Below are positions 1 through 39,749 of a stretch of 39,749 nt of DNA, piece by piece. Each line of letters begins with the position of its first letter. Within the stretch, counting starts at the first letter, position 1. This DNA is from a virus. The position numbers and the translations under genes are program-made. The notes under the pieces are model-generated. The model did not search any database and was not told the DNA's origin. It saw only the letters and a list, made by a program, of their open reading frames with translations. Location: positions 1 through 39,749 of the IMG/VR virus record IMGVR_UViG_3300044647_000264; one strand, written 5' to 3'.

Positions 1-127
1 CAGCGACTGATAGTTCATATCTTTTAGCGAAGGCAATGCAGCGTCCGTAGCGGTCAAACTCTGGGTAAGCCCCAATTGGACTTTCTACACGAATACGCGG
101 CAGCCCTGCCTCTTCGTCTAATTCAAT
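1..127. repeat. Left copy of 127-bp terminal direct repeat (circular join)
   Basis: These bases are identical to the last 127 bases of the window (39623-39749). The repeat lies inside the portal frame, and joining the two ends keeps that frame open. An overlap of exactly 127 bases equals a k-mer size commonly used by assemblers. The simplest reading is an assembly overlap of a circular or circularly permuted genome with a unique length of about 39,622 bp. A true short terminal repeat cannot be fully excluded. Confidence 0.95.
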
Positions 128-505
128 GATGAATGGGACGAAACCGAATGTGATGTAATGGTCTGCACCTGTGTACATCTGCACTTGTAAATCTGAATGA
201 GCAAAATAGTTAGCAGCAATGCGAGTACGCTTATCGGCAAAAGAACGAGCACGGTCACTAACCTGATTAGCCGCCGAGCAGTTAACTGCTGGAAGTGGGG
301 CCATAACTTCTGACAAGTCTCGAGCAACAATGTCAATAAAATTTGCAACGACATTTGCGTCTACACCCTCTGGAAAAAATTGTGGATATACAGTTGCAAT
401 CTGACCTTTACGAACAGCAAGTACATCTTGTGCCCTTGAGTCTCTATCAGCAGCACGGTCTTTAAGAGAATCTACTCTCGCTGCAATCTGTTGAATACTT
501 AGCAA
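1..505 (-). CDS. Portal protein, N-terminal part (continues at 39749-38379)
   Basis: This is the 5' part of the portal gene, interrupted only by where the circle was opened. It starts at TTG (503-505 on the complement), directly after an in-frame TAA and preceded by an AAGGGTAGG ribosome binding site. No ATG lies close to the start. The protein opens MLSIQQIAARVDSLKDRA and runs through a PQFFPEG segment, as expected of a portal N-terminus, then continues in frame into the other end of the window. The full protein is 582 aa. Portals form the dodecameric ring at the capsid vertex through which DNA is packaged. The family call rests on size, position after terminase and overall character, not on a single diagnostic motif. 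Confidence 0.8.
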   Translation of the reverse strand, partial: MLSIQQIAARVDSLKDRAADRDSRAQDVLAVRKGQIATVYPQFFPEGVDANVVANFIDIVARDLSEVMAPLPAVNCSAANQVSDRARSFADKRTRIAANYFAHSDLQVQMYTGADHYITFGFVPFIIELDEEAGLPRIRVESPIGAYPEFDRYGRCIAFAKRYELSVA

Positions 506-519
506 TTATCTACCTACCC

Positions 520-699
520 TTATTCGTATAAATGAGGAAATGTTTGTTTTCTTAATTTTGCAATAAATTCAGGAGATGCTCTACCGCCACGCTCTTCTAA
601 TTCTTTTTCTCTTTTAGCCTCGGCACCACGAATTTGATAAGTCTTTTGCTTATTAGTTAATTTTTTAACACCTTTAATTATCTTTTTAGGGTTAGCCAT
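520..699 (-). CDS. Small basic protein, 59 aa, upstream of portal
   Basis: This short gene starts with ATG inside the stop codon of the preceding gene (TAATG) and ends 14 bases before the portal TTG. The product begins MANPKKIIKGVKKLTNKQK and ends FPHLYE, with a Lys/Arg-rich, probably helical body and the segment EERGGRASPEF. It is the last of four small basic proteins between terminase and portal. I do not recognise a family. Its place in the packaging/portal module suggests a virion or packaging accessory role, for example a DNA-contacting internal protein; that is inference only. Confidence 0.75.
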   Translation of the reverse strand: MANPKKIIKGVKKLTNKQKTYQIRGAEAKREKELEERGGRASPEFIAKLRKQTFPHLYE

Positions 700-1484
700 T
701 ACCAGCCACTTTCTCTAAGATAATTTACATATCTTCTTTTTTGCTCAGGTGTCATGTTTTTCATTTTATTTTTAATCATTTTATCTCTTGCTTTAAGACC
801 TTCTGCAGCACGCTTATCTGATTCTCTGCGTTGTGCAAACTCCATAGCCTGTTTTCTAGCAATTTCATTTCTTTCTTGAGCGGTAAGTTCTTTAGCACGT
901 TCTACAACTTTTTCATCTAGTTGTTTACGTGGTGTAATATCCATGCCGTATTTAGTTTTACCAGCGTTCTCTTCGCGTTGCGCTCTTTTAACTTGCGCTC
1001 TTGCCATGACAGTACGCTTTTGTTCTGGCGTCATAGCCTTAAAAATCTTTTCAGTTCTTTCTTTTCTTGCTTGTTTTTCTAAACGCTTTTTTGCTACCTC
1101 TTCGACTTCAGAACGTTTAGCAATGCTCTTACCTCTAGTTAAGAAAACTTCTTTTTTGGCTGGCTTGGTTTCTTTAGCCTTTGGTGGATTACCTAATCTC
1201 ATACGCATCTCGTATTTAGAAATACCTTTACCGCGTCTAATATCTTCAGGGTTGCGAGGGCGACCTTGCTCTTTACTAATTGGAAATTTTTTTGTTAATC
1301 TACTTTTTTCTTCAGGGGTAAGACCAGTTCTTTTGTTAATTTTTCTACTTGTGTTACCACTGCCGCGAACTTGTTCTCTAGCAACAGCACGGGCTTGGCC
1401 TGCAGGAATCTTTGCTACTTTTTTCTTAGCAATATCAGCAGCACGTTTCTTAGCAATAATGCTTGCAATCTTTGCAACAGCCAT
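699..1484 (-). CDS. Basic repeat protein, 261 aa, with (M/L)T-P-E-x-K motifs
   Basis: This 261-aa protein is very rich in Lys, Arg, Glu and Ala and probably forms long charged helices. A short motif recurs four times: LTPEEK at 55-60, MTPEQKR at 151-157, LTAQER at 200-205 and MTPEQKR at 244-250. The last two are followed by similar Arg/Asn-rich helices. It has no Cys and no signal peptide. The start ATG overlaps the previous stop as TAATG. It sits between terminase and portal with three smaller basic proteins. The motif spacing suggests repeated DNA- or protein-binding helices. No family is recognised; a packaged internal or DNA-condensing protein is a reasonable guess. The long open frame on the opposite strand looks like a shadow of this biased composition. 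Confidence 0.8.
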   Translation of the reverse strand: MAVAKIASIIAKKRAADIAKKKVAKIPAGQARAVAREQVRGSGNTSRKINKRTGLTPEEKSRLTKKFPISKEQGRPRNPEDIRRGKGISKYEMRMRLGNPPKAKETKPAKKEVFLTRGKSIAKRSEVEEVAKKRLEKQARKERTEKIFKAMTPEQKRTVMARAQVKRAQREENAGKTKYGMDITPRKQLDEKVVERAKELTAQERNEIARKQAMEFAQRRESDKRAAEGLKARDKMIKNKMKNMTPEQKRRYVNYLRESGW

Positions 1485-1696
1485 TATCTACCCATGTTTC
1501 TATAAACTTTGTTTACGTACTTAGCACCCTTTTTAGTAATACCACCCATAGCACGAGTGGCTTTAGCCCATGGCACTGCATACATAGCAACATCTACTGG
1601 AGTCTTAGGAATAAGTAAATCAGAAAGTATTGGCGCAACTGGAGAAGTTTTTAACTTCTTAGTTTTACCAAGGTTCATTTTTCTAGACTTAGCCAT
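1484..1696 (-). CDS. Small basic protein, 70 aa, with RAxGGI motif
   Basis: A 70-aa protein with a Lys-rich N-terminus (MAKSRKMNLGKTKKLKTS), a hydrophobic middle (PVAPILSDLLIPKTPVDVAM) and a C-terminal motif around residues 48-67 of the form RAxGGIxxKGxKxVNxxYR. The same motif occurs near the N-terminus of the gene just upstream (1696-2070), which suggests a duplication or shared binding site. It starts in a TAATG overlap and ends in another, so it is translated within a tightly coupled chain. The family is not recognised. A virion or packaging accessory is likely from position. Confidence 0.75.
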   Translation of the reverse strand: MAKSRKMNLGKTKKLKTSPVAPILSDLLIPKTPVDVAMYAVPWAKATRAMGGITKKGAKYVNKVYRNMGR

Positions 1697-2070
1697 TAGT
1701 AACCCCTCATATCTCCACCACGAACACGATTTGGACGTGCTGGGGGAGTCATTATTTTTAATTGCATACGTTTAACTGGAGTATCAATTTTATCTCTATT
1801 TCTTTTAGAGACTTTAGCATTAGCGGCCTTAAGTCCACGCTTGGTTCCTTTAGCAGTGTCTGCAGGTTTTTTTAAATAACCTTCATCTACGGCTTGACGT
1901 AAAATTTGTTTGGCTCTTAACATTTCTATTTTTTCACCCTTGCCAATAATTCTTACTTCTTTTTGTCTGTATGATTGACGATATATAGGGTTTACATTCT
2001 TAGAGCCTTTACCTGCAATACCACCAACGGCACGACCTATTGCTTTAACTGCTTTGATTGGATTTGCCAT
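1696..2070 (-). CDS. Small basic protein, 124 aa, with N-terminal RAxGGI motif
   Basis: The first gene after terminase in the late direction. It has 124 aa and is strongly basic, with an N-terminal motif at about residues 13-32 (RAVGGIAGKGSKNVNPIYR) that matches the C-terminus of the next gene at 12 of 21 aligned positions. The middle contains a helical segment (KIEMLRAKQILRQAVDEGYL). The C-terminus is Pro/Arg/Gly-rich and ends RGGDMRGY. It lies 9 bases downstream of terminase. I do not recognise a family. In this slot some phages carry packaging or head accessory proteins; the sequence itself only shows a basic, probably nucleic-acid-contacting protein. Confidence 0.75.
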   Translation of the reverse strand: MANPIKAVKAIGRAVGGIAGKGSKNVNPIYRQSYRQKEVRIIGKGEKIEMLRAKQILRQAVDEGYLKKPADTAKGTKRGLKAANAKVSKRNRDKIDTPVKRMQLKIMTPPARPNRVRGGDMRGY

Positions 2071-2079
2071 AATGTGTCC

Positions 2080-3966
2080 TTATCCGTGTATCTCTTGCCA
2101 TTGCTCTGCAAAGGCTTCGTCTAAATTAACTGAGTATCGTCTTTCTGTTTGTGCTCTGGTTGCCCAGCGGTTTCTTGCATATCTCTGCATGTTACCTGTC
2201 TGCACCATGAATTCCCTTGCTCTAAGCACGGTAAACCATAAAGCCATAACACAGTCAGTCTTACCTCGAGTATTAGGCTTCCAAGTAATTAACTGTTGGA
2301 CTAGTGCTTTCATACCCTCTGAGTGTTCCGTAGAGGGAAACTCAATAACGTTATTCTTTTGGAACTTATCATCTCGCAGAGTTCCCATTAGCATAGACAT
2401 ACCTGCTACACCAAAGTTGGAATCCCATTTATTCTTACCTGTAAAGTGAGATTCTAAACGGCACCCATACGCTGCAAGCCAATTTCTTAAATCATCATCT
2501 AAAGCATAGGCTTTTTGATGAGCGTTAATCTCTACTCGTAATTCTTGTGGTCTGTATTTATCAACCAAGTGCTCAATGATTTCTTGAATCTTTTGTGGTG
2601 TAGGTTCTGACATATTGATGCAGTCAAGAACATATATTCTGCTGTCATATCTGTTATAGGTAGTCACCACAAACGCGGCATTCCCGCCCATTGCGGGGTC
2701 AAACCCTATTATTGTATACCCCTCAATGTGCGAGGGATGTCCTACGGAACCCGCTTTCAGCGGTCCGCGTTTGCGCTGTCCATTAATACAACCTTGAACA
2801 ATCGCAGGAGGAAACATAGAATCTTCTTGGACATCTTCTTGTTGGTAAACCAACGCCCATGTTGATGGTGTTACTTCACTACGTCTTCTGAATAATGCTT
2901 TGCCGTCCCACTTCGGGAAGAGTCCTTCTTCGTCAGGTGTCTCAGAATCCCCATCCCACGGAACGTCCGATTTACCCCAGAGCGTCTTCCACTCTTCAGG
3001 CTTTTCTGAATACTCCAAAACAGCAGGCATGCCCATATAAGTAAAAGGGCTTTTACCACCAGACCAGTGCTTGGCCTCGCGGAGTTCTTTATAGAAGTCT
3101 TGCGGTGCAATTCGTGTCCCTACGATTAGTAACTTACCGTTCTTACCCAAACGGGTAATAACTTCTTTTTGTAACCAGTTGATTTGTTTATCAAACTCAT
3201 GAGCGTTTGCTGTAGTAATGCAGTCATCTAGAATGATGAGGTCAGCACGTGCTCCGTAAATCTGTCCACCCATACCAAGTGCTTGGATGGTTGGGTCCTT
3301 CTCGCTTGAATTTCGGGCATCGCCCCCAAGGTAGACTGTATCAACTCGCCAAGTATCTGAGTCCTCTTTCCATCCCCCTTCAGGTCCAAAAGTTGTTTGC
3401 AACTTTAACCATCTCGGATGGGAGAGTCTCTGCTTGATTGCGTACACGAACTCGCGTGCTTTGATTAACGTCTTCGAAACCACGATGATGCGGATATTGG
3501 GGTTGAGGGCGATACGATATGTGGAGTAGTTTACAGTGATGACTGTGCTCTTGGCGTGCTCAGGTGGCACGTTAACCAAGAGACGGGCTGGGTCACCCTT
3601 CTCGTAAACCATACTATGGTGGAGCCATGAAGGCTCTCTATCCTCTAGTAAGTCAATCCAATCTTGATGGTGGGGGAATACCCTCTGTTGTAAAAAAATT
3701 TCGGAGAACCTAGGGAAATCTATTTCTTCTTTTGGGATACCTAGGGATGCAAGGGAAGCATCCTTTGCGGTCTCCTTAGCCTCGGCTAGGTCAGCGGCAA
3801 ACTTCTTATCCCTCAGACACCAGATTCTTACGGTGTCGGGTTTCTTGTTACACAGTTCCATAGCCTTATGGACAGAGTGGCCTTCGGCCACCAAGGCTAG
3901 AACTTTAGCCTTTGCCTCTGCCATCGCAAGGGTTTTGGGGTTAGTAGTACCTTTATTAAAACTCAT
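2080..3966 (-). CDS. terL: Terminase large subunit with N-terminal TerS-like helix-turn-helix
   Basis: The packaging motor ATPase and nuclease, 628 aa, cytoplasmic, docking on the portal during head filling. Residues about 20-65 resemble the helix-turn-helix of small terminase subunits (EGHSVHKAMELCNKKPDTVRIW), and no separate small terminase gene is evident. The ATPase part has a Walker-A-like P-loop NVPPEHAKST (132-141), Walker B LIILDD (243-248) and a coupling motif IVGTR (281-285). The RNase-H-fold nuclease has GFDPAMGG (Asp423), Glu479 and Asp571 in KTDCVMALW as candidate metal ligands. The ATG follows a GGGACAGGA ribosome binding site. It is the first gene of the late arm, transcribed away from the hairpin-rich divergent region. 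An early alternative start inside the N-terminus (M15) would still keep the HTH. Confidence 0.96.
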   Translation of the reverse strand: MSFNKGTTNPKTLAMAEAKAKVLALVAEGHSVHKAMELCNKKPDTVRIWCLRDKKFAADLAEAKETAKDASLASLGIPKEEIDFPRFSEIFLQQRVFPHHQDWIDLLEDREPSWLHHSMVYEKGDPARLLVNVPPEHAKSTVITVNYSTYRIALNPNIRIIVVSKTLIKAREFVYAIKQRLSHPRWLKLQTTFGPEGGWKEDSDTWRVDTVYLGGDARNSSEKDPTIQALGMGGQIYGARADLIILDDCITTANAHEFDKQINWLQKEVITRLGKNGKLLIVGTRIAPQDFYKELREAKHWSGGKSPFTYMGMPAVLEYSEKPEEWKTLWGKSDVPWDGDSETPDEEGLFPKWDGKALFRRRSEVTPSTWALVYQQEDVQEDSMFPPAIVQGCINGQRKRGPLKAGSVGHPSHIEGYTIIGFDPAMGGNAAFVVTTYNRYDSRIYVLDCINMSEPTPQKIQEIIEHLVDKYRPQELRVEINAHQKAYALDDDLRNWLAAYGCRLESHFTGKNKWDSNFGVAGMSMLMGTLRDDKFQKNNVIEFPSTEHSEGMKALVQQLITWKPNTRGKTDCVMALWFTVLRAREFMVQTGNMQRYARNRWATRAQTERRYSVNLDEAFAEQWQEIHG

Positions 3967-4440
3967 AGTCCTGTCCCGTTTTCATTCAGTTACTGTCAGT
4001 TAGTAACAGGTAGTAGATACAGTCTGTAACGCAAGTTCCTGAAGAACTTGCTACTGTAAAAAAGAAACAGCCTCTATATAGTATTAATCCGTTCAACAGG
4101 CCAAAACGAACGCTTTTGGCCAGAACTATTTTTAAAGCCTGCCCAAAAATAGTATAAAATAGGACAAACTGGTATAGCAAAGGACTGTGAACACTGTACG
4201 GGAAAATCTTTTATGTAGATACATATACTGCTTCTACTCACCATTAAACACTCTGGGGTCAATACGAGTTGACCCAAGACTGCTACCGCTACCTACTATA
4301 CAGTATAGAAGCGTGCTGGCAGGACTACAGTCTTCGGCCCTTGGTTCGGTAAACTGGGGCCTCAGTTAATGTTAAGTTTTTATGTCAGGCATTCATTCCT
4401 TGTCAAGCGGAAAGGCTGCTTGACAATTCCCTTCTGCCAG

Positions 4441-4476
4441 ATGTGTCTGGTTTTTGTAATCAGAATGTATCTGGTT
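4441..4476. promoter_or_regulatory. 12-bp direct repeat pair ATGTRTCTGGTT (operator-like)
   Basis: ATGTGTCTGGTT at 4441-4452 recurs with one change as ATGTATCTGGTT at 4465-4476. The copies are 24 bp apart start to start, a little over two helical turns. The first copy overlaps a small inverted repeat, CCAGA-TGTG-TCTGG (4437-4450). They lie between a TTGACA hexamer (4420-4425) and the first early gene, a position suited to an operator or iteron pair. The function is inferred from position only. Confidence 0.4.
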
Positions 4477-4483
4477 ACCGCAT

Positions 4484-4522
4484 GGGATTTTCCCCTGCGC
4501 TTAGTGCTAGGGGAAAAGTCCC
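4484..4522 (+). promoter_or_regulatory. Strong leader hairpin before first early gene
   Basis: The stem GGGATTTTCCCCT (4484-4496) pairs with AGGGGAAAA-g-TCCC (4509-4522), giving 13 bp with one bulged G and a 12-base loop. It ends 8 bases before the AAGGAG ribosome binding site (4531-4536) of the SSB-like gene. There is no T-run after it, so it is not a standard intrinsic terminator on the + strand. A 5' mRNA stabilising or processing hairpin, or a protein-binding site, fits better. Confidence 0.6.
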
Positions 4523-4542
4523 TTAGTGTAAAGGAGATAATC

Positions 4543-4845
4543 ATGAATAAGTTCTCATTTGAGAATGCCCGTGTTAACAAAGTCTGGGATAACAAGAACC
4601 GTTTCAATCTTGGTATCCTTGACAGCAGAGCAGTTGCTCAACCAGACGGTTCCTACCAATCCGTCTTCGTTGCTTCACGCATTGTAACAACTGCTAACCC
4701 TGACCACCTTGAGTTCATCCGCAAAAATCTTGTGGATAACTCAGAAGCCGTGGTTAACATCAATGGCTACATGGAAACCAAGGCTGGCAAAAAACCTGGC
4801 ACTTGGTATGACAACCTTGTAATCACCGAAATCGCTCTGGCCTAA
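4543..4845 (+). CDS. SSB-like OB-fold protein, 100 aa
   Basis: The first gene of the early arm. The frame is open further upstream, but the start is set by an AAGGAG site at 4531-4536, seven bases before the ATG. The 100-aa product has alternating beta segments: FSFENARVNKVWD, RFNLGILDSRAV, YQSVFVASRIV, VVNINGYMETK and the terminal strand NLVITEIALA. The pattern 'xVNINGYMETK..GKKPGTWYDNLVITEI' resembles the last strands of an OB-fold single-strand-binding protein. It lacks the usual acidic C-terminal tail. A role in coating ssDNA during replication or recombination is inferred from this weak fold resemblance and from the replication genes downstream. Confidence 0.55.
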   Translation: MNKFSFENARVNKVWDNKNRFNLGILDSRAVAQPDGSYQSVFVASRIVTTANPDHLEFIRKNLVDNSEAVVNINGYMETKAGKKPGTWYDNLVITEIALA

Positions 4846-4856
4846 CCAACCAGCCG

Positions 4857-5330
4857 ATGACATCATTTGCTTTGTCATCTTCTACGCAGTCTTTCTCATG
4901 CTCACACGAGAATCCAGCCACATCGCTGGATACTCGTGATGAGTATTGCGTAGAATGTAATCTATTACAAGAAGGTTCTAGTGCCCAATATGCTCTAGAC
5001 TTTCAAGAGATTAATAGAAGTGAGCAGGAGTCTGAACCTTCTCTCTCTATTGATATCCCCGATGAGAAAGGGTATGGCCATCAATGGACTAACCGTGATG
5101 GCGAATACCTAGACGGGGCATACGATATAACTGACCGTCCTCCTGGTTGGTTATTTCTAGGCAAACATGTCTTCCCTATGTTCAAGCAAGATGAACTAAA
5201 TGCTTATCTTGCTTTACCATCATGGGCTACAGTTTGTAGCACATGCCATTATCAAATCAATAAATACATGGGTTGCTTAACCTGCCATATTAGTTACAGA
5301 AATACTAAGTATCTATACTGGATAAGTTAA
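4857..5330 (+). CDS. Cys-rich protein with paired CxxCH motifs, 157 aa
   Basis: A 157-aa protein starting 11 bases after the previous stop with no clear ribosome binding site, so probably translated by coupling. An N-terminal cluster C15-x-H17...C31-x-x-C34 and a C-terminal cluster CSTCH (127-131) with CLTCH (140-144) suggest two zinc sites. The middle is acidic with aromatic residues. CxxCH is formally also the haem c motif, but there is no signal peptide, so zinc is far more likely. It is the last gene before a strong terminator. The family is unknown; zinc-ribbon proteins at this place are often regulators or host-takeover factors, which is inference here. Confidence 0.65.
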   Translation: MTSFALSSSTQSFSCSHENPATSLDTRDEYCVECNLLQEGSSAQYALDFQEINRSEQESEPSLSIDIPDEKGYGHQWTNRDGEYLDGAYDITDRPPGWLFLGKHVFPMFKQDELNAYLALPSWATVCSTCHYQINKYMGCLTCHISYRNTKYLYWIS

Positions 5331-5336
5331 ACAACA

Positions 5337-5381
5337 GGCAAGGTGGGGTTCGTGCCTCACCTTGCCACCAAAAATTTTTTT
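5337..5381 (+). terminator. Rho-independent terminator after first early genes
   Basis: The stem GGCAAGGTGGGG (5337-5348) pairs with CCTCACCTTGCC (5355-5366), giving 12 bp including one G-T pair, with a 6-base loop (TTCGTG). It is followed by ACCAAAAATTTTTTT (T-run 5375-5381). It separates the SSB-like and Cys-rich genes from the downstream early genes, so the first two genes probably form their own transcription unit. Confidence 0.9.
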
Positions 5382-5438
5382 ATTTTGCGGACCCGCAAAG
5401 TAGGTTCATTGGATAACTACGAGTCGAACGGAGATAGC

Positions 5439-5570
5439 ATGGCAACAACTGATAGAAAAAACGGTAAGGCTTATAAGAAAAAGCCAAAGGTTCAAAAGAA
5501 AACAGGCAAGACCATAGGTGGGTATAGTCCAGCCAAGTTGGCTATCCGTGCCCAGAAAAGAGGCAAGTAA
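5439..5570 (+). CDS. Very small basic protein, 43 aa
   Basis: The first gene after the terminator. The ATG follows an ACGGAGATAGC ribosome binding site; the open frame upstream runs through the terminator and is not used. The 43-aa product begins MATTDRKNGKAYKKKPKVQK and ends SPAKLAIRAQKRGK. About a third of its residues are Lys or Arg, and it has no acidic patch. It is coupled to the next gene by TAATG. It resembles in composition the mini-basic proteins of the late arm but is in the early arm. Function unknown; nucleic-acid binding is a plausible guess. Confidence 0.7.
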   Translation: MATTDRKNGKAYKKKPKVQKKTGKTIGGYSPAKLAIRAQKRGK

Positions 5571-5725
5571 TGTATCTAGACACAGGAACAATGATAGGTA
5601 TTATGATAGCCCTTGTTGCTAGCATCTTGACTATTGGCTATAGCATTTATATAATCAAGACACAGAATGAAATCATTCAGCGTATGAGTAATGCAACCGC
5701 AGCCAGACGCAAGATGGAAAGGTAG
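5570..5725 (+). CDS. Small single-pass membrane protein, 51 aa
   Basis: Starts with ATG inside the previous stop codon (TAATG). The 51-aa product has a hydrophobic stretch from about residue 5 to 30 (TGTMIGIMIALVASILTIG, then YSIYII), followed by a basic, probably helical cytoplasmic tail ending AARRKMER. The positive-inside rule puts the C-terminus in the cytoplasm. It opens a cassette that ends in an exported transglycosylase. It could be an early holin-like, antiholin or superinfection-exclusion peptide; nothing in the sequence decides between these. Confidence 0.7.
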   Translation: MYLDTGTMIGIMIALVASILTIGYSIYIIKTQNEIIQRMSNATAARRKMER

Positions 5726-5731
5726 ATAGCA

Positions 5732-5902
5732 ATGAGAAGCAGAGAAGAACTGCTCAAAATTAAAGAAGCCTTCGCATATGCCATGCTAGATATGCTAGAT
5801 GTATACGATGAGTTAATTGGCAATGCTCCTCGTAAATTATGGGAAGCACCAGAGCCTGCAGTCAACGACCTTCTAAAGAATGAGGAGGAATCCAATGCTT
5901 GA
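5732..5902 (+). CDS. Small acidic helical protein, 56 aa
   Basis: A 56-aa product beginning MRSREELLKIKEAFAYAMLD with a second helix (MLDVYDELIG) and an acidic end (LLKNEEESNA). The ATG lies 6 bases after the stop of the membrane peptide. The ribosome binding site is weak (GGTAGATAGCA). It overlaps the next gene by 8 bases and carries that gene's GAGGAGG site inside its own end. No family is recognised. Confidence 0.6.
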   Translation: MRSREELLKIKEAFAYAMLDMLDVYDELIGNAPRKLWEAPEPAVNDLLKNEEESNA

Positions 5903-6080
5903 AGAAGATACCCCACAATGGGAGCATACCGTGTGGATTATGGCCAAAGTTAGGTGCCGAACTACACATATAAATGTAGATAGAGCAGGCGATGATGCCC
6001 TTGAAGACCCATCCGAATGGCATGTGTTAGAGTTTGATACGGGTATCAAGCATAGCCAAGAGATAATCAGGGTGAGATGA
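5895..6080 (+). CDS. Small hypothetical protein, 61 aa
   Basis: The start is set by a strong GAGGAGG site at 5882-5888, six bases before ATG 5895; an upstream in-frame ATG at 5880 overlaps that site and is unlikely. The 61-aa product has three short beta-like segments: HTVWIMAKVRCRTTHINV, WHVLEFDTGI and SQEIIRVR. It resembles small early phage proteins of about 60 aa with a W-x-V-x-A-x-V pattern, but no family name can be supported. It ends in an ATGA overlap with the next gene. Confidence 0.65.
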   Translation: MLEEDTPQWEHTVWIMAKVRCRTTHINVDRAGDDALEDPSEWHVLEFDTGIKHSQEIIRVR

Positions 6081-6175
6081 TTGAACAAGTCATTGCGAAT
6101 TCATACCTCACACCATCACAATCCTGGACATTCTTACTACTCTTTGGATATATCACATGGAGGATTATTAAATGA
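6077..6175 (+). CDS. Membrane mini-peptide, 32 aa
   Basis: Starts in an ATGA overlap with the previous gene and ends in another ATGA overlap with the transglycosylase gene. The 32-aa product begins MIEQVIANSYLTPSQSW and continues with a hydrophobic segment (TFLLLFGYITW) and a short basic end (RIIK). The coupling on both sides argues that it is a real gene despite its size. One membrane span is likely. Because it is translated directly ahead of the exported transglycosylase, it may aid export or act as a mini-holin; both are inference. Confidence 0.55.
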   Translation: MIEQVIANSYLTPSQSWTFLLLFGYITWRIIK

Positions 6176-6591
6176 AGAGATTGTTAGCAGGGTCTTTAAG
6201 TTGGCTACTAGCGCTATTGTCAGCACCATTCTTGCCCAGTCCAGCAATGGCAGCAGCAGTAGCAGTTCAATTGCAGGACAACTGCATAAACACATCTTTG
6301 TGGACACCAGCAATGGCCAAAGCATACGCCAAAGCATTGATGAAATGGGAGTACCCACATTGGAACAAGTCTGAGTGGAGAGCACTCGCAAAACTTTGGG
6401 GCAAAGAGTCTGGATGGCGACAGCATGCAGACAACCCTAACTCCACTGCGTATGGCATAGCACAAATTCTTAACACTAAACCACACACGCCAGCCCCGCT
6501 GCAGGTTGAGCGGGGACTGGCTTATATCCAACACCGCTACGAAAAACCATCTAAGGCATGGGCACATTGGCGTGCCAAAGGATGGTATTAA
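6172..6591 (+). CDS. Secreted lytic transglycosylase-like protein, 139 aa
   Basis: Likely cleaves peptidoglycan glycan strands outside the membrane. Residues 1-28 look like a Sec signal peptide: basic MKR, a hydrophobic core, and a cleavage site near PAMA-A. The domain from about 65 to the end has the SLT-type pattern LAKLWGKESGWR with Glu79 as candidate acid, then STAYGIAQIL (91-100) and QVERGLAYIQHRY, ending AWAHWRAKGWY, as in short actinobacterial and phage transglycosylases. It lies in the early arm, away from the M15 endolysin at 15190-15636, and follows two membrane peptides. It might weaken the wall, block superinfection or serve lysis. The fold call is strong; the role is inferred. 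Confidence 0.85.
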   Translation: MKRLLAGSLSWLLALLSAPFLPSPAMAAAVAVQLQDNCINTSLWTPAMAKAYAKALMKWEYPHWNKSEWRALAKLWGKESGWRQHADNPNSTAYGIAQILNTKPHTPAPLQVERGLAYIQHRYEKPSKAWAHWRAKGWY

Positions 6592-6709
6592 AATTCGCAC
6601 CACTTGGATAAGTGATTATGGAAGGTGGGTTATACCGCTACCTGCGAACACGGTATACAAACAACTAACAAAGGAGATATATGGCACGAGGAAATGGCAG
6701 GACAATTAA
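6506..6709 (+). CDS. Possible small protein overlapping transglycosylase end
   Basis: A frame that begins at TTG 6506 (or a GTG near 6572) within the transglycosylase gene and runs across the 89-base gap to 6709, overlapping the next gene by 29 bases. The part beyond the transglycosylase reads like a normal protein (TTWISDYGRWVIPLPANTV). There is no strong ribosome binding site. It may be a real overlapping gene or chance; the support is weak. Confidence 0.3.
   Translation: MSGDWLISNTATKNHLRHGHIGVPKDGIKIRTTWISDYGRWVIPLPANTVYKQLTKEIYGTRKWQDN
6631..6657 (+). promoter_or_regulatory. Leader hairpin upstream of 6681 gene
   Basis: TATACCG (6631-6637) and CGGTATA (6651-6657) form a 7-bp stem with a 13-base loop. 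It ends 13 bases before the AAGGAGA ribosome binding site of the next gene. There is no T-run. It belongs to a series of hairpins placed just ahead of strong ribosome binding sites in the early arm. Confidence 0.5.
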
Positions 6710-7109
6710 TGTAAAGATACCTACCAAAAAGGTAATCGTTGCATTACAGCAAGCACTAACCAAGTTAGAACTTGACTACACAACACAAGACCAAGCCGAA
6801 GCAAAGTATCAAAAGGCTATGGAAAAATGGCGTAAAGAAGTAATCAAATTTGCTATGGATAATATAGCAAAAGCAGAAAACATACGCACTAACTATCGTC
6901 AATGGACACACAATCTCAATGTTGATTTTGATTTAACAGTTAAAGAGAATGAGTTTCCTACTGAACCTGAGCGTGAATCAGAAGTAATGCATTCACATAC
7001 TTATCGTGATGCAAAAGAAGAGATATCAAATGCTATTCGTATCCTTCAACTTACTGACGAGGAAGTGGTGTCAACATCTACTTACAATTCGATAGCAAAA
7101 TATTTGTAG
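6681..7109 (+). CDS. Hypothetical helical protein, 142 aa
   Basis: The ATG follows AAAGGAGATAT, a strong site. The 142-aa protein starts with a basic strand (MARGNGRTINVKIPTKKVIV), then a long charged, coiled-coil-like region (about 20-70, including AEAKYQKAMEKWRKEVIKFA), a middle with DFDLTVKENEF, and a C-terminal helix ending SIAKYL. It has no Cys and no signal peptide. A hairpin precedes and another follows it, so it may be a single-gene unit. The family is not recognised. Confidence 0.75.
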   Translation: MARGNGRTINVKIPTKKVIVALQQALTKLELDYTTQDQAEAKYQKAMEKWRKEVIKFAMDNIAKAENIRTNYRQWTHNLNVDFDLTVKENEFPTEPERESEVMHSHTYRDAKEEISNAIRILQLTDEEVVSTSTYNSIAKYL

Positions 7110-7115
7110 CAAATC

Positions 7116-7144
7116 GGGCGTCCGCCAATAGGGGCGAGACGCCC
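7116..7144 (+). promoter_or_regulatory. GC-rich leader hairpin upstream of 7166 gene
   Basis: GGGCGTC (7116-7122) pairs with GACGCCC (7138-7144). After one bulged A, CGCC (7123-7126) pairs with GGCG (7133-7136), for 11 bp in all. The hairpin ends 9 bases before AAAGGAG (7154-7160). It is followed by TCCCAAAACAAAGG, not a T-run, so it is not a standard terminator. It may be a processing or 5'-protective hairpin, or an attenuator. Confidence 0.6.
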
Positions 7145-7165
7145 TCCCAAAACAAAGGAGATAAG

Positions 7166-7699
7166 ATGATAGACCTAAGCGCAGAGTTTCTGCGAGAGGA
7201 TGTTATAACAGAAATCAATGAGTTGGATGGTAAGTATAATCCATTTGACCGTGATACAAATGTCCGTATAGTAGAGGACATTCGTAAAGCAATTGATAAC
7301 ATAGCAGATGGAGTTGTTCCATCAGCCAAACATATAGCAGAGGTAGCCATTGCTACTAATGACAATATACAAATGCGTGATTTCCTTATGGGATTACGAG
7401 TTGAAAAAGATATAGATTATGTTGGCACTTATCTATCAGTAATTGGTAATGTTATTACTAAAGATAAATGCATTCCAATTGCTACGGTATTTACTACATA
7501 CCTATATGAAGCAGATGAAAAAGAGTATGCCCAAGAATTTCTTGATAAGGTATTAGAAACCAATCCAGAATATTCTTTAGCCAAACTATTGAAGCGAGTA
7601 TACAATGCTCAGTGGTCAGCCTCAGAGATGAGAGAGATGGCAGTCAAACTACACGATGGTATTCTAAATAATATCTATGAGGTAAACAATGACAACTGA
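7166..7699 (+). CDS. DUF4192-like protein, 177 aa
   Basis: The ATG follows AAAGGAGATAAG. The 177-aa protein is mostly helical. Its C-terminal half (KEYAQEFLDKVLETNPEYSL, AKLLKRVYNAQW, then SASEMREMA) resembles the end of actinobacterial DUF4192 proteins, where a residue run of the type 'P-x-x-x-L-A-x-L-L' is followed by a short helix. The N-terminal acidic part is less typical, and the whole is shorter than the roughly 300 aa usual for that family. Function unknown. It overlaps the next gene by 11 bases. The family call is tentative. Confidence 0.55.
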   Translation: MIDLSAEFLREDVITEINELDGKYNPFDRDTNVRIVEDIRKAIDNIADGVVPSAKHIAEVAIATNDNIQMRDFLMGLRVEKDIDYVGTYLSVIGNVITKDKCIPIATVFTTYLYEADEKEYAQEFLDKVLETNPEYSLAKLLKRVYNAQWSASEMREMAVKLHDGILNNIYEVNNDN

Positions 7700-8687
7700 T
7701 ACATTGATACATGGCACAGCACGCAAGGCTGCATGGCACAAAGCAGGTGTAGCAGTAGAGGCTACATCAGCCAGTGAGGTAGCCAGTCAAGCAGGATTAG
7801 ATTGGTCAGTATCACTACATGATATTACTGCAACCTATACAGTTCCAGGTGAGAATGGAACGAATATGGTTAAAGATTATATCCCAGTAGAAAACAAGAA
7901 AGCAGTTATCAAGACGACACCATACGGTCAAACATCAGCCATTGGGGTAGTTGGTAATCGCTACAAAGTATTTCAGAATGCAGAAATCTTTGGCGCACTA
8001 GATAACTTAATTGATTCTAGTGGCATGAGATACGCAGCAGCAGGTGAGTATGATGGCGGTGGTAAAGTCTGGATGTTAATGGAAACTCCAATGGAGATGA
8101 CCATTGCTAATGACCCACATGCAGCATTCTTATTAGCCAAGACTAGTCATGATGGTAGTAGTTCAGTAATCATCAGGCCAATCATTGAGCGTTTATTTTG
8201 TATGAATCAAATCAATAAGATATACAAAGGCAAGAACAAGTATACTTATCAGTTGAGCCATACAACTAATGCTAAGTTATCTATATCAGAGATAAGTAAT
8301 ATCATTCAATTAAGTTATGATATGGCTAATGACTACACACAACTAGCAGATATGTTACTTGCCAAAGAGGCAAGCCACGAGCATGCAAAGAATTATTTCA
8401 AGCGTGTGTTTCCATTACCTACCAAGATAGAAGAAGTTAGATATGACTTACTATCTACAGGTGAAAAGAAACAATATACTCGTGCTATCCAGGCTAGAGA
8501 AACAGCATTCAATATCTATGCTGCCTCTCCTACACAAGAGAATATACGGAACACACAGTTCGGTATGTGGCAAGCAGTTATAGAATGGGCTGACTACAAT
8601 GCAAAGGGTAAGAACTTAGCATTGCGTGCCATCTCAGGCACCAGCGATAACATCAAGACTCGAGCACTTGAATTGCTAGGAGTATAG
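7689..8687 (+). CDS. DUF932 / phage-plasmid-like protein (TIGR03299 type), 332 aa
   Basis: A 332-aa protein with the hallmark N-terminus AAWHKAGVAVEATSASEVAS followed by a Trp-containing strand (GLDWSVSLHDI), a central VVGNRYKVFQNAEIFGALDN, and the later segment RLFCMNQINKIYKG. This matches the DUF932 or phage/plasmid-like protein family found on phages, plasmids and integrative elements, especially in Actinobacteria. The biochemical function of the family is not settled. It overlaps the DUF4192-like gene and is followed after 4 bases by a zinc mini-protein. The length is within the family's usual range (about 300-400 aa). Confidence 0.85.
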   Translation: MTTDTLIHGTARKAAWHKAGVAVEATSASEVASQAGLDWSVSLHDITATYTVPGENGTNMVKDYIPVENKKAVIKTTPYGQTSAIGVVGNRYKVFQNAEIFGALDNLIDSSGMRYAAAGEYDGGGKVWMLMETPMEMTIANDPHAAFLLAKTSHDGSSSVIIRPIIERLFCMNQINKIYKGKNKYTYQLSHTTNAKLSISEISNIIQLSYDMANDYTQLADMLLAKEASHEHAKNYFKRVFPLPTKIEEVRYDLLSTGEKKQYTRAIQARETAFNIYAASPTQENIRNTQFGMWQAVIEWADYNAKGKNLALRAISGTSDNIKTRALELLGV

Positions 8688-8691
8688 TGTT

Positions 8692-8850
8692 ATGATATCT
8701 AAGTTCAAAGAATGCAATGTATGTAGAGAGAAAAAAGAAGTAGTATCTGAATCATTATTTGCTAATGGTTTATATGGCTATTGGTGTAATGACTGCGACA
8801 TAGCAGAAGGTGCTACACATGCACAAACATCAATCAAGGTAAGGAGATAG
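8692..8850 (+). CDS. Zinc-ribbon mini-protein, 52 aa
   Basis: A 52-aa product with two CxxC knuckles (CNVC and CNDC) separated by about 25 residues, MISKFKECNVCREKKE... ending SIKVRR. This is a classic small zinc ribbon. It starts 4 bases after the DUF932-like gene; its last codons (AAGGAGATAG) provide the ribosome binding site for the next gene, which starts one base after its stop. Such proteins usually bind DNA or protein; the target is unknown. Confidence 0.75.
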   Translation: MISKFKECNVCREKKEVVSESLFANGLYGYWCNDCDIAEGATHAQTSIKVRR

Positions 8851-8851
8851 C

Positions 8852-9304
8852 ATGACAATGTATTACACAGAGGTAGATGGCACAGAGCCAACCATCTCTA
8901 TCCAGGTGAAGGATACTAAGTATACCTTTACCAATGATTCATTAGTTAGATTGATAGAAGAAAAAGAAAATCTTAGAACAGAACTAGTGCAAGTTGAGCG
9001 CAAACTCAAAAGCACTCAGTTTGATGTAAAAGAATTCTTTCAATCTAGATATGAAACAGACCAGTCAGAAATCCTATGTGAGGTAGATGATGTTAATAGT
9101 CTACTCAAAGATATAGGTAGTGATGAACTAACTAAGTCATGGTCAGCAACAGTTACTATTACAGCCACAGTTACAGGTGTAGAAGCACCTAATGCTGAGG
9201 CAGCCCGTGAGATAATTGAAGATGCATTTGAAATTAATCTAACGGTTGATGGCGATGTATGGGTAGACGACCTCACAGTAGAGTCGTGCTATCCTGAAGC
9301 CTAA
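8852..9304 (+). CDS. Hypothetical acidic coiled-coil protein, 150 aa
   Basis: A 150-aa acidic protein. The N-terminal third is beta-like (ISIQVKDTKYTFTND). A coiled coil covers about residues 30-55 (LVRLIEEKENLRTELVQVER). The C-terminal third (SWSATVTITATVTGVEAPNA, AEAAREIIEDAF, DGDVWVDDLTVE) resembles a small alpha/beta domain frequent at the end of actinophage early proteins. The start has two Met codons close together; the first is best placed after AAGGAGATAG. Function unknown. It ends just before an extended -10 promoter at 9307. Confidence 0.7.
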   Translation: MTMYYTEVDGTEPTISIQVKDTKYTFTNDSLVRLIEEKENLRTELVQVERKLKSTQFDVKEFFQSRYETDQSEILCEVDDVNSLLKDIGSDELTKSWSATVTITATVTGVEAPNAEAAREIIEDAFEINLTVDGDVWVDDLTVESCYPEA

Positions 9305-9306
9305 TG

Positions 9307-9315
9307 TGATATACT
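9307..9315 (+). promoter_or_regulatory. Extended -10 promoter candidate
   Basis: TG-A-TATACT gives a full TGn extension plus a hexamer matching TATAAT at five of six positions. No good -35 lies 16-18 bases upstream, as is usual for extended -10 promoters. Transcription would start near 9322, so the RNA would begin at the hairpin described next. Confidence 0.45.
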
Positions 9316-9320
9316 AATCT

Positions 9321-9374
9321 TGAGCAGCCCTGGTTTCGGCTATCTCCTTTCTCAGGGCTGACTCATAAAGGAGA
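9321..9374 (+). promoter_or_regulatory. Leader hairpin whose loop can pair with the ribosome binding site
   Basis: CAGCCCTG (9325-9332) pairs with CAGGGCTG (9353-9360). TGAG (9321-9324) can extend the stem with CTCA (9362-9365) past a bulged A. The 20-base loop contains TCTCCTTT (9343-9350), the exact complement of the ribosome binding site AAAGGAGA (9367-9374) just before ATG 9378. The two helices could coexist as a pseudoknot or compete. Either way translation of the nuclease gene could be switched by RNA structure. The pairings are seen directly; the regulation is inferred. Confidence 0.6.
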
Positions 9375-9377
9375 GCA

Positions 9378-10145
9378 ATGGCAAAAGTAGAAATAAATAG
9401 AGATAGATATGGTAGGCCATTGATAATTCCACCAACAGGTGGTAAAGCAATTGCCTATACAAGAGCAACTACAATTGCTAACTCATTAGATGATGCCTCA
9501 GCATTAACCGCTTGGAAAATGCGGATGGCAGCAATTGGATTAACTACACGGCCAGATATACTGCTATCAATTACAGCAGCACAAGATGATAAGATGGCAG
9601 TTAACTCTTTGATTGAAGATGCTATGGAAGTAGCAGGCGCAAACAAAGCAGCAAACATAGGCACAGCCATACATTCATTTGCAGAAAGACTAGACTTAGG
9701 ACAAGACTTAGGTATAGTCCCACCGCAATGGGCACCAGATATAAAGGCTTACGAAGAAGCAACTAAAATTCTCAACAATAAGTTCATAGAACAGTTTTGT
9801 GTGCTAGATAAATTTAAAATTGCTGGCACACCAGACAGAATTGTTGAGTATAAAGGCGAGTTGTTTGTTGCAGATATTAAGACTGGTCGAGTAGACCATC
9901 CTAATAACATAGCAATACAGTTGGCTATATACGCCAACGGTTTGCCGTATGATAGTGCAACGGCAACCCGTAGCACATGGGGTGATGTAAACAAAGACAA
10001 AGCAATCATTATCCATCTACCTGCAGGGACAGGCACATGCAAGTTAATGTGGATAGATATTAAAGAAGGCTTTAAAGGTTTAGAATTCTCTATGAAAGTA
10101 AGAAAATGGCGAGACCAAAAAGGTCTTGCTACTCCATTCGAATAG
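9378..10145 (+). CDS. RecB/Cas4-like PD-(D/E)XK nuclease, 255 aa
   Basis: Likely a single-strand or recombination exonuclease. The motifs are in the expected order: GTAIH with His99, followed by Glu103; GTPDR with Asp153; ADIKTG with Asp166 and Lys168; and QLAIYA with Gln181. These are the metal-binding and catalytic signatures of RecB-family PD-(D/E)XK nucleases such as those of phage recombination systems and Cas4. No Cys cluster typical of Cas4 Fe-S proteins is seen (only one Cys near 141 and one near the end). It precedes a Cys-containing protein and an ATPase. Its translation may be controlled by the upstream leader with a self-complementary ribosome binding site. Confidence 0.87.
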   Translation: MAKVEINRDRYGRPLIIPPTGGKAIAYTRATTIANSLDDASALTAWKMRMAAIGLTTRPDILLSITAAQDDKMAVNSLIEDAMEVAGANKAANIGTAIHSFAERLDLGQDLGIVPPQWAPDIKAYEEATKILNNKFIEQFCVLDKFKIAGTPDRIVEYKGELFVADIKTGRVDHPNNIAIQLAIYANGLPYDSATATRSTWGDVNKDKAIIIHLPAGTGTCKLMWIDIKEGFKGLEFSMKVRKWRDQKGLATPFE

Positions 10146-10152
10146 GAGAGAC

Positions 10153-10581
10153 ATGTCTCACTCAGAAGCACCAATCAGTATAACAATCAAGACAGCAGCA
10201 GGTAGTTTAGTAACAGTCCGTGCAAGTGACGGAACAGAACTAGATAGCATTGTTGCACAAGGACTAGACGCAATCACATCAGCCACAACAGAACTAGAGA
10301 AAGCAATTCGTGGCACAATACCTACACCTATGACAGTAGGACAAGTTGCATCAGCACTAGGCGCCAGTATCAGCCCAATAGATAACTCAACTACTACGCT
10401 TGGTGGACGCAACTGTCCACATGGAAAGATGACAGCAATTCAAGGAACAGGTAAAGATGGTTCTATGTATCGTGGTTATTTCTGCCCAGCACCTAAAGGT
10501 GCGTTTGATAAATGTAAGAATGTTTATCTTAAAACAACTGACGCAGCATGGAACACATTCGTTCCAGAACAGGTTAAGTGA
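10153..10581 (+). CDS. Conserved early protein with C-terminal Cys/His cluster, 142 aa
   Basis: The start is ATG 10153 after AATAGGAGAGAC; the longer open frame upstream overlaps the nuclease end. The N-terminal half is a beta strand plus helix (ITIKTAAGSLVTVRAS, LDAITSATTELEKAI). The C-terminal half has CPHGKM, a GTGKDGSMYRGYFCP segment and a further Cys (DKCKNVYL), which together could bind one zinc. Proteins with this C-terminal pattern sit beside RecB-like nucleases in actinophages, as I recall, but a function is not established. A DNA-binding partner of the nuclease or helicase is plausible. It ends in a GTGA overlap with the next gene. Confidence 0.65.
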   Translation: MSHSEAPISITIKTAAGSLVTVRASDGTELDSIVAQGLDAITSATTELEKAIRGTIPTPMTVGQVASALGASISPIDNSTTTLGGRNCPHGKMTAIQGTGKDGSMYRGYFCPAPKGAFDKCKNVYLKTTDAAWNTFVPEQVK

Positions 10582-11396
10582 AAACACTTAGACGCTCTAT
10601 AAAGAAAGCAGAAGTGGGGGGCGAACCATTGCCCCCTGCTTTTCAGGCTTTTGAAAGAGCGGGAATCATACTACGCAGAGCAGAAGTAACAGTCATAGCA
10701 GGCACCCCAGGTGCAGGTAAATCCTCAGTTGCACTAGCAATTGCAGCCAGAACTAAACTGCCAACACTTTACTTCAGCGCAGATACTAATGCTCACACTA
10801 TGGCCATGCGTTTAATCGCAATGGCAGGTAACATGAGTCAACAAATGGCAGAAAACTTATTAAAGAAAGACCCAGAAAAAGCAAATGAAATACTATTACT
10901 TAACAACCATTTGTTCTGGTCATTTGAATCTACACCTACACTTAAAGATTTAGATGAAGAAGTATCTGCATTCGAAACAGTATGGGGTAGAAGCCCTACA
11001 CTTATTGTTGTAGATAACTTAATGGACATAGCAATGGATGGACACGAAGAATTCCAGGGCATGCGTGCAGCAATGAAAGAACTAAAGTATTTGGCTAGAG
11101 ATACCAATGCTGCAGTTCTAGTTCTACACCATACCAAAGAAGGATTTGAAAACTATCCATGTCAGCCACGGTCAGCAGTTCAAGGTTTAGTTAACCAGAT
11201 ACCAGCAATGGTATTAACTATTGGGCAGATGAAACAAGGAGATGACAACTTCTTATGTGTAGCCCCAGTTAAGAATCGTTATGGTAAAGCAGACCAAACA
11301 GGTAACAACTATGTTACTCTTTCATTCAACCCAGAATCTATGCATCTAGATGATGTTATGATTCGTTATATGCCACAACAACAGGAGTTAGGATGA
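10578..11396 (+). CDS. RecA/DnaB-fold ATPase (putative replicative helicase), 272 aa
   Basis: Starts with GTG at 10578 in a GTGA overlap. The Walker A is GTPGAGKSS (42-50), the Walker B is LIVVD (142-146), and VLVLHHTKEG follows, the usual pattern of the DnaB/RecA/KaiC core. At 272 aa it is only the ATPase domain; the N-terminal domain of DnaB is absent, as in short phage helicases and RepA-like proteins. It is the only helicase candidate in the genome and is followed by primase genes, so it may unwind DNA at the fork. A recombinase-type or loader ATPase cannot be excluded. It lies within a tightly overlapping set. Confidence 0.8.
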   Translation: MKTLRRSIKKAEVGGEPLPPAFQAFERAGIILRRAEVTVIAGTPGAGKSSVALAIAARTKLPTLYFSADTNAHTMAMRLIAMAGNMSQQMAENLLKKDPEKANEILLLNNHLFWSFESTPTLKDLDEEVSAFETVWGRSPTLIVVDNLMDIAMDGHEEFQGMRAAMKELKYLARDTNAAVLVLHHTKEGFENYPCQPRSAVQGLVNQIPAMVLTIGQMKQGDDNFLCVAPVKNRYGKADQTGNNYVTLSFNPESMHLDDVMIRYMPQQQELG

Positions 11397-11734
11397 GCAA
11401 TCCACGCAAAGCAAAGGGTTCCAAAGCAGAAGCAGATGTAGTTAAATGGCTAAAGAAATGGTTCCCTTATGCAGAACGTAGGATTGCAGGTTCTCAGTTA
11501 GATAAAGGAGATATAGCAGGAGTTAATGGTGTAGTTATAGAAGTAAAAAATCACTATCGCCTAGACCTATCAGCATGGGTAAAAGAACTAGAGGTAGAGA
11601 TAAGAAATGATAATGCATGGACAGGTGTAGTCTTACACAAACGGATAGGTAAAGGAGATGTAGGAGAATGGTATGCCACAATGCCAGCAAAAATATGGAT
11701 AGAATTAATCAGAAAGATTTTAAATGATAAGTGA
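11393..11734 (+). CDS. Holliday-junction-resolvase-like nuclease, 113 aa
   Basis: Starts in an ATGA overlap with the ATPase. The 113-aa product opens with KAKGSKAEADVVKWLKKWFP, then RRIAGSQLDKGDI with Asp40, and VVIEVKN with Glu50 and Lys52: the E...D...ExK core of small PD-(D/E)XK junction resolvases (Hjc type). It would resolve branched DNA produced by replication or recombination before packaging. RuvC- and RusA-type resolvases are not seen. The family call is good from motif order and size; the substrate is inferred. Confidence 0.8.
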   Translation: MSNPRKAKGSKAEADVVKWLKKWFPYAERRIAGSQLDKGDIAGVNGVVIEVKNHYRLDLSAWVKELEVEIRNDNAWTGVVLHKRIGKGDVGEWYATMPAKIWIELIRKILNDK

Positions 11735-11816
11735 ACTATTAATATTGCTAACATACTTTCAACAAGAAATGATAGGATTATTACTATGGATAAGCACAGT
11801 GTTGCTGCCTACCTAG
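11724..11816 (+). CDS. Possible 30-aa hydrophobic peptide
   Basis: A short frame that overlaps the end of the resolvase gene and the start of the zinc primase gene. The product begins MISELLILLTYF and is almost wholly hydrophobic, long enough for one membrane span. There is no strong ribosome binding site. It is included because coupled micro-membrane proteins occur elsewhere in this arm, but it may be chance. Confidence 0.25.
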   Translation: MISELLILLTYFQQEMIGLLLWISTVLLPT

Positions 11817-12142
11817 AACATATAGGCGCCACCCTGCCAGCCGTGGGGCATGGTTGGCGCAAGATGAAGTGCCCATATCATGGCGATAAGCATGCATCAG
11901 CAGCCATTAATTATGATGAGAATAGATTTAAATGTTTTGGTTGTGAAGTAAAAGGTGACGTATACGATTTAATTATACATAGACAAGGAGGTAGTTATAG
12001 TGAGGCTCTCAAATTCGCAGAGGACATATCTTTACCAGGCAGCGGAGGAATACGCAAAGCATCTTCATTTAGCAGCAGAGTATCTTTCAACCCGACATCT
12101 CTCGGTAGAAGAGGCAATGAAATTTCATCTAGGGATAGTTAA
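11786..12142 (+). CDS. Primase zinc-binding domain (CHC2 type), 118 aa
   Basis: The DNA-recognition part of a DnaG-type primase. The zinc ligands are C29 and H32 (CPYH) with C50 and C53 (CFGC), followed by GDVYDLIIHRQGG and SYSEALKFAE, the normal end of the domain. From about residue 82 the sequence becomes a basic, Ser/Arg-rich tail while a second frame (+1) carrying the TOPRIM part already runs inside it. The gene overlaps that next gene by 143 bases. Split primases of this sort are known in actinophages. The tail could be a real linker, or the two parts may be joined by a +1 shift in a fraction of products. Confidence 0.85.
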   Translation: MDKHSVAAYLEHIGATLPAVGHGWRKMKCPYHGDKHASAAINYDENRFKCFGCEVKGDVYDLIIHRQGGSYSEALKFAEDISLPGSGGIRKASSFSSRVSFNPTSLGRRGNEISSRDS

Positions 12143-12632
12143 AGACCCATTACCTGGACATGAATCATACAAAGGTAGGTTAGCAATTCCTTATATAACA
12201 CCATCAGGTGTTGTTGATATTAGATTTAGAACTGTTAACAACCATCCAGATGAACCCAAGTATATGGGTGTGCCTGGTGCTAAGACTACAATGTATAACG
12301 CTCAGGCAGTTTTAACTGCAGGTAATTATATATGTGTAACTGAAGGTGAGTTAGATACAGTTGTCTTAACATCTAAGACTGGACATCCATCTATTGGTAT
12401 ACCTGGAGTTAATAATTGGAAGCCATACTATGGAAAGATATTAGATGATTTTGAGGTAGTAATTGTATTAGCAGATGGTGACAATGCAGGCTTAGAGTTT
12501 GGTAAAAAACTAAGTAGAGAACTAGGCAATGTTAATTTACTACAAATGCCAGAAGGACATGATGTAAATAGCATCATTGTGCAAGAAGGAAAGGAGTGGA
12601 TAGATGAGCGAATTAGAAAATGTCTGGGATAA
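12000..12632 (+). CDS. Primase TOPRIM catalytic domain, 210 aa
   Basis: The catalytic half of the split primase. GTG 12000 is preceded by a near-perfect AAGGAGG (11985-11991), eight bases upstream, so separate translation is likely. The N-terminal helices are followed by GRLAIPYITPSGVVDIRFR, then the TOPRIM motifs: VTEGELD (Glu115/Glu117) and LADGDNAG (Asp159, Asp161). The frame is open back to 11973, leaving a 170-base overlap with the zinc gene in which a +1 frameshift could also fuse the two. It would synthesise RNA primers together with the zinc protein and the upstream ATPase. Confidence 0.87.
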   Translation: MRLSNSQRTYLYQAAEEYAKHLHLAAEYLSTRHLSVEEAMKFHLGIVKDPLPGHESYKGRLAIPYITPSGVVDIRFRTVNNHPDEPKYMGVPGAKTTMYNAQAVLTAGNYICVTEGELDTVVLTSKTGHPSIGIPGVNNWKPYYGKILDDFEVVIVLADGDNAGLEFGKKLSRELGNVNLLQMPEGHDVNSIIVQEGKEWIDERIRKCLG

Positions 12633-12915
12633 TGATGAAGAATTCTGGGATTTTGTAGGAGAAAATAGACGTATGGTTGGCCTATCAGTATCAGATGGGC
12701 AAGGGTTGGATATATTAAATGCACTACGAGATATCTATTTAACTATAGAAAAAGAACCAGACAGTGCCATGCGTATGCTTACACTATTAGGCACAGTTAT
12801 TTATGCCAGCAGTATAGGAGAAGGCAAACAGTTTACAGATGAAATACAAGTAGCAGCAGCAATGGAACAATTCGATACTAACATTAAGGATATATTAGAT
12901 GAAGAATCCAGGTGA
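12604..12915 (+). CDS. Hypothetical acidic protein, 103 aa
   Basis: Overlaps the primase end by 29 bases; its ribosome binding site (AAAGGAG) lies in the primase frame. The 103-aa product is acidic and helical, starting MSELENVWDNDEEFWDFVGE with a cluster of Trp, and ending FDTNIKDILDEESR. No family is recognised. It overlaps the next gene by 17 bases. Confidence 0.7.
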   Translation: MSELENVWDNDEEFWDFVGENRRMVGLSVSDGQGLDILNALRDIYLTIEKEPDSAMRMLTLLGTVIYASSIGEGKQFTDEIQVAAAMEQFDTNIKDILDEESR

Positions 12916-13180
12916 CGTAGATACAATTACAAACGAACTAACAGCCATCTTGTTAAAAAAACAACAAGACTACGGCTCATTTAATATAGCCCACGCTCCA
13001 GGCGGGGCTATGAATGGACTACGAGTTAGGATGCATGACAAGTTGGCCAGGCTAAATAACCTAGTAGATACAGGCAACACGCCGAACTATGAGTCAGTCG
13101 AAGACACTCTTATAGACCTGGCTAACTATGCTATAATAGGACTATTGGTACAAAGAGGACAGTGGAAAGGCACAGATTAA
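12899..13180 (+). CDS. DUF1599 / Nmad1-like protein, 93 aa
   Basis: A 93-aa protein with the pattern KKQQDYGSFN...MHDKLARLNNLVDTG...ESVEDTLIDLANYAIIG. This resembles the small DUF1599 or 'nucleotide modification associated domain 1' proteins of phages, with a helical bundle related to MazG-type pyrophosphatases: E-D-x-x-x-D residues in the second helix (Glu-Asp-Thr-Leu-Ile-Asp) are likely metal ligands. It may act on nucleotides. It lies between replication genes and the sigma-like gene. The family call is moderate; no modified-base pathway is otherwise visible. Confidence 0.6.
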   Translation: MKNPGDVDTITNELTAILLKKQQDYGSFNIAHAPGGAMNGLRVRMHDKLARLNNLVDTGNTPNYESVEDTLIDLANYAIIGLLVQRGQWKGTD

Positions 13181-13183
13181 AGT

Positions 13184-13840
13184 ATGAGTGAGGAATGGGT
13201 ACAAGAATATCAGTTGCTTGTATCCTCCCTTGCCTCCGAGTATTCTAAAAGATATCCAATGGTTGAACCACAGGATATTAAACAAATATTATGGCTATGG
13301 TTTGTTACACATCCAGTTAAATACAAAGAATGGTCTAAGTTACCAGCCAAAGATAAAGAAAAACTAATTGCTAAATCATTACGCAACGCAGCATTAAAGC
13401 ATTGTGAAAAAGAAAAATCCCAGAAGTCAGGTTATGACTTACTTGATTTATATTATTACGACTCTTCAGTTATAGAAGCATTTTTGCCATCTATTATTGC
13501 AGGTAGTTACGAGATACCTAGCAAGATAAAAGACCTTAACTTTAAGATGGGCAAAGGCGAAATCACAGACGGAAACAACTGGCTAGTTCTACGGTCAGAT
13601 ATAGAAAAAGCATACAATCAATTAGCAGAGGCAAAACAAAATATTTTAAGGCTACGATTTACGGTAGATAACTGCGAGTGGAATGAGTTAGGCAAAGAAT
13701 TAAATACATCTGCTGATGGTGCACGTATGCGAGTTACCCGTGCAGTTAATTCTTTAGTCAGACATCTAGGTGGATGGCGAACATATGTGGATATGGATAA
13801 CATAGAGACAGAAGAAGATGATGAGCCAAGAGAATCCTAA
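13184..13840 (+). CDS. Sigma-70-like / region-4 helix-turn-helix protein, 218 aa
   Basis: Likely redirects host RNA polymerase. The N-terminal part (LASEYSKRYPMVEPQDIKQI, then LWLWFVTHPVKYKEW) resembles sigma region 2. The C-terminal part (QLAEAKQNILRLRFTVDNCE, WNELGKELNTSADGARMRVT, RAVNSLVRHL; about 146-195) has the form of a region-4 helix-turn-helix. At 218 aa it fits an extracytoplasmic-function-sized sigma factor. It lies three genes before WhiB, and the phage has no polymerase of its own. It is the best candidate for switching on the late arm. An alternative reading is a general HTH regulator. The C-terminus is acidic and overlaps the next gene. Confidence 0.65.
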   Translation: MSEEWVQEYQLLVSSLASEYSKRYPMVEPQDIKQILWLWFVTHPVKYKEWSKLPAKDKEKLIAKSLRNAALKHCEKEKSQKSGYDLLDLYYYDSSVIEAFLPSIIAGSYEIPSKIKDLNFKMGKGEITDGNNWLVLRSDIEKAYNQLAEAKQNILRLRFTVDNCEWNELGKELNTSADGARMRVTRAVNSLVRHLGGWRTYVDMDNIETEEDDEPRES

Positions 13841-14063
13841 AGAGATAAAAGATTTATTTAAAAAAGATTACAGCAACGCTATGGACCTGCGTGGTAATCC
13901 AATAGGAGATATCTGTGTGTGTGGTTCAGAACTATTTACCGCTATAGTAGCCTTTGAAAGCGGAGAGATAGCCTTCTATTTTCTAGATGGTGAGTGTGTT
14001 AGTTGTGGTTCATTAGTCACTTTACCTACACCAATAGATGACATAGGATTGGATTGCGACTAA
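13818..14063 (+). CDS. Small zinc-binding protein, 81 aa
   Basis: Starts at ATG 13818 (a second ATG follows directly) within the end of the sigma-like gene. The 81-aa product has CVCGSE and, 25 residues later, CVSCGS, likely one zinc site between beta strands (LFTAIVAFESGEIAFYFLDG). It ends in an acidic tail. It is coupled by TAATG to an FmdB-type ribbon protein. Function unknown. Confidence 0.65.
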   Translation: MMSQENPKEIKDLFKKDYSNAMDLRGNPIGDICVCGSELFTAIVAFESGEIAFYFLDGECVSCGSLVTLPTPIDDIGLDCD

Positions 14064-14224
14064 TGCCATACTATGATTTTGAATGCAAGACTTGCACAGT
14101 AGTAACAGAAACTAATGATTCTGCTGCACCATTTTGTACCTCTTGCGGAAATATTATGATTCGTATATGGTCCTCTACACCAGTACACTTTAAGGGAAGT
14201 GGCTTCTATTCAACAGGAGGATAA
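14063..14224 (+). CDS. FmdB-type zinc ribbon protein, 53 aa
   Basis: A 53-aa product of the form MPYYDFECKTCTVVTETND...CTSCGN...STPVHFKGSGFYSTGG. The N-terminal Y-D-F-x-C-x-x-C, the second CxxC and the 'FKGSGFY-T' end are the signature of the FmdB putative regulatory protein family. In bacteria these are small zinc ribbons, some tied to transcription. The start and end are both TAATG overlaps, so translation is coupled to the 81-aa gene before and the WhiB gene after. Together these look like a regulatory set. Confidence 0.85.
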   Translation: MPYYDFECKTCTVVTETNDSAAPFCTSCGNIMIRIWSSTPVHFKGSGFYSTGG

Positions 14225-14508
14225 TGAGATTTAGTGATACGCCAGCATGTCTTGGTATTGATGTAGAATTATTTTTTACTGAAGAAAAAGGTAACTATCC
14301 TTATCTTAATCACGTTAAAAGAATTTGTAGTACTTGCCCAGTACAAGTCGAGTGCTATGATTATGCAATAGATAACCTAGTCCATGGAATATGGGCAGGA
14401 ACTACTATGGAAGAAAGGAATAGATATAGAAGTAAGCATGGAATAATTGGTAAAACAGTTCTTCCTGCATCTATGTTTATTGATGTGACTTATGAGCAAA
14501 CTGTCTGA
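14224..14508 (+). CDS. WhiB-family Fe-S transcription regulator, 94 aa
   Basis: Has the four Cys of the family: C9, C35, C38 and C44 (ICSTCPVQVEC), which hold a 4Fe-4S cluster, followed by the GIWAGTTMEERNRYR beta-turn and basic segment. It has 94 aa, normal for WhiB. These proteins bind the sigma factor of host RNA polymerase and are confined to Actinobacteria and their phages, so this gene identifies the host phylum. Known phage WhiB proteins can repress host WhiB2 and alter septation or exclude other phages; here the target is unknown. It overlaps the last gene of the arm by 17 bases. Confidence 0.95.
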   Translation: MRFSDTPACLGIDVELFFTEEKGNYPYLNHVKRICSTCPVQVECYDYAIDNLVHGIWAGTTMEERNRYRSKHGIIGKTVLPASMFIDVTYEQTV

Positions 14509-14875
14509 CTTTGATTTAGACCTATCAGTAGGACATGAAGGTGAGTCGTTAGTTAATCAACTACTAACTAATGGCAAAACCATAGAAGTTAAAACAGATT
14601 TAAAGTGGAAGAATACTGGTAACTTATATATAGAAACTGTGTGCTGGTCACACAACAATGAAGAGTGGTATCCATCTGGTATCTCTTCAACTAAGGCTGA
14701 GTACTGGGCATTTGTATTAGAAGGAACTGTATTGATAGTACCAATAGAACATTTACGGCGTGCCCTTACCTTGTATGGCCATCCAATTACCTGTAACATA
14801 GAACCTAATCCGTCAAAGGGCTATCTGATACGACCAGATAAAATCCTCCAAGTGGTGCAAGAGTTATCTAAGTAG
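14492..14875 (+). CDS. PD-(D/E)XK nuclease-like protein, 127 aa
   Basis: The last gene of the early arm. GHEGESLVNQLL (Glu16/Glu18), TIEVKTD with Glu32 and Lys34, and a following WKNTGNLYIE segment make the E...ExK core of a PD-(D/E)XK fold. YPSGISSTKAEYWAF and VLIVPIEHLRRAL continue the typical alpha/beta core. It could be a DNA endonuclease or a host-DNA degrading enzyme. The usual first acidic motif is not clear, so activity is uncertain. It ends 27 bases before the convergent terminator. Confidence 0.65.
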   Translation: MSKLSDFDLDLSVGHEGESLVNQLLTNGKTIEVKTDLKWKNTGNLYIETVCWSHNNEEWYPSGISSTKAEYWAFVLEGTVLIVPIEHLRRALTLYGHPITCNIEPNPSKGYLIRPDKILQVVQELSK

Positions 14876-14901
14876 AGGGGAACTGCTTAGAAAACAAGAA
14901 A

Positions 14902-14939
14902 AGCCCCCGCTTTCTAGTATCTCTACTAGGGCGGGGGTT
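14902..14939. terminator. Convergent hairpin terminator between the two arms
   Basis: CCCCCGC (14904-14910) pairs with GCGGGGG (14931-14937), extended by an A-T and a G-T pair. An inner stem CTAGTA/TACTAG (14914-14919 and 14924-14929) caps it. On the - strand it is followed by CTTTTCTTGTTTTC, and on the + strand by TTATTC. It sits where the early (+) and late (-) arms meet, so it probably stops both. Confidence 0.85.
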
Positions 14940-14980
14940 ATTCATGTCTATAAAGGGCGTTTAAAGCCCAATTAAAGGTG

Positions 14981-15193
14981 TTACTTTGAGCCGATACCGT
15001 ATTCCTTTTCGGTCTTGTCTGCCCATTTAGCCAATGGTGCGGCTAATGCGCCGATTAGAATAGCCTGCTCTGGTGCTAGGTCAGCAGCAAGGGCTAGTCC
15101 CATAGTGATTGCTGATGCTAATACTGCACGAAGATAAGACTTGACTGCAGCCCTAGTCTTCTTGCTCTTTAACTTAGCGATTAAATCTTTCAT
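14981..15193 (-). CDS. Holin-like membrane protein, 70 aa
   Basis: The start is ATG at 15193, set by GAAGGAGAACAA just upstream, inside the endolysin gene; the open frame further upstream is not used. The 70-aa product has a basic N-terminus (MKDLIAKLKSKKTRAAVKSY), a membrane span at about 20-40 (AVLASAITMGLALAADL), a second weaker hydrophobic helix (ILIGALAAPLAKW) and a charged end. It is the last gene of the late arm and is coupled by ATGA to the endolysin, the usual holin position. It would form the membrane lesion at lysis. The call rests on context and topology. Confidence 0.7.
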   Translation of the reverse strand: MKDLIAKLKSKKTRAAVKSYLRAVLASAITMGLALAADLAPEQAILIGALAAPLAKWADKTEKEYGIGSK

Positions 15194-15636
15194 TTGTTCT
15201 CCTTCTTTGGCAGTGGCTTTATCGAGGCTACTACCTTGTTGAGTGTTGGTGCTTTTCCCATCCAAGGAAACCAAGGTGATGTATCTTTACCGCAGTTTTC
15301 TTTTATGGAAATATGTATATGTTTATTATGTTTGTTGGAACCAGTATACTCCCTGTCACCTTTTTCGGCTGACCAGATTCTACCTTTAAATATTAAATAC
15401 TTTACACGGTTATCAGATTTAAGGTGTGCATACACCTCATGGCAGTTAATGTCATTGTCTGGGTCATGAGTTAAGTCAACTGCATACCCAGTGTTATGGT
15501 CTGAGTTAGGACTCTGTTTTAAATGAGCAGCAGATGGTAGTAGACCATCGCTTGCTTTCTTCCGCTTCGGTCTTAACGCTGTCGCTTGGCGCAATACAGC
15601 AATCGCAGCAGGTGTGGCTTTCTTTGCAACAGTCAT
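15190..15636 (-). CDS. Endolysin, M15 / D-Ala-D-Ala peptidase-like, 148 aa
   Basis: Likely a zinc peptidase that cuts peptide cross-bridges of the cell wall. SDHNTGYAVDL gives His47 and Asp54, and NKHIHIS gives His106 and His108: the HxxxxxxD...HxH set of M15/VanY-like enzymes. INCHEVYAHLKSD and YLIFKGRIWS fill the core. It has a basic N-terminus and no signal peptide, so a holin would be needed. The C-terminal PWFPWMGKAP and Lys-rich tail may bind wall polymers. It overlaps the holin-like gene by ATGA. A separate exported transglycosylase sits in the early arm. Confidence 0.87.
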   Translation of the reverse strand: MTVAKKATPAAIAVLRQATALRPKRKKASDGLLPSAAHLKQSPNSDHNTGYAVDLTHDPDNDINCHEVYAHLKSDNRVKYLIFKGRIWSAEKGDREYTGSNKHNKHIHISIKENCGKDTSPWFPWMGKAPTLNKVVASIKPLPKKENK

Positions 15637-15639
15637 TGT

Positions 15640-16218
15640 TCACTTCTTTCTTATCCATACTTGCCATCCCTTACGAATTATTTCAATATCATTTTTATGT
15701 TTTGCCAGCCAAGCATCTATTGCTGGCTTAGGGTTTTTGTCTGTGCCATCAGGATGGTCCCACTCATAATCATCAAAGGCCATAATACCACCTGGTTTAA
15801 GTAAATCCCAGCATAGGTCGGCATCTAGTGTTACTGATTCAGGCAGATGGTCTCCATCAATATAGATAAAATCATACTTAAGTTCACGGTGTTCTCTTAA
15901 CCAGTCCGCACTAAATGCTTTATGTATTTGAACCTTTGCACCATGCTTTGTTACTTGTTCTCTATAAGCCTCTTGTATATCATCCCAGTCATAGACTGAC
16001 TCATGTGGTAAATTGCCACACCAAGGGTCTACATCTACTAGCAATGATGATGAGTCAGTAAGTATATTCTTTAGTAACCATGCTGAACAATTGCCAGTAA
16101 AGACACCTATCTGTAGGAATCTAAGATTTTTCTTACCTTTGAACTCCGCTAACCCTACCTCAAAATCAATATTGGTATTGTTATCGTAAAACCATTTAGG
16201 AAAATTATTTGCTTTCAT
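15640..16218 (-). CDS. Class I SAM-dependent methyltransferase, 192 aa
   Basis: The Rossmann motif I is LQIGVFTGNCSAWLL (35-49). The acidic residue after strand 2 is in VDVDPW (61-66), and strand 4 DFIYIDGDH (116-124) is followed by KPGGIMAFDDYEW. This matches the methyltransferase-24 type seen in phages and in sugar/lipid methylation. No DNA methyltransferase motif (DPPY/NPPF or PC) is seen, so a small-molecule, glycan or protein substrate is more likely. It sits within the tail/lysis end of the late arm, between two membrane proteins and the endolysin. The substrate is unknown. Confidence 0.87.
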   Translation of the reverse strand: MKANNFPKWFYDNNTNIDFEVGLAEFKGKKNLRFLQIGVFTGNCSAWLLKNILTDSSSLLVDVDPWCGNLPHESVYDWDDIQEAYREQVTKHGAKVQIHKAFSADWLREHRELKYDFIYIDGDHLPESVTLDADLCWDLLKPGGIMAFDDYEWDHPDGTDKNPKPAIDAWLAKHKNDIEIIRKGWQVWIRKK

Positions 16219-16417
16219 TTTTAAACGCTTCTATTACAAACGTGGTTAAAAATTCAACCTTCTCTTCTAGCCTGTTGACCTGGTCCTTGACACTTGAGCC
16301 TCCATTGGGGCGAAGTTCTGACAAATAGTGTTTAACTAAGTGTCTTACTCCTATAGCCAATGCTCCAATTAAAGTGGTAATTGATACTGCAAGTGCAGCC
16401 CAGTCAGCAGGTGTCAT
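16205..16417 (-). CDS. Small membrane protein with coiled-coil tail, 70 aa
   Basis: The N-terminal span at about 5-27 (DWAALAVSITTLIGALAIGV) is followed by HLVKHYLSELRPNGGSSVKD and a coiled coil (QVNRLEEKVEFLTTFVIEAF). This layout (span, LRPNGGSS-type linker, heptad tail) is common in actinophages just after tail genes and is often called a holin or spanin-like membrane protein. It begins 4 bases after the nozzle-like gene and overlaps the methyltransferase by 14 bases. It is the second holin candidate of the genome. Confidence 0.75.
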   Translation of the reverse strand: MTPADWAALAVSITTLIGALAIGVRHLVKHYLSELRPNGGSSVKDQVNRLEEKVEFLTTFVIEAFKNESK

Positions 16418-16421
16418 GTCA

Positions 16422-18617
16422 TTATACCGTTCTAATAGTTATCTCAATTACTCCGCCAAACCCATCAAACCTTTTATCAGGTGGAGTCATGCGTGTAAAG
16501 GAGATTTGCTCAATAACTACTTGACGACTTTCGCCAGTAGTAAGGTCTTGCCAAGTAACAACATCGCCATTCTCTTCAACATTCTCTAGTAGTTGTAGTC
16601 GTGTTAATGCCTTACCTTCATAACCAGATACAACATTGTATCTATCTGTTTCTATATCAAAGCAGTAAACAGGGAACTGCATAATTCTTTGTCTAGGTGT
16701 AGCAATAGTAGCCTTTGCTTGATAGCCCTTAAATATAGGACCTTTAGTAGTATCAGTAGTATCACGATTAAAAAGAAACTTATAGGCTACATACTCTTGG
16801 GCTGTATCAGGATTGTTGGTACCAACCTCAACTGCTGTTACTCCAGCCTCATAGGTAATATGGTCATACTCTGTACCATCTTTATCTACGGATTCTAATG
16901 TTAATGAACCATAATCAAAGTTACCACGAGCAAGTAATCGTTTGAAGTTCTTTGGCTCTAGTGTTCCATAACGAATATAACCTGTAGTTATATATCCAGT
17001 TGATGCTAAAGTAGAGGCTGCTTCAATATAAGAATAACCAGGCTTACCAACAAAACCAGCAGTCACTGCAGTAGATGCAATAGTTCCTGATGTTGTGGTT
17101 GTAAAAGTAATTGTATTTGTAGTTACTGAAGTGATAGTCCAGTTGCCATCTAGGGCCGCATCTACTCCAATAACATAGATAACATCTCCAGCCACATAAC
17201 CGTGAGCAGCAGATGTAATGGTTGCTGTAGTTGTAGTGCGTTCTTTATTAGTTACTGACTTCTGGTCAACTGCTTCTGTGCAAAATGCTAGCCTGTTAGT
17301 CTCACCTAAAAATGCACAAGATGTAGTTTCTACACCAGATACACCTGTGTAGTAGATGTCATTAGCATAAGCAAAGCGCAAAGTTTCTATCTCATTACCT
17401 AGGTCTATGCGAACAACTCCAGGCTCACCAGCCACACTGGTTGCACACCATACGAATCTATCCCTTGCAGCAAAGTCATAGCAAGGCTGAGTAGTTTCTA
17501 CAATAAGTGGACCATAGTTTATAGAACCATCTTGGTCAGATACAACTGCTGCACGAATTCCCTTGGTTGTGCCTATCATCATATAACCTAGATAATAGTA
17601 AATCTTATGTATCTTCTCACCAACTGGCATCTCTGCTGCAGTAATGGCTGTAGTAAGAGTAGGCATAACACCTGCTGTGTTAAGAGTAAACTTAAATATA
17701 AAGGATTGAATACCACTATAACCTGCAACATAAATAGCAGCGCCAGATTCTGTAATAGAGGTAAACACTATACTTGTATCTGAGTGAGTATATACAGCAG
17801 TAGGTAATGAAGATGCTGATGAAGAAAACTCATAGATTTTATTATTAGCAGCCATAACAATACGGTCTTTGACATACTCCATAACCGCATTGGTTACTGT
17901 AATACCAGCAGCAGTAAACATCTGAGTTGCTGCAGTAGTTGAATCTTCTGTTAATAATTTCTTATTAACCTCTAGTTTACCAGATGGGCCAGTGTCATTG
18001 GTTACCCAAAAAGCATTAACACCATCATCACAGATACCATAAACCTTGTCATCTGCACCAGCATTGTAGTCAATGTAATGTGTTTCAACACCACTAGAAT
18101 CAATCTTATCTACATCATAACCATCGTGTAGTAGTACTCCATTGGTAGTACCCCACTTAATAGAACGTAATTGCTGTAGTGAACGGCCATTATTTGTATC
18201 AATTGGGTGTGTGGTTACATGCCCTACGCTAACATCTTTGAGTAAAGTTGCCTCACCCTTAGTCCAGACATTAACATTCTTGCTATCAGTAAACCTATGC
18301 GCTGTAATCTCACCAGCAGATGGGTCATAGAACTTAATGCCAGTACCACCATGGAATGATGATTGACTTCTTAGCCACCAACCAGTAAGTGATTGCTCAC
18401 CTGGCTCTGCACTATTGTCAAACTTATCCTTGTTATAAGGTGCTGTTTGCCTAGTGTATGGGCGTGCATCACTAATTGCATAGAAGAATGGTTGCCCACC
18501 TACGGCTACATCATATGAGTCAGATGTATTCTGCCAGTAGGTACTTGTAGATACGATGCCGACATCAACAGCAATTGCACGTTCTGCACGACCTTCGGTT
18601 ATATCACGACCAGCCAC
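16422..18617 (-). CDS. Large tail protein, nozzle/beta-propeller-like, 731 aa
   Basis: Starts at GTG 18617 after AAGGAGCACT. The 731-aa protein is made of short repeating beta strands with internal patterns such as GxxxVYGICDDG, YVKDRIVMAANNKIYEF, AAIYVAGYSGIQSFIFKF and YYLGYMMIGTTKGIRAAVV, as in beta-propellers. Podoviral nozzle proteins (T7 gp12, P22 gp10 type) contain such a fold, and no tape measure or tail-tube gene is present, so a nozzle is a good guess. Residues about 461-524 form an inserted small beta domain (ITSAAHGYVAGDVIYVIGVD). It could also be a receptor-binding tail protein. Confidence 0.65.
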   Translation of the reverse strand: MAGRDITEGRAERAIAVDVGIVSTSTYWQNTSDSYDVAVGGQPFFYAISDARPYTRQTAPYNKDKFDNSAEPGEQSLTGWWLRSQSSFHGGTGIKFYDPSAGEITAHRFTDSKNVNVWTKGEATLLKDVSVGHVTTHPIDTNNGRSLQQLRSIKWGTTNGVLLHDGYDVDKIDSSGVETHYIDYNAGADDKVYGICDDGVNAFWVTNDTGPSGKLEVNKKLLTEDSTTAATQMFTAAGITVTNAVMEYVKDRIVMAANNKIYEFSSSASSLPTAVYTHSDTSIVFTSITESGAAIYVAGYSGIQSFIFKFTLNTAGVMPTLTTAITAAEMPVGEKIHKIYYYLGYMMIGTTKGIRAAVVSDQDGSINYGPLIVETTQPCYDFAARDRFVWCATSVAGEPGVVRIDLGNEIETLRFAYANDIYYTGVSGVETTSCAFLGETNRLAFCTEAVDQKSVTNKERTTTTATITSAAHGYVAGDVIYVIGVDAALDGNWTITSVTTNTITFTTTTSGTIASTAVTAGFVGKPGYSYIEAASTLASTGYITTGYIRYGTLEPKNFKRLLARGNFDYGSLTLESVDKDGTEYDHITYEAGVTAVEVGTNNPDTAQEYVAYKFLFNRDTTDTTKGPIFKGYQAKATIATPRQRIMQFPVYCFDIETDRYNVVSGYEGKALTRLQLLENVEENGDVVTWQDLTTGESRQVVIEQISFTRMTPPDKRFDGFGGVIEITIRTV

Positions 18618-18652
18618 AGTGCTCCTTAATTAAGAATTGATTAAAATAATAT

Positions 18653-19927
18653 TTAAGCCCAACTTACGTTGCCAGTACCAGCAGTAAATTTCTTATATGA
18701 GTAAGAGCCGTCAGTTCCTGTAGCATCCGCAGTAAGACCTGCGCCTACAGTTATGGAACCAGCAGAAGTTAACCAGCGAAGGATAACTACGCCGCTACCA
18801 CCAGAGCCGCCATCGAGTCTGCCACTACCGCCAGCAGAACCTCCGCCTCCGCCTCCGCCACCACCTGTGTTGGTAGTACCTGATGCGTTTGCAGTTGCAC
18901 CACCACCCGTGCCACCATTTGCGCCATTACTAGTAGTTCCATAAGCAGTATTATAGAAACCTGCACCTCCGCCACCACCAGCATAAGTAACAGATGAGCC
19001 TGTGATGGATGTTGCAACTCCATTACCACCTTGACCACCAGTTGAAGCACCAGTAGCATTAGCACCTACAGCACTAGCACCTCCACCGCCACCGCCAGCC
19101 TGGTTACCAGAGTCATTAGTATTGCTTCCACCTGCATAACCTTGATTGGCTGTACCTGTACCACCCGTAGAAACAGTGTTTGTTGCTCCTCTACCTGCAG
19201 CACCTCCAGAACCACCGTTGCCACCAGTATTATCTCCGTTAGCACCGTAACCACCGCCTGTTGAGGTTATTGTAGAAAATATAGAATCAGAACCTGATGT
19301 TCCATTACCAACACTTCCAGTTCTGCCAGCACCGCCACCGCCAACAGTTACTGTGTAATTAGTATTAGGATTAAGTGATAAAGCAGATTCTAAGGTTCCA
19401 CCGCCACCAGTTGCAGTTACGGTACAACGCATACCTCCAGCACCACCACCACCGCCACCTGCATTTCCTGAACCACCGCCACCAGCACCTGCAACAACAA
19501 GATAATCAATATTAATTGGAGTATTTGGAGTTACTGAACTACTTGGAGAACTTGCAACACTTGAACCTGCAATGTTATGTGCTTTTACTGTAAAGGTATA
19601 TGCTGTACCATTAGTTAATCCTGTAATAACTATTGGAGATGATGTTCCAGATTTTTTTATGTTACCTGGAGAAGAAATAACTGTATAACTTAAAATTGTA
19701 GAGCCACCATTACTTGTCGGGGCAACAAAAGATACTGACGACTCACCAGTTGCAACAGTTCCAGATACAGATGTTGGTGCTCCAGGAACTGAGATATTAG
19801 AATCTACAGGAACTATTCTTTGCACATTTGTTAAATCTATGCCAGCAACTGCTGCTGATAGTTCTGCATCTGTTGCTAATCCTGTGGCTTCATCAGCCAA
19901 ATTTGCTAGGTCTCTTGCTCTACTCAT
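18653..19927 (-). CDS. Tail adhesin with fibronectin III and glycine-rich domains, 424 aa
   Basis: Probably receptor-binding. The N-terminus SRARDLANLADEATGL is a common phage fibre anchor. Residues about 47-135 form a fibronectin type III domain (PGAPTSVSGTVATGESSVSF to SVTP). After DYLVVAGAGGGGSG a long glycine-rich domain follows, with many GGGGG runs and YTVTVGGGGAG, SIFSTITSTGGGYG and GGSGGSGVVILRW motifs. Such domains can form polyglycine-II sandwiches as in some tailed-phage adhesins. It ends FTAGTGNVSWA, the same end as the paralogue at 20327-21268. Long open frames on the opposite strand come from the Gly codons and are shadows. Confidence 0.85.
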   Translation of the reverse strand: MSRARDLANLADEATGLATDAELSAAVAGIDLTNVQRIVPVDSNISVPGAPTSVSGTVATGESSVSFVAPTSNGGSTILSYTVISSPGNIKKSGTSSPIVITGLTNGTAYTFTVKAHNIAGSSVASSPSSSVTPNTPINIDYLVVAGAGGGGSGNAGGGGGGAGGMRCTVTATGGGGTLESALSLNPNTNYTVTVGGGGAGRTGSVGNGTSGSDSIFSTITSTGGGYGANGDNTGGNGGSGGAAGRGATNTVSTGGTGTANQGYAGGSNTNDSGNQAGGGGGGASAVGANATGASTGGQGGNGVATSITGSSVTYAGGGGGAGFYNTAYGTTSNGANGGTGGGATANASGTTNTGGGGGGGGGSAGGSGRLDGGSGGSGVVILRWLTSAGSITVGAGLTADATGTDGSYSYKKFTAGTGNVSWA

Positions 19928-20306
19928 TTGGGATTACTTCTCTCCAAGATAGGTCATCCTCTGACCAGTAGTAGAACTTACCTTCTGTTATAGGCATAGG
20001 GGTAGGTGCTTGCCATTGGCAAGTAGCCTCATCTAATACCCAAGAGTTAAAAGGTTTAGGTGCTATGAAAGCATCTCTTGCAGCATCGTAGGTAAACCCA
20101 ATGCCTGCATAGTTCTTGCGGATGTTACCATTGTAAGATGTTCTCTTACATACTTGACCTCTGAAGTTGCCATAGAATGCTTCCCAGGCCTCAGTGTTAC
20201 CACCTACCTGAGTACCATCAGTATCAGTCTGAATTATGTTTTCATCAACTCCTGTAATTACCTCAGTAACTACATTGTTGTTATCTAAGAACGCGTAGTG
20301 TGCCAC
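19920..20306 (-). CDS. Tail-fibre-associated protein, 128 aa
   Basis: A 128-aa protein of the form MAHYAFLDNNNVVTEVITGV...KNYAGIGFTYDAARDAFIAP...PFNSWVLDEATCQWQAP...YYWSEDDLSWRE. This pattern (A-x-LD-NN-VV-x-VI at the start and Y-x-W-x-E-x-x-x-x-W near the end) is a widespread family in aquatic phages, usually next to fibre genes. The role is not established; it may be a fibre tip or assembly factor. It lies between the two glycine-rich adhesins, overlapping the 424-aa one by 8 bases. Confidence 0.75.
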   Translation of the reverse strand: MAHYAFLDNNNVVTEVITGVDENIIQTDTDGTQVGGNTEAWEAFYGNFRGQVCKRTSYNGNIRKNYAGIGFTYDAARDAFIAPKPFNSWVLDEATCQWQAPTPMPITEGKFYYWSEDDLSWREVIPNE

Positions 20307-20326
20307 TATATTTTCCTTTTCTATAT

Positions 20327-21268
20327 TTAAGCCCAGGATACGTTTCCTGTGCCTGCTGTTAATGTTGCTCTCTTATATCCACCACTTGCAGAACTTTCAG
20401 TACCAGTTAATCCAGCACCAATAGTAATTGTTTTAGTGTCTGGGTATCTTAAAATAACTACACCGCTACCGCCATTACCACCTGCAGAACCACTACCACC
20501 AGTTGTTCCACCACCACCTGCGCCACCGCCTAGGTTTGCAGTTCCATTAGTTCCTGCTACTCCAGGGTCACCACCTGCACCGCCACCACCTGAACCGCCA
20601 CTTGCACCACTACCAGAACTGTAAATAGCACCACCGCCACCACCTGCATAAGTTACAGATGTACCAGTAATTGAGTTAGCAGCACCTGCTCCGCCAGCAC
20701 CTGCTACAGTAGTAGTAGCGTTACTGCCACTAGCACCAGCACCACCGCCACCACCTGCAGGGAATCTGCCAGCACTGCCACCAGCGCCATAACCACCGCT
20801 ATTACCTTGTGATGGAGAAGTTGATGGAGTGTTACCAACACCTGGTGTATCTGTATTATTTTGACCAGAAGAACCTCCACCTGAGCCTCCATTGCCACCA
20901 GATTTACCAGCATTTTCGGACGCGCCATTACCACCATATCCGCCACCTGTTGAGGTTATTGTTGAAAATATTGAATTAGAACCTTGTGATGCGATTACAC
21001 TATTATTAGCAGCACCAGTGCCACCTGCGCCAACTGTTACTGTGTAATTAGTACCACCAGAAACTGAAAGTGCAGAGCCACCTATACTTGTTCTATATCC
21101 TCCTGCACCACCACCACCACCAACATTAGCATTTGTACTAGTTCCACCACCTCCACCACCACCTGCTACAACTAAGTAGTCAAGAGTAAAATCTGAAACA
21201 AATTTAGTATTGCCAACTAACATAGTGCCTTTAATCAAACCTGTTTTAAGACTTCTTACTGGAGCCAT
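20327..21268 (-). CDS. Glycine-rich adhesin paralogue, 313 aa
   Basis: A 313-aa protein beginning MAPVRSLKTGLIKGTMLVGN with DYLVVAGGGGGGG soon after, then the same ordered blocks as the 424-aa adhesin: YTVTVGAGGTG, SIFSTITSTGGGYGGNG, SITGTSVTYAGGGGGA, GGNGGSGVVILRY and TIGAGLTG, ending LTAGTGNVSWA. It lacks the fibronectin III domain and the SRARDLANL anchor. The two genes are clear paralogues, so the phage may display two variants of one adhesin domain. It starts with a TAATG overlap with the small beta protein. It would probably contact the host surface. Confidence 0.83.
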   Translation of the reverse strand: MAPVRSLKTGLIKGTMLVGNTKFVSDFTLDYLVVAGGGGGGGTSTNANVGGGGGAGGYRTSIGGSALSVSGGTNYTVTVGAGGTGAANNSVIASQGSNSIFSTITSTGGGYGGNGASENAGKSGGNGGSGGGSSGQNNTDTPGVGNTPSTSPSQGNSGGYGAGGSAGRFPAGGGGGAGASGSNATTTVAGAGGAGAANSITGTSVTYAGGGGGAIYSSGSGASGGSGGGGAGGDPGVAGTNGTANLGGGAGGGGTTGGSGSAGGNGGSGVVILRYPDTKTITIGAGLTGTESSASGGYKRATLTAGTGNVSWA

Positions 21269-21570
21269 TACGCAATCTCCACTCCGCTAATATGGAAGTT
21301 AACAGTTGTAGCAGATGCTAAACCTTTAATTGTATCTGTAGCAGCAAGTGCTTGTTTCATATCAATAACAGTTGTATCAAATCCGCCAACAGTAACTGTT
21401 GTAGCAGCAGATACATCATCTAGCAATATAGTAAATGTTGCATCTCCAGTTACAGTATTAGTAACCAAAATATTAGTTACAATAGTTGTAGTTGCCGAAG
21501 GAGTTGTATATAGGGTTGTGCTTGATGTTGATGCTGCTCCTCGAAAGAGCACTTTAGAAGTTGTAGCCAT
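21268..21570 (-). CDS. Small beta-sandwich virion protein, 100 aa
   Basis: A 100-aa protein that is almost wholly beta: LYTTPSATTTIVTNILVTNT, DATFTILLDDVSAATTV, TVIDMKQALAATDTIKGLAS, NFHISGVEIA. The pattern 'LY-tp-...tIVTNILVTN...' is common in small decoration or fibre-base proteins of tailed phages. The ribosome binding site is AAAGGTAG. It lies between the long fibre and a glycine-rich adhesin. Fibre collar or decoration is the likely role; there is no direct proof. Confidence 0.65.
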   Translation of the reverse strand: MATTSKVLFRGAASTSSTTLYTTPSATTTIVTNILVTNTVTGDATFTILLDDVSAATTVTVGGFDTTVIDMKQALAATDTIKGLASATTVNFHISGVEIA

Positions 21571-21585
21571 TAGTTACTACCTTTC

Positions 21586-23847
21586 TTAGTATGCACCCAT
21601 AATAGTCATTATGAGGTTATCGTTTACGGTTGTTGTTGTTGCGTATGAAGATAAATCAATAGTTCCCCAACTTGCTGTTGAACCATTAGTTGTTAAGTAT
21701 TTACCACTATTACCAGTCTGGCTAGGTAAGGCATCTACTGTTGACCATTTAAGTCCAGTTGCTGTACTTGAGTCAGCCTGTAGATATTGTCCATTAGTTC
21801 CTACTGAAAGTTTACCTACGGTGTCTGCTGCAGTTGCAGCAATTAAATCACCCTTTGCATCAAACACAGTATTTGAAATGGCTGTGGCTAAATCAAAGGC
21901 TGTGAAGGTAATAATCTCTAGGATATCGCTAGCAGCAAGGGCTGCAAGAGATGTAATGCTTGTTCCATTAGACGCTGTATAATCTGTACCACGAACTAAC
22001 AGAACACCGTTTAGATATACCTGCTCTTTACCCGCTAGGTATGAAAGTGTTAGACCATTAGCATCTGTTCCAGATACTGAAGTCTCTCCACCTGATGCTA
22101 CGAACTTGTATCTAAAGATTTCTGCAGTTGAGGAGATTGAACCCCAAGCAGAACCTGACCAAGCAAACATAGTATTAGATACTGAGTTCCAATATAGAGC
22201 ACCAGTGATAAGAGCATTGCCATCATTATCTACAGATGGAGCAGATGACTTAGCACCTAGGTATCTATCATCAAAGTTATCATAGGTTGTAGCAGCGGCA
22301 GCAGCAGAGGCTGCAGCAGCAGTAGCAGAACCAGCAACGTTATCTACATATAATTTAGTAGCAGCGTCAGCATTGCTTGTAGGAGTTCCTAGTCCAGTTA
22401 CTTTAAAGTTATTAGCATCTAGGTTACCTAATAGTTGACCAGAGGTTCTATTTAGATATGTACCTGAAAGGCTAATAGCACCAGTGTTACCATCAACAGA
22501 TAAAACTGCATCTGTTGGGGTTAATAGTTCTTGCCAGTTACCTAATGTAGTAGCAGGTGAGGCAGTAAGAATAAATGATTTGTTAACATCTGTACGAACT
22601 GCAACGTCACCAACCTGTGCGGTAAGTGCAAGCATTGCAGCCTGTGATACAACTACTGATGTTTCAGTAATTGCCAATGCAGGCAACTGGTTAGTAGGAA
22701 TTAATCCAGAACTATCTAGAGATGCAATACCATTTGCTGCACCCTTTTGGTCTGTAAGATATTTTAATGTTACTGCATCTTGGTTAGATGTAGGGTCAGC
22801 AAGTCCTGTAATCTTCTGAGCATTTAATGCTACAGAAGCAGTAGGTGCTGCCATCTGGTCTAGGCGAGATGTTCTTACCTGTGTGTCAAAGTCGGAGATA
22901 GTTGAAGCAGTCTGTGTACCTGTATGGTTAGCACGGGCTAGTGGGTCAGTTGCCAACTTGCTAAGTGCAATAGCAGCACTAGCATTAATATCAGCATTAA
23001 CGATAGTTCCATCTACTAAATCAGCAGAGGTAATAGAACTGTTAAGGCTTAACTTACCATAAGTAATACCAGCAGATGCATTAACATCTGCGTTAACAAT
23101 AGCACCTGTACCAATAACAGTAGTTAGGCTTACATTGCCAGTACCATCAAAGGATACGGCAGATGCTTCTACATCTCCAGTTAGTTGGAAGTTACGGGCT
23201 GTGCTTAAAGCACTAGCAGTAGTAGCAGTAGTTGCTGTGCTAGCAGTACCTGTAAGGTTAGCAGTAATAGTACCTGCAGAAAAGTTACCTGAAGCATCAC
23301 GGGCTACGATAGCCGAGTTAGTATTGGCAGATGTAGCAGTTGTAGCAGAGTTAGATACTTTAGAAGCGGTTGAGATAGTGGCTAACTTAGTGTCTGCGAT
23401 AGCAGCACTTGCGTTGATGTCAGCATTAACAATAGTGCCATCAAGAATCATACCGCTTGTTACTGTACCAGTAGAACCAGTTTGGACTATGTTAGCAAGG
23501 GTAATTCCATGTGCAGTTGTAGTGTTTTCAATGTGTTGATTGGCTTCACGGTAATCTCGACCAATTGCCATATGGCGCACTACAGCACCAGCAGAGTGGG
23601 CTACACCAGTTGAACCATCAATACCACGAGTAATAGTAAGTGTGTTAGTTGAGACCGCCGTTACATCTACAATTTCTTCAAGCGCTGTATCTGGGTCAAT
23701 CACCACCGTAAAGGTTTCGCCAGCAGAAATCGTGGCACCACCTAGTAAAGAAGTACCAGATACTACAGTGGCTGAAGTACCGTTAGATGTTAACGCTGCA
23801 GACAGTGTAGACTGCTGTGAGCGTGAGGAGTATTTGCGTGTTGTCAT
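21586..23847 (-). CDS. Long tail fibre with internal repeats, 753 aa
   Basis: A 753-aa Ala/Thr/Ser-rich protein. An N-terminal strand-rich head (SATVVSGTSLLGGATISAGE, TITRGIDGSTGVAHSAGA) probably docks to the tail. Three near-identical repeats carry IVNADINASAAIA or IVNADVNASAGIT followed by KL. Two LNAQKITGLADPTSN/NNFKVTGLGTPTSN-type fibre motifs follow, then GALYWNSVSNTMFAWSGSAW and GKEQVYLNGVLLVRGTDYT, both common in phage fibres. It ends near NDNLIMTIMGAY. It would bind the host surface. The opposite-strand frames are shadows. Confidence 0.87.
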   Translation of the reverse strand: MTTRKYSSRSQQSTLSAALTSNGTSATVVSGTSLLGGATISAGETFTVVIDPDTALEEIVDVTAVSTNTLTITRGIDGSTGVAHSAGAVVRHMAIGRDYREANQHIENTTTAHGITLANIVQTGSTGTVTSGMILDGTIVNADINASAAIADTKLATISTASKVSNSATTATSANTNSAIVARDASGNFSAGTITANLTGTASTATTATTASALSTARNFQLTGDVEASAVSFDGTGNVSLTTVIGTGAIVNADVNASAGITYGKLSLNSSITSADLVDGTIVNADINASAAIALSKLATDPLARANHTGTQTASTISDFDTQVRTSRLDQMAAPTASVALNAQKITGLADPTSNQDAVTLKYLTDQKGAANGIASLDSSGLIPTNQLPALAITETSVVVSQAAMLALTAQVGDVAVRTDVNKSFILTASPATTLGNWQELLTPTDAVLSVDGNTGAISLSGTYLNRTSGQLLGNLDANNFKVTGLGTPTSNADAATKLYVDNVAGSATAAAASAAAAATTYDNFDDRYLGAKSSAPSVDNDGNALITGALYWNSVSNTMFAWSGSAWGSISSTAEIFRYKFVASGGETSVSGTDANGLTLSYLAGKEQVYLNGVLLVRGTDYTASNGTSITSLAALAASDILEIITFTAFDLATAISNTVFDAKGDLIAATAADTVGKLSVGTNGQYLQADSSTATGLKWSTVDALPSQTGNSGKYLTTNGSTASWGTIDLSSYATTTTVNDNLIMTIMGAY

Positions 23848-23855
23848 TTAGTTAC

Positions 23856-24788
23856 CTATCGGCTGTAGTGGATGCGGATTGGATATTGTGTTTGTTGACG
23901 CTGTATTTCTTCTTGTAAGCGTTGTGTGTAAAGGGCTAGTAATTGACGTGATGAGTTCTGTGAAGAACCAAATGGTCTCTTACTATCTGTTTCATCTGCT
24001 TGTGGGCTAACCTGAGCAGCACGTGCTGGGTCAAGATAGGTAAGCAAACGGTATGAAGCACCTAGTACTACCACATCTTTGCAAGATTCTGGTAGTCCAG
24101 TTTGTGTTGTAAACACTTGAGCATTAGTTGTAAAAGCAACTGGTTCAGTTGCATAAACAACCTTTACGGTTCTGCCTGGTGTAATGTAATCACCAATAGT
24201 TACTGTCTGTACCTCGTCACTTGAGGTATATCCAAAGGCTGTAGGTTCGGCAAAAGAGTCCCAAGACCAACGTCTTACTGGTATCCATTCTTTAGACGGA
24301 CCAACTTCTTGCCACATAATTGTTAAAATATTATCTATATTTAAATTAGCAAATGCATAGGTAGTAACTGCTGCATTGTAAGTAAATGAAGTATCTGATA
24401 CTGCAAATATAGAAGCACCCATTGCCCTAATGGTGTCATTAACTGCACGCTTAACTACGTGGCGTGGGAAGGTAGGGGAAATAGTAACTTTAGTATCTGC
24501 TGTGTGTGTAGCAGCAGTAGTACCTAAATAGCCACGGCCATATGGAGATACAGTGGCTGTATTAGCAATACGGTCAAATGAATCTACCCATAATAATTCT
24601 TCGTCAATTTCAACTACACCTTTACCTAGGTTCTCAGTAGAGCCTAAGTATAGAACTGTAGGTGATGTAGATGATGACGTTAAGGTAGAGACTGCACTGC
24701 TTAGGTGAGTTGCTCTATCCTGTTGGTATGTATATCCAGCAAGGTTAATCTGGATTTCATCCATTATATTCGATAGGGTAGTTGTCAT
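23856..24788 (-). CDS. Head-tail adaptor-like protein (podoviral tail ring), 310 aa
   Basis: A 310-aa protein starting after AAAGGAAGAT. The helices at the ends bracket a beta-rich middle: MTTTLSNIMDEIQINL near the start; PRHVVKRAVNDTIRAMGASI; SCKDVVVLGASYRLLTYLDP near the end, then LLALYTQRLQEEIQRQQTQY. The helical bundle with an inserted beta part fits adaptor proteins that sit below the portal (T7 gp11-type), and its size is larger than siphoviral adaptors. It lies upstream of fibre genes. The fold call is from pattern only. The end PIRIHYSR is basic. Confidence 0.6.
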   Translation of the reverse strand: MTTTLSNIMDEIQINLAGYTYQQDRATHLSSAVSTLTSSSTSPTVLYLGSTENLGKGVVEIDEELLWVDSFDRIANTATVSPYGRGYLGTTAATHTADTKVTISPTFPRHVVKRAVNDTIRAMGASIFAVSDTSFTYNAAVTTYAFANLNIDNILTIMWQEVGPSKEWIPVRRWSWDSFAEPTAFGYTSSDEVQTVTIGDYITPGRTVKVVYATEPVAFTTNAQVFTTQTGLPESCKDVVVLGASYRLLTYLDPARAAQVSPQADETDSKRPFGSSQNSSRQLLALYTQRLQEEIQRQQTQYPIRIHYSR

Positions 24789-24799
24789 ATCTTCCTTTA

Positions 24800-25534
24800 T
24801 TATCTAGGTGTAATGATTTTCTTGTCGGGTGTAATTAGTTTAGATTCTTCTTTAGGCTTGCCAAAAAATGCTTGATAGTAATGTTCATCAAAAGAGAACC
24901 GCTTCATATGTGGGGCTAACGCTCCAGTATGAGCATATAGTGGAACCTCTGCTTTATCGCATAGTGCAAAGAAAAATATATCTTCGCCTATAAATTTCTT
25001 ACCTCTACCCATTTCCATAAAGACTACTTTGTCAATTGCTACTTCACGGACTTTAGGTACTATGCTGCGGTGCATTAGGATAAATCCCATACCTGCTGCA
25101 TCTACTTTAATAAGTTGATTCTGAGGTAGTGGATGTACTCTGGCTAATCCAAAGCCACCATCCTCATTAGCAACAAAACTAAACAATGTAGGCATTGGAA
25201 CCATCAAAGGTTCCTCTGGATTATCTGTAGTAAAATATACCCCAGTAATCATAGGACGCTTCTCAGCATCTCTATTATCCCATAATAACTTAAACTTCTC
25301 TGGACTAATTACTACATCTGAGTCTACCCAGAATAACCATTCGTAATCAGTCTTGTCATACCAGTAATCAAAAACTGTTTGTCGTTGTCTGCCAATTTGA
25401 TTGCCTTGGCTACGTAATGTTGTAGCAAACTCTACGCCAGACTTTAGCATTACATCTGCTACGCCTTGCATAAACTTGCCATCTACCATTCCATTGTCGC
25501 ACCAAACTAGTGCAATAGAATCTTTTTTACTCAT
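24800..25534 (-). CDS. Glycosyltransferase-like protein (GT-A fold), 244 aa
   Basis: Likely transfers a sugar. The DxD motif is WLFWVDSDVV (67-76, Asp71 and Asp73), which would bind the metal and nucleotide sugar. Other typical parts are NQIGRQRQTVFDYW before it, GVYFTTDNPEEPLMVPMP, the GMGFILMHRSI helix and GEDIFFFALCDKA (GED) as a possible catalytic base region. It is in the late arm between the basic mini-protein cassette and the adaptor. It could decorate a virion protein or act on a host surface glycan; the target is not shown. Confidence 0.8.
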   Translation of the reverse strand: MSKKDSIALVWCDNGMVDGKFMQGVADVMLKSGVEFATTLRSQGNQIGRQRQTVFDYWYDKTDYEWLFWVDSDVVISPEKFKLLWDNRDAEKRPMITGVYFTTDNPEEPLMVPMPTLFSFVANEDGGFGLARVHPLPQNQLIKVDAAGMGFILMHRSIVPKVREVAIDKVVFMEMGRGKKFIGEDIFFFALCDKAEVPLYAHTGALAPHMKRFSFDEHYYQAFFGKPKEESKLITPDKKIITPR

Positions 25535-25548
25535 AGTCCCCTTTGTCC

Positions 25549-25944
25549 CTATCTGTACTTTGCTGTCTTTTTTGCTATTGATTTAGGTTGCGCTACAAAC
25601 TGCTTACCCTTTTTCATACCTTCACGTTTTGCCTTTGAAGTTGCTGCATACTCAGAAGAACTAAGTGCTTGTCTTGCTTTTTTAGGTAAATATCTTTCAC
25701 CAGTTGCTTTAGAACCTTGAGTACTAGGCTTACCAGATTTAGTACCCCAGTCTTCTTTAGACCATTTAGATAAAGATTTTTGCTTACTAGACTTTCCACC
25801 GCTATAACTACCACCAGCCTTTTTGTATGCAAGTGCTACTAGTTGGGCTTTACGGGCAGACCACTGACCTGGTTTACCACCTTTAGAACCAGCCATAATG
25901 CGGTTCTTAATACGGTTCCTAAGTTCAGGATTTGTATATGCCAT
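25549..25944 (-). CDS. Conserved basic protein of the 'GQWSARKAQLVA' family, 131 aa
   Basis: Start at ATG 25944 in a TAATG overlap; the frame's upstream GTG is not needed. The 131-aa product has NPELRNRIKNRIMAGSKGG, KPGQWSARKAQLVALAYKKA, a Ser/Lys/Gly-rich linker, SKWSKEDWGTKSG, ERYLPKKARQAL and SSSEYAATSKAKREGMKKGK. This ordered set is found in phages and giant viruses (DUF5872-like, as far as I recall). Function unknown. It is strongly basic. It ends the mini-protein cassette and precedes the glycosyltransferase. Confidence 0.75.
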   Translation of the reverse strand: MAYTNPELRNRIKNRIMAGSKGGKPGQWSARKAQLVALAYKKAGGSYSGGKSSKQKSLSKWSKEDWGTKSGKPSTQGSKATGERYLPKKARQALSSSEYAATSKAKREGMKKGKQFVAQPKSIAKKTAKYR

Positions 25945-26210
25945 TACCACTTAACCTTATCTGCCCAGTATGCTGCTGACATCTTGCCTTTGGCAATGTT
26001 CTTAGCATGACGTGCTTTAAATGATGCTTGACGCTTAGTAGGTTGTCTGTCTCCAGTTACACCCTGCTGTCCAAATCTAATTGTTTTTACTTGACTACCA
26101 ACTTTGGCTACCACCACATGGGATTTTTTAGGATGATTAGGAGTACGCTTTGGTTTATTAAAACCAGATACTCCAGCCCTAGCGAGTCTTGAGTCCTTCT
26201 TGCTTGCCAT
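25944..26210 (-). CDS. Conserved basic protein with RFG...ARH...YWxxKxxW motif, 88 aa
   Basis: An 88-aa product. The order 'GFNKPKRTPNHPKKSHVVVA', 'VKTIRFGQQGV', 'RQASFKARHAKN' and the end 'YWADKVKW' matches a widespread small phage family of unknown function that sits in head or packaging regions. The ATG follows GCAAGGGGAGT. It overlaps the upstream 50-aa gene by 32 bases and the downstream gene by TAATG. The charge is strongly basic. It may be packaged or act at head completion; this is inference. Confidence 0.8.
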   Translation of the reverse strand: MASKKDSRLARAGVSGFNKPKRTPNHPKKSHVVVAKVGSQVKTIRFGQQGVTGDRQPTKRQASFKARHAKNIAKGKMSAAYWADKVKW

Positions 26211-26331
26211 ACTCCCCTTGCTTTCCTAGTACTTGTCTGATTATTCCATTCTTGCCAATACGCACAACAAATCCGTTTTTAATCTGTATTGGATTAAATC
26301 CATCATGTCGCTTGTATTGGCCAGATGACAT
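26179..26331 (-). CDS. Small basic protein, 50 aa
   Basis: A 50-aa product, MSSGQYKRHDGFNPIQIKNG then FVVRIGKNGIIRQVLGKQGE and a basic end. The start is a TAATG overlap and the end overlaps the next gene by 32 bases in another frame. The pattern is two short beta strands (IQIKNGFVVRI, NGIIRQVLG). No family is recognised. Overlap on both sides supports a real gene in the cassette. Confidence 0.65.
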   Translation of the reverse strand: MSSGQYKRHDGFNPIQIKNGFVVRIGKNGIIRQVLGKQGEYGKQEGLKTR

Positions 26332-26519
26332 TATCTTCCTCGTCCTGCTTTTCTCATACCCTTAACCTTTAATAGGTTAGGGTTCTTTTTAATTGCTGAC
26401 TTGCTGGCTTTCCTCGCACCTGCAGCCAAGATTGCTCCAGCACGCTCCTGTGAGATACCTTGTTTTTTCGCAATTTTCTTTTGCGCTGCTTTGAAGCCCA
26501 TTCCCTTTTTGGCTTTCAT
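26331..26519 (-). CDS. Small basic helical protein, 62 aa
   Basis: A 62-aa product: a Lys-rich start (MKAKKGMGFKAAQKKIAKKQ) then GISQERAGAILAAGARKAS, KSAIKKNPNLLKVKGM and RKAGRGR. The middle reads as a helix-turn-helix-like pair of short helices. A similar small protein ('F-K-x-x-Q-K-K-I-x-x-K-x-G-x-S...A-G-A-I-L-A-A-x-x-R-K-A-S') is common in phages beside head genes. Function unknown. It has TAATG at both ends. Confidence 0.75.
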   Translation of the reverse strand: MKAKKGMGFKAAQKKIAKKQGISQERAGAILAAGARKASKSAIKKNPNLLKVKGMRKAGRGR

Positions 26520-26731
26520 TACTTCTTCTTTCCATAGCGCTTCTTCATTAACTTATCAAGTGCTGCTGTTTGGTCTGCTTTAGTTTTAGCCATACCTTTA
26601 GGAGATATTAACTTTTGGTATGCATCTAATGCTGCTTTACCTGTAAGTTCTTTGGTCTGACGTGGACCAGATTTTTTCATACCAGGTCTTACTACTGAAG
26701 ATTTTAGTGGTCTATTTTGTTTCTTGTTCAT
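26519..26731 (-). CDS. Small basic protein, 70 aa
   Basis: A 70-aa product, MNKKQNRPLKSSVVRPGMKK then ELTGKAALDAYQKLISPKGM and LDKLMKKRYGKKK. It is strongly basic at both ends with one amphipathic helix in the middle. It starts in an ATGA overlap and ends in TAATG. It is a member of the coupled mini-protein cassette. No family is recognised. Confidence 0.7.
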   Translation of the reverse strand: MNKKQNRPLKSSVVRPGMKKSGPRQTKELTGKAALDAYQKLISPKGMAKTKADQTAALDKLMKKRYGKKK

Positions 26732-26919
26732 TTGTAAAACCCCTTTTTATTTTTTTCAAGTGTGGCTTTTCCTTTATGCCAGGTGTATGTTTTACCTTTG
26801 TAAGTTCCTTTGTAAACATTTGGGTCTGTCTTACTACCCTTACCACCAAGTGGTATAGCCATAGTTGCCATTCCAATATCTAAATCATCAAATGACGGTC
26901 CAGAAGATTTTTTGGCCAT
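26728..26919 (-). CDS. Small protein, 63 aa
   Basis: A 63-aa product with a mixed N-terminus (SGPSFDDLDIGMATMAIPLG) and a basic C-terminal half (VYKGTYKGKTYTWHKGKA...KNKKGFYK). The second half looks like two beta strands with aromatic residues (YKGKTYTWHKGK). It starts one base after the previous stop. The family is unknown. It is part of the same cassette. Confidence 0.7.
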   Translation of the reverse strand: MAKKSSGPSFDDLDIGMATMAIPLGGKGSKTDPNVYKGTYKGKTYTWHKGKATLEKNKKGFYK

Positions 26920-26920
26920 G

Positions 26921-27085
26921 TTACTTCTTCTTTCCCATTTTCTTCATGGTTGTTTTCTTCATACCTTTACGCATCTCCATCATCTTTTCAGACTTGGATT
27001 CCATCTTCTCGCCTTTAGCATAAGCCTTGGCTGCAGCCTTTCCCTTGGCTGTGTATGGGAATTTTTTCTTTCCTACTTTTGGCAT
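26921..27085 (-). CDS. Lys/Met-rich mini-protein, 54 aa
   Basis: A 54-aa product with 19 Lys and 8 Met: MPKVGKKKFPYTAKGKAAAK to GMKKTTMKKMGKKK. It starts in a TAATG overlap with the 103-aa gene. The first part (KFPYTAKGKAAAKAYAKG) recurs in small head-associated phage proteins. The extreme Lys content suggests a polycation that binds DNA, perhaps packaged with it. It is too short and low in complexity for a fold call. Confidence 0.75.
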   Translation of the reverse strand: MPKVGKKKFPYTAKGKAAAKAYAKGEKMESKSEKMMEMRKGMKKTTMKKMGKKK

Positions 27086-27396
27086 TACATTCCTACCTCT
27101 CGCATTGTGTTTGCTACCCGTTGGTCTATTTTTTGTGCCGCTGGCATAGTGTTTGCATCATATGGTTTGTTTAACTTTTCAGAGGCTTCCCGTGCTGCAT
27201 TGATTTGCCGCCAAGTTGTCCCTCCTGGTTGGATACCTTCTGCTCTTGCAGCACGATAGGCAGCCAATTCTCCATCCCATTTCTTCTGGGCTATCTGTTT
27301 TCTAGCATCCCCTGGGGCTAACTCAAGGGTACTAATCTTGCAACCAAAGCATCCTTCTACAAACTCTGGATGGGTTCTTTCTTGATGTAAACTCAT
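27085..27396 (-). CDS. Conserved actinophage-type protein with CFGC motif, 103 aa
   Basis: A 103-aa product: N-terminal HPEFVEGCFGCKISTLELAP, then a helical part (KKWDGELAAYRAARAEGIQP) and GGTTWRQINAAREASEKLNK. This order (G-C-x-x-C-K-I-x-T, later 'W-x-x-E-L-x-A-Y-R-x-x-R-x-x-G-x-Q-P') is shared by many actinophage proteins next to capsid genes; I know of no assigned function. Two Cys could bind zinc with a His. It overlaps the upstream gene by ATGA and the downstream by TAATG. Confidence 0.75.
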   Translation of the reverse strand: MSLHQERTHPEFVEGCFGCKISTLELAPGDARKQIAQKKWDGELAAYRAARAEGIQPGGTTWRQINAAREASEKLNKPYDANTMPAAQKIDQRVANTMREVGM

Positions 27397-27662
27397 ATTG
27401 CTGTAAAGTTGGCTGAAGTAACACCAACATTCCCAGCAATTAATGCTGACCTAGTTGCATCATCAACCGTATGGGTATAACCACCACGATAAAATTCATC
27501 ATACTCTGCCATGTCTGAATCAACTGGATATCTTACTTGTGAGTAAGTAGCACCAGATTTGGCAATACTGATACCTCTATTTAGTTTATAAAAGTAGAAC
27601 AGTCTGTGATTACCTGCTGGTCCCTCTTCTACATTAGGTGTTTTAAATAGATAGTTTGTCAT
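27393..27662 (-). CDS. Small head-associated protein, 89 aa
   Basis: The start is ATG 27662 after TTAAGGAGAACA; the longer frame into the capsid gap has no ribosome binding site. The 89-aa product begins MTNYLFKTPNVEEGPAGNHR and continues LFYFYKLNRGISIAKSG, ATYSQVRYPVDSDM, then a mostly beta region ending TSANFTAI. It is first after the major capsid gene, so a head decoration or completion protein is a fair guess. No family name is supported. Confidence 0.7.
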   Translation of the reverse strand: MTNYLFKTPNVEEGPAGNHRLFYFYKLNRGISIAKSGATYSQVRYPVDSDMAEYDEFYRGGYTHTVDDATRSALIAGNVGVTSANFTAI

Positions 27663-27688
27663 TGTTCTCCTTAATGAACTTACTGTTA

Positions 27689-27708
27689 GGCATTGCATAA
27701 ACAATGCC
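27689..27708 (-). promoter_or_regulatory. Hairpin directly after the capsid gene
   Basis: GGCATTG and CAATGCC form a 7-bp stem with a 6-base loop between the capsid stop (27723) and the next ATG (27662). No T-run follows on the - strand, so it is a weak terminator at best. It may protect the 3' end of capsid mRNA or partly reduce read-through. Confidence 0.5.
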
Positions 27709-27722
27709 CAACCGTCAATCAA

Positions 27723-28691
27723 CTAAGCAGCGATTGAAGAACCTGATTCGATTCTGTATAGAGCCTCTTCGCGGTAGCGCTTGAAACCTAATACGCCATA
27801 CCAGCCCATTGGGCGATGACGCATCAAGCGGTCAACTACTGGTCCGATAACTGTATGTGGCTCTTCTGCTACAGCCTCAGCAAGTGCTTGCTGTCCGCAA
27901 ATAATTGTGCGGTATACGCTGTTAGCAGCAGATGAACCAGAACCGTCTGCAGCCTTGTACATACGTGGTGTCTCTACGAAGTATGCTCCTCCGTATACAC
28001 CGATTTCTCCTGCCCAAACGCGGTCTTGTGTAGAACCGTATTGGTTTGGTACTAACCAGTTACCTGTGTCAGTAGCAAGGCGGAAATCGTGAGATACCTC
28101 TGGGTGGATACCAGCCCAGAAGTTTGTACCCTTACGAGGTACTGCTTTGTTAGCACGTAGTTTTGCAACTGCCTTTAGAACGTTAGCAGAACTTAGAGTT
28201 GCTGCTGCAGTAATTGTTGCAGTTGAGGTTGCTGTTGAACCTGAATAGATTACGTTTGAACCGCCACGCAATTCTGTCATTGCGATAGAGTCAATAGAAT
28301 CTGCTAGGTTGTAGGCAATAATGTTAGCAATTGCAGGGTCTACATCTGCAAGAGAGAATAACTCTAATGCACGTGTTACCAACACTGAGTTACCGTACTC
28401 TGCAAGAGTAATGGTTACTGATGTTGGTGTAGACAACGCTACTGAATCGACATCATCTGTCTCAGTCAGTGCGGTTGTTGCTGTTGCTAGGTCAACATAG
28501 CGTTGTAGAACAACTGTTGAACCTGGGATTGCTTGTCTTGCTGGACGCTTATCTGCTACTGAACGAATTAGTGGTTCAGAACGGAGAGCGAATTCAAGAA
28601 GACGGTCATACGCCTTTTGAACTAAGCCAGCAGAACCAGCGGTACCTCCAAGAGAGGAAGAACCTGTGGTTGTATAATTTACTGTAGGCAT
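27723..28691 (-). CDS. Major capsid protein (HK97-fold, N4-gp56-like), 322 aa
   Basis: Builds the head shell. The ATG is preceded by TTGGAGGTGACGAA, the strongest ribosome binding site seen, fitting a highly expressed gene. The 322-aa protein has AYDRLLEFALRSEPLIRSVA near the start, VTRALELFSLADVDPAIAN, SIAMTELRGGSNVIYSG in the middle, then KLRANKAVPRKGTNFWAGIH, and a C-terminal domain with EIGVYGGAYFVETPRMYKAA and RHRPMGWYGVLGFKRYREEA. This resembles the N4-gp56-type capsid family common in actinophages. A scaffold-like gene lies just upstream. Confidence 0.87.
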   Translation of the reverse strand: MPTVNYTTTGSSSLGGTAGSAGLVQKAYDRLLEFALRSEPLIRSVADKRPARQAIPGSTVVLQRYVDLATATTALTETDDVDSVALSTPTSVTITLAEYGNSVLVTRALELFSLADVDPAIANIIAYNLADSIDSIAMTELRGGSNVIYSGSTATSTATITAAATLSSANVLKAVAKLRANKAVPRKGTNFWAGIHPEVSHDFRLATDTGNWLVPNQYGSTQDRVWAGEIGVYGGAYFVETPRMYKAADGSGSSAANSVYRTIICGQQALAEAVAEEPHTVIGPVVDRLMRHRPMGWYGVLGFKRYREEALYRIESGSSIAA

Positions 28692-28726
28692 TTCGTCACC
28701 TCCAAGTGACTATGAACGGAATTAAA

Positions 28727-29194
28727 TTATTGTGACCGCAGTAATGCAATGAGTTCTTCACTAGATTGAGCATTGTCAATCCTTGTGTTGAAGTCTTGCT
28801 CACGGTCTGGTGTAACCGCACCTTGAGTTAATACATCCTGTTGGCGTAGTGCCGCAAGGGATGCATTATCTGCATTAGACTGAGCAGGAACATTTATTCC
28901 AAACAAATCTGCGTTATCATCGAGCCAGTTAGAAACTGTCTCCTCGCTAACATCATCTAAGTCTTTTAGTACTAGTCTTGCTGCTTTAAGGTTTACACCT
29001 TTTTTCTCTAGGACTTCCTTGACGACTCTCTCACGCTGCACCTTGGATAAACCCTCAAGTTGCTCAGTAAGTTCCTTGATACGCTTTTCATCTGCACGTT
29101 TGGCTTTTCTTAGTTTTTTAACTAAGTCATCACCTTGCAGAGGTGTATCGTTATCTTGGTCTTCGTCTTCGTCTTCCCAGTAATTGTTGCTCAT
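28727..29194 (-). CDS. Scaffolding-like protein, 155 aa
   Basis: Start at ATG 29194 with an AAAGGG site eight bases upstream; an in-frame GTG at 29203 overlaps that site and is unlikely. The very acidic N-terminus (SNNYWEDEDEDQDNDTP) is followed by a coiled coil (about 20-60, KKLRKAKRADEKRIKELTEQ) and a helical C-terminal part ending NAQSSEELIALLRSQ. This charge pattern and its position just before the capsid gene are typical of scaffolding proteins. It may be the target of the Ntn-hydrolase farther upstream; this is inference. Confidence 0.75.
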   Translation of the reverse strand: MSNNYWEDEDEDQDNDTPLQGDDLVKKLRKAKRADEKRIKELTEQLEGLSKVQRERVVKEVLEKKGVNLKAARLVLKDLDDVSEETVSNWLDDNADLFGINVPAQSNADNASLAALRQQDVLTQGAVTPDREQDFNTRIDNAQSSEELIALLRSQ

Positions 29195-29317
29195 AGCAAC
29201 CACCCTTTCTATTCGTTGTAGTTTGTAGGCCGCAGTTCAGTTCGGGGAAACTGGCTGGCTCCTACTACCAGACTTATACACCTCACGGGGCTGGTATATC
29301 CGTGTAGGGAATCTATT
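29195..29317 (-). promoter_or_regulatory. Leader region of scaffold-capsid genes
   Basis: A 123-base gap between the 421-aa gene and the scaffold, one of the few gaps over 100 bases in the late arm. It holds CACGG...CCGTG and CAGTT...AACTG small stems and, on the - strand, a TATAAG hexamer (29278-29273) that could be a -10 box; no good -35 was found. A separate promoter or processed leader for capsid genes is possible but not shown. Confidence 0.35.
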
Positions 29318-30583
29318 TTAGAACTGTCCTCCAGAGGATGTTCTACGTAAGTATTGTGTTGATAAAGCACCAGAACTTAATGCAGTTCCAGATGAGCCTT
29401 GGAAGGCCGCTTCCTCACGGGAAACAAGTTGTTGCTTCTTACGTTTAGCAGATGCTAGACCTTTAAAGGTTGCTTGCTCTGCTTCAGTCTGTCCGTATGT
29501 AATTCCTTCTTGAGAATATATCTGGCTTAGTTTGTCAGCAGTAGGCAATTCCTCTGCGATAGTTCTATAACCTACTTGTGCCTGTTCTCTACTAATACCA
29601 TATCTAGCCAAATCTGTAGCACTTGTAGCAGTTGCTGCTAATCCTTGACCAATTGCTGCACCACCAATTTCAGCAGACACAGCCTTCTCTTTAAGATTTA
29701 CTAAAGCCTTCTTAGGGTCTAAGAAATACTGAACAAGGTCTGCTTCACCAATACCATAGAATTGTTGGAAAGCACTCTTAGTGGCTGGGTCAGCCATCTT
29801 AACTCTATCTACCGCAGTAGATACTCTTTCGGTAAATTCAAGAGAAGATATATCAGCACCAATAACATCGGCTATTGCTGATTGCTTAACAGTTTTATCT
29901 ACACCAAAATAATTTTCAAGACCATATGATTTAAGAGTTCTAGTATAATCATCCTCTAGCGCTAAATACTCAGCCTCACTTAATACATTTAATCCAGAGG
30001 AACGTCTTAACTCATTGCCCCTGAATCTAGTAATATAAGCCTTGTTGTATCTTGGGTCAGTCTTTAAAGCAAGAGTTGCCTCTTCTGCTTCATAGCCTTC
30101 CTTCATTAAAGTTTCTATTGTGCTTGCTAAATCACTTAAACCATACTGAGTAAATACATCTTTAAGAAGAGCAAAAGCATTTCGTCTTGCCTTCTCATCT
30201 TGCATTTTGGCATAGGCTAGAGAAGGGTCTTCTCCGCCACCACCCTCTTCTTCTTTTGTGCCACCATCTTCTTCAACATTAAGATTTTTATTATATTGTT
30301 CTAATAATTTTTTAAGTTCTTCTTTATCTTTCTGTATCTGTTTCATTCCTTCAGCAAATTGCTTATCAAGAGATGAAGTACCACCACCTGTTTTAATAGG
30401 TTCTTTTTTAGTAGGTTGAACTAATTTACTTCCAGTTGCTGCTTTACCGCCACCTTTAGGTGCGGCACCAGATGACTTTGTTGCAGGAGCAGGGGCTGAT
30501 GGTTTAGCAATAACAGCAGGAATCTTAGTGGCTGCTGGTTTAGATGCACTTGTTGATTTAGGTTTGTTTCCGCCTGTTGCCAT
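29318..30583 (-). CDS. Putative internal virion protein, 421 aa
   Basis: A 421-aa protein in three parts: a Lys/Ala/Pro-rich disordered start (residues 1-70), a coiled coil with a following Glu/Gly-rich acidic stretch (about 70-120), and a long helical region with LKDVFTQYGLSDLASTIETL, EAEEATLALKTDPRYNKAYI, LSEAEYLALEDDYTRTLKSY and the Ala-rich AEIGGAAIGQGLAATATSAT. It ends in a Ser/Gly/Arg-rich tail. It is coupled by TAATG to the 557-aa gene. It is one of three large helical proteins between the protease and scaffold. No enzyme motif is seen. Confidence 0.65.
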   Translation of the reverse strand: MATGGNKPKSTSASKPAATKIPAVIAKPSAPAPATKSSGAAPKGGGKAATGSKLVQPTKKEPIKTGGGTSSLDKQFAEGMKQIQKDKEELKKLLEQYNKNLNVEEDGGTKEEEGGGGEDPSLAYAKMQDEKARRNAFALLKDVFTQYGLSDLASTIETLMKEGYEAEEATLALKTDPRYNKAYITRFRGNELRRSSGLNVLSEAEYLALEDDYTRTLKSYGLENYFGVDKTVKQSAIADVIGADISSLEFTERVSTAVDRVKMADPATKSAFQQFYGIGEADLVQYFLDPKKALVNLKEKAVSAEIGGAAIGQGLAATATSATDLARYGISREQAQVGYRTIAEELPTADKLSQIYSQEGITYGQTEAEQATFKGLASAKRKKQQLVSREEAAFQGSSGTALSSGALSTQYLRRTSSGGQF

Positions 30584-32256
30584 TATGCTATCAATCCAAA
30601 GTTACGCAGAATATTATTTGCATATCCTGCTGCAGTTTCTAGGGCATTTGATGTCTCACCCCAACGTGGGTCCTTCTTAAGAGCACGTTCAAATTCAGTC
30701 AAGTTCATTGCTCCTTTGTTTCCATTGTTCTTAAGTGCCATTTGAATTGTTGGATTCATGGTATCAATTTGTGATTCAGGTATCTCTAATACTTGTCGCA
30801 TTGTATATTTATAATTAGCAGACAAGTCATCTAGGTCAACGGTGTCAGACAAAACATCTGCTAGGTTAGAATAGGTAGCCTTAGATACTGCAAGTAATTT
30901 TGCTTGGATTGCTTTAGTATCTCTTTCATTATTTTTTAATGAACCTGATACATAGCGCAAAGCATCTTTGTTAGTTAAGGCTACTCCATAACTCTTAGCA
31001 TAGGATAATACGTTATTAACATCCTGAGCAGCCTTGCTACCACCCTTTAATATTACATCAATGTCAGAACCATCAAGTGCTTTACCAGCAATATTGCGTT
31101 GTAGTTGTAATATATCTTCAGCATCTAACTGATACTCACCAGTAACTCTTCTTGAACTACCACCAGAATCTGTTTCAGTTTGAGTAGTAACCTGAGCATT
31201 TTTCTTTTCTAATGCCCTTAATTGTTTGTAGTATCTTTTCTGTTCCTCGTCTGAAGCACTTCTGCCTACATACTCCATAAAGAATCTGTTTAAGTCAGAC
31301 TCTGCTTCATCTACTTTAGTTACATATTCATCATAGGATACTTTAGGTCCGCTTACATCTGAATCCTTAAAGTCTTCCTGTATAAATTTAAAGAATGATT
31401 TTGGATTAATATTTTTATTTTGTTCCAAATCATTAATCATTACCTTGGTATGTTTTTGCAGCGCATAAGATAATGCTTTGCCAAAACTAGTACTAGTAGT
31501 ATCAAGTCTATCGTAGTCAACTTGAGGTATTCTAAGACCAGCACCTCTTAGGTCATCAAATAAACCTTTTAGTCCACGAGGAGATTTAATAGCATCGTTT
31601 ATAACTCTTTTTCTTACTCCATCAAAGTTAGATGTAGAAGGTGCGTAGTCATTGACAAGTTGTCCAGGCTTATCTTTCATAAACAATGGAACTTTAGTTT
31701 CAGGTCCTATGTAAATATATTGTTGAACCTGAGAATCACCCTCAGTACCACTAACCCAACTACTACCATCATCAGGGTTAACTGTTACTGCTAGACCTTT
31801 GGCATTAACATCTTTAACAAACTCATTATCACCAGCATATTGCTGGTTGCCAGAAGTACCACCAGTTGCAGTCATCTGTGCATTTTCTAATGCTTTAATT
31901 TCTGCTTCTAGTCTTGTGGCTTTATCTCTTTGAAGAGTATCTTGTGCAGTCTTTAATTCTTTTTTCTTATCTGCAATTTCTTTAGTTCTTTTTCCTTGTT
32001 TCTCAGCATCTGCTATAGCAGTTAACTGAGTATCAATTGAACTTATTTCAGCAATACGTGCTTGAACCTGGGCATCTAATTTAGTTAGTTCAGCCTTTGC
32101 TGCATTGTATCTTGACACAGCACTTGGTCTATCGTCATTGTCGAAAATAGCCATCTGCCTGCGTTGTAAGTCCATGCTTGCAGCATCACGAGAGTTTAAT
32201 GCTTTAAGACCTCTTTGTTTGTCCCTTAACTCACGTTGTTCTTTTGATTCAGCCAT
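30583..32256 (-). CDS. Putative internal virion protein, 557 aa
   Basis: A 557-aa helical protein. The N-terminal 130 residues are heptad-rich coiled coil (KAELTKLDAQVQARIAEISS, TKEIADKKKELKTAQDTL). A Gly/Asn-rich link precedes a beta-type segment (NAKGLAVTVNPDDGSSWVSG) and further helices follow (DEAESDLNRFFMEYVGRSAS). It has no signal peptide and no recognised catalytic motif. It starts and ends with TAATG overlaps, so it is made together with the 1707-aa and 421-aa proteins. An internal or ejection role, as for podoviral core proteins, is inferred from size, order and composition. Confidence 0.65.
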   Translation of the reverse strand: MAESKEQRELRDKQRGLKALNSRDAASMDLQRRQMAIFDNDDRPSAVSRYNAAKAELTKLDAQVQARIAEISSIDTQLTAIADAEKQGKRTKEIADKKKELKTAQDTLQRDKATRLEAEIKALENAQMTATGGTSGNQQYAGDNEFVKDVNAKGLAVTVNPDDGSSWVSGTEGDSQVQQYIYIGPETKVPLFMKDKPGQLVNDYAPSTSNFDGVRKRVINDAIKSPRGLKGLFDDLRGAGLRIPQVDYDRLDTTSTSFGKALSYALQKHTKVMINDLEQNKNINPKSFFKFIQEDFKDSDVSGPKVSYDEYVTKVDEAESDLNRFFMEYVGRSASDEEQKRYYKQLRALEKKNAQVTTQTETDSGGSSRRVTGEYQLDAEDILQLQRNIAGKALDGSDIDVILKGGSKAAQDVNNVLSYAKSYGVALTNKDALRYVSGSLKNNERDTKAIQAKLLAVSKATYSNLADVLSDTVDLDDLSANYKYTMRQVLEIPESQIDTMNPTIQMALKNNGNKGAMNLTEFERALKKDPRWGETSNALETAAGYANNILRNFGLIA

Positions 32257-35200
32257 TAGTATCCTTTGTATGCTTTAGCGGTATATGTATCGCGGGAGTA
32301 GTAACCAAGAATTGATTTGAATATCGCTCTGCTTGCTTCTGTTAAGACAGCATCTCCAGAACTTAAACTTGCAATCAAGTTTTCTAATTCATCTCTGAAA
32401 CTTCTTTTAATATCAGCAAAGTTATCTGCCTCACGAAGTGAAGCATCGTTAGCCATAGATACGAACTGGCGGACTCTTGATGTAACCATTGCTAGTCTTT
32501 GACGTGTTCCTGTTGGCATACTCACAGATGAGTCTTTAATCATCTCTTCTAGGTTAGCCAACATATTTAACTCTGTTGCTACCTCATTACCGCCAGCCAC
32601 AAGGGCTGCTTCTAGTAATGGATTAGATGCCTTAAGTAATGAACGTCTTCTTGTTGCATCAGCAATCTTTGCTCTACGAGCACTAATGCTAGGTGTTGAC
32701 TTTAAAAACTCTTTTTCTTCTTTAGCAATATCATAGTAAGCCTGCTTATCTCTAGCCACTAAAACATCTAGATAGTAGTTTTCTAAAGACTTATTCTCTA
32801 GCAATCCTGCTGCTTCTAAATAAGCATAGGTTGGAGCATCAAACTCTCCCGCATGTGGGGCTAGTATCCATGCTGACTCGCCATACTTTTTAATATTGCT
32901 TTCATTCTGTATAGCCCATGACTTGACAGCCTTAGTCTTTTGAATAACTACGTTAGTCTGCTTCTCATTACGGGCAACGGTATAGATTAACTTACCTGGA
33001 TTCTTGCCAACGAATGTAGCAACTGCTAACTCGTATGGGTCTTGAACATCGCCCTTATACTTCTGAGTTACTGCATTTACTAAGTCATAAAACTCTGGAC
33101 GTAATCCAGTTATACCCACTTCTTTTAGGTACTCTGGAACATTAATACTCTCCTGCATAGATGGTGCTATTGGAGAGAACAATCCAATAATAGAACGCAT
33201 TACAACAACATTATGAGCAGATATTCTAACCTGCTTTAAGTAGTTATACTTATCTGCTGCTGAAGCATTAGGGTCTAGATACCTAGCCATCTGTTCATCA
33301 GTACTAAAGGCTTGATTGTAGGCAATAGCCTGCATTGCTGCAGTAGATTCTTGTCTATCCTTCTCATCTTTAGGTACTATAGAATATAACTTCTGCAGTG
33401 AAGAAGGCACTAAAGCACGAATTACATTCATGCCATCGCCTATATCACCTAGTGCATAGTTGTCTAATTCTTCAGATAATTCCTTTGTTGCTGGTACTTT
33501 ACCTAGCAAAGACTTCATAGTAAGTACGCTTAATGCACCAATTGGTCCAGAAAGTGTAGGCATACCAGCGTCTGGGCTGAATGAAGGGTTAGCCAAGGTT
33601 AGTTTAAATGTAAACTCATTAAACTTTGGCTGTTTAAAACTCTCTTCGCCTGGTCCGAATACACGAACCGCTTTATCTACAACACCAAATATAACATTAT
33701 CTGTTGGCATCATGATATATGGTTCGCCATTGTTATCTTTATACACACCACCAGCGGCATCTAAACCAAGATGCATCAATCGCATACGGTATAGAACTCT
33801 TGGTGCTATGTCTTTAAGACGATAAACTCTGCGCCAGAAATCCTCAGTAGCACGGTAATAACGACCAGTATTACGAACTGATACAGCAAAATTAGTTCTA
33901 ACATTTGGGTTATCAACAAACTTTAATACAGAATCTGCTGCTTCTTGAACAGATATCTCTGTTATAAGTTTTTGAGCATGCTGTCTTGTATCTTCAAGAA
34001 TCTCGCCCTTAACTCTTTCTCCAATAACCTTACCTTCGTCTTGAAGTTTGGCCAACCTATCAAGATAAAGTTTTCTAGCCATTTGCTTTTCTGTTTCAGC
34101 ATACTTGTTGCGAACATCTAAGTATTTAATCATTACAACTGGCTGACGTAGGATACCAGTTACCTGATTATCCATTAATTCCATCATGTTATTACCAAGT
34201 TTTTGATAGGCAGTTTCCATATCAGAAATACCTGGTCCCTCAAGGGTAGTAAACAATTTACCTTTAGGTTGGAATCCTTTAGTTAGTTCTTCAAACTCTT
34301 CAAAGGTTATTTTCTGTGCTGCCTTTTGAGCCTTATTAGATATTCTATTTCCAGTATCTAATTCTTCCCTAACCAAGTCATCATATGTAGATTTTAACTT
34401 ATTGAATAATCCTTCATTAAAGTTATCTGCACTACCATGGAAGGTTTGACGCATATCTAAAAGAATACGGTCTACTAATACCTCAGCAATTTCTATATCA
34501 TCTAGGCCTTGTAGACGTAAAGCGCTAGTATGGGCTGTCATACCCAAGAAACTCTTTAATGCTTCTGCATCTTTAACTGAGTGTGTAATATTTGCACTTA
34601 ATGTAGGTATAATATCTTCATCAAATCTACCTAGTAAGTCTGTATTTTTTGATAGACCTACCTGTTGTAGTAAGTAAGTTTTAGCACCAACATAATCACG
34701 TTCAGTTCTTAAACCATTACTTGCCACAAATGCAGCAACTGGATTAAACTTAAGGTCTTCACCAATACCTTTGTTCTTTCTAGTATTACCATAGAAACGT
34801 TGAACAAAGTTCTCAAAGTGAACCAAAGATACACCACGACCAGCAAGGGCTTGAATTGAATCTAACTTTTCTGTGTCTATTCTTTTACCAGTCTTACCTT
34901 GAACTAAATCTGGGAAAAGACCTCTGGCTACATCTAAATTACTTAGGTTAACTATCTCTTCAGTTACCTCAGCAGACTGTCTTCCAACAAGGCTTGCACC
35001 TGCAGCAATAGACCTAGTACCTGCTGTTAGGTATTGTGAGTTTAAAGTTAATGCTTGAATTAATAACTGAACTTCATTGTCATTTAGTTTACCTAATACA
35101 CCCTTTTTGTTCATTGCTTCTGTAATGTATTCAGCCTGAGCAAGTTTACGCTCTAAGGATGTTAAAGAATCAGGTTCTTTTCCAATTGAATTAGCATAAT

Positions 35201-37379
35201 CAGAAATTATTTTTAGTCTTGTGTCTTTGTCATACATATCTGCAGGAGTAGGTCTGCCTAATTTCCTAGCAATCTTTACTCTTAACTGCTCACCACTCTT
35301 AGAACCTGAGTATGCTGCTGCAATTCTACCCATTCTATGACCTTTGCGGTCTAAGTATTGGAATAAATCTTTGGCAGGGGCTGTAAGATAGTAAATAAAT
35401 CCTTCATCAATACTGCTTCGTATACCCAAGCGTGGGAAAAGTGTAAACAAAGACCAAAAATTAACTATTCCAGTTGACAAAGCGCTACTTGTAGCACCTT
35501 GAAACATGCCAGAAATTAATTTACCTCTGTTTGCCTCGTAGGCATACTGTGCTAACTCTTGATAATCAAGGGTAGATATAGCACCACGCTCTTGGAATGG
35601 GTGAATAATACCTTGTGAGTCAAATTTTGTTATGTTATCTTCTAGTTTAACGCCAGCCTTAGATACAATGTTCTCAAATCCTATAGGAACATTTAGTTTC
35701 TCAGTTACTGCAACGCCAACTGAAGTACCATACTTCTCGTCAAGGGTTCTCTTTATGTATTCTCTACCCTTTTCAGTTCCTTCAATTCCTAAACGTTGCA
35801 TAATTGCAACATCAAGGCTACGAAGCATAGCAACTTGGTCATTTGCATCAGAGTTAATAAACTTAACAGTTAAAGCCTCTGATAAATCTTTAGGTAATAC
35901 CTGACGTGCAGTATTTCTAAAAGTATCTGCACTTTTAATAGACTGAGTGCTATCAGTAATATTAAGTTTAATCTCTTGATTCTGTGGAGTACGTGCTAAA
36001 AGAAGAGAAACACGTTCTTTAAGATTTTTACGGCTAAATTTTGTAAAGTCTATTATCTCTGGACCTATTAACTCAGCCTCACGGGTAGAGCCTGCTTTAA
36101 CAAGGGACTTAGATATCTCATCAACTGACTTAGCAATTTCTTTGGTGGTACCAGATTTAGGATTTAAGAAATTACTTAATGCCTTCTGAGCACCAACGGT
36201 TAGTCTGCGTTGATTACGTGCAGTTGCTACACCATTACGAAAGAACTGAGCACCATTAACCCTACCAGCCATAAACATAGAAAGATTATCAACATTGGAA
36301 AAAACTGTTTGAGCACGGCTAGCATTAACTACATTATTTCTTTCTAAGAAATCAATAGCCTCATCGTTATTGTATCCAGGAAAGCGTCTTTTAATATCAT
36401 TACGAATTCCAATTTTAGCAATCTCATCTGGCTCGTCATTAAGTTTTTTAACAGCAGGACCTAGTTGGTCATCCCATAATTTAACTACGTCTTTGTTGTC
36501 TCGGAATATATCCTTAACTCCAGCAACACCAAACTGCTCAATAGTCTTACGCATTTGAGTACCAGTTTGATTCTTAAGACCAAACAATCCTGCCTTAGCA
36601 GCAGCGGTTGCACCGCCAGTCATCCAAGTTAATGGGTCAACTGCAATTTGATATATAAAATCTATAGGACCAGAAATTCCTTTAATTCCAGTTGAGCGTG
36701 CTACATCTCTACCTGGAGATACTTGTGCACCCTTAACGCCATCCATTACCTGTTGGAATGATTCTGGGTTATTGTATGCTTCTTCTAAAGCCTCTAGTAG
36801 TTTTTGATTTACTGCACCACCAGCACTAGCAATAATCTCACCTGGTTTTTTACCAGCAATTAAACCTTTTGCTATTTCTACTTTTTCAACACCAAAGTAA
36901 TCTTGAGCATTTGTTAATGCTCCCTGGTCATAAACTCTACGGCCATCCCAAGCATCACTGAAAGATTCTTTAGTAAATAAACCTTCGCCTTGTGCAGCCT
37001 GACGTGCTAGCAGATAGGGTGTATTGATTGCTCTATTAAAAACACCAGCAGTTTTAAATAATAAAACTAATGGGCTTTTAAGAACTGTAAAGCCAGTCTT
37101 AATTGCTCCAGTAAGATAATTACTAGCACCTGGTTCTGGTAATTGATAATCTGACTCAGGGAATAAGAACTTTAATTTTTCTTGAGCAGTTGGGTCTAGT
37201 TCATTAAATTCTTTACGGGCATCATCAATTCTTAATTGATTTAATTTTTTGTTTTTTTCAATAGTCCAACTAAACTGCTCTAGTTGTGCACCTTGTTCCA
37301 TAGGTATATTTGCGGATTTAGCAGCAGCATAAAGGTTTGGACTAGCCTTGGCTACTATTGGATTAAGACGATATGCCAT
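32256..37379 (-). CDS. Giant internal virion / ejection-type protein, 1707 aa
   Basis: The longest gene, about 13% of the genome. The product is mostly helical, with several hydrophobic stretches: AIKTGFTVLKSPLVLLFKTA (about 90-110), DFIYQIAVDPLTWMTGGATA, STGIVNFWSLFTLFPRLGI and VVVMRSIIGLFSPIAPSM near the C-terminal quarter. No transglycosylase, protease or polymerase motif was found by eye. No tape-measure-like regular repeats are seen, and tail-tube genes are missing, so a siphoviral tape measure is unlikely. Large virion proteins of podoviruses (T7 gp15/gp16, N4 vRNAP) are ejected with DNA; this may be a counterpart. Both ends are coupled by TAATG. Confidence 0.65.
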   Translation of the reverse strand: MAYRLNPIVAKASPNLYAAAKSANIPMEQGAQLEQFSWTIEKNKKLNQLRIDDARKEFNELDPTAQEKLKFLFPESDYQLPEPGASNYLTGAIKTGFTVLKSPLVLLFKTAGVFNRAINTPYLLARQAAQGEGLFTKESFSDAWDGRRVYDQGALTNAQDYFGVEKVEIAKGLIAGKKPGEIIASAGGAVNQKLLEALEEAYNNPESFQQVMDGVKGAQVSPGRDVARSTGIKGISGPIDFIYQIAVDPLTWMTGGATAAAKAGLFGLKNQTGTQMRKTIEQFGVAGVKDIFRDNKDVVKLWDDQLGPAVKKLNDEPDEIAKIGIRNDIKRRFPGYNNDEAIDFLERNNVVNASRAQTVFSNVDNLSMFMAGRVNGAQFFRNGVATARNQRRLTVGAQKALSNFLNPKSGTTKEIAKSVDEISKSLVKAGSTREAELIGPEIIDFTKFSRKNLKERVSLLLARTPQNQEIKLNITDSTQSIKSADTFRNTARQVLPKDLSEALTVKFINSDANDQVAMLRSLDVAIMQRLGIEGTEKGREYIKRTLDEKYGTSVGVAVTEKLNVPIGFENIVSKAGVKLEDNITKFDSQGIIHPFQERGAISTLDYQELAQYAYEANRGKLISGMFQGATSSALSTGIVNFWSLFTLFPRLGIRSSIDEGFIYYLTAPAKDLFQYLDRKGHRMGRIAAAYSGSKSGEQLRVKIARKLGRPTPADMYDKDTRLKIISDYANSIGKEPDSLTSLERKLAQAEYITEAMNKKGVLGKLNDNEVQLLIQALTLNSQYLTAGTRSIAAGASLVGRQSAEVTEEIVNLSNLDVARGLFPDLVQGKTGKRIDTEKLDSIQALAGRGVSLVHFENFVQRFYGNTRKNKGIGEDLKFNPVAAFVASNGLRTERDYVGAKTYLLQQVGLSKNTDLLGRFDEDIIPTLSANITHSVKDAEALKSFLGMTAHTSALRLQGLDDIEIAEVLVDRILLDMRQTFHGSADNFNEGLFNKLKSTYDDLVREELDTGNRISNKAQKAAQKITFEEFEELTKGFQPKGKLFTTLEGPGISDMETAYQKLGNNMMELMDNQVTGILRQPVVMIKYLDVRNKYAETEKQMARKLYLDRLAKLQDEGKVIGERVKGEILEDTRQHAQKLITEISVQEAADSVLKFVDNPNVRTNFAVSVRNTGRYYRATEDFWRRVYRLKDIAPRVLYRMRLMHLGLDAAGGVYKDNNGEPYIMMPTDNVIFGVVDKAVRVFGPGEESFKQPKFNEFTFKLTLANPSFSPDAGMPTLSGPIGALSVLTMKSLLGKVPATKELSEELDNYALGDIGDGMNVIRALVPSSLQKLYSIVPKDEKDRQESTAAMQAIAYNQAFSTDEQMARYLDPNASAADKYNYLKQVRISAHNVVVMRSIIGLFSPIAPSMQESINVPEYLKEVGITGLRPEFYDLVNAVTQKYKGDVQDPYELAVATFVGKNPGKLIYTVARNEKQTNVVIQKTKAVKSWAIQNESNIKKYGESAWILAPHAGEFDAPTYAYLEAAGLLENKSLENYYLDVLVARDKQAYYDIAKEEKEFLKSTPSISARRAKIADATRRRSLLKASNPLLEAALVAGGNEVATELNMLANLEEMIKDSSVSMPTGTRQRLAMVTSRVRQFVSMANDASLREADNFADIKRSFRDELENLIASLSSGDAVLTEASRAIFKSILGYYSRDTYTAKAYKGY

Positions 37380-37786
37380 TAGTACCCTTCGTCAAGTAAA
37401 CTTCTGTATATTAACTCAGCATCACCAGATGGGTCGTAGGGAATTAAATTTTTAATTACGTCTTGAATTGTATATGAAGGATTAGGCAATTTTGGCATTA
37501 CCTCTGAACCAGCGCCAGCACCTATATCAACTCCAGTGGTAATAGGTTCATTAGGGCGAGCAGTAGGTGCCATCAATGGTGTTGGCATTTCCATTTGTGG
37601 AACTGGATTGCCAGCCATAGGTGCTGCTACTTGGTTTGAGTAAGTCTCTTGTCCTTGTCCATATGGTAATCCTGAGATGTAAGTTGCGGGTTGTGTTGGA
37701 CCCCCGTCAGTACGCTGACTAAGAGAGCCAGGGCCTGATATTGGGGCTGGGTTATTCGGTTTTCTATATCCACCTTGCTGTGCCAC
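37379..37786 (-). CDS. Pro/Gly/Gln-rich virion-associated protein, 135 aa
   Basis: A 135-aa protein. The first 100 residues are disordered and rich in Pro, Gly and Gln (MAQQGGYRKPNNPAPISGPG, MEMPTPLMAPTARPNEP). The last 30 residues form a likely folded end (SYTIQDVIKNLIPYDPSGDA, ELIYRSLLDEGY). It sits between the Ntn-hydrolase and the 1707-aa protein, coupled to the latter by TAATG. The layout of a long flexible arm plus a short helix suggests a linker or assembly factor in the head. No family name. Confidence 0.65.
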   Translation of the reverse strand: MAQQGGYRKPNNPAPISGPGSLSQRTDGGPTQPATYISGLPYGQGQETYSNQVAAPMAGNPVPQMEMPTPLMAPTARPNEPITTGVDIGAGAGSEVMPKLPNPSYTIQDVIKNLIPYDPSGDAELIYRSLLDEGY

Positions 37787-37794
37787 ACTTCCTC

Positions 37795-38364
37795 CTACTT
37801 AGTAAATTGTGTTTTAACAGTTGCGGTACCACCGCACCACACGTTGTATTCAATTGCTATGTTGATTGCTTTCTTTGCTGCACCAGATGCTTTAGCGTGA
37901 GTCTTAGTTTCAGACTCTAGTGCTGCTAATGCACCAAGGGCTAAGGTTCCACCAGAACCTATTGCATATAAACCTTTGTCATCCCGCATATATCCATAGT
38001 CATCACTAACTTGATATAACCTACCATTAAAACAAACTAATGCATCCCAACCTGAATCATCATCATTCTTTGTTTTAGGTGTTGGGTCATATCCACCATC
38101 TAGTATAGTTTGTTTCATAGATGGTAATACTCTAATCATCATAAATCTATCTGGGTCTTGCGTCTTAATTACTTTAGGTGGTTGCCATAAGTTATTAAGG
38201 ATATCTCCTACAATTGCATCACCTGCAACTGCAATTAGATACTCACCAATCTTAACTATCTTCTCACACCCTTTAGCCACGTATGGTCTATCTTGATATG
38301 AGGTTGTAGTATCTGCGCCTAGAACAGCCCAGCCTTTACCTTGTATTCCAACTATTGCTGTCAT
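37795..38364 (-). CDS. Ntn-hydrolase, proteasome beta / HslV-like, 189 aa
   Basis: The sequence opens M-T-A-I-V-G-I. After Met removal Thr becomes the N-terminal nucleophile, as in HslV and proteasome beta subunits. VLGADTTTS puts Asp at mature position 17, exactly as in those enzymes, and a Lys lies in GCEKIVKIG at mature position 34 (Lys33 in the families, one extra residue). GDAIVGD and AIGSGGTLALGALAALES match the family's later blocks, including Gly-Ser-Gly near mature 135-138. The usual Asp of the last motif is replaced (EYNVWCGG). The gene lies between portal and scaffold, the place of a prohead protease; none other is seen. It may cleave scaffold or head proteins. It could alternatively be an inactive structural homologue. 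Confidence 0.82.
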   Translation of the reverse strand: MTAIVGIQGKGWAVLGADTTTSYQDRPYVAKGCEKIVKIGEYLIAVAGDAIVGDILNNLWQPPKVIKTQDPDRFMMIRVLPSMKQTILDGGYDPTPKTKNDDDSGWDALVCFNGRLYQVSDDYGYMRDDKGLYAIGSGGTLALGALAALESETKTHAKASGAAKKAINIAIEYNVWCGGTATVKTQFTK

Positions 38365-38378
38365 GGTCCCCTTCTAAA

Positions 38379-39749
38379 CTATCTTCTTACAACTGTCCTT
38401 GCACTTGCACTAGCCTGACCACCTGCGGTCAAACTAGATAAAAGACTTTGTAATCCACCACCTTGCTCTGGTTGAGGAGGGATGCCTCCTACTGGAGCAG
38501 CGGGAGCAGGGGACGTTTGCTCAACCTGTGTAGCGCCAGTAGGAGGTAATTCTTCAGGTCTGAAGATTTCTTCAATTGCATCCTCAATCGCTACTCCCTT
38601 TTGACGGGCTTTAATTACATCTGAAATCTTAACAATGATGTCAGATGGGTCCATGCCTTGTGTAGCCATTTGAGGTATTGCTTGAGTATACGCCCCTAAC
38701 GCACCCAGTAATGAGTTACGCATTTCTTCAATTTCAATCTTCTCTTGTTCTTGAGTTACGTTAATACCAAATGGTAGTTCACGCATAACCATGTCTTTAG
38801 AAATAATTTTAGCGCCTAATGCTTGTAGCATGAAGATAAGTCCCTGCGCTGGGTTAAGACCAGCAAGCATGCCATAACGAACATCGGCTGAATAATCTTG
38901 TTTAATATCTTTAGAAGGCTTGTAGTCAATGCTGTATGGAGAACCAGCATCTACACCACGAACTGTCTTCTCAAAGTCAAAGTATGTTTCATCAACTTCA
39001 AATGCAATTGAGATAACATCTTTAAGGGCTGAGGCAAAGATTGCCTGAGCAGATTTAACCTGTGTATCAAAGCCACCCATAAGGGCTTGAACGCCTTGAC
39101 CAGTAATAATACTTGCATCAAGATTACCAGTACGTGACTCTGGATAACGTGTGCCAGTTCTTAATTCTTGTTGCAGTAATGATTGTTCAGTAAATGCACC
39201 ATTAGGTATAGGTAATTCAACTCTACGTACACCTGCAGGATTGTTTGTTCGGATAATAGAATCTCCGCCAAACTCAATTTCTTGAACATCTTGTGGGACA
39301 ACAATTGGTGATTGAACAGATTTTTCTGCTGCTTCCATCGCAAGTAATGCGAACCTATTACGAAGCAGTTGGATACCTAGTACATCATCAAACTGTCCAC
39401 GCATTTCACCGTCAACGCTTGGGCGTCTAGCAACAATAACCATCATCTTTCCAAGTGGATTAACCGCTTGTGAAAGAACTAGATTACTACGGCTAGGAAC
39501 ATAAATAACAGATTGGTCTTTATCGTAATAACGAACAAAGTCAATTCTGGCACTTAGATTTTGTTCATATCCTTCTTTACCCAATAGTTGCATTTCATAC
39601 TCTGGGAATTGGGATACTAACTCAGCGACTGATAGTTCATATCTTTTAGCGAAGGCAATGCAGCGTCCGTAGCGGTCAAACTCTGGGTAAGCCCCAATTG
39701 GACTTTCTACACGAATACGCGGCAGCCCTGCCTCTTCGTCTAATTCAAT
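38379..39749 (-). CDS. Portal protein, C-terminal part (continues from 505-1)
   Basis: The main part of the portal gene. It enters the window end in frame (IELDEEAGLPRIRVESPIGA) from the 5' part at 1-505 and runs to the TAG at 38379. Features include NPLGKMMVIVARRPS, a long helix region (LLQQELRTGTRYPESRTGNL), the crown-side helices (MVMRELPFGINVTQEQEKIE) and a Pro/Gly/Gln-rich disordered tail from about 60 residues before the end. The length of the whole (582 aa) suits podoviral and siphoviral portals. Residues coded by 39623-39749 duplicate those coded by 1-127. The Ntn-hydrolase gene follows after 14 bases. Confidence 0.82.
   Translation of the reverse strand: MELDEEAGLPRIRVESPIGAYPEFDRYGRCIAFAKRYELSVAELVSQFPEYEMQLLGKEGYEQNLSARIDFVRYYDKDQSVIYVPSRSNLVLSQAVNPLGKMMVIVARRPSVDGEMRGQFDDVLGIQLLRNRFALLAMEAAEKSVQSPIVVPQDVQEIEFGGDSIIRTNNPAGVRRVELPIPNGAFTEQSLLQQELRTGTRYPESRTGNLDASIITGQGVQALMGGFDTQVKSAQAIFASALKDVISIAFEVDETYFDFEKTVRGVDAGSPYSIDYKPSKDIKQDYSADVRYGMLAGLNPAQGLIFMLQALGAKIISKDMVMRELPFGINVTQEQEKIEIEEMRNSLLGALGAYTQAIPQMATQGMDPSDIIVKISDVIKARQKGVAIEDAIEEIFRPEELPPTGATQVEQTSPAPAAPVGGIPPQPEQGGGLQSLLSSLTAGGQASASARTVVRR
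39623..39749. repeat. Right copy of 127-bp terminal direct repeat
   Basis: Identical to bases 1-127. It lies within the portal frame. Removing one copy gives a closed circle of 39,622 bp with every gene intact. Confidence 0.95.

Follow-up and report, generated by a model that had tools for sequence, protein, structure and literature searches.

What does a phage mRNA leader control when the loop of its hairpin is the complement of a ribosome binding site? We addressed this question for the leader of a RecB/Cas4-like nuclease gene in an IMG/VR virus record of 39,749 bases, the whole of which is referred to here as the window. As the preliminary description had pointed out, TCTCCTTT (9343-9350), part of the hairpin loop, and AAAGGAGA (9367-9374, + strand), the Shine-Dalgarno sequence (SD) of the nuclease, are exact reverse complements over 8 bases. 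We favor, with moderate confidence, a reading in which the 5' leader of the nuclease operon is a multi-target anti-SD RNA that silences the translation of early genes, the nuclease SD being a weaker candidate target in cis.

All elements of the leader lie on the + strand. The extended -10 promoter element TGATATACT (9307-9315) reads TG-A-TATACT, with TG at 9307-9308 and TATACT at 9310-9315. An extended -10 that lets the RNA begin at the hairpin had been proposed before; the element is indeed present, and promoter spacing puts the expected start near G9322, at the foot of the stem. A sigma-70 scan requiring a -35 did not list the extended -10 at 9307-9315. The 5' arm of the hairpin (9322-9333) comprises GAG and CAGCCCTGG, and the 3' arm (9352-9364) comprises TCAGGGCTG, a bulged A and CTC. 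The main stem pairs 9325-9333 with 9352-9360, and an outer stem pairs GAG (9322-9324) with CTC (9362-9364) across the bulged A. Both arms, evident from sequence and fold and kept in relatives, enclose the loop TTTCGGCTATCTCCTTTC (9334-9351), whose anti-SD stretch GCTATCTCCTTT (9339-9350) is the complement of AAAGGAGATAGC. The leader fold (9319-9400) has a minimum free energy of -22.5 kcal/mol, and many shuffles are as stable (z -1.3); the fold alone is therefore unexceptional, and the case for a leader element rests on comparison. No terminator able to release a free small RNA was found at the leader.

The first gene behind the leader (9378-10145, + strand) encodes a RecB/Cas4-like PD-(D/E)XK exonuclease (Pfam PF12705, E 9e-5; PHROG 466, E 3e-62). 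In tblastn searches, its closest named relatives were phage Cas4-family exonucleases, mostly of actinobacteriophages, with identities of up to 39%. It is followed by a DnaB-like helicase and then by a RusA-like resolvase and primase pieces. Downstream of these replication genes, a sigma-factor-like protein (13184-13840; PHROG 354, E 5e-15) is a candidate for the next step in temporal control. Freshwater actinobacteria as the host would be a guess, drawn from relatives and from the literature (PMC10202952).

For comparison, we collected 120 leaders of related nuclease genes from phages in metagenomes, 66 of them distinct. A whole-leader MAFFT alignment left the SD unaligned, and pairs were therefore counted structurally by script. 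Both the stem (S1, 7-16 bp) and the loop:SD pairing (S2, 7-12 bp) are kept in 65 of the 66 distinct leaders, with L1 measuring 4-11 nt. In a first set of relatives, hairpin, loop and SD were all kept; a second, more distant set (clade 2) has the loop TTTTGATTAGTCTCCTTT on quite different stems, again before the nuclease. The loop seen in the window is near-invariant in clade 1, and other lineages carry other loop types. Stem arms pair with their own partner at 99.7% of positions, vs 58% when arms are swapped between leaders, which indicates strong compensation in the stem and bears out the compensatory changes that the preliminary description had proposed to look for. The loop:SD pairing varies little: all core changes but one preserve G-U pairs, and clade 2 has acquired a ninth pair, a G-C, that is missing from clade 1. 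The motif TGNTANNNT stands upstream of the stem in 41/41 testable relatives, with 1.9 expected from shuffled sequence.

Several further features of these leaders deserve mention. In many relatives (L249 at about 5790-5830, L262, L251, L373 and others) a long palindrome just ahead of the hairpin covers part of the extended -10 of the nuclease promoter. From phage to phage the sequence of this palindrome changes but its arms remain complementary, which would suit an operator or a second hairpin. Many clade 2 leaders (L249, L259, L276 and others) contain a second SD-like AAGGA between AAGGAGAC and the start codon, which could permit nuclease translation while AAGGAGAC pairs with the loop. A boxA-like linker in clade 2 (GCTCTTTTAACA in L247) was considered and rejected, as it is missing from clade 1. 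In the L247 contig (G004; record positions 5707-6474), the nuclease match falls into pieces with internal stops, and the gene looks broken; the leader is intact.

An SD retained without its loop complement, the pattern named at the outset as counting against a functional pairing, was found only in a third, more distant lineage with a different leader. In this third nuclease lineage (L373 at about 1400-1500, L374-L452), another conserved leader, GGGGATGGGTGGTCCCGCCATCTGCGAACACGGGACA, lies upstream of the nuclease. Its sequence suggests an H-type pseudoknot some 14 nt ahead of the SD, in which the helices GATGG:CCATC and GTCCCG:CGGGAC cross; L388 shows a compensatory change, and no Rfam family matches. 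A sublineage of the same group (L376, L383, L413, L433, L537, L540) is without a leader hairpin, and a different promoter region runs into the nuclease SD.

We then asked how specific this architecture is. Both strands of 2.67 Mb were scanned for hairpins with a stem of 7 bp or more and a loop complementary over at least 7 nt to a downstream purine-rich SD. The scan returned 64 distinct matches, 63 of which have the loop motif of the window leader; reversed sequence gave 1 match, and within the window the leader was the only one. Because the scanned loci had largely been fetched for the nuclease gene, these figures show how specific the architecture is and do not indicate how common it is in phages. 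Before other genes, the leader hairpin was not recovered: the remaining matches to the loop pattern lie in other contexts, without the stem. Five examples, from cultured Mycobacterium and Streptomyces phages and Dulem virus 32, were examined, and in all of them the nuclease directly adjoins or overlaps the gene before it, leaving no leader of this kind there. Host genomes contained matches to the loop pattern but no nuclease relative. Searches of Rfam release 15 at the gathering threshold gave no covariance-model match for the window and nine relatives, and permissive searches gave chance-level matches only.

The most direct use of the conserved pairing would be control in cis, in which the loop pairs with its own nuclease SD, as an H-type pseudoknot or an SD-hiding switch, and governs the translation of the nuclease only; matches to other SDs would then be a by-product of a shared SD habit. 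This main rival, which we regard as rather unlikely, draws on the near-universal retention of own-SD pairing, G-U-preserving changes and the ninth G-C pair included. Its geometry is less favorable. L3 is often only 2-6 nt long, vs stems of 8-16 bp, and by the general geometry of pseudoknots a full stem and a full S2 are incompatible in many members. Of the pseudoknot or two-state switch suggested at first, the capacity of the loop to pair with the nuclease SD thus stands, and a static pseudoknot is doubtful because in many members the linker is too short for both complete helices together. Control in cis also leaves conserved loop bases unexplained: beyond the complement of the own SD, GCTA is conserved in clade 1 and TTA in clade 2, and these bases find their exact complement in the SDs of several early genes located upstream.

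Within the window, the loop stretch GCTATCTCCTTT fits upstream early-gene SDs of the form AAAGGAGATA over 10-11 nt, vs 8 nt for the nuclease SD. All proposed targets are on the + strand. AAAGGAGATA occurs at 4530-4539 (gene start 4543; the family at about -4.65 kb), at 6670-6679 (gene start 6681) and at 7154-7163 (gene start 7166). The longest match, 11 nt, is to AAGGAGATAGC at 8841-8851 (gene start 8852), with a predicted duplex energy of -18.4 kcal/mol. A further possible target, GGAGATAGC at 5430-5438, precedes a small ORF starting at 5439, for which the gene call is less certain. Two other readings of these matches were considered and rejected. An upstream stop codon does not account for the SD extension, since the SD of gene 8852 overlaps a possible stop and those of genes 6681 and 7166 do not. 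Nor does the loop appear to mimic the 16S rRNA 3' end: the 16S rRNA tail is CCUCC, whereas the loop has UCUCC and is thereby better suited to the phage SDs than a mimic. Among phages in general, AAGGAGAT is a common strong SD, which counts against the multi-target reading.

While testing what the SD holds beyond the needs of the ribosome, we came upon lineage-specific SD extensions in other genes of these phages, with gene starts called by a simple script. Upstream of the nuclease, SDs typically read CAAAGGAGATA in clade 1 and AAAGGAGACTA in clade 2, the complements of the respective loops; in the second lineage, a changed loop is accompanied by changed early SDs (TTAGTCTCCTTT / AAGGAGACTAA). 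The bases following AGGAG upstream of the nuclease are ATA in 180/232 cases in clade 1, and AC* in 82% (ACT in 105/228) with 4% ATA in clade 2. In clade 3, which is without the loop and has another leader, they are AA* in 78% and ATA in 7%, so the two SD forms are scarce where the loop is absent, and an anti-SD hairpin matching the clade 3 AGGAGAA SDs was not seen in 7 early regions. Downstream of the nuclease, ATA accounts for 15% in clade 1 and ACT for 5% in clade 2. The same contrast between clades is found within homologous upstream families at about -4.86, -4.65, -2.75, -2.43, -1.64 and -0.57 kb, in which clade 1 has GAGATA where clade 2 mostly has GAGAC(T/A). As a point against the multi-target reading, many upstream SDs of clade 2 have ACA, in which the base following the C is mismatched. 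The nuclease SD itself carries the extension in 0/47 clade 1 cases and is therefore the weaker partner of the loop.

Complementary runs of at least 10 nt follow the same pattern. With its own loop, clade 1 has such runs at 41/97 upstream and 1/56 downstream SDs, and clade 2 at 29/110 and 1/55; with the loop of the other clade, the upstream figures fall to 0/97 and 4/110. These counts are inflated by shared descent: tested by gene family, the contrast between upstream and downstream gave p 0.02 in clade 1 and p 0.38 in clade 2, and few independent lineages lie behind the joint change, though it involves several separate genes. On whole contigs, SDs with the motif are on the nuclease strand and nearly all within the early block. 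In the fetched early regions the motif occurs antisense in the leader loop only, in 10/10 clade 1 and 9/11 clade 2 regions and nowhere else. Control in cis would give no reason for the better fit of upstream SDs over the nuclease SD, or for loop and SDs differing together between clades.

Two readings without pairing between the loop and the early SDs were weighed against these data. A phage or host protein might read the extended SD in the manner of RegA, the loop being conserved for pairing in cis only; the restriction of the extension to the early block, resembling a translational regulon, would suit it. A protein reader of AAAGGAGAUA does not, however, predict the complement in the loop or its joint difference between clades, and we consider it very unlikely. 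Least probable of all, in our assessment, is a DNA-level site such as a stoperator-like operator at the early SDs, inverted in the leader. Asymmetric sites across the phage genome are known in cluster A mycobacteriophages (PMC9283540, PMC6550527), and the palindrome described above overlaps the promoter in many relatives. The sites considered here nevertheless fall on SDs, spaced as expected from a start codon, and their inverted copy is without exception found in a hairpin loop whose stem compensates, an arrangement for which a DNA site has no need. Both readings are disfavored because neither calls for a complement in such a loop.

The multi-target reading accommodates these observations as follows. 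From the promoter directly upstream, transcription would begin at the base of the stable hairpin, in whose loop 10-12 nt are complementary to the SDs of about 4-8 same-strand upstream early genes. We infer that, once the promoter fires, the leader RNA is produced and binds the early mRNAs, either between molecules or within a long read-through transcript, and that it thereby blocks 30S binding. The resulting repression would lower early-gene translation at the time when the phage turns to replication. The nuclease SD would pair as well, more weakly in clade 1 (8 nt vs 10-11 nt), so that the nuclease may be autoregulated or may partially escape. The direction of action could also be the reverse, with early mRNAs pairing with the loop through their SDs, freeing the nuclease SD and switching the nuclease on while being silenced themselves. 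The same complementarity would serve, and the upstream matches in clade 1 are longer than the match in cis; an intermolecular duplex would nevertheless have to beat the intramolecular one, and we give this version little credence.

Leader types beyond the two clades, obtained from a scan led by a distant homolog, extend the picture. In L520, L522 and L527 the loop reads TGTCTCC, and GGAGACA occurs in 4/5 such upstream SDs, a matching change one base further. The loop of L517 and L518 is GGCTCTCTCC; one upstream SD matches it over 11 nt and the others do not. Counter-cases are L334/L338, L325/L490 and L340/L342, in which outer loop bases have changed, with SDs not following. In L485-L487 the hairpin is present and upstream SDs are without a loop match. 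Pairing with the own SD region is possible there in other letters, CTCTTTC:GAAAGGG in L485 and TTTTAGTC:GACTAAGG in L486, a point in favor of control in cis. These leaders (L485/L487 and L486) therefore suggest that pairing in cis may be older, with early-block targeting belonging to the clade 1/2 group.

The initial proposal of an undescribed phage riboregulator is thus supported in part: the leader is a conserved, compensating RNA with a promoter element and is absent from Rfam, but the nuclease SD is probably not its main target. If the multi-target reading is true, early-gene shut-off in a widespread group of tailed phages would depend on base pairing of an mRNA leader and not on a repressor protein, with one RNA loop and the ribosome binding sites of a whole genome block evolving together. 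Similar regulators could then be sought in phage genomes by looking for a shared SD extension that is complementary to the loop of a hairpin at another place in the genome.

Several known systems share parts of this design. In SD-sequestering pseudoknot riboswitches such as preQ1 and SAM-II, a hairpin loop pairs with the downstream SD, and the leader resembles them in having loop:SD complementarity beside a stable stem. Unlike in these riboswitches, there are no invariant ligand residues here, the length of L1 varies, the loop changes between lineages and the stems are freely variable; a riboswitch as the main reading was rejected for want of an invariant pocket and of an Rfam match. Bacterial small RNAs with C-rich or anti-SD loops, in which an unpaired pyrimidine-rich loop can bind many SDs, have their own terminators; here the element is a phage mRNA leader with no terminator found, matched to its own early SDs beyond the generic core. 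A limited literature search brought up no account of a phage mRNA leader whose anti-SD loop addresses multiple genes and changes together with the SDs of the phage. The gene 32 leader pseudoknot of T4 and T2 is likewise a leader RNA structure controlling the translation of a DNA-metabolism gene, described in a 2010 review as perhaps the only viral pseudoknot in translational autoregulation (PMC3014915). That pseudoknot lies 67 nt upstream of the start codon, leaves the SD outside and is bound by gp32, whereas the second helix here includes the SD.

The closest known system is the c4 antisense RNA of P1 and P7, whose loop sequences are complementary to a phage ribosome binding site (PMC12197685). 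By its description, c4 shares with the leader a loop complementary to ribosome binding sites of other phage genes. It is an immunity determinant with the ant mRNA as its single described target, whereas the leader forms the start of the replication-operon mRNA and would address several early genes; unlike in c4 as described, the target SDs change with the loop. By its logic, the closest system is T4 RegA, a single regulator that acts at the ribosome binding sites of many early phage genes (PMC3014915). It differs in being a protein, one that recognizes unstructured A+U-rich RNA, whereas the mechanism proposed here is base pairing through an RNA loop. We tentatively suggest that a single anti-SD loop may serve both as an RNA counterpart of RegA and as the start of the replication operon, the private SD extension that the phage keeps in its early block being rewritten together with the loop.
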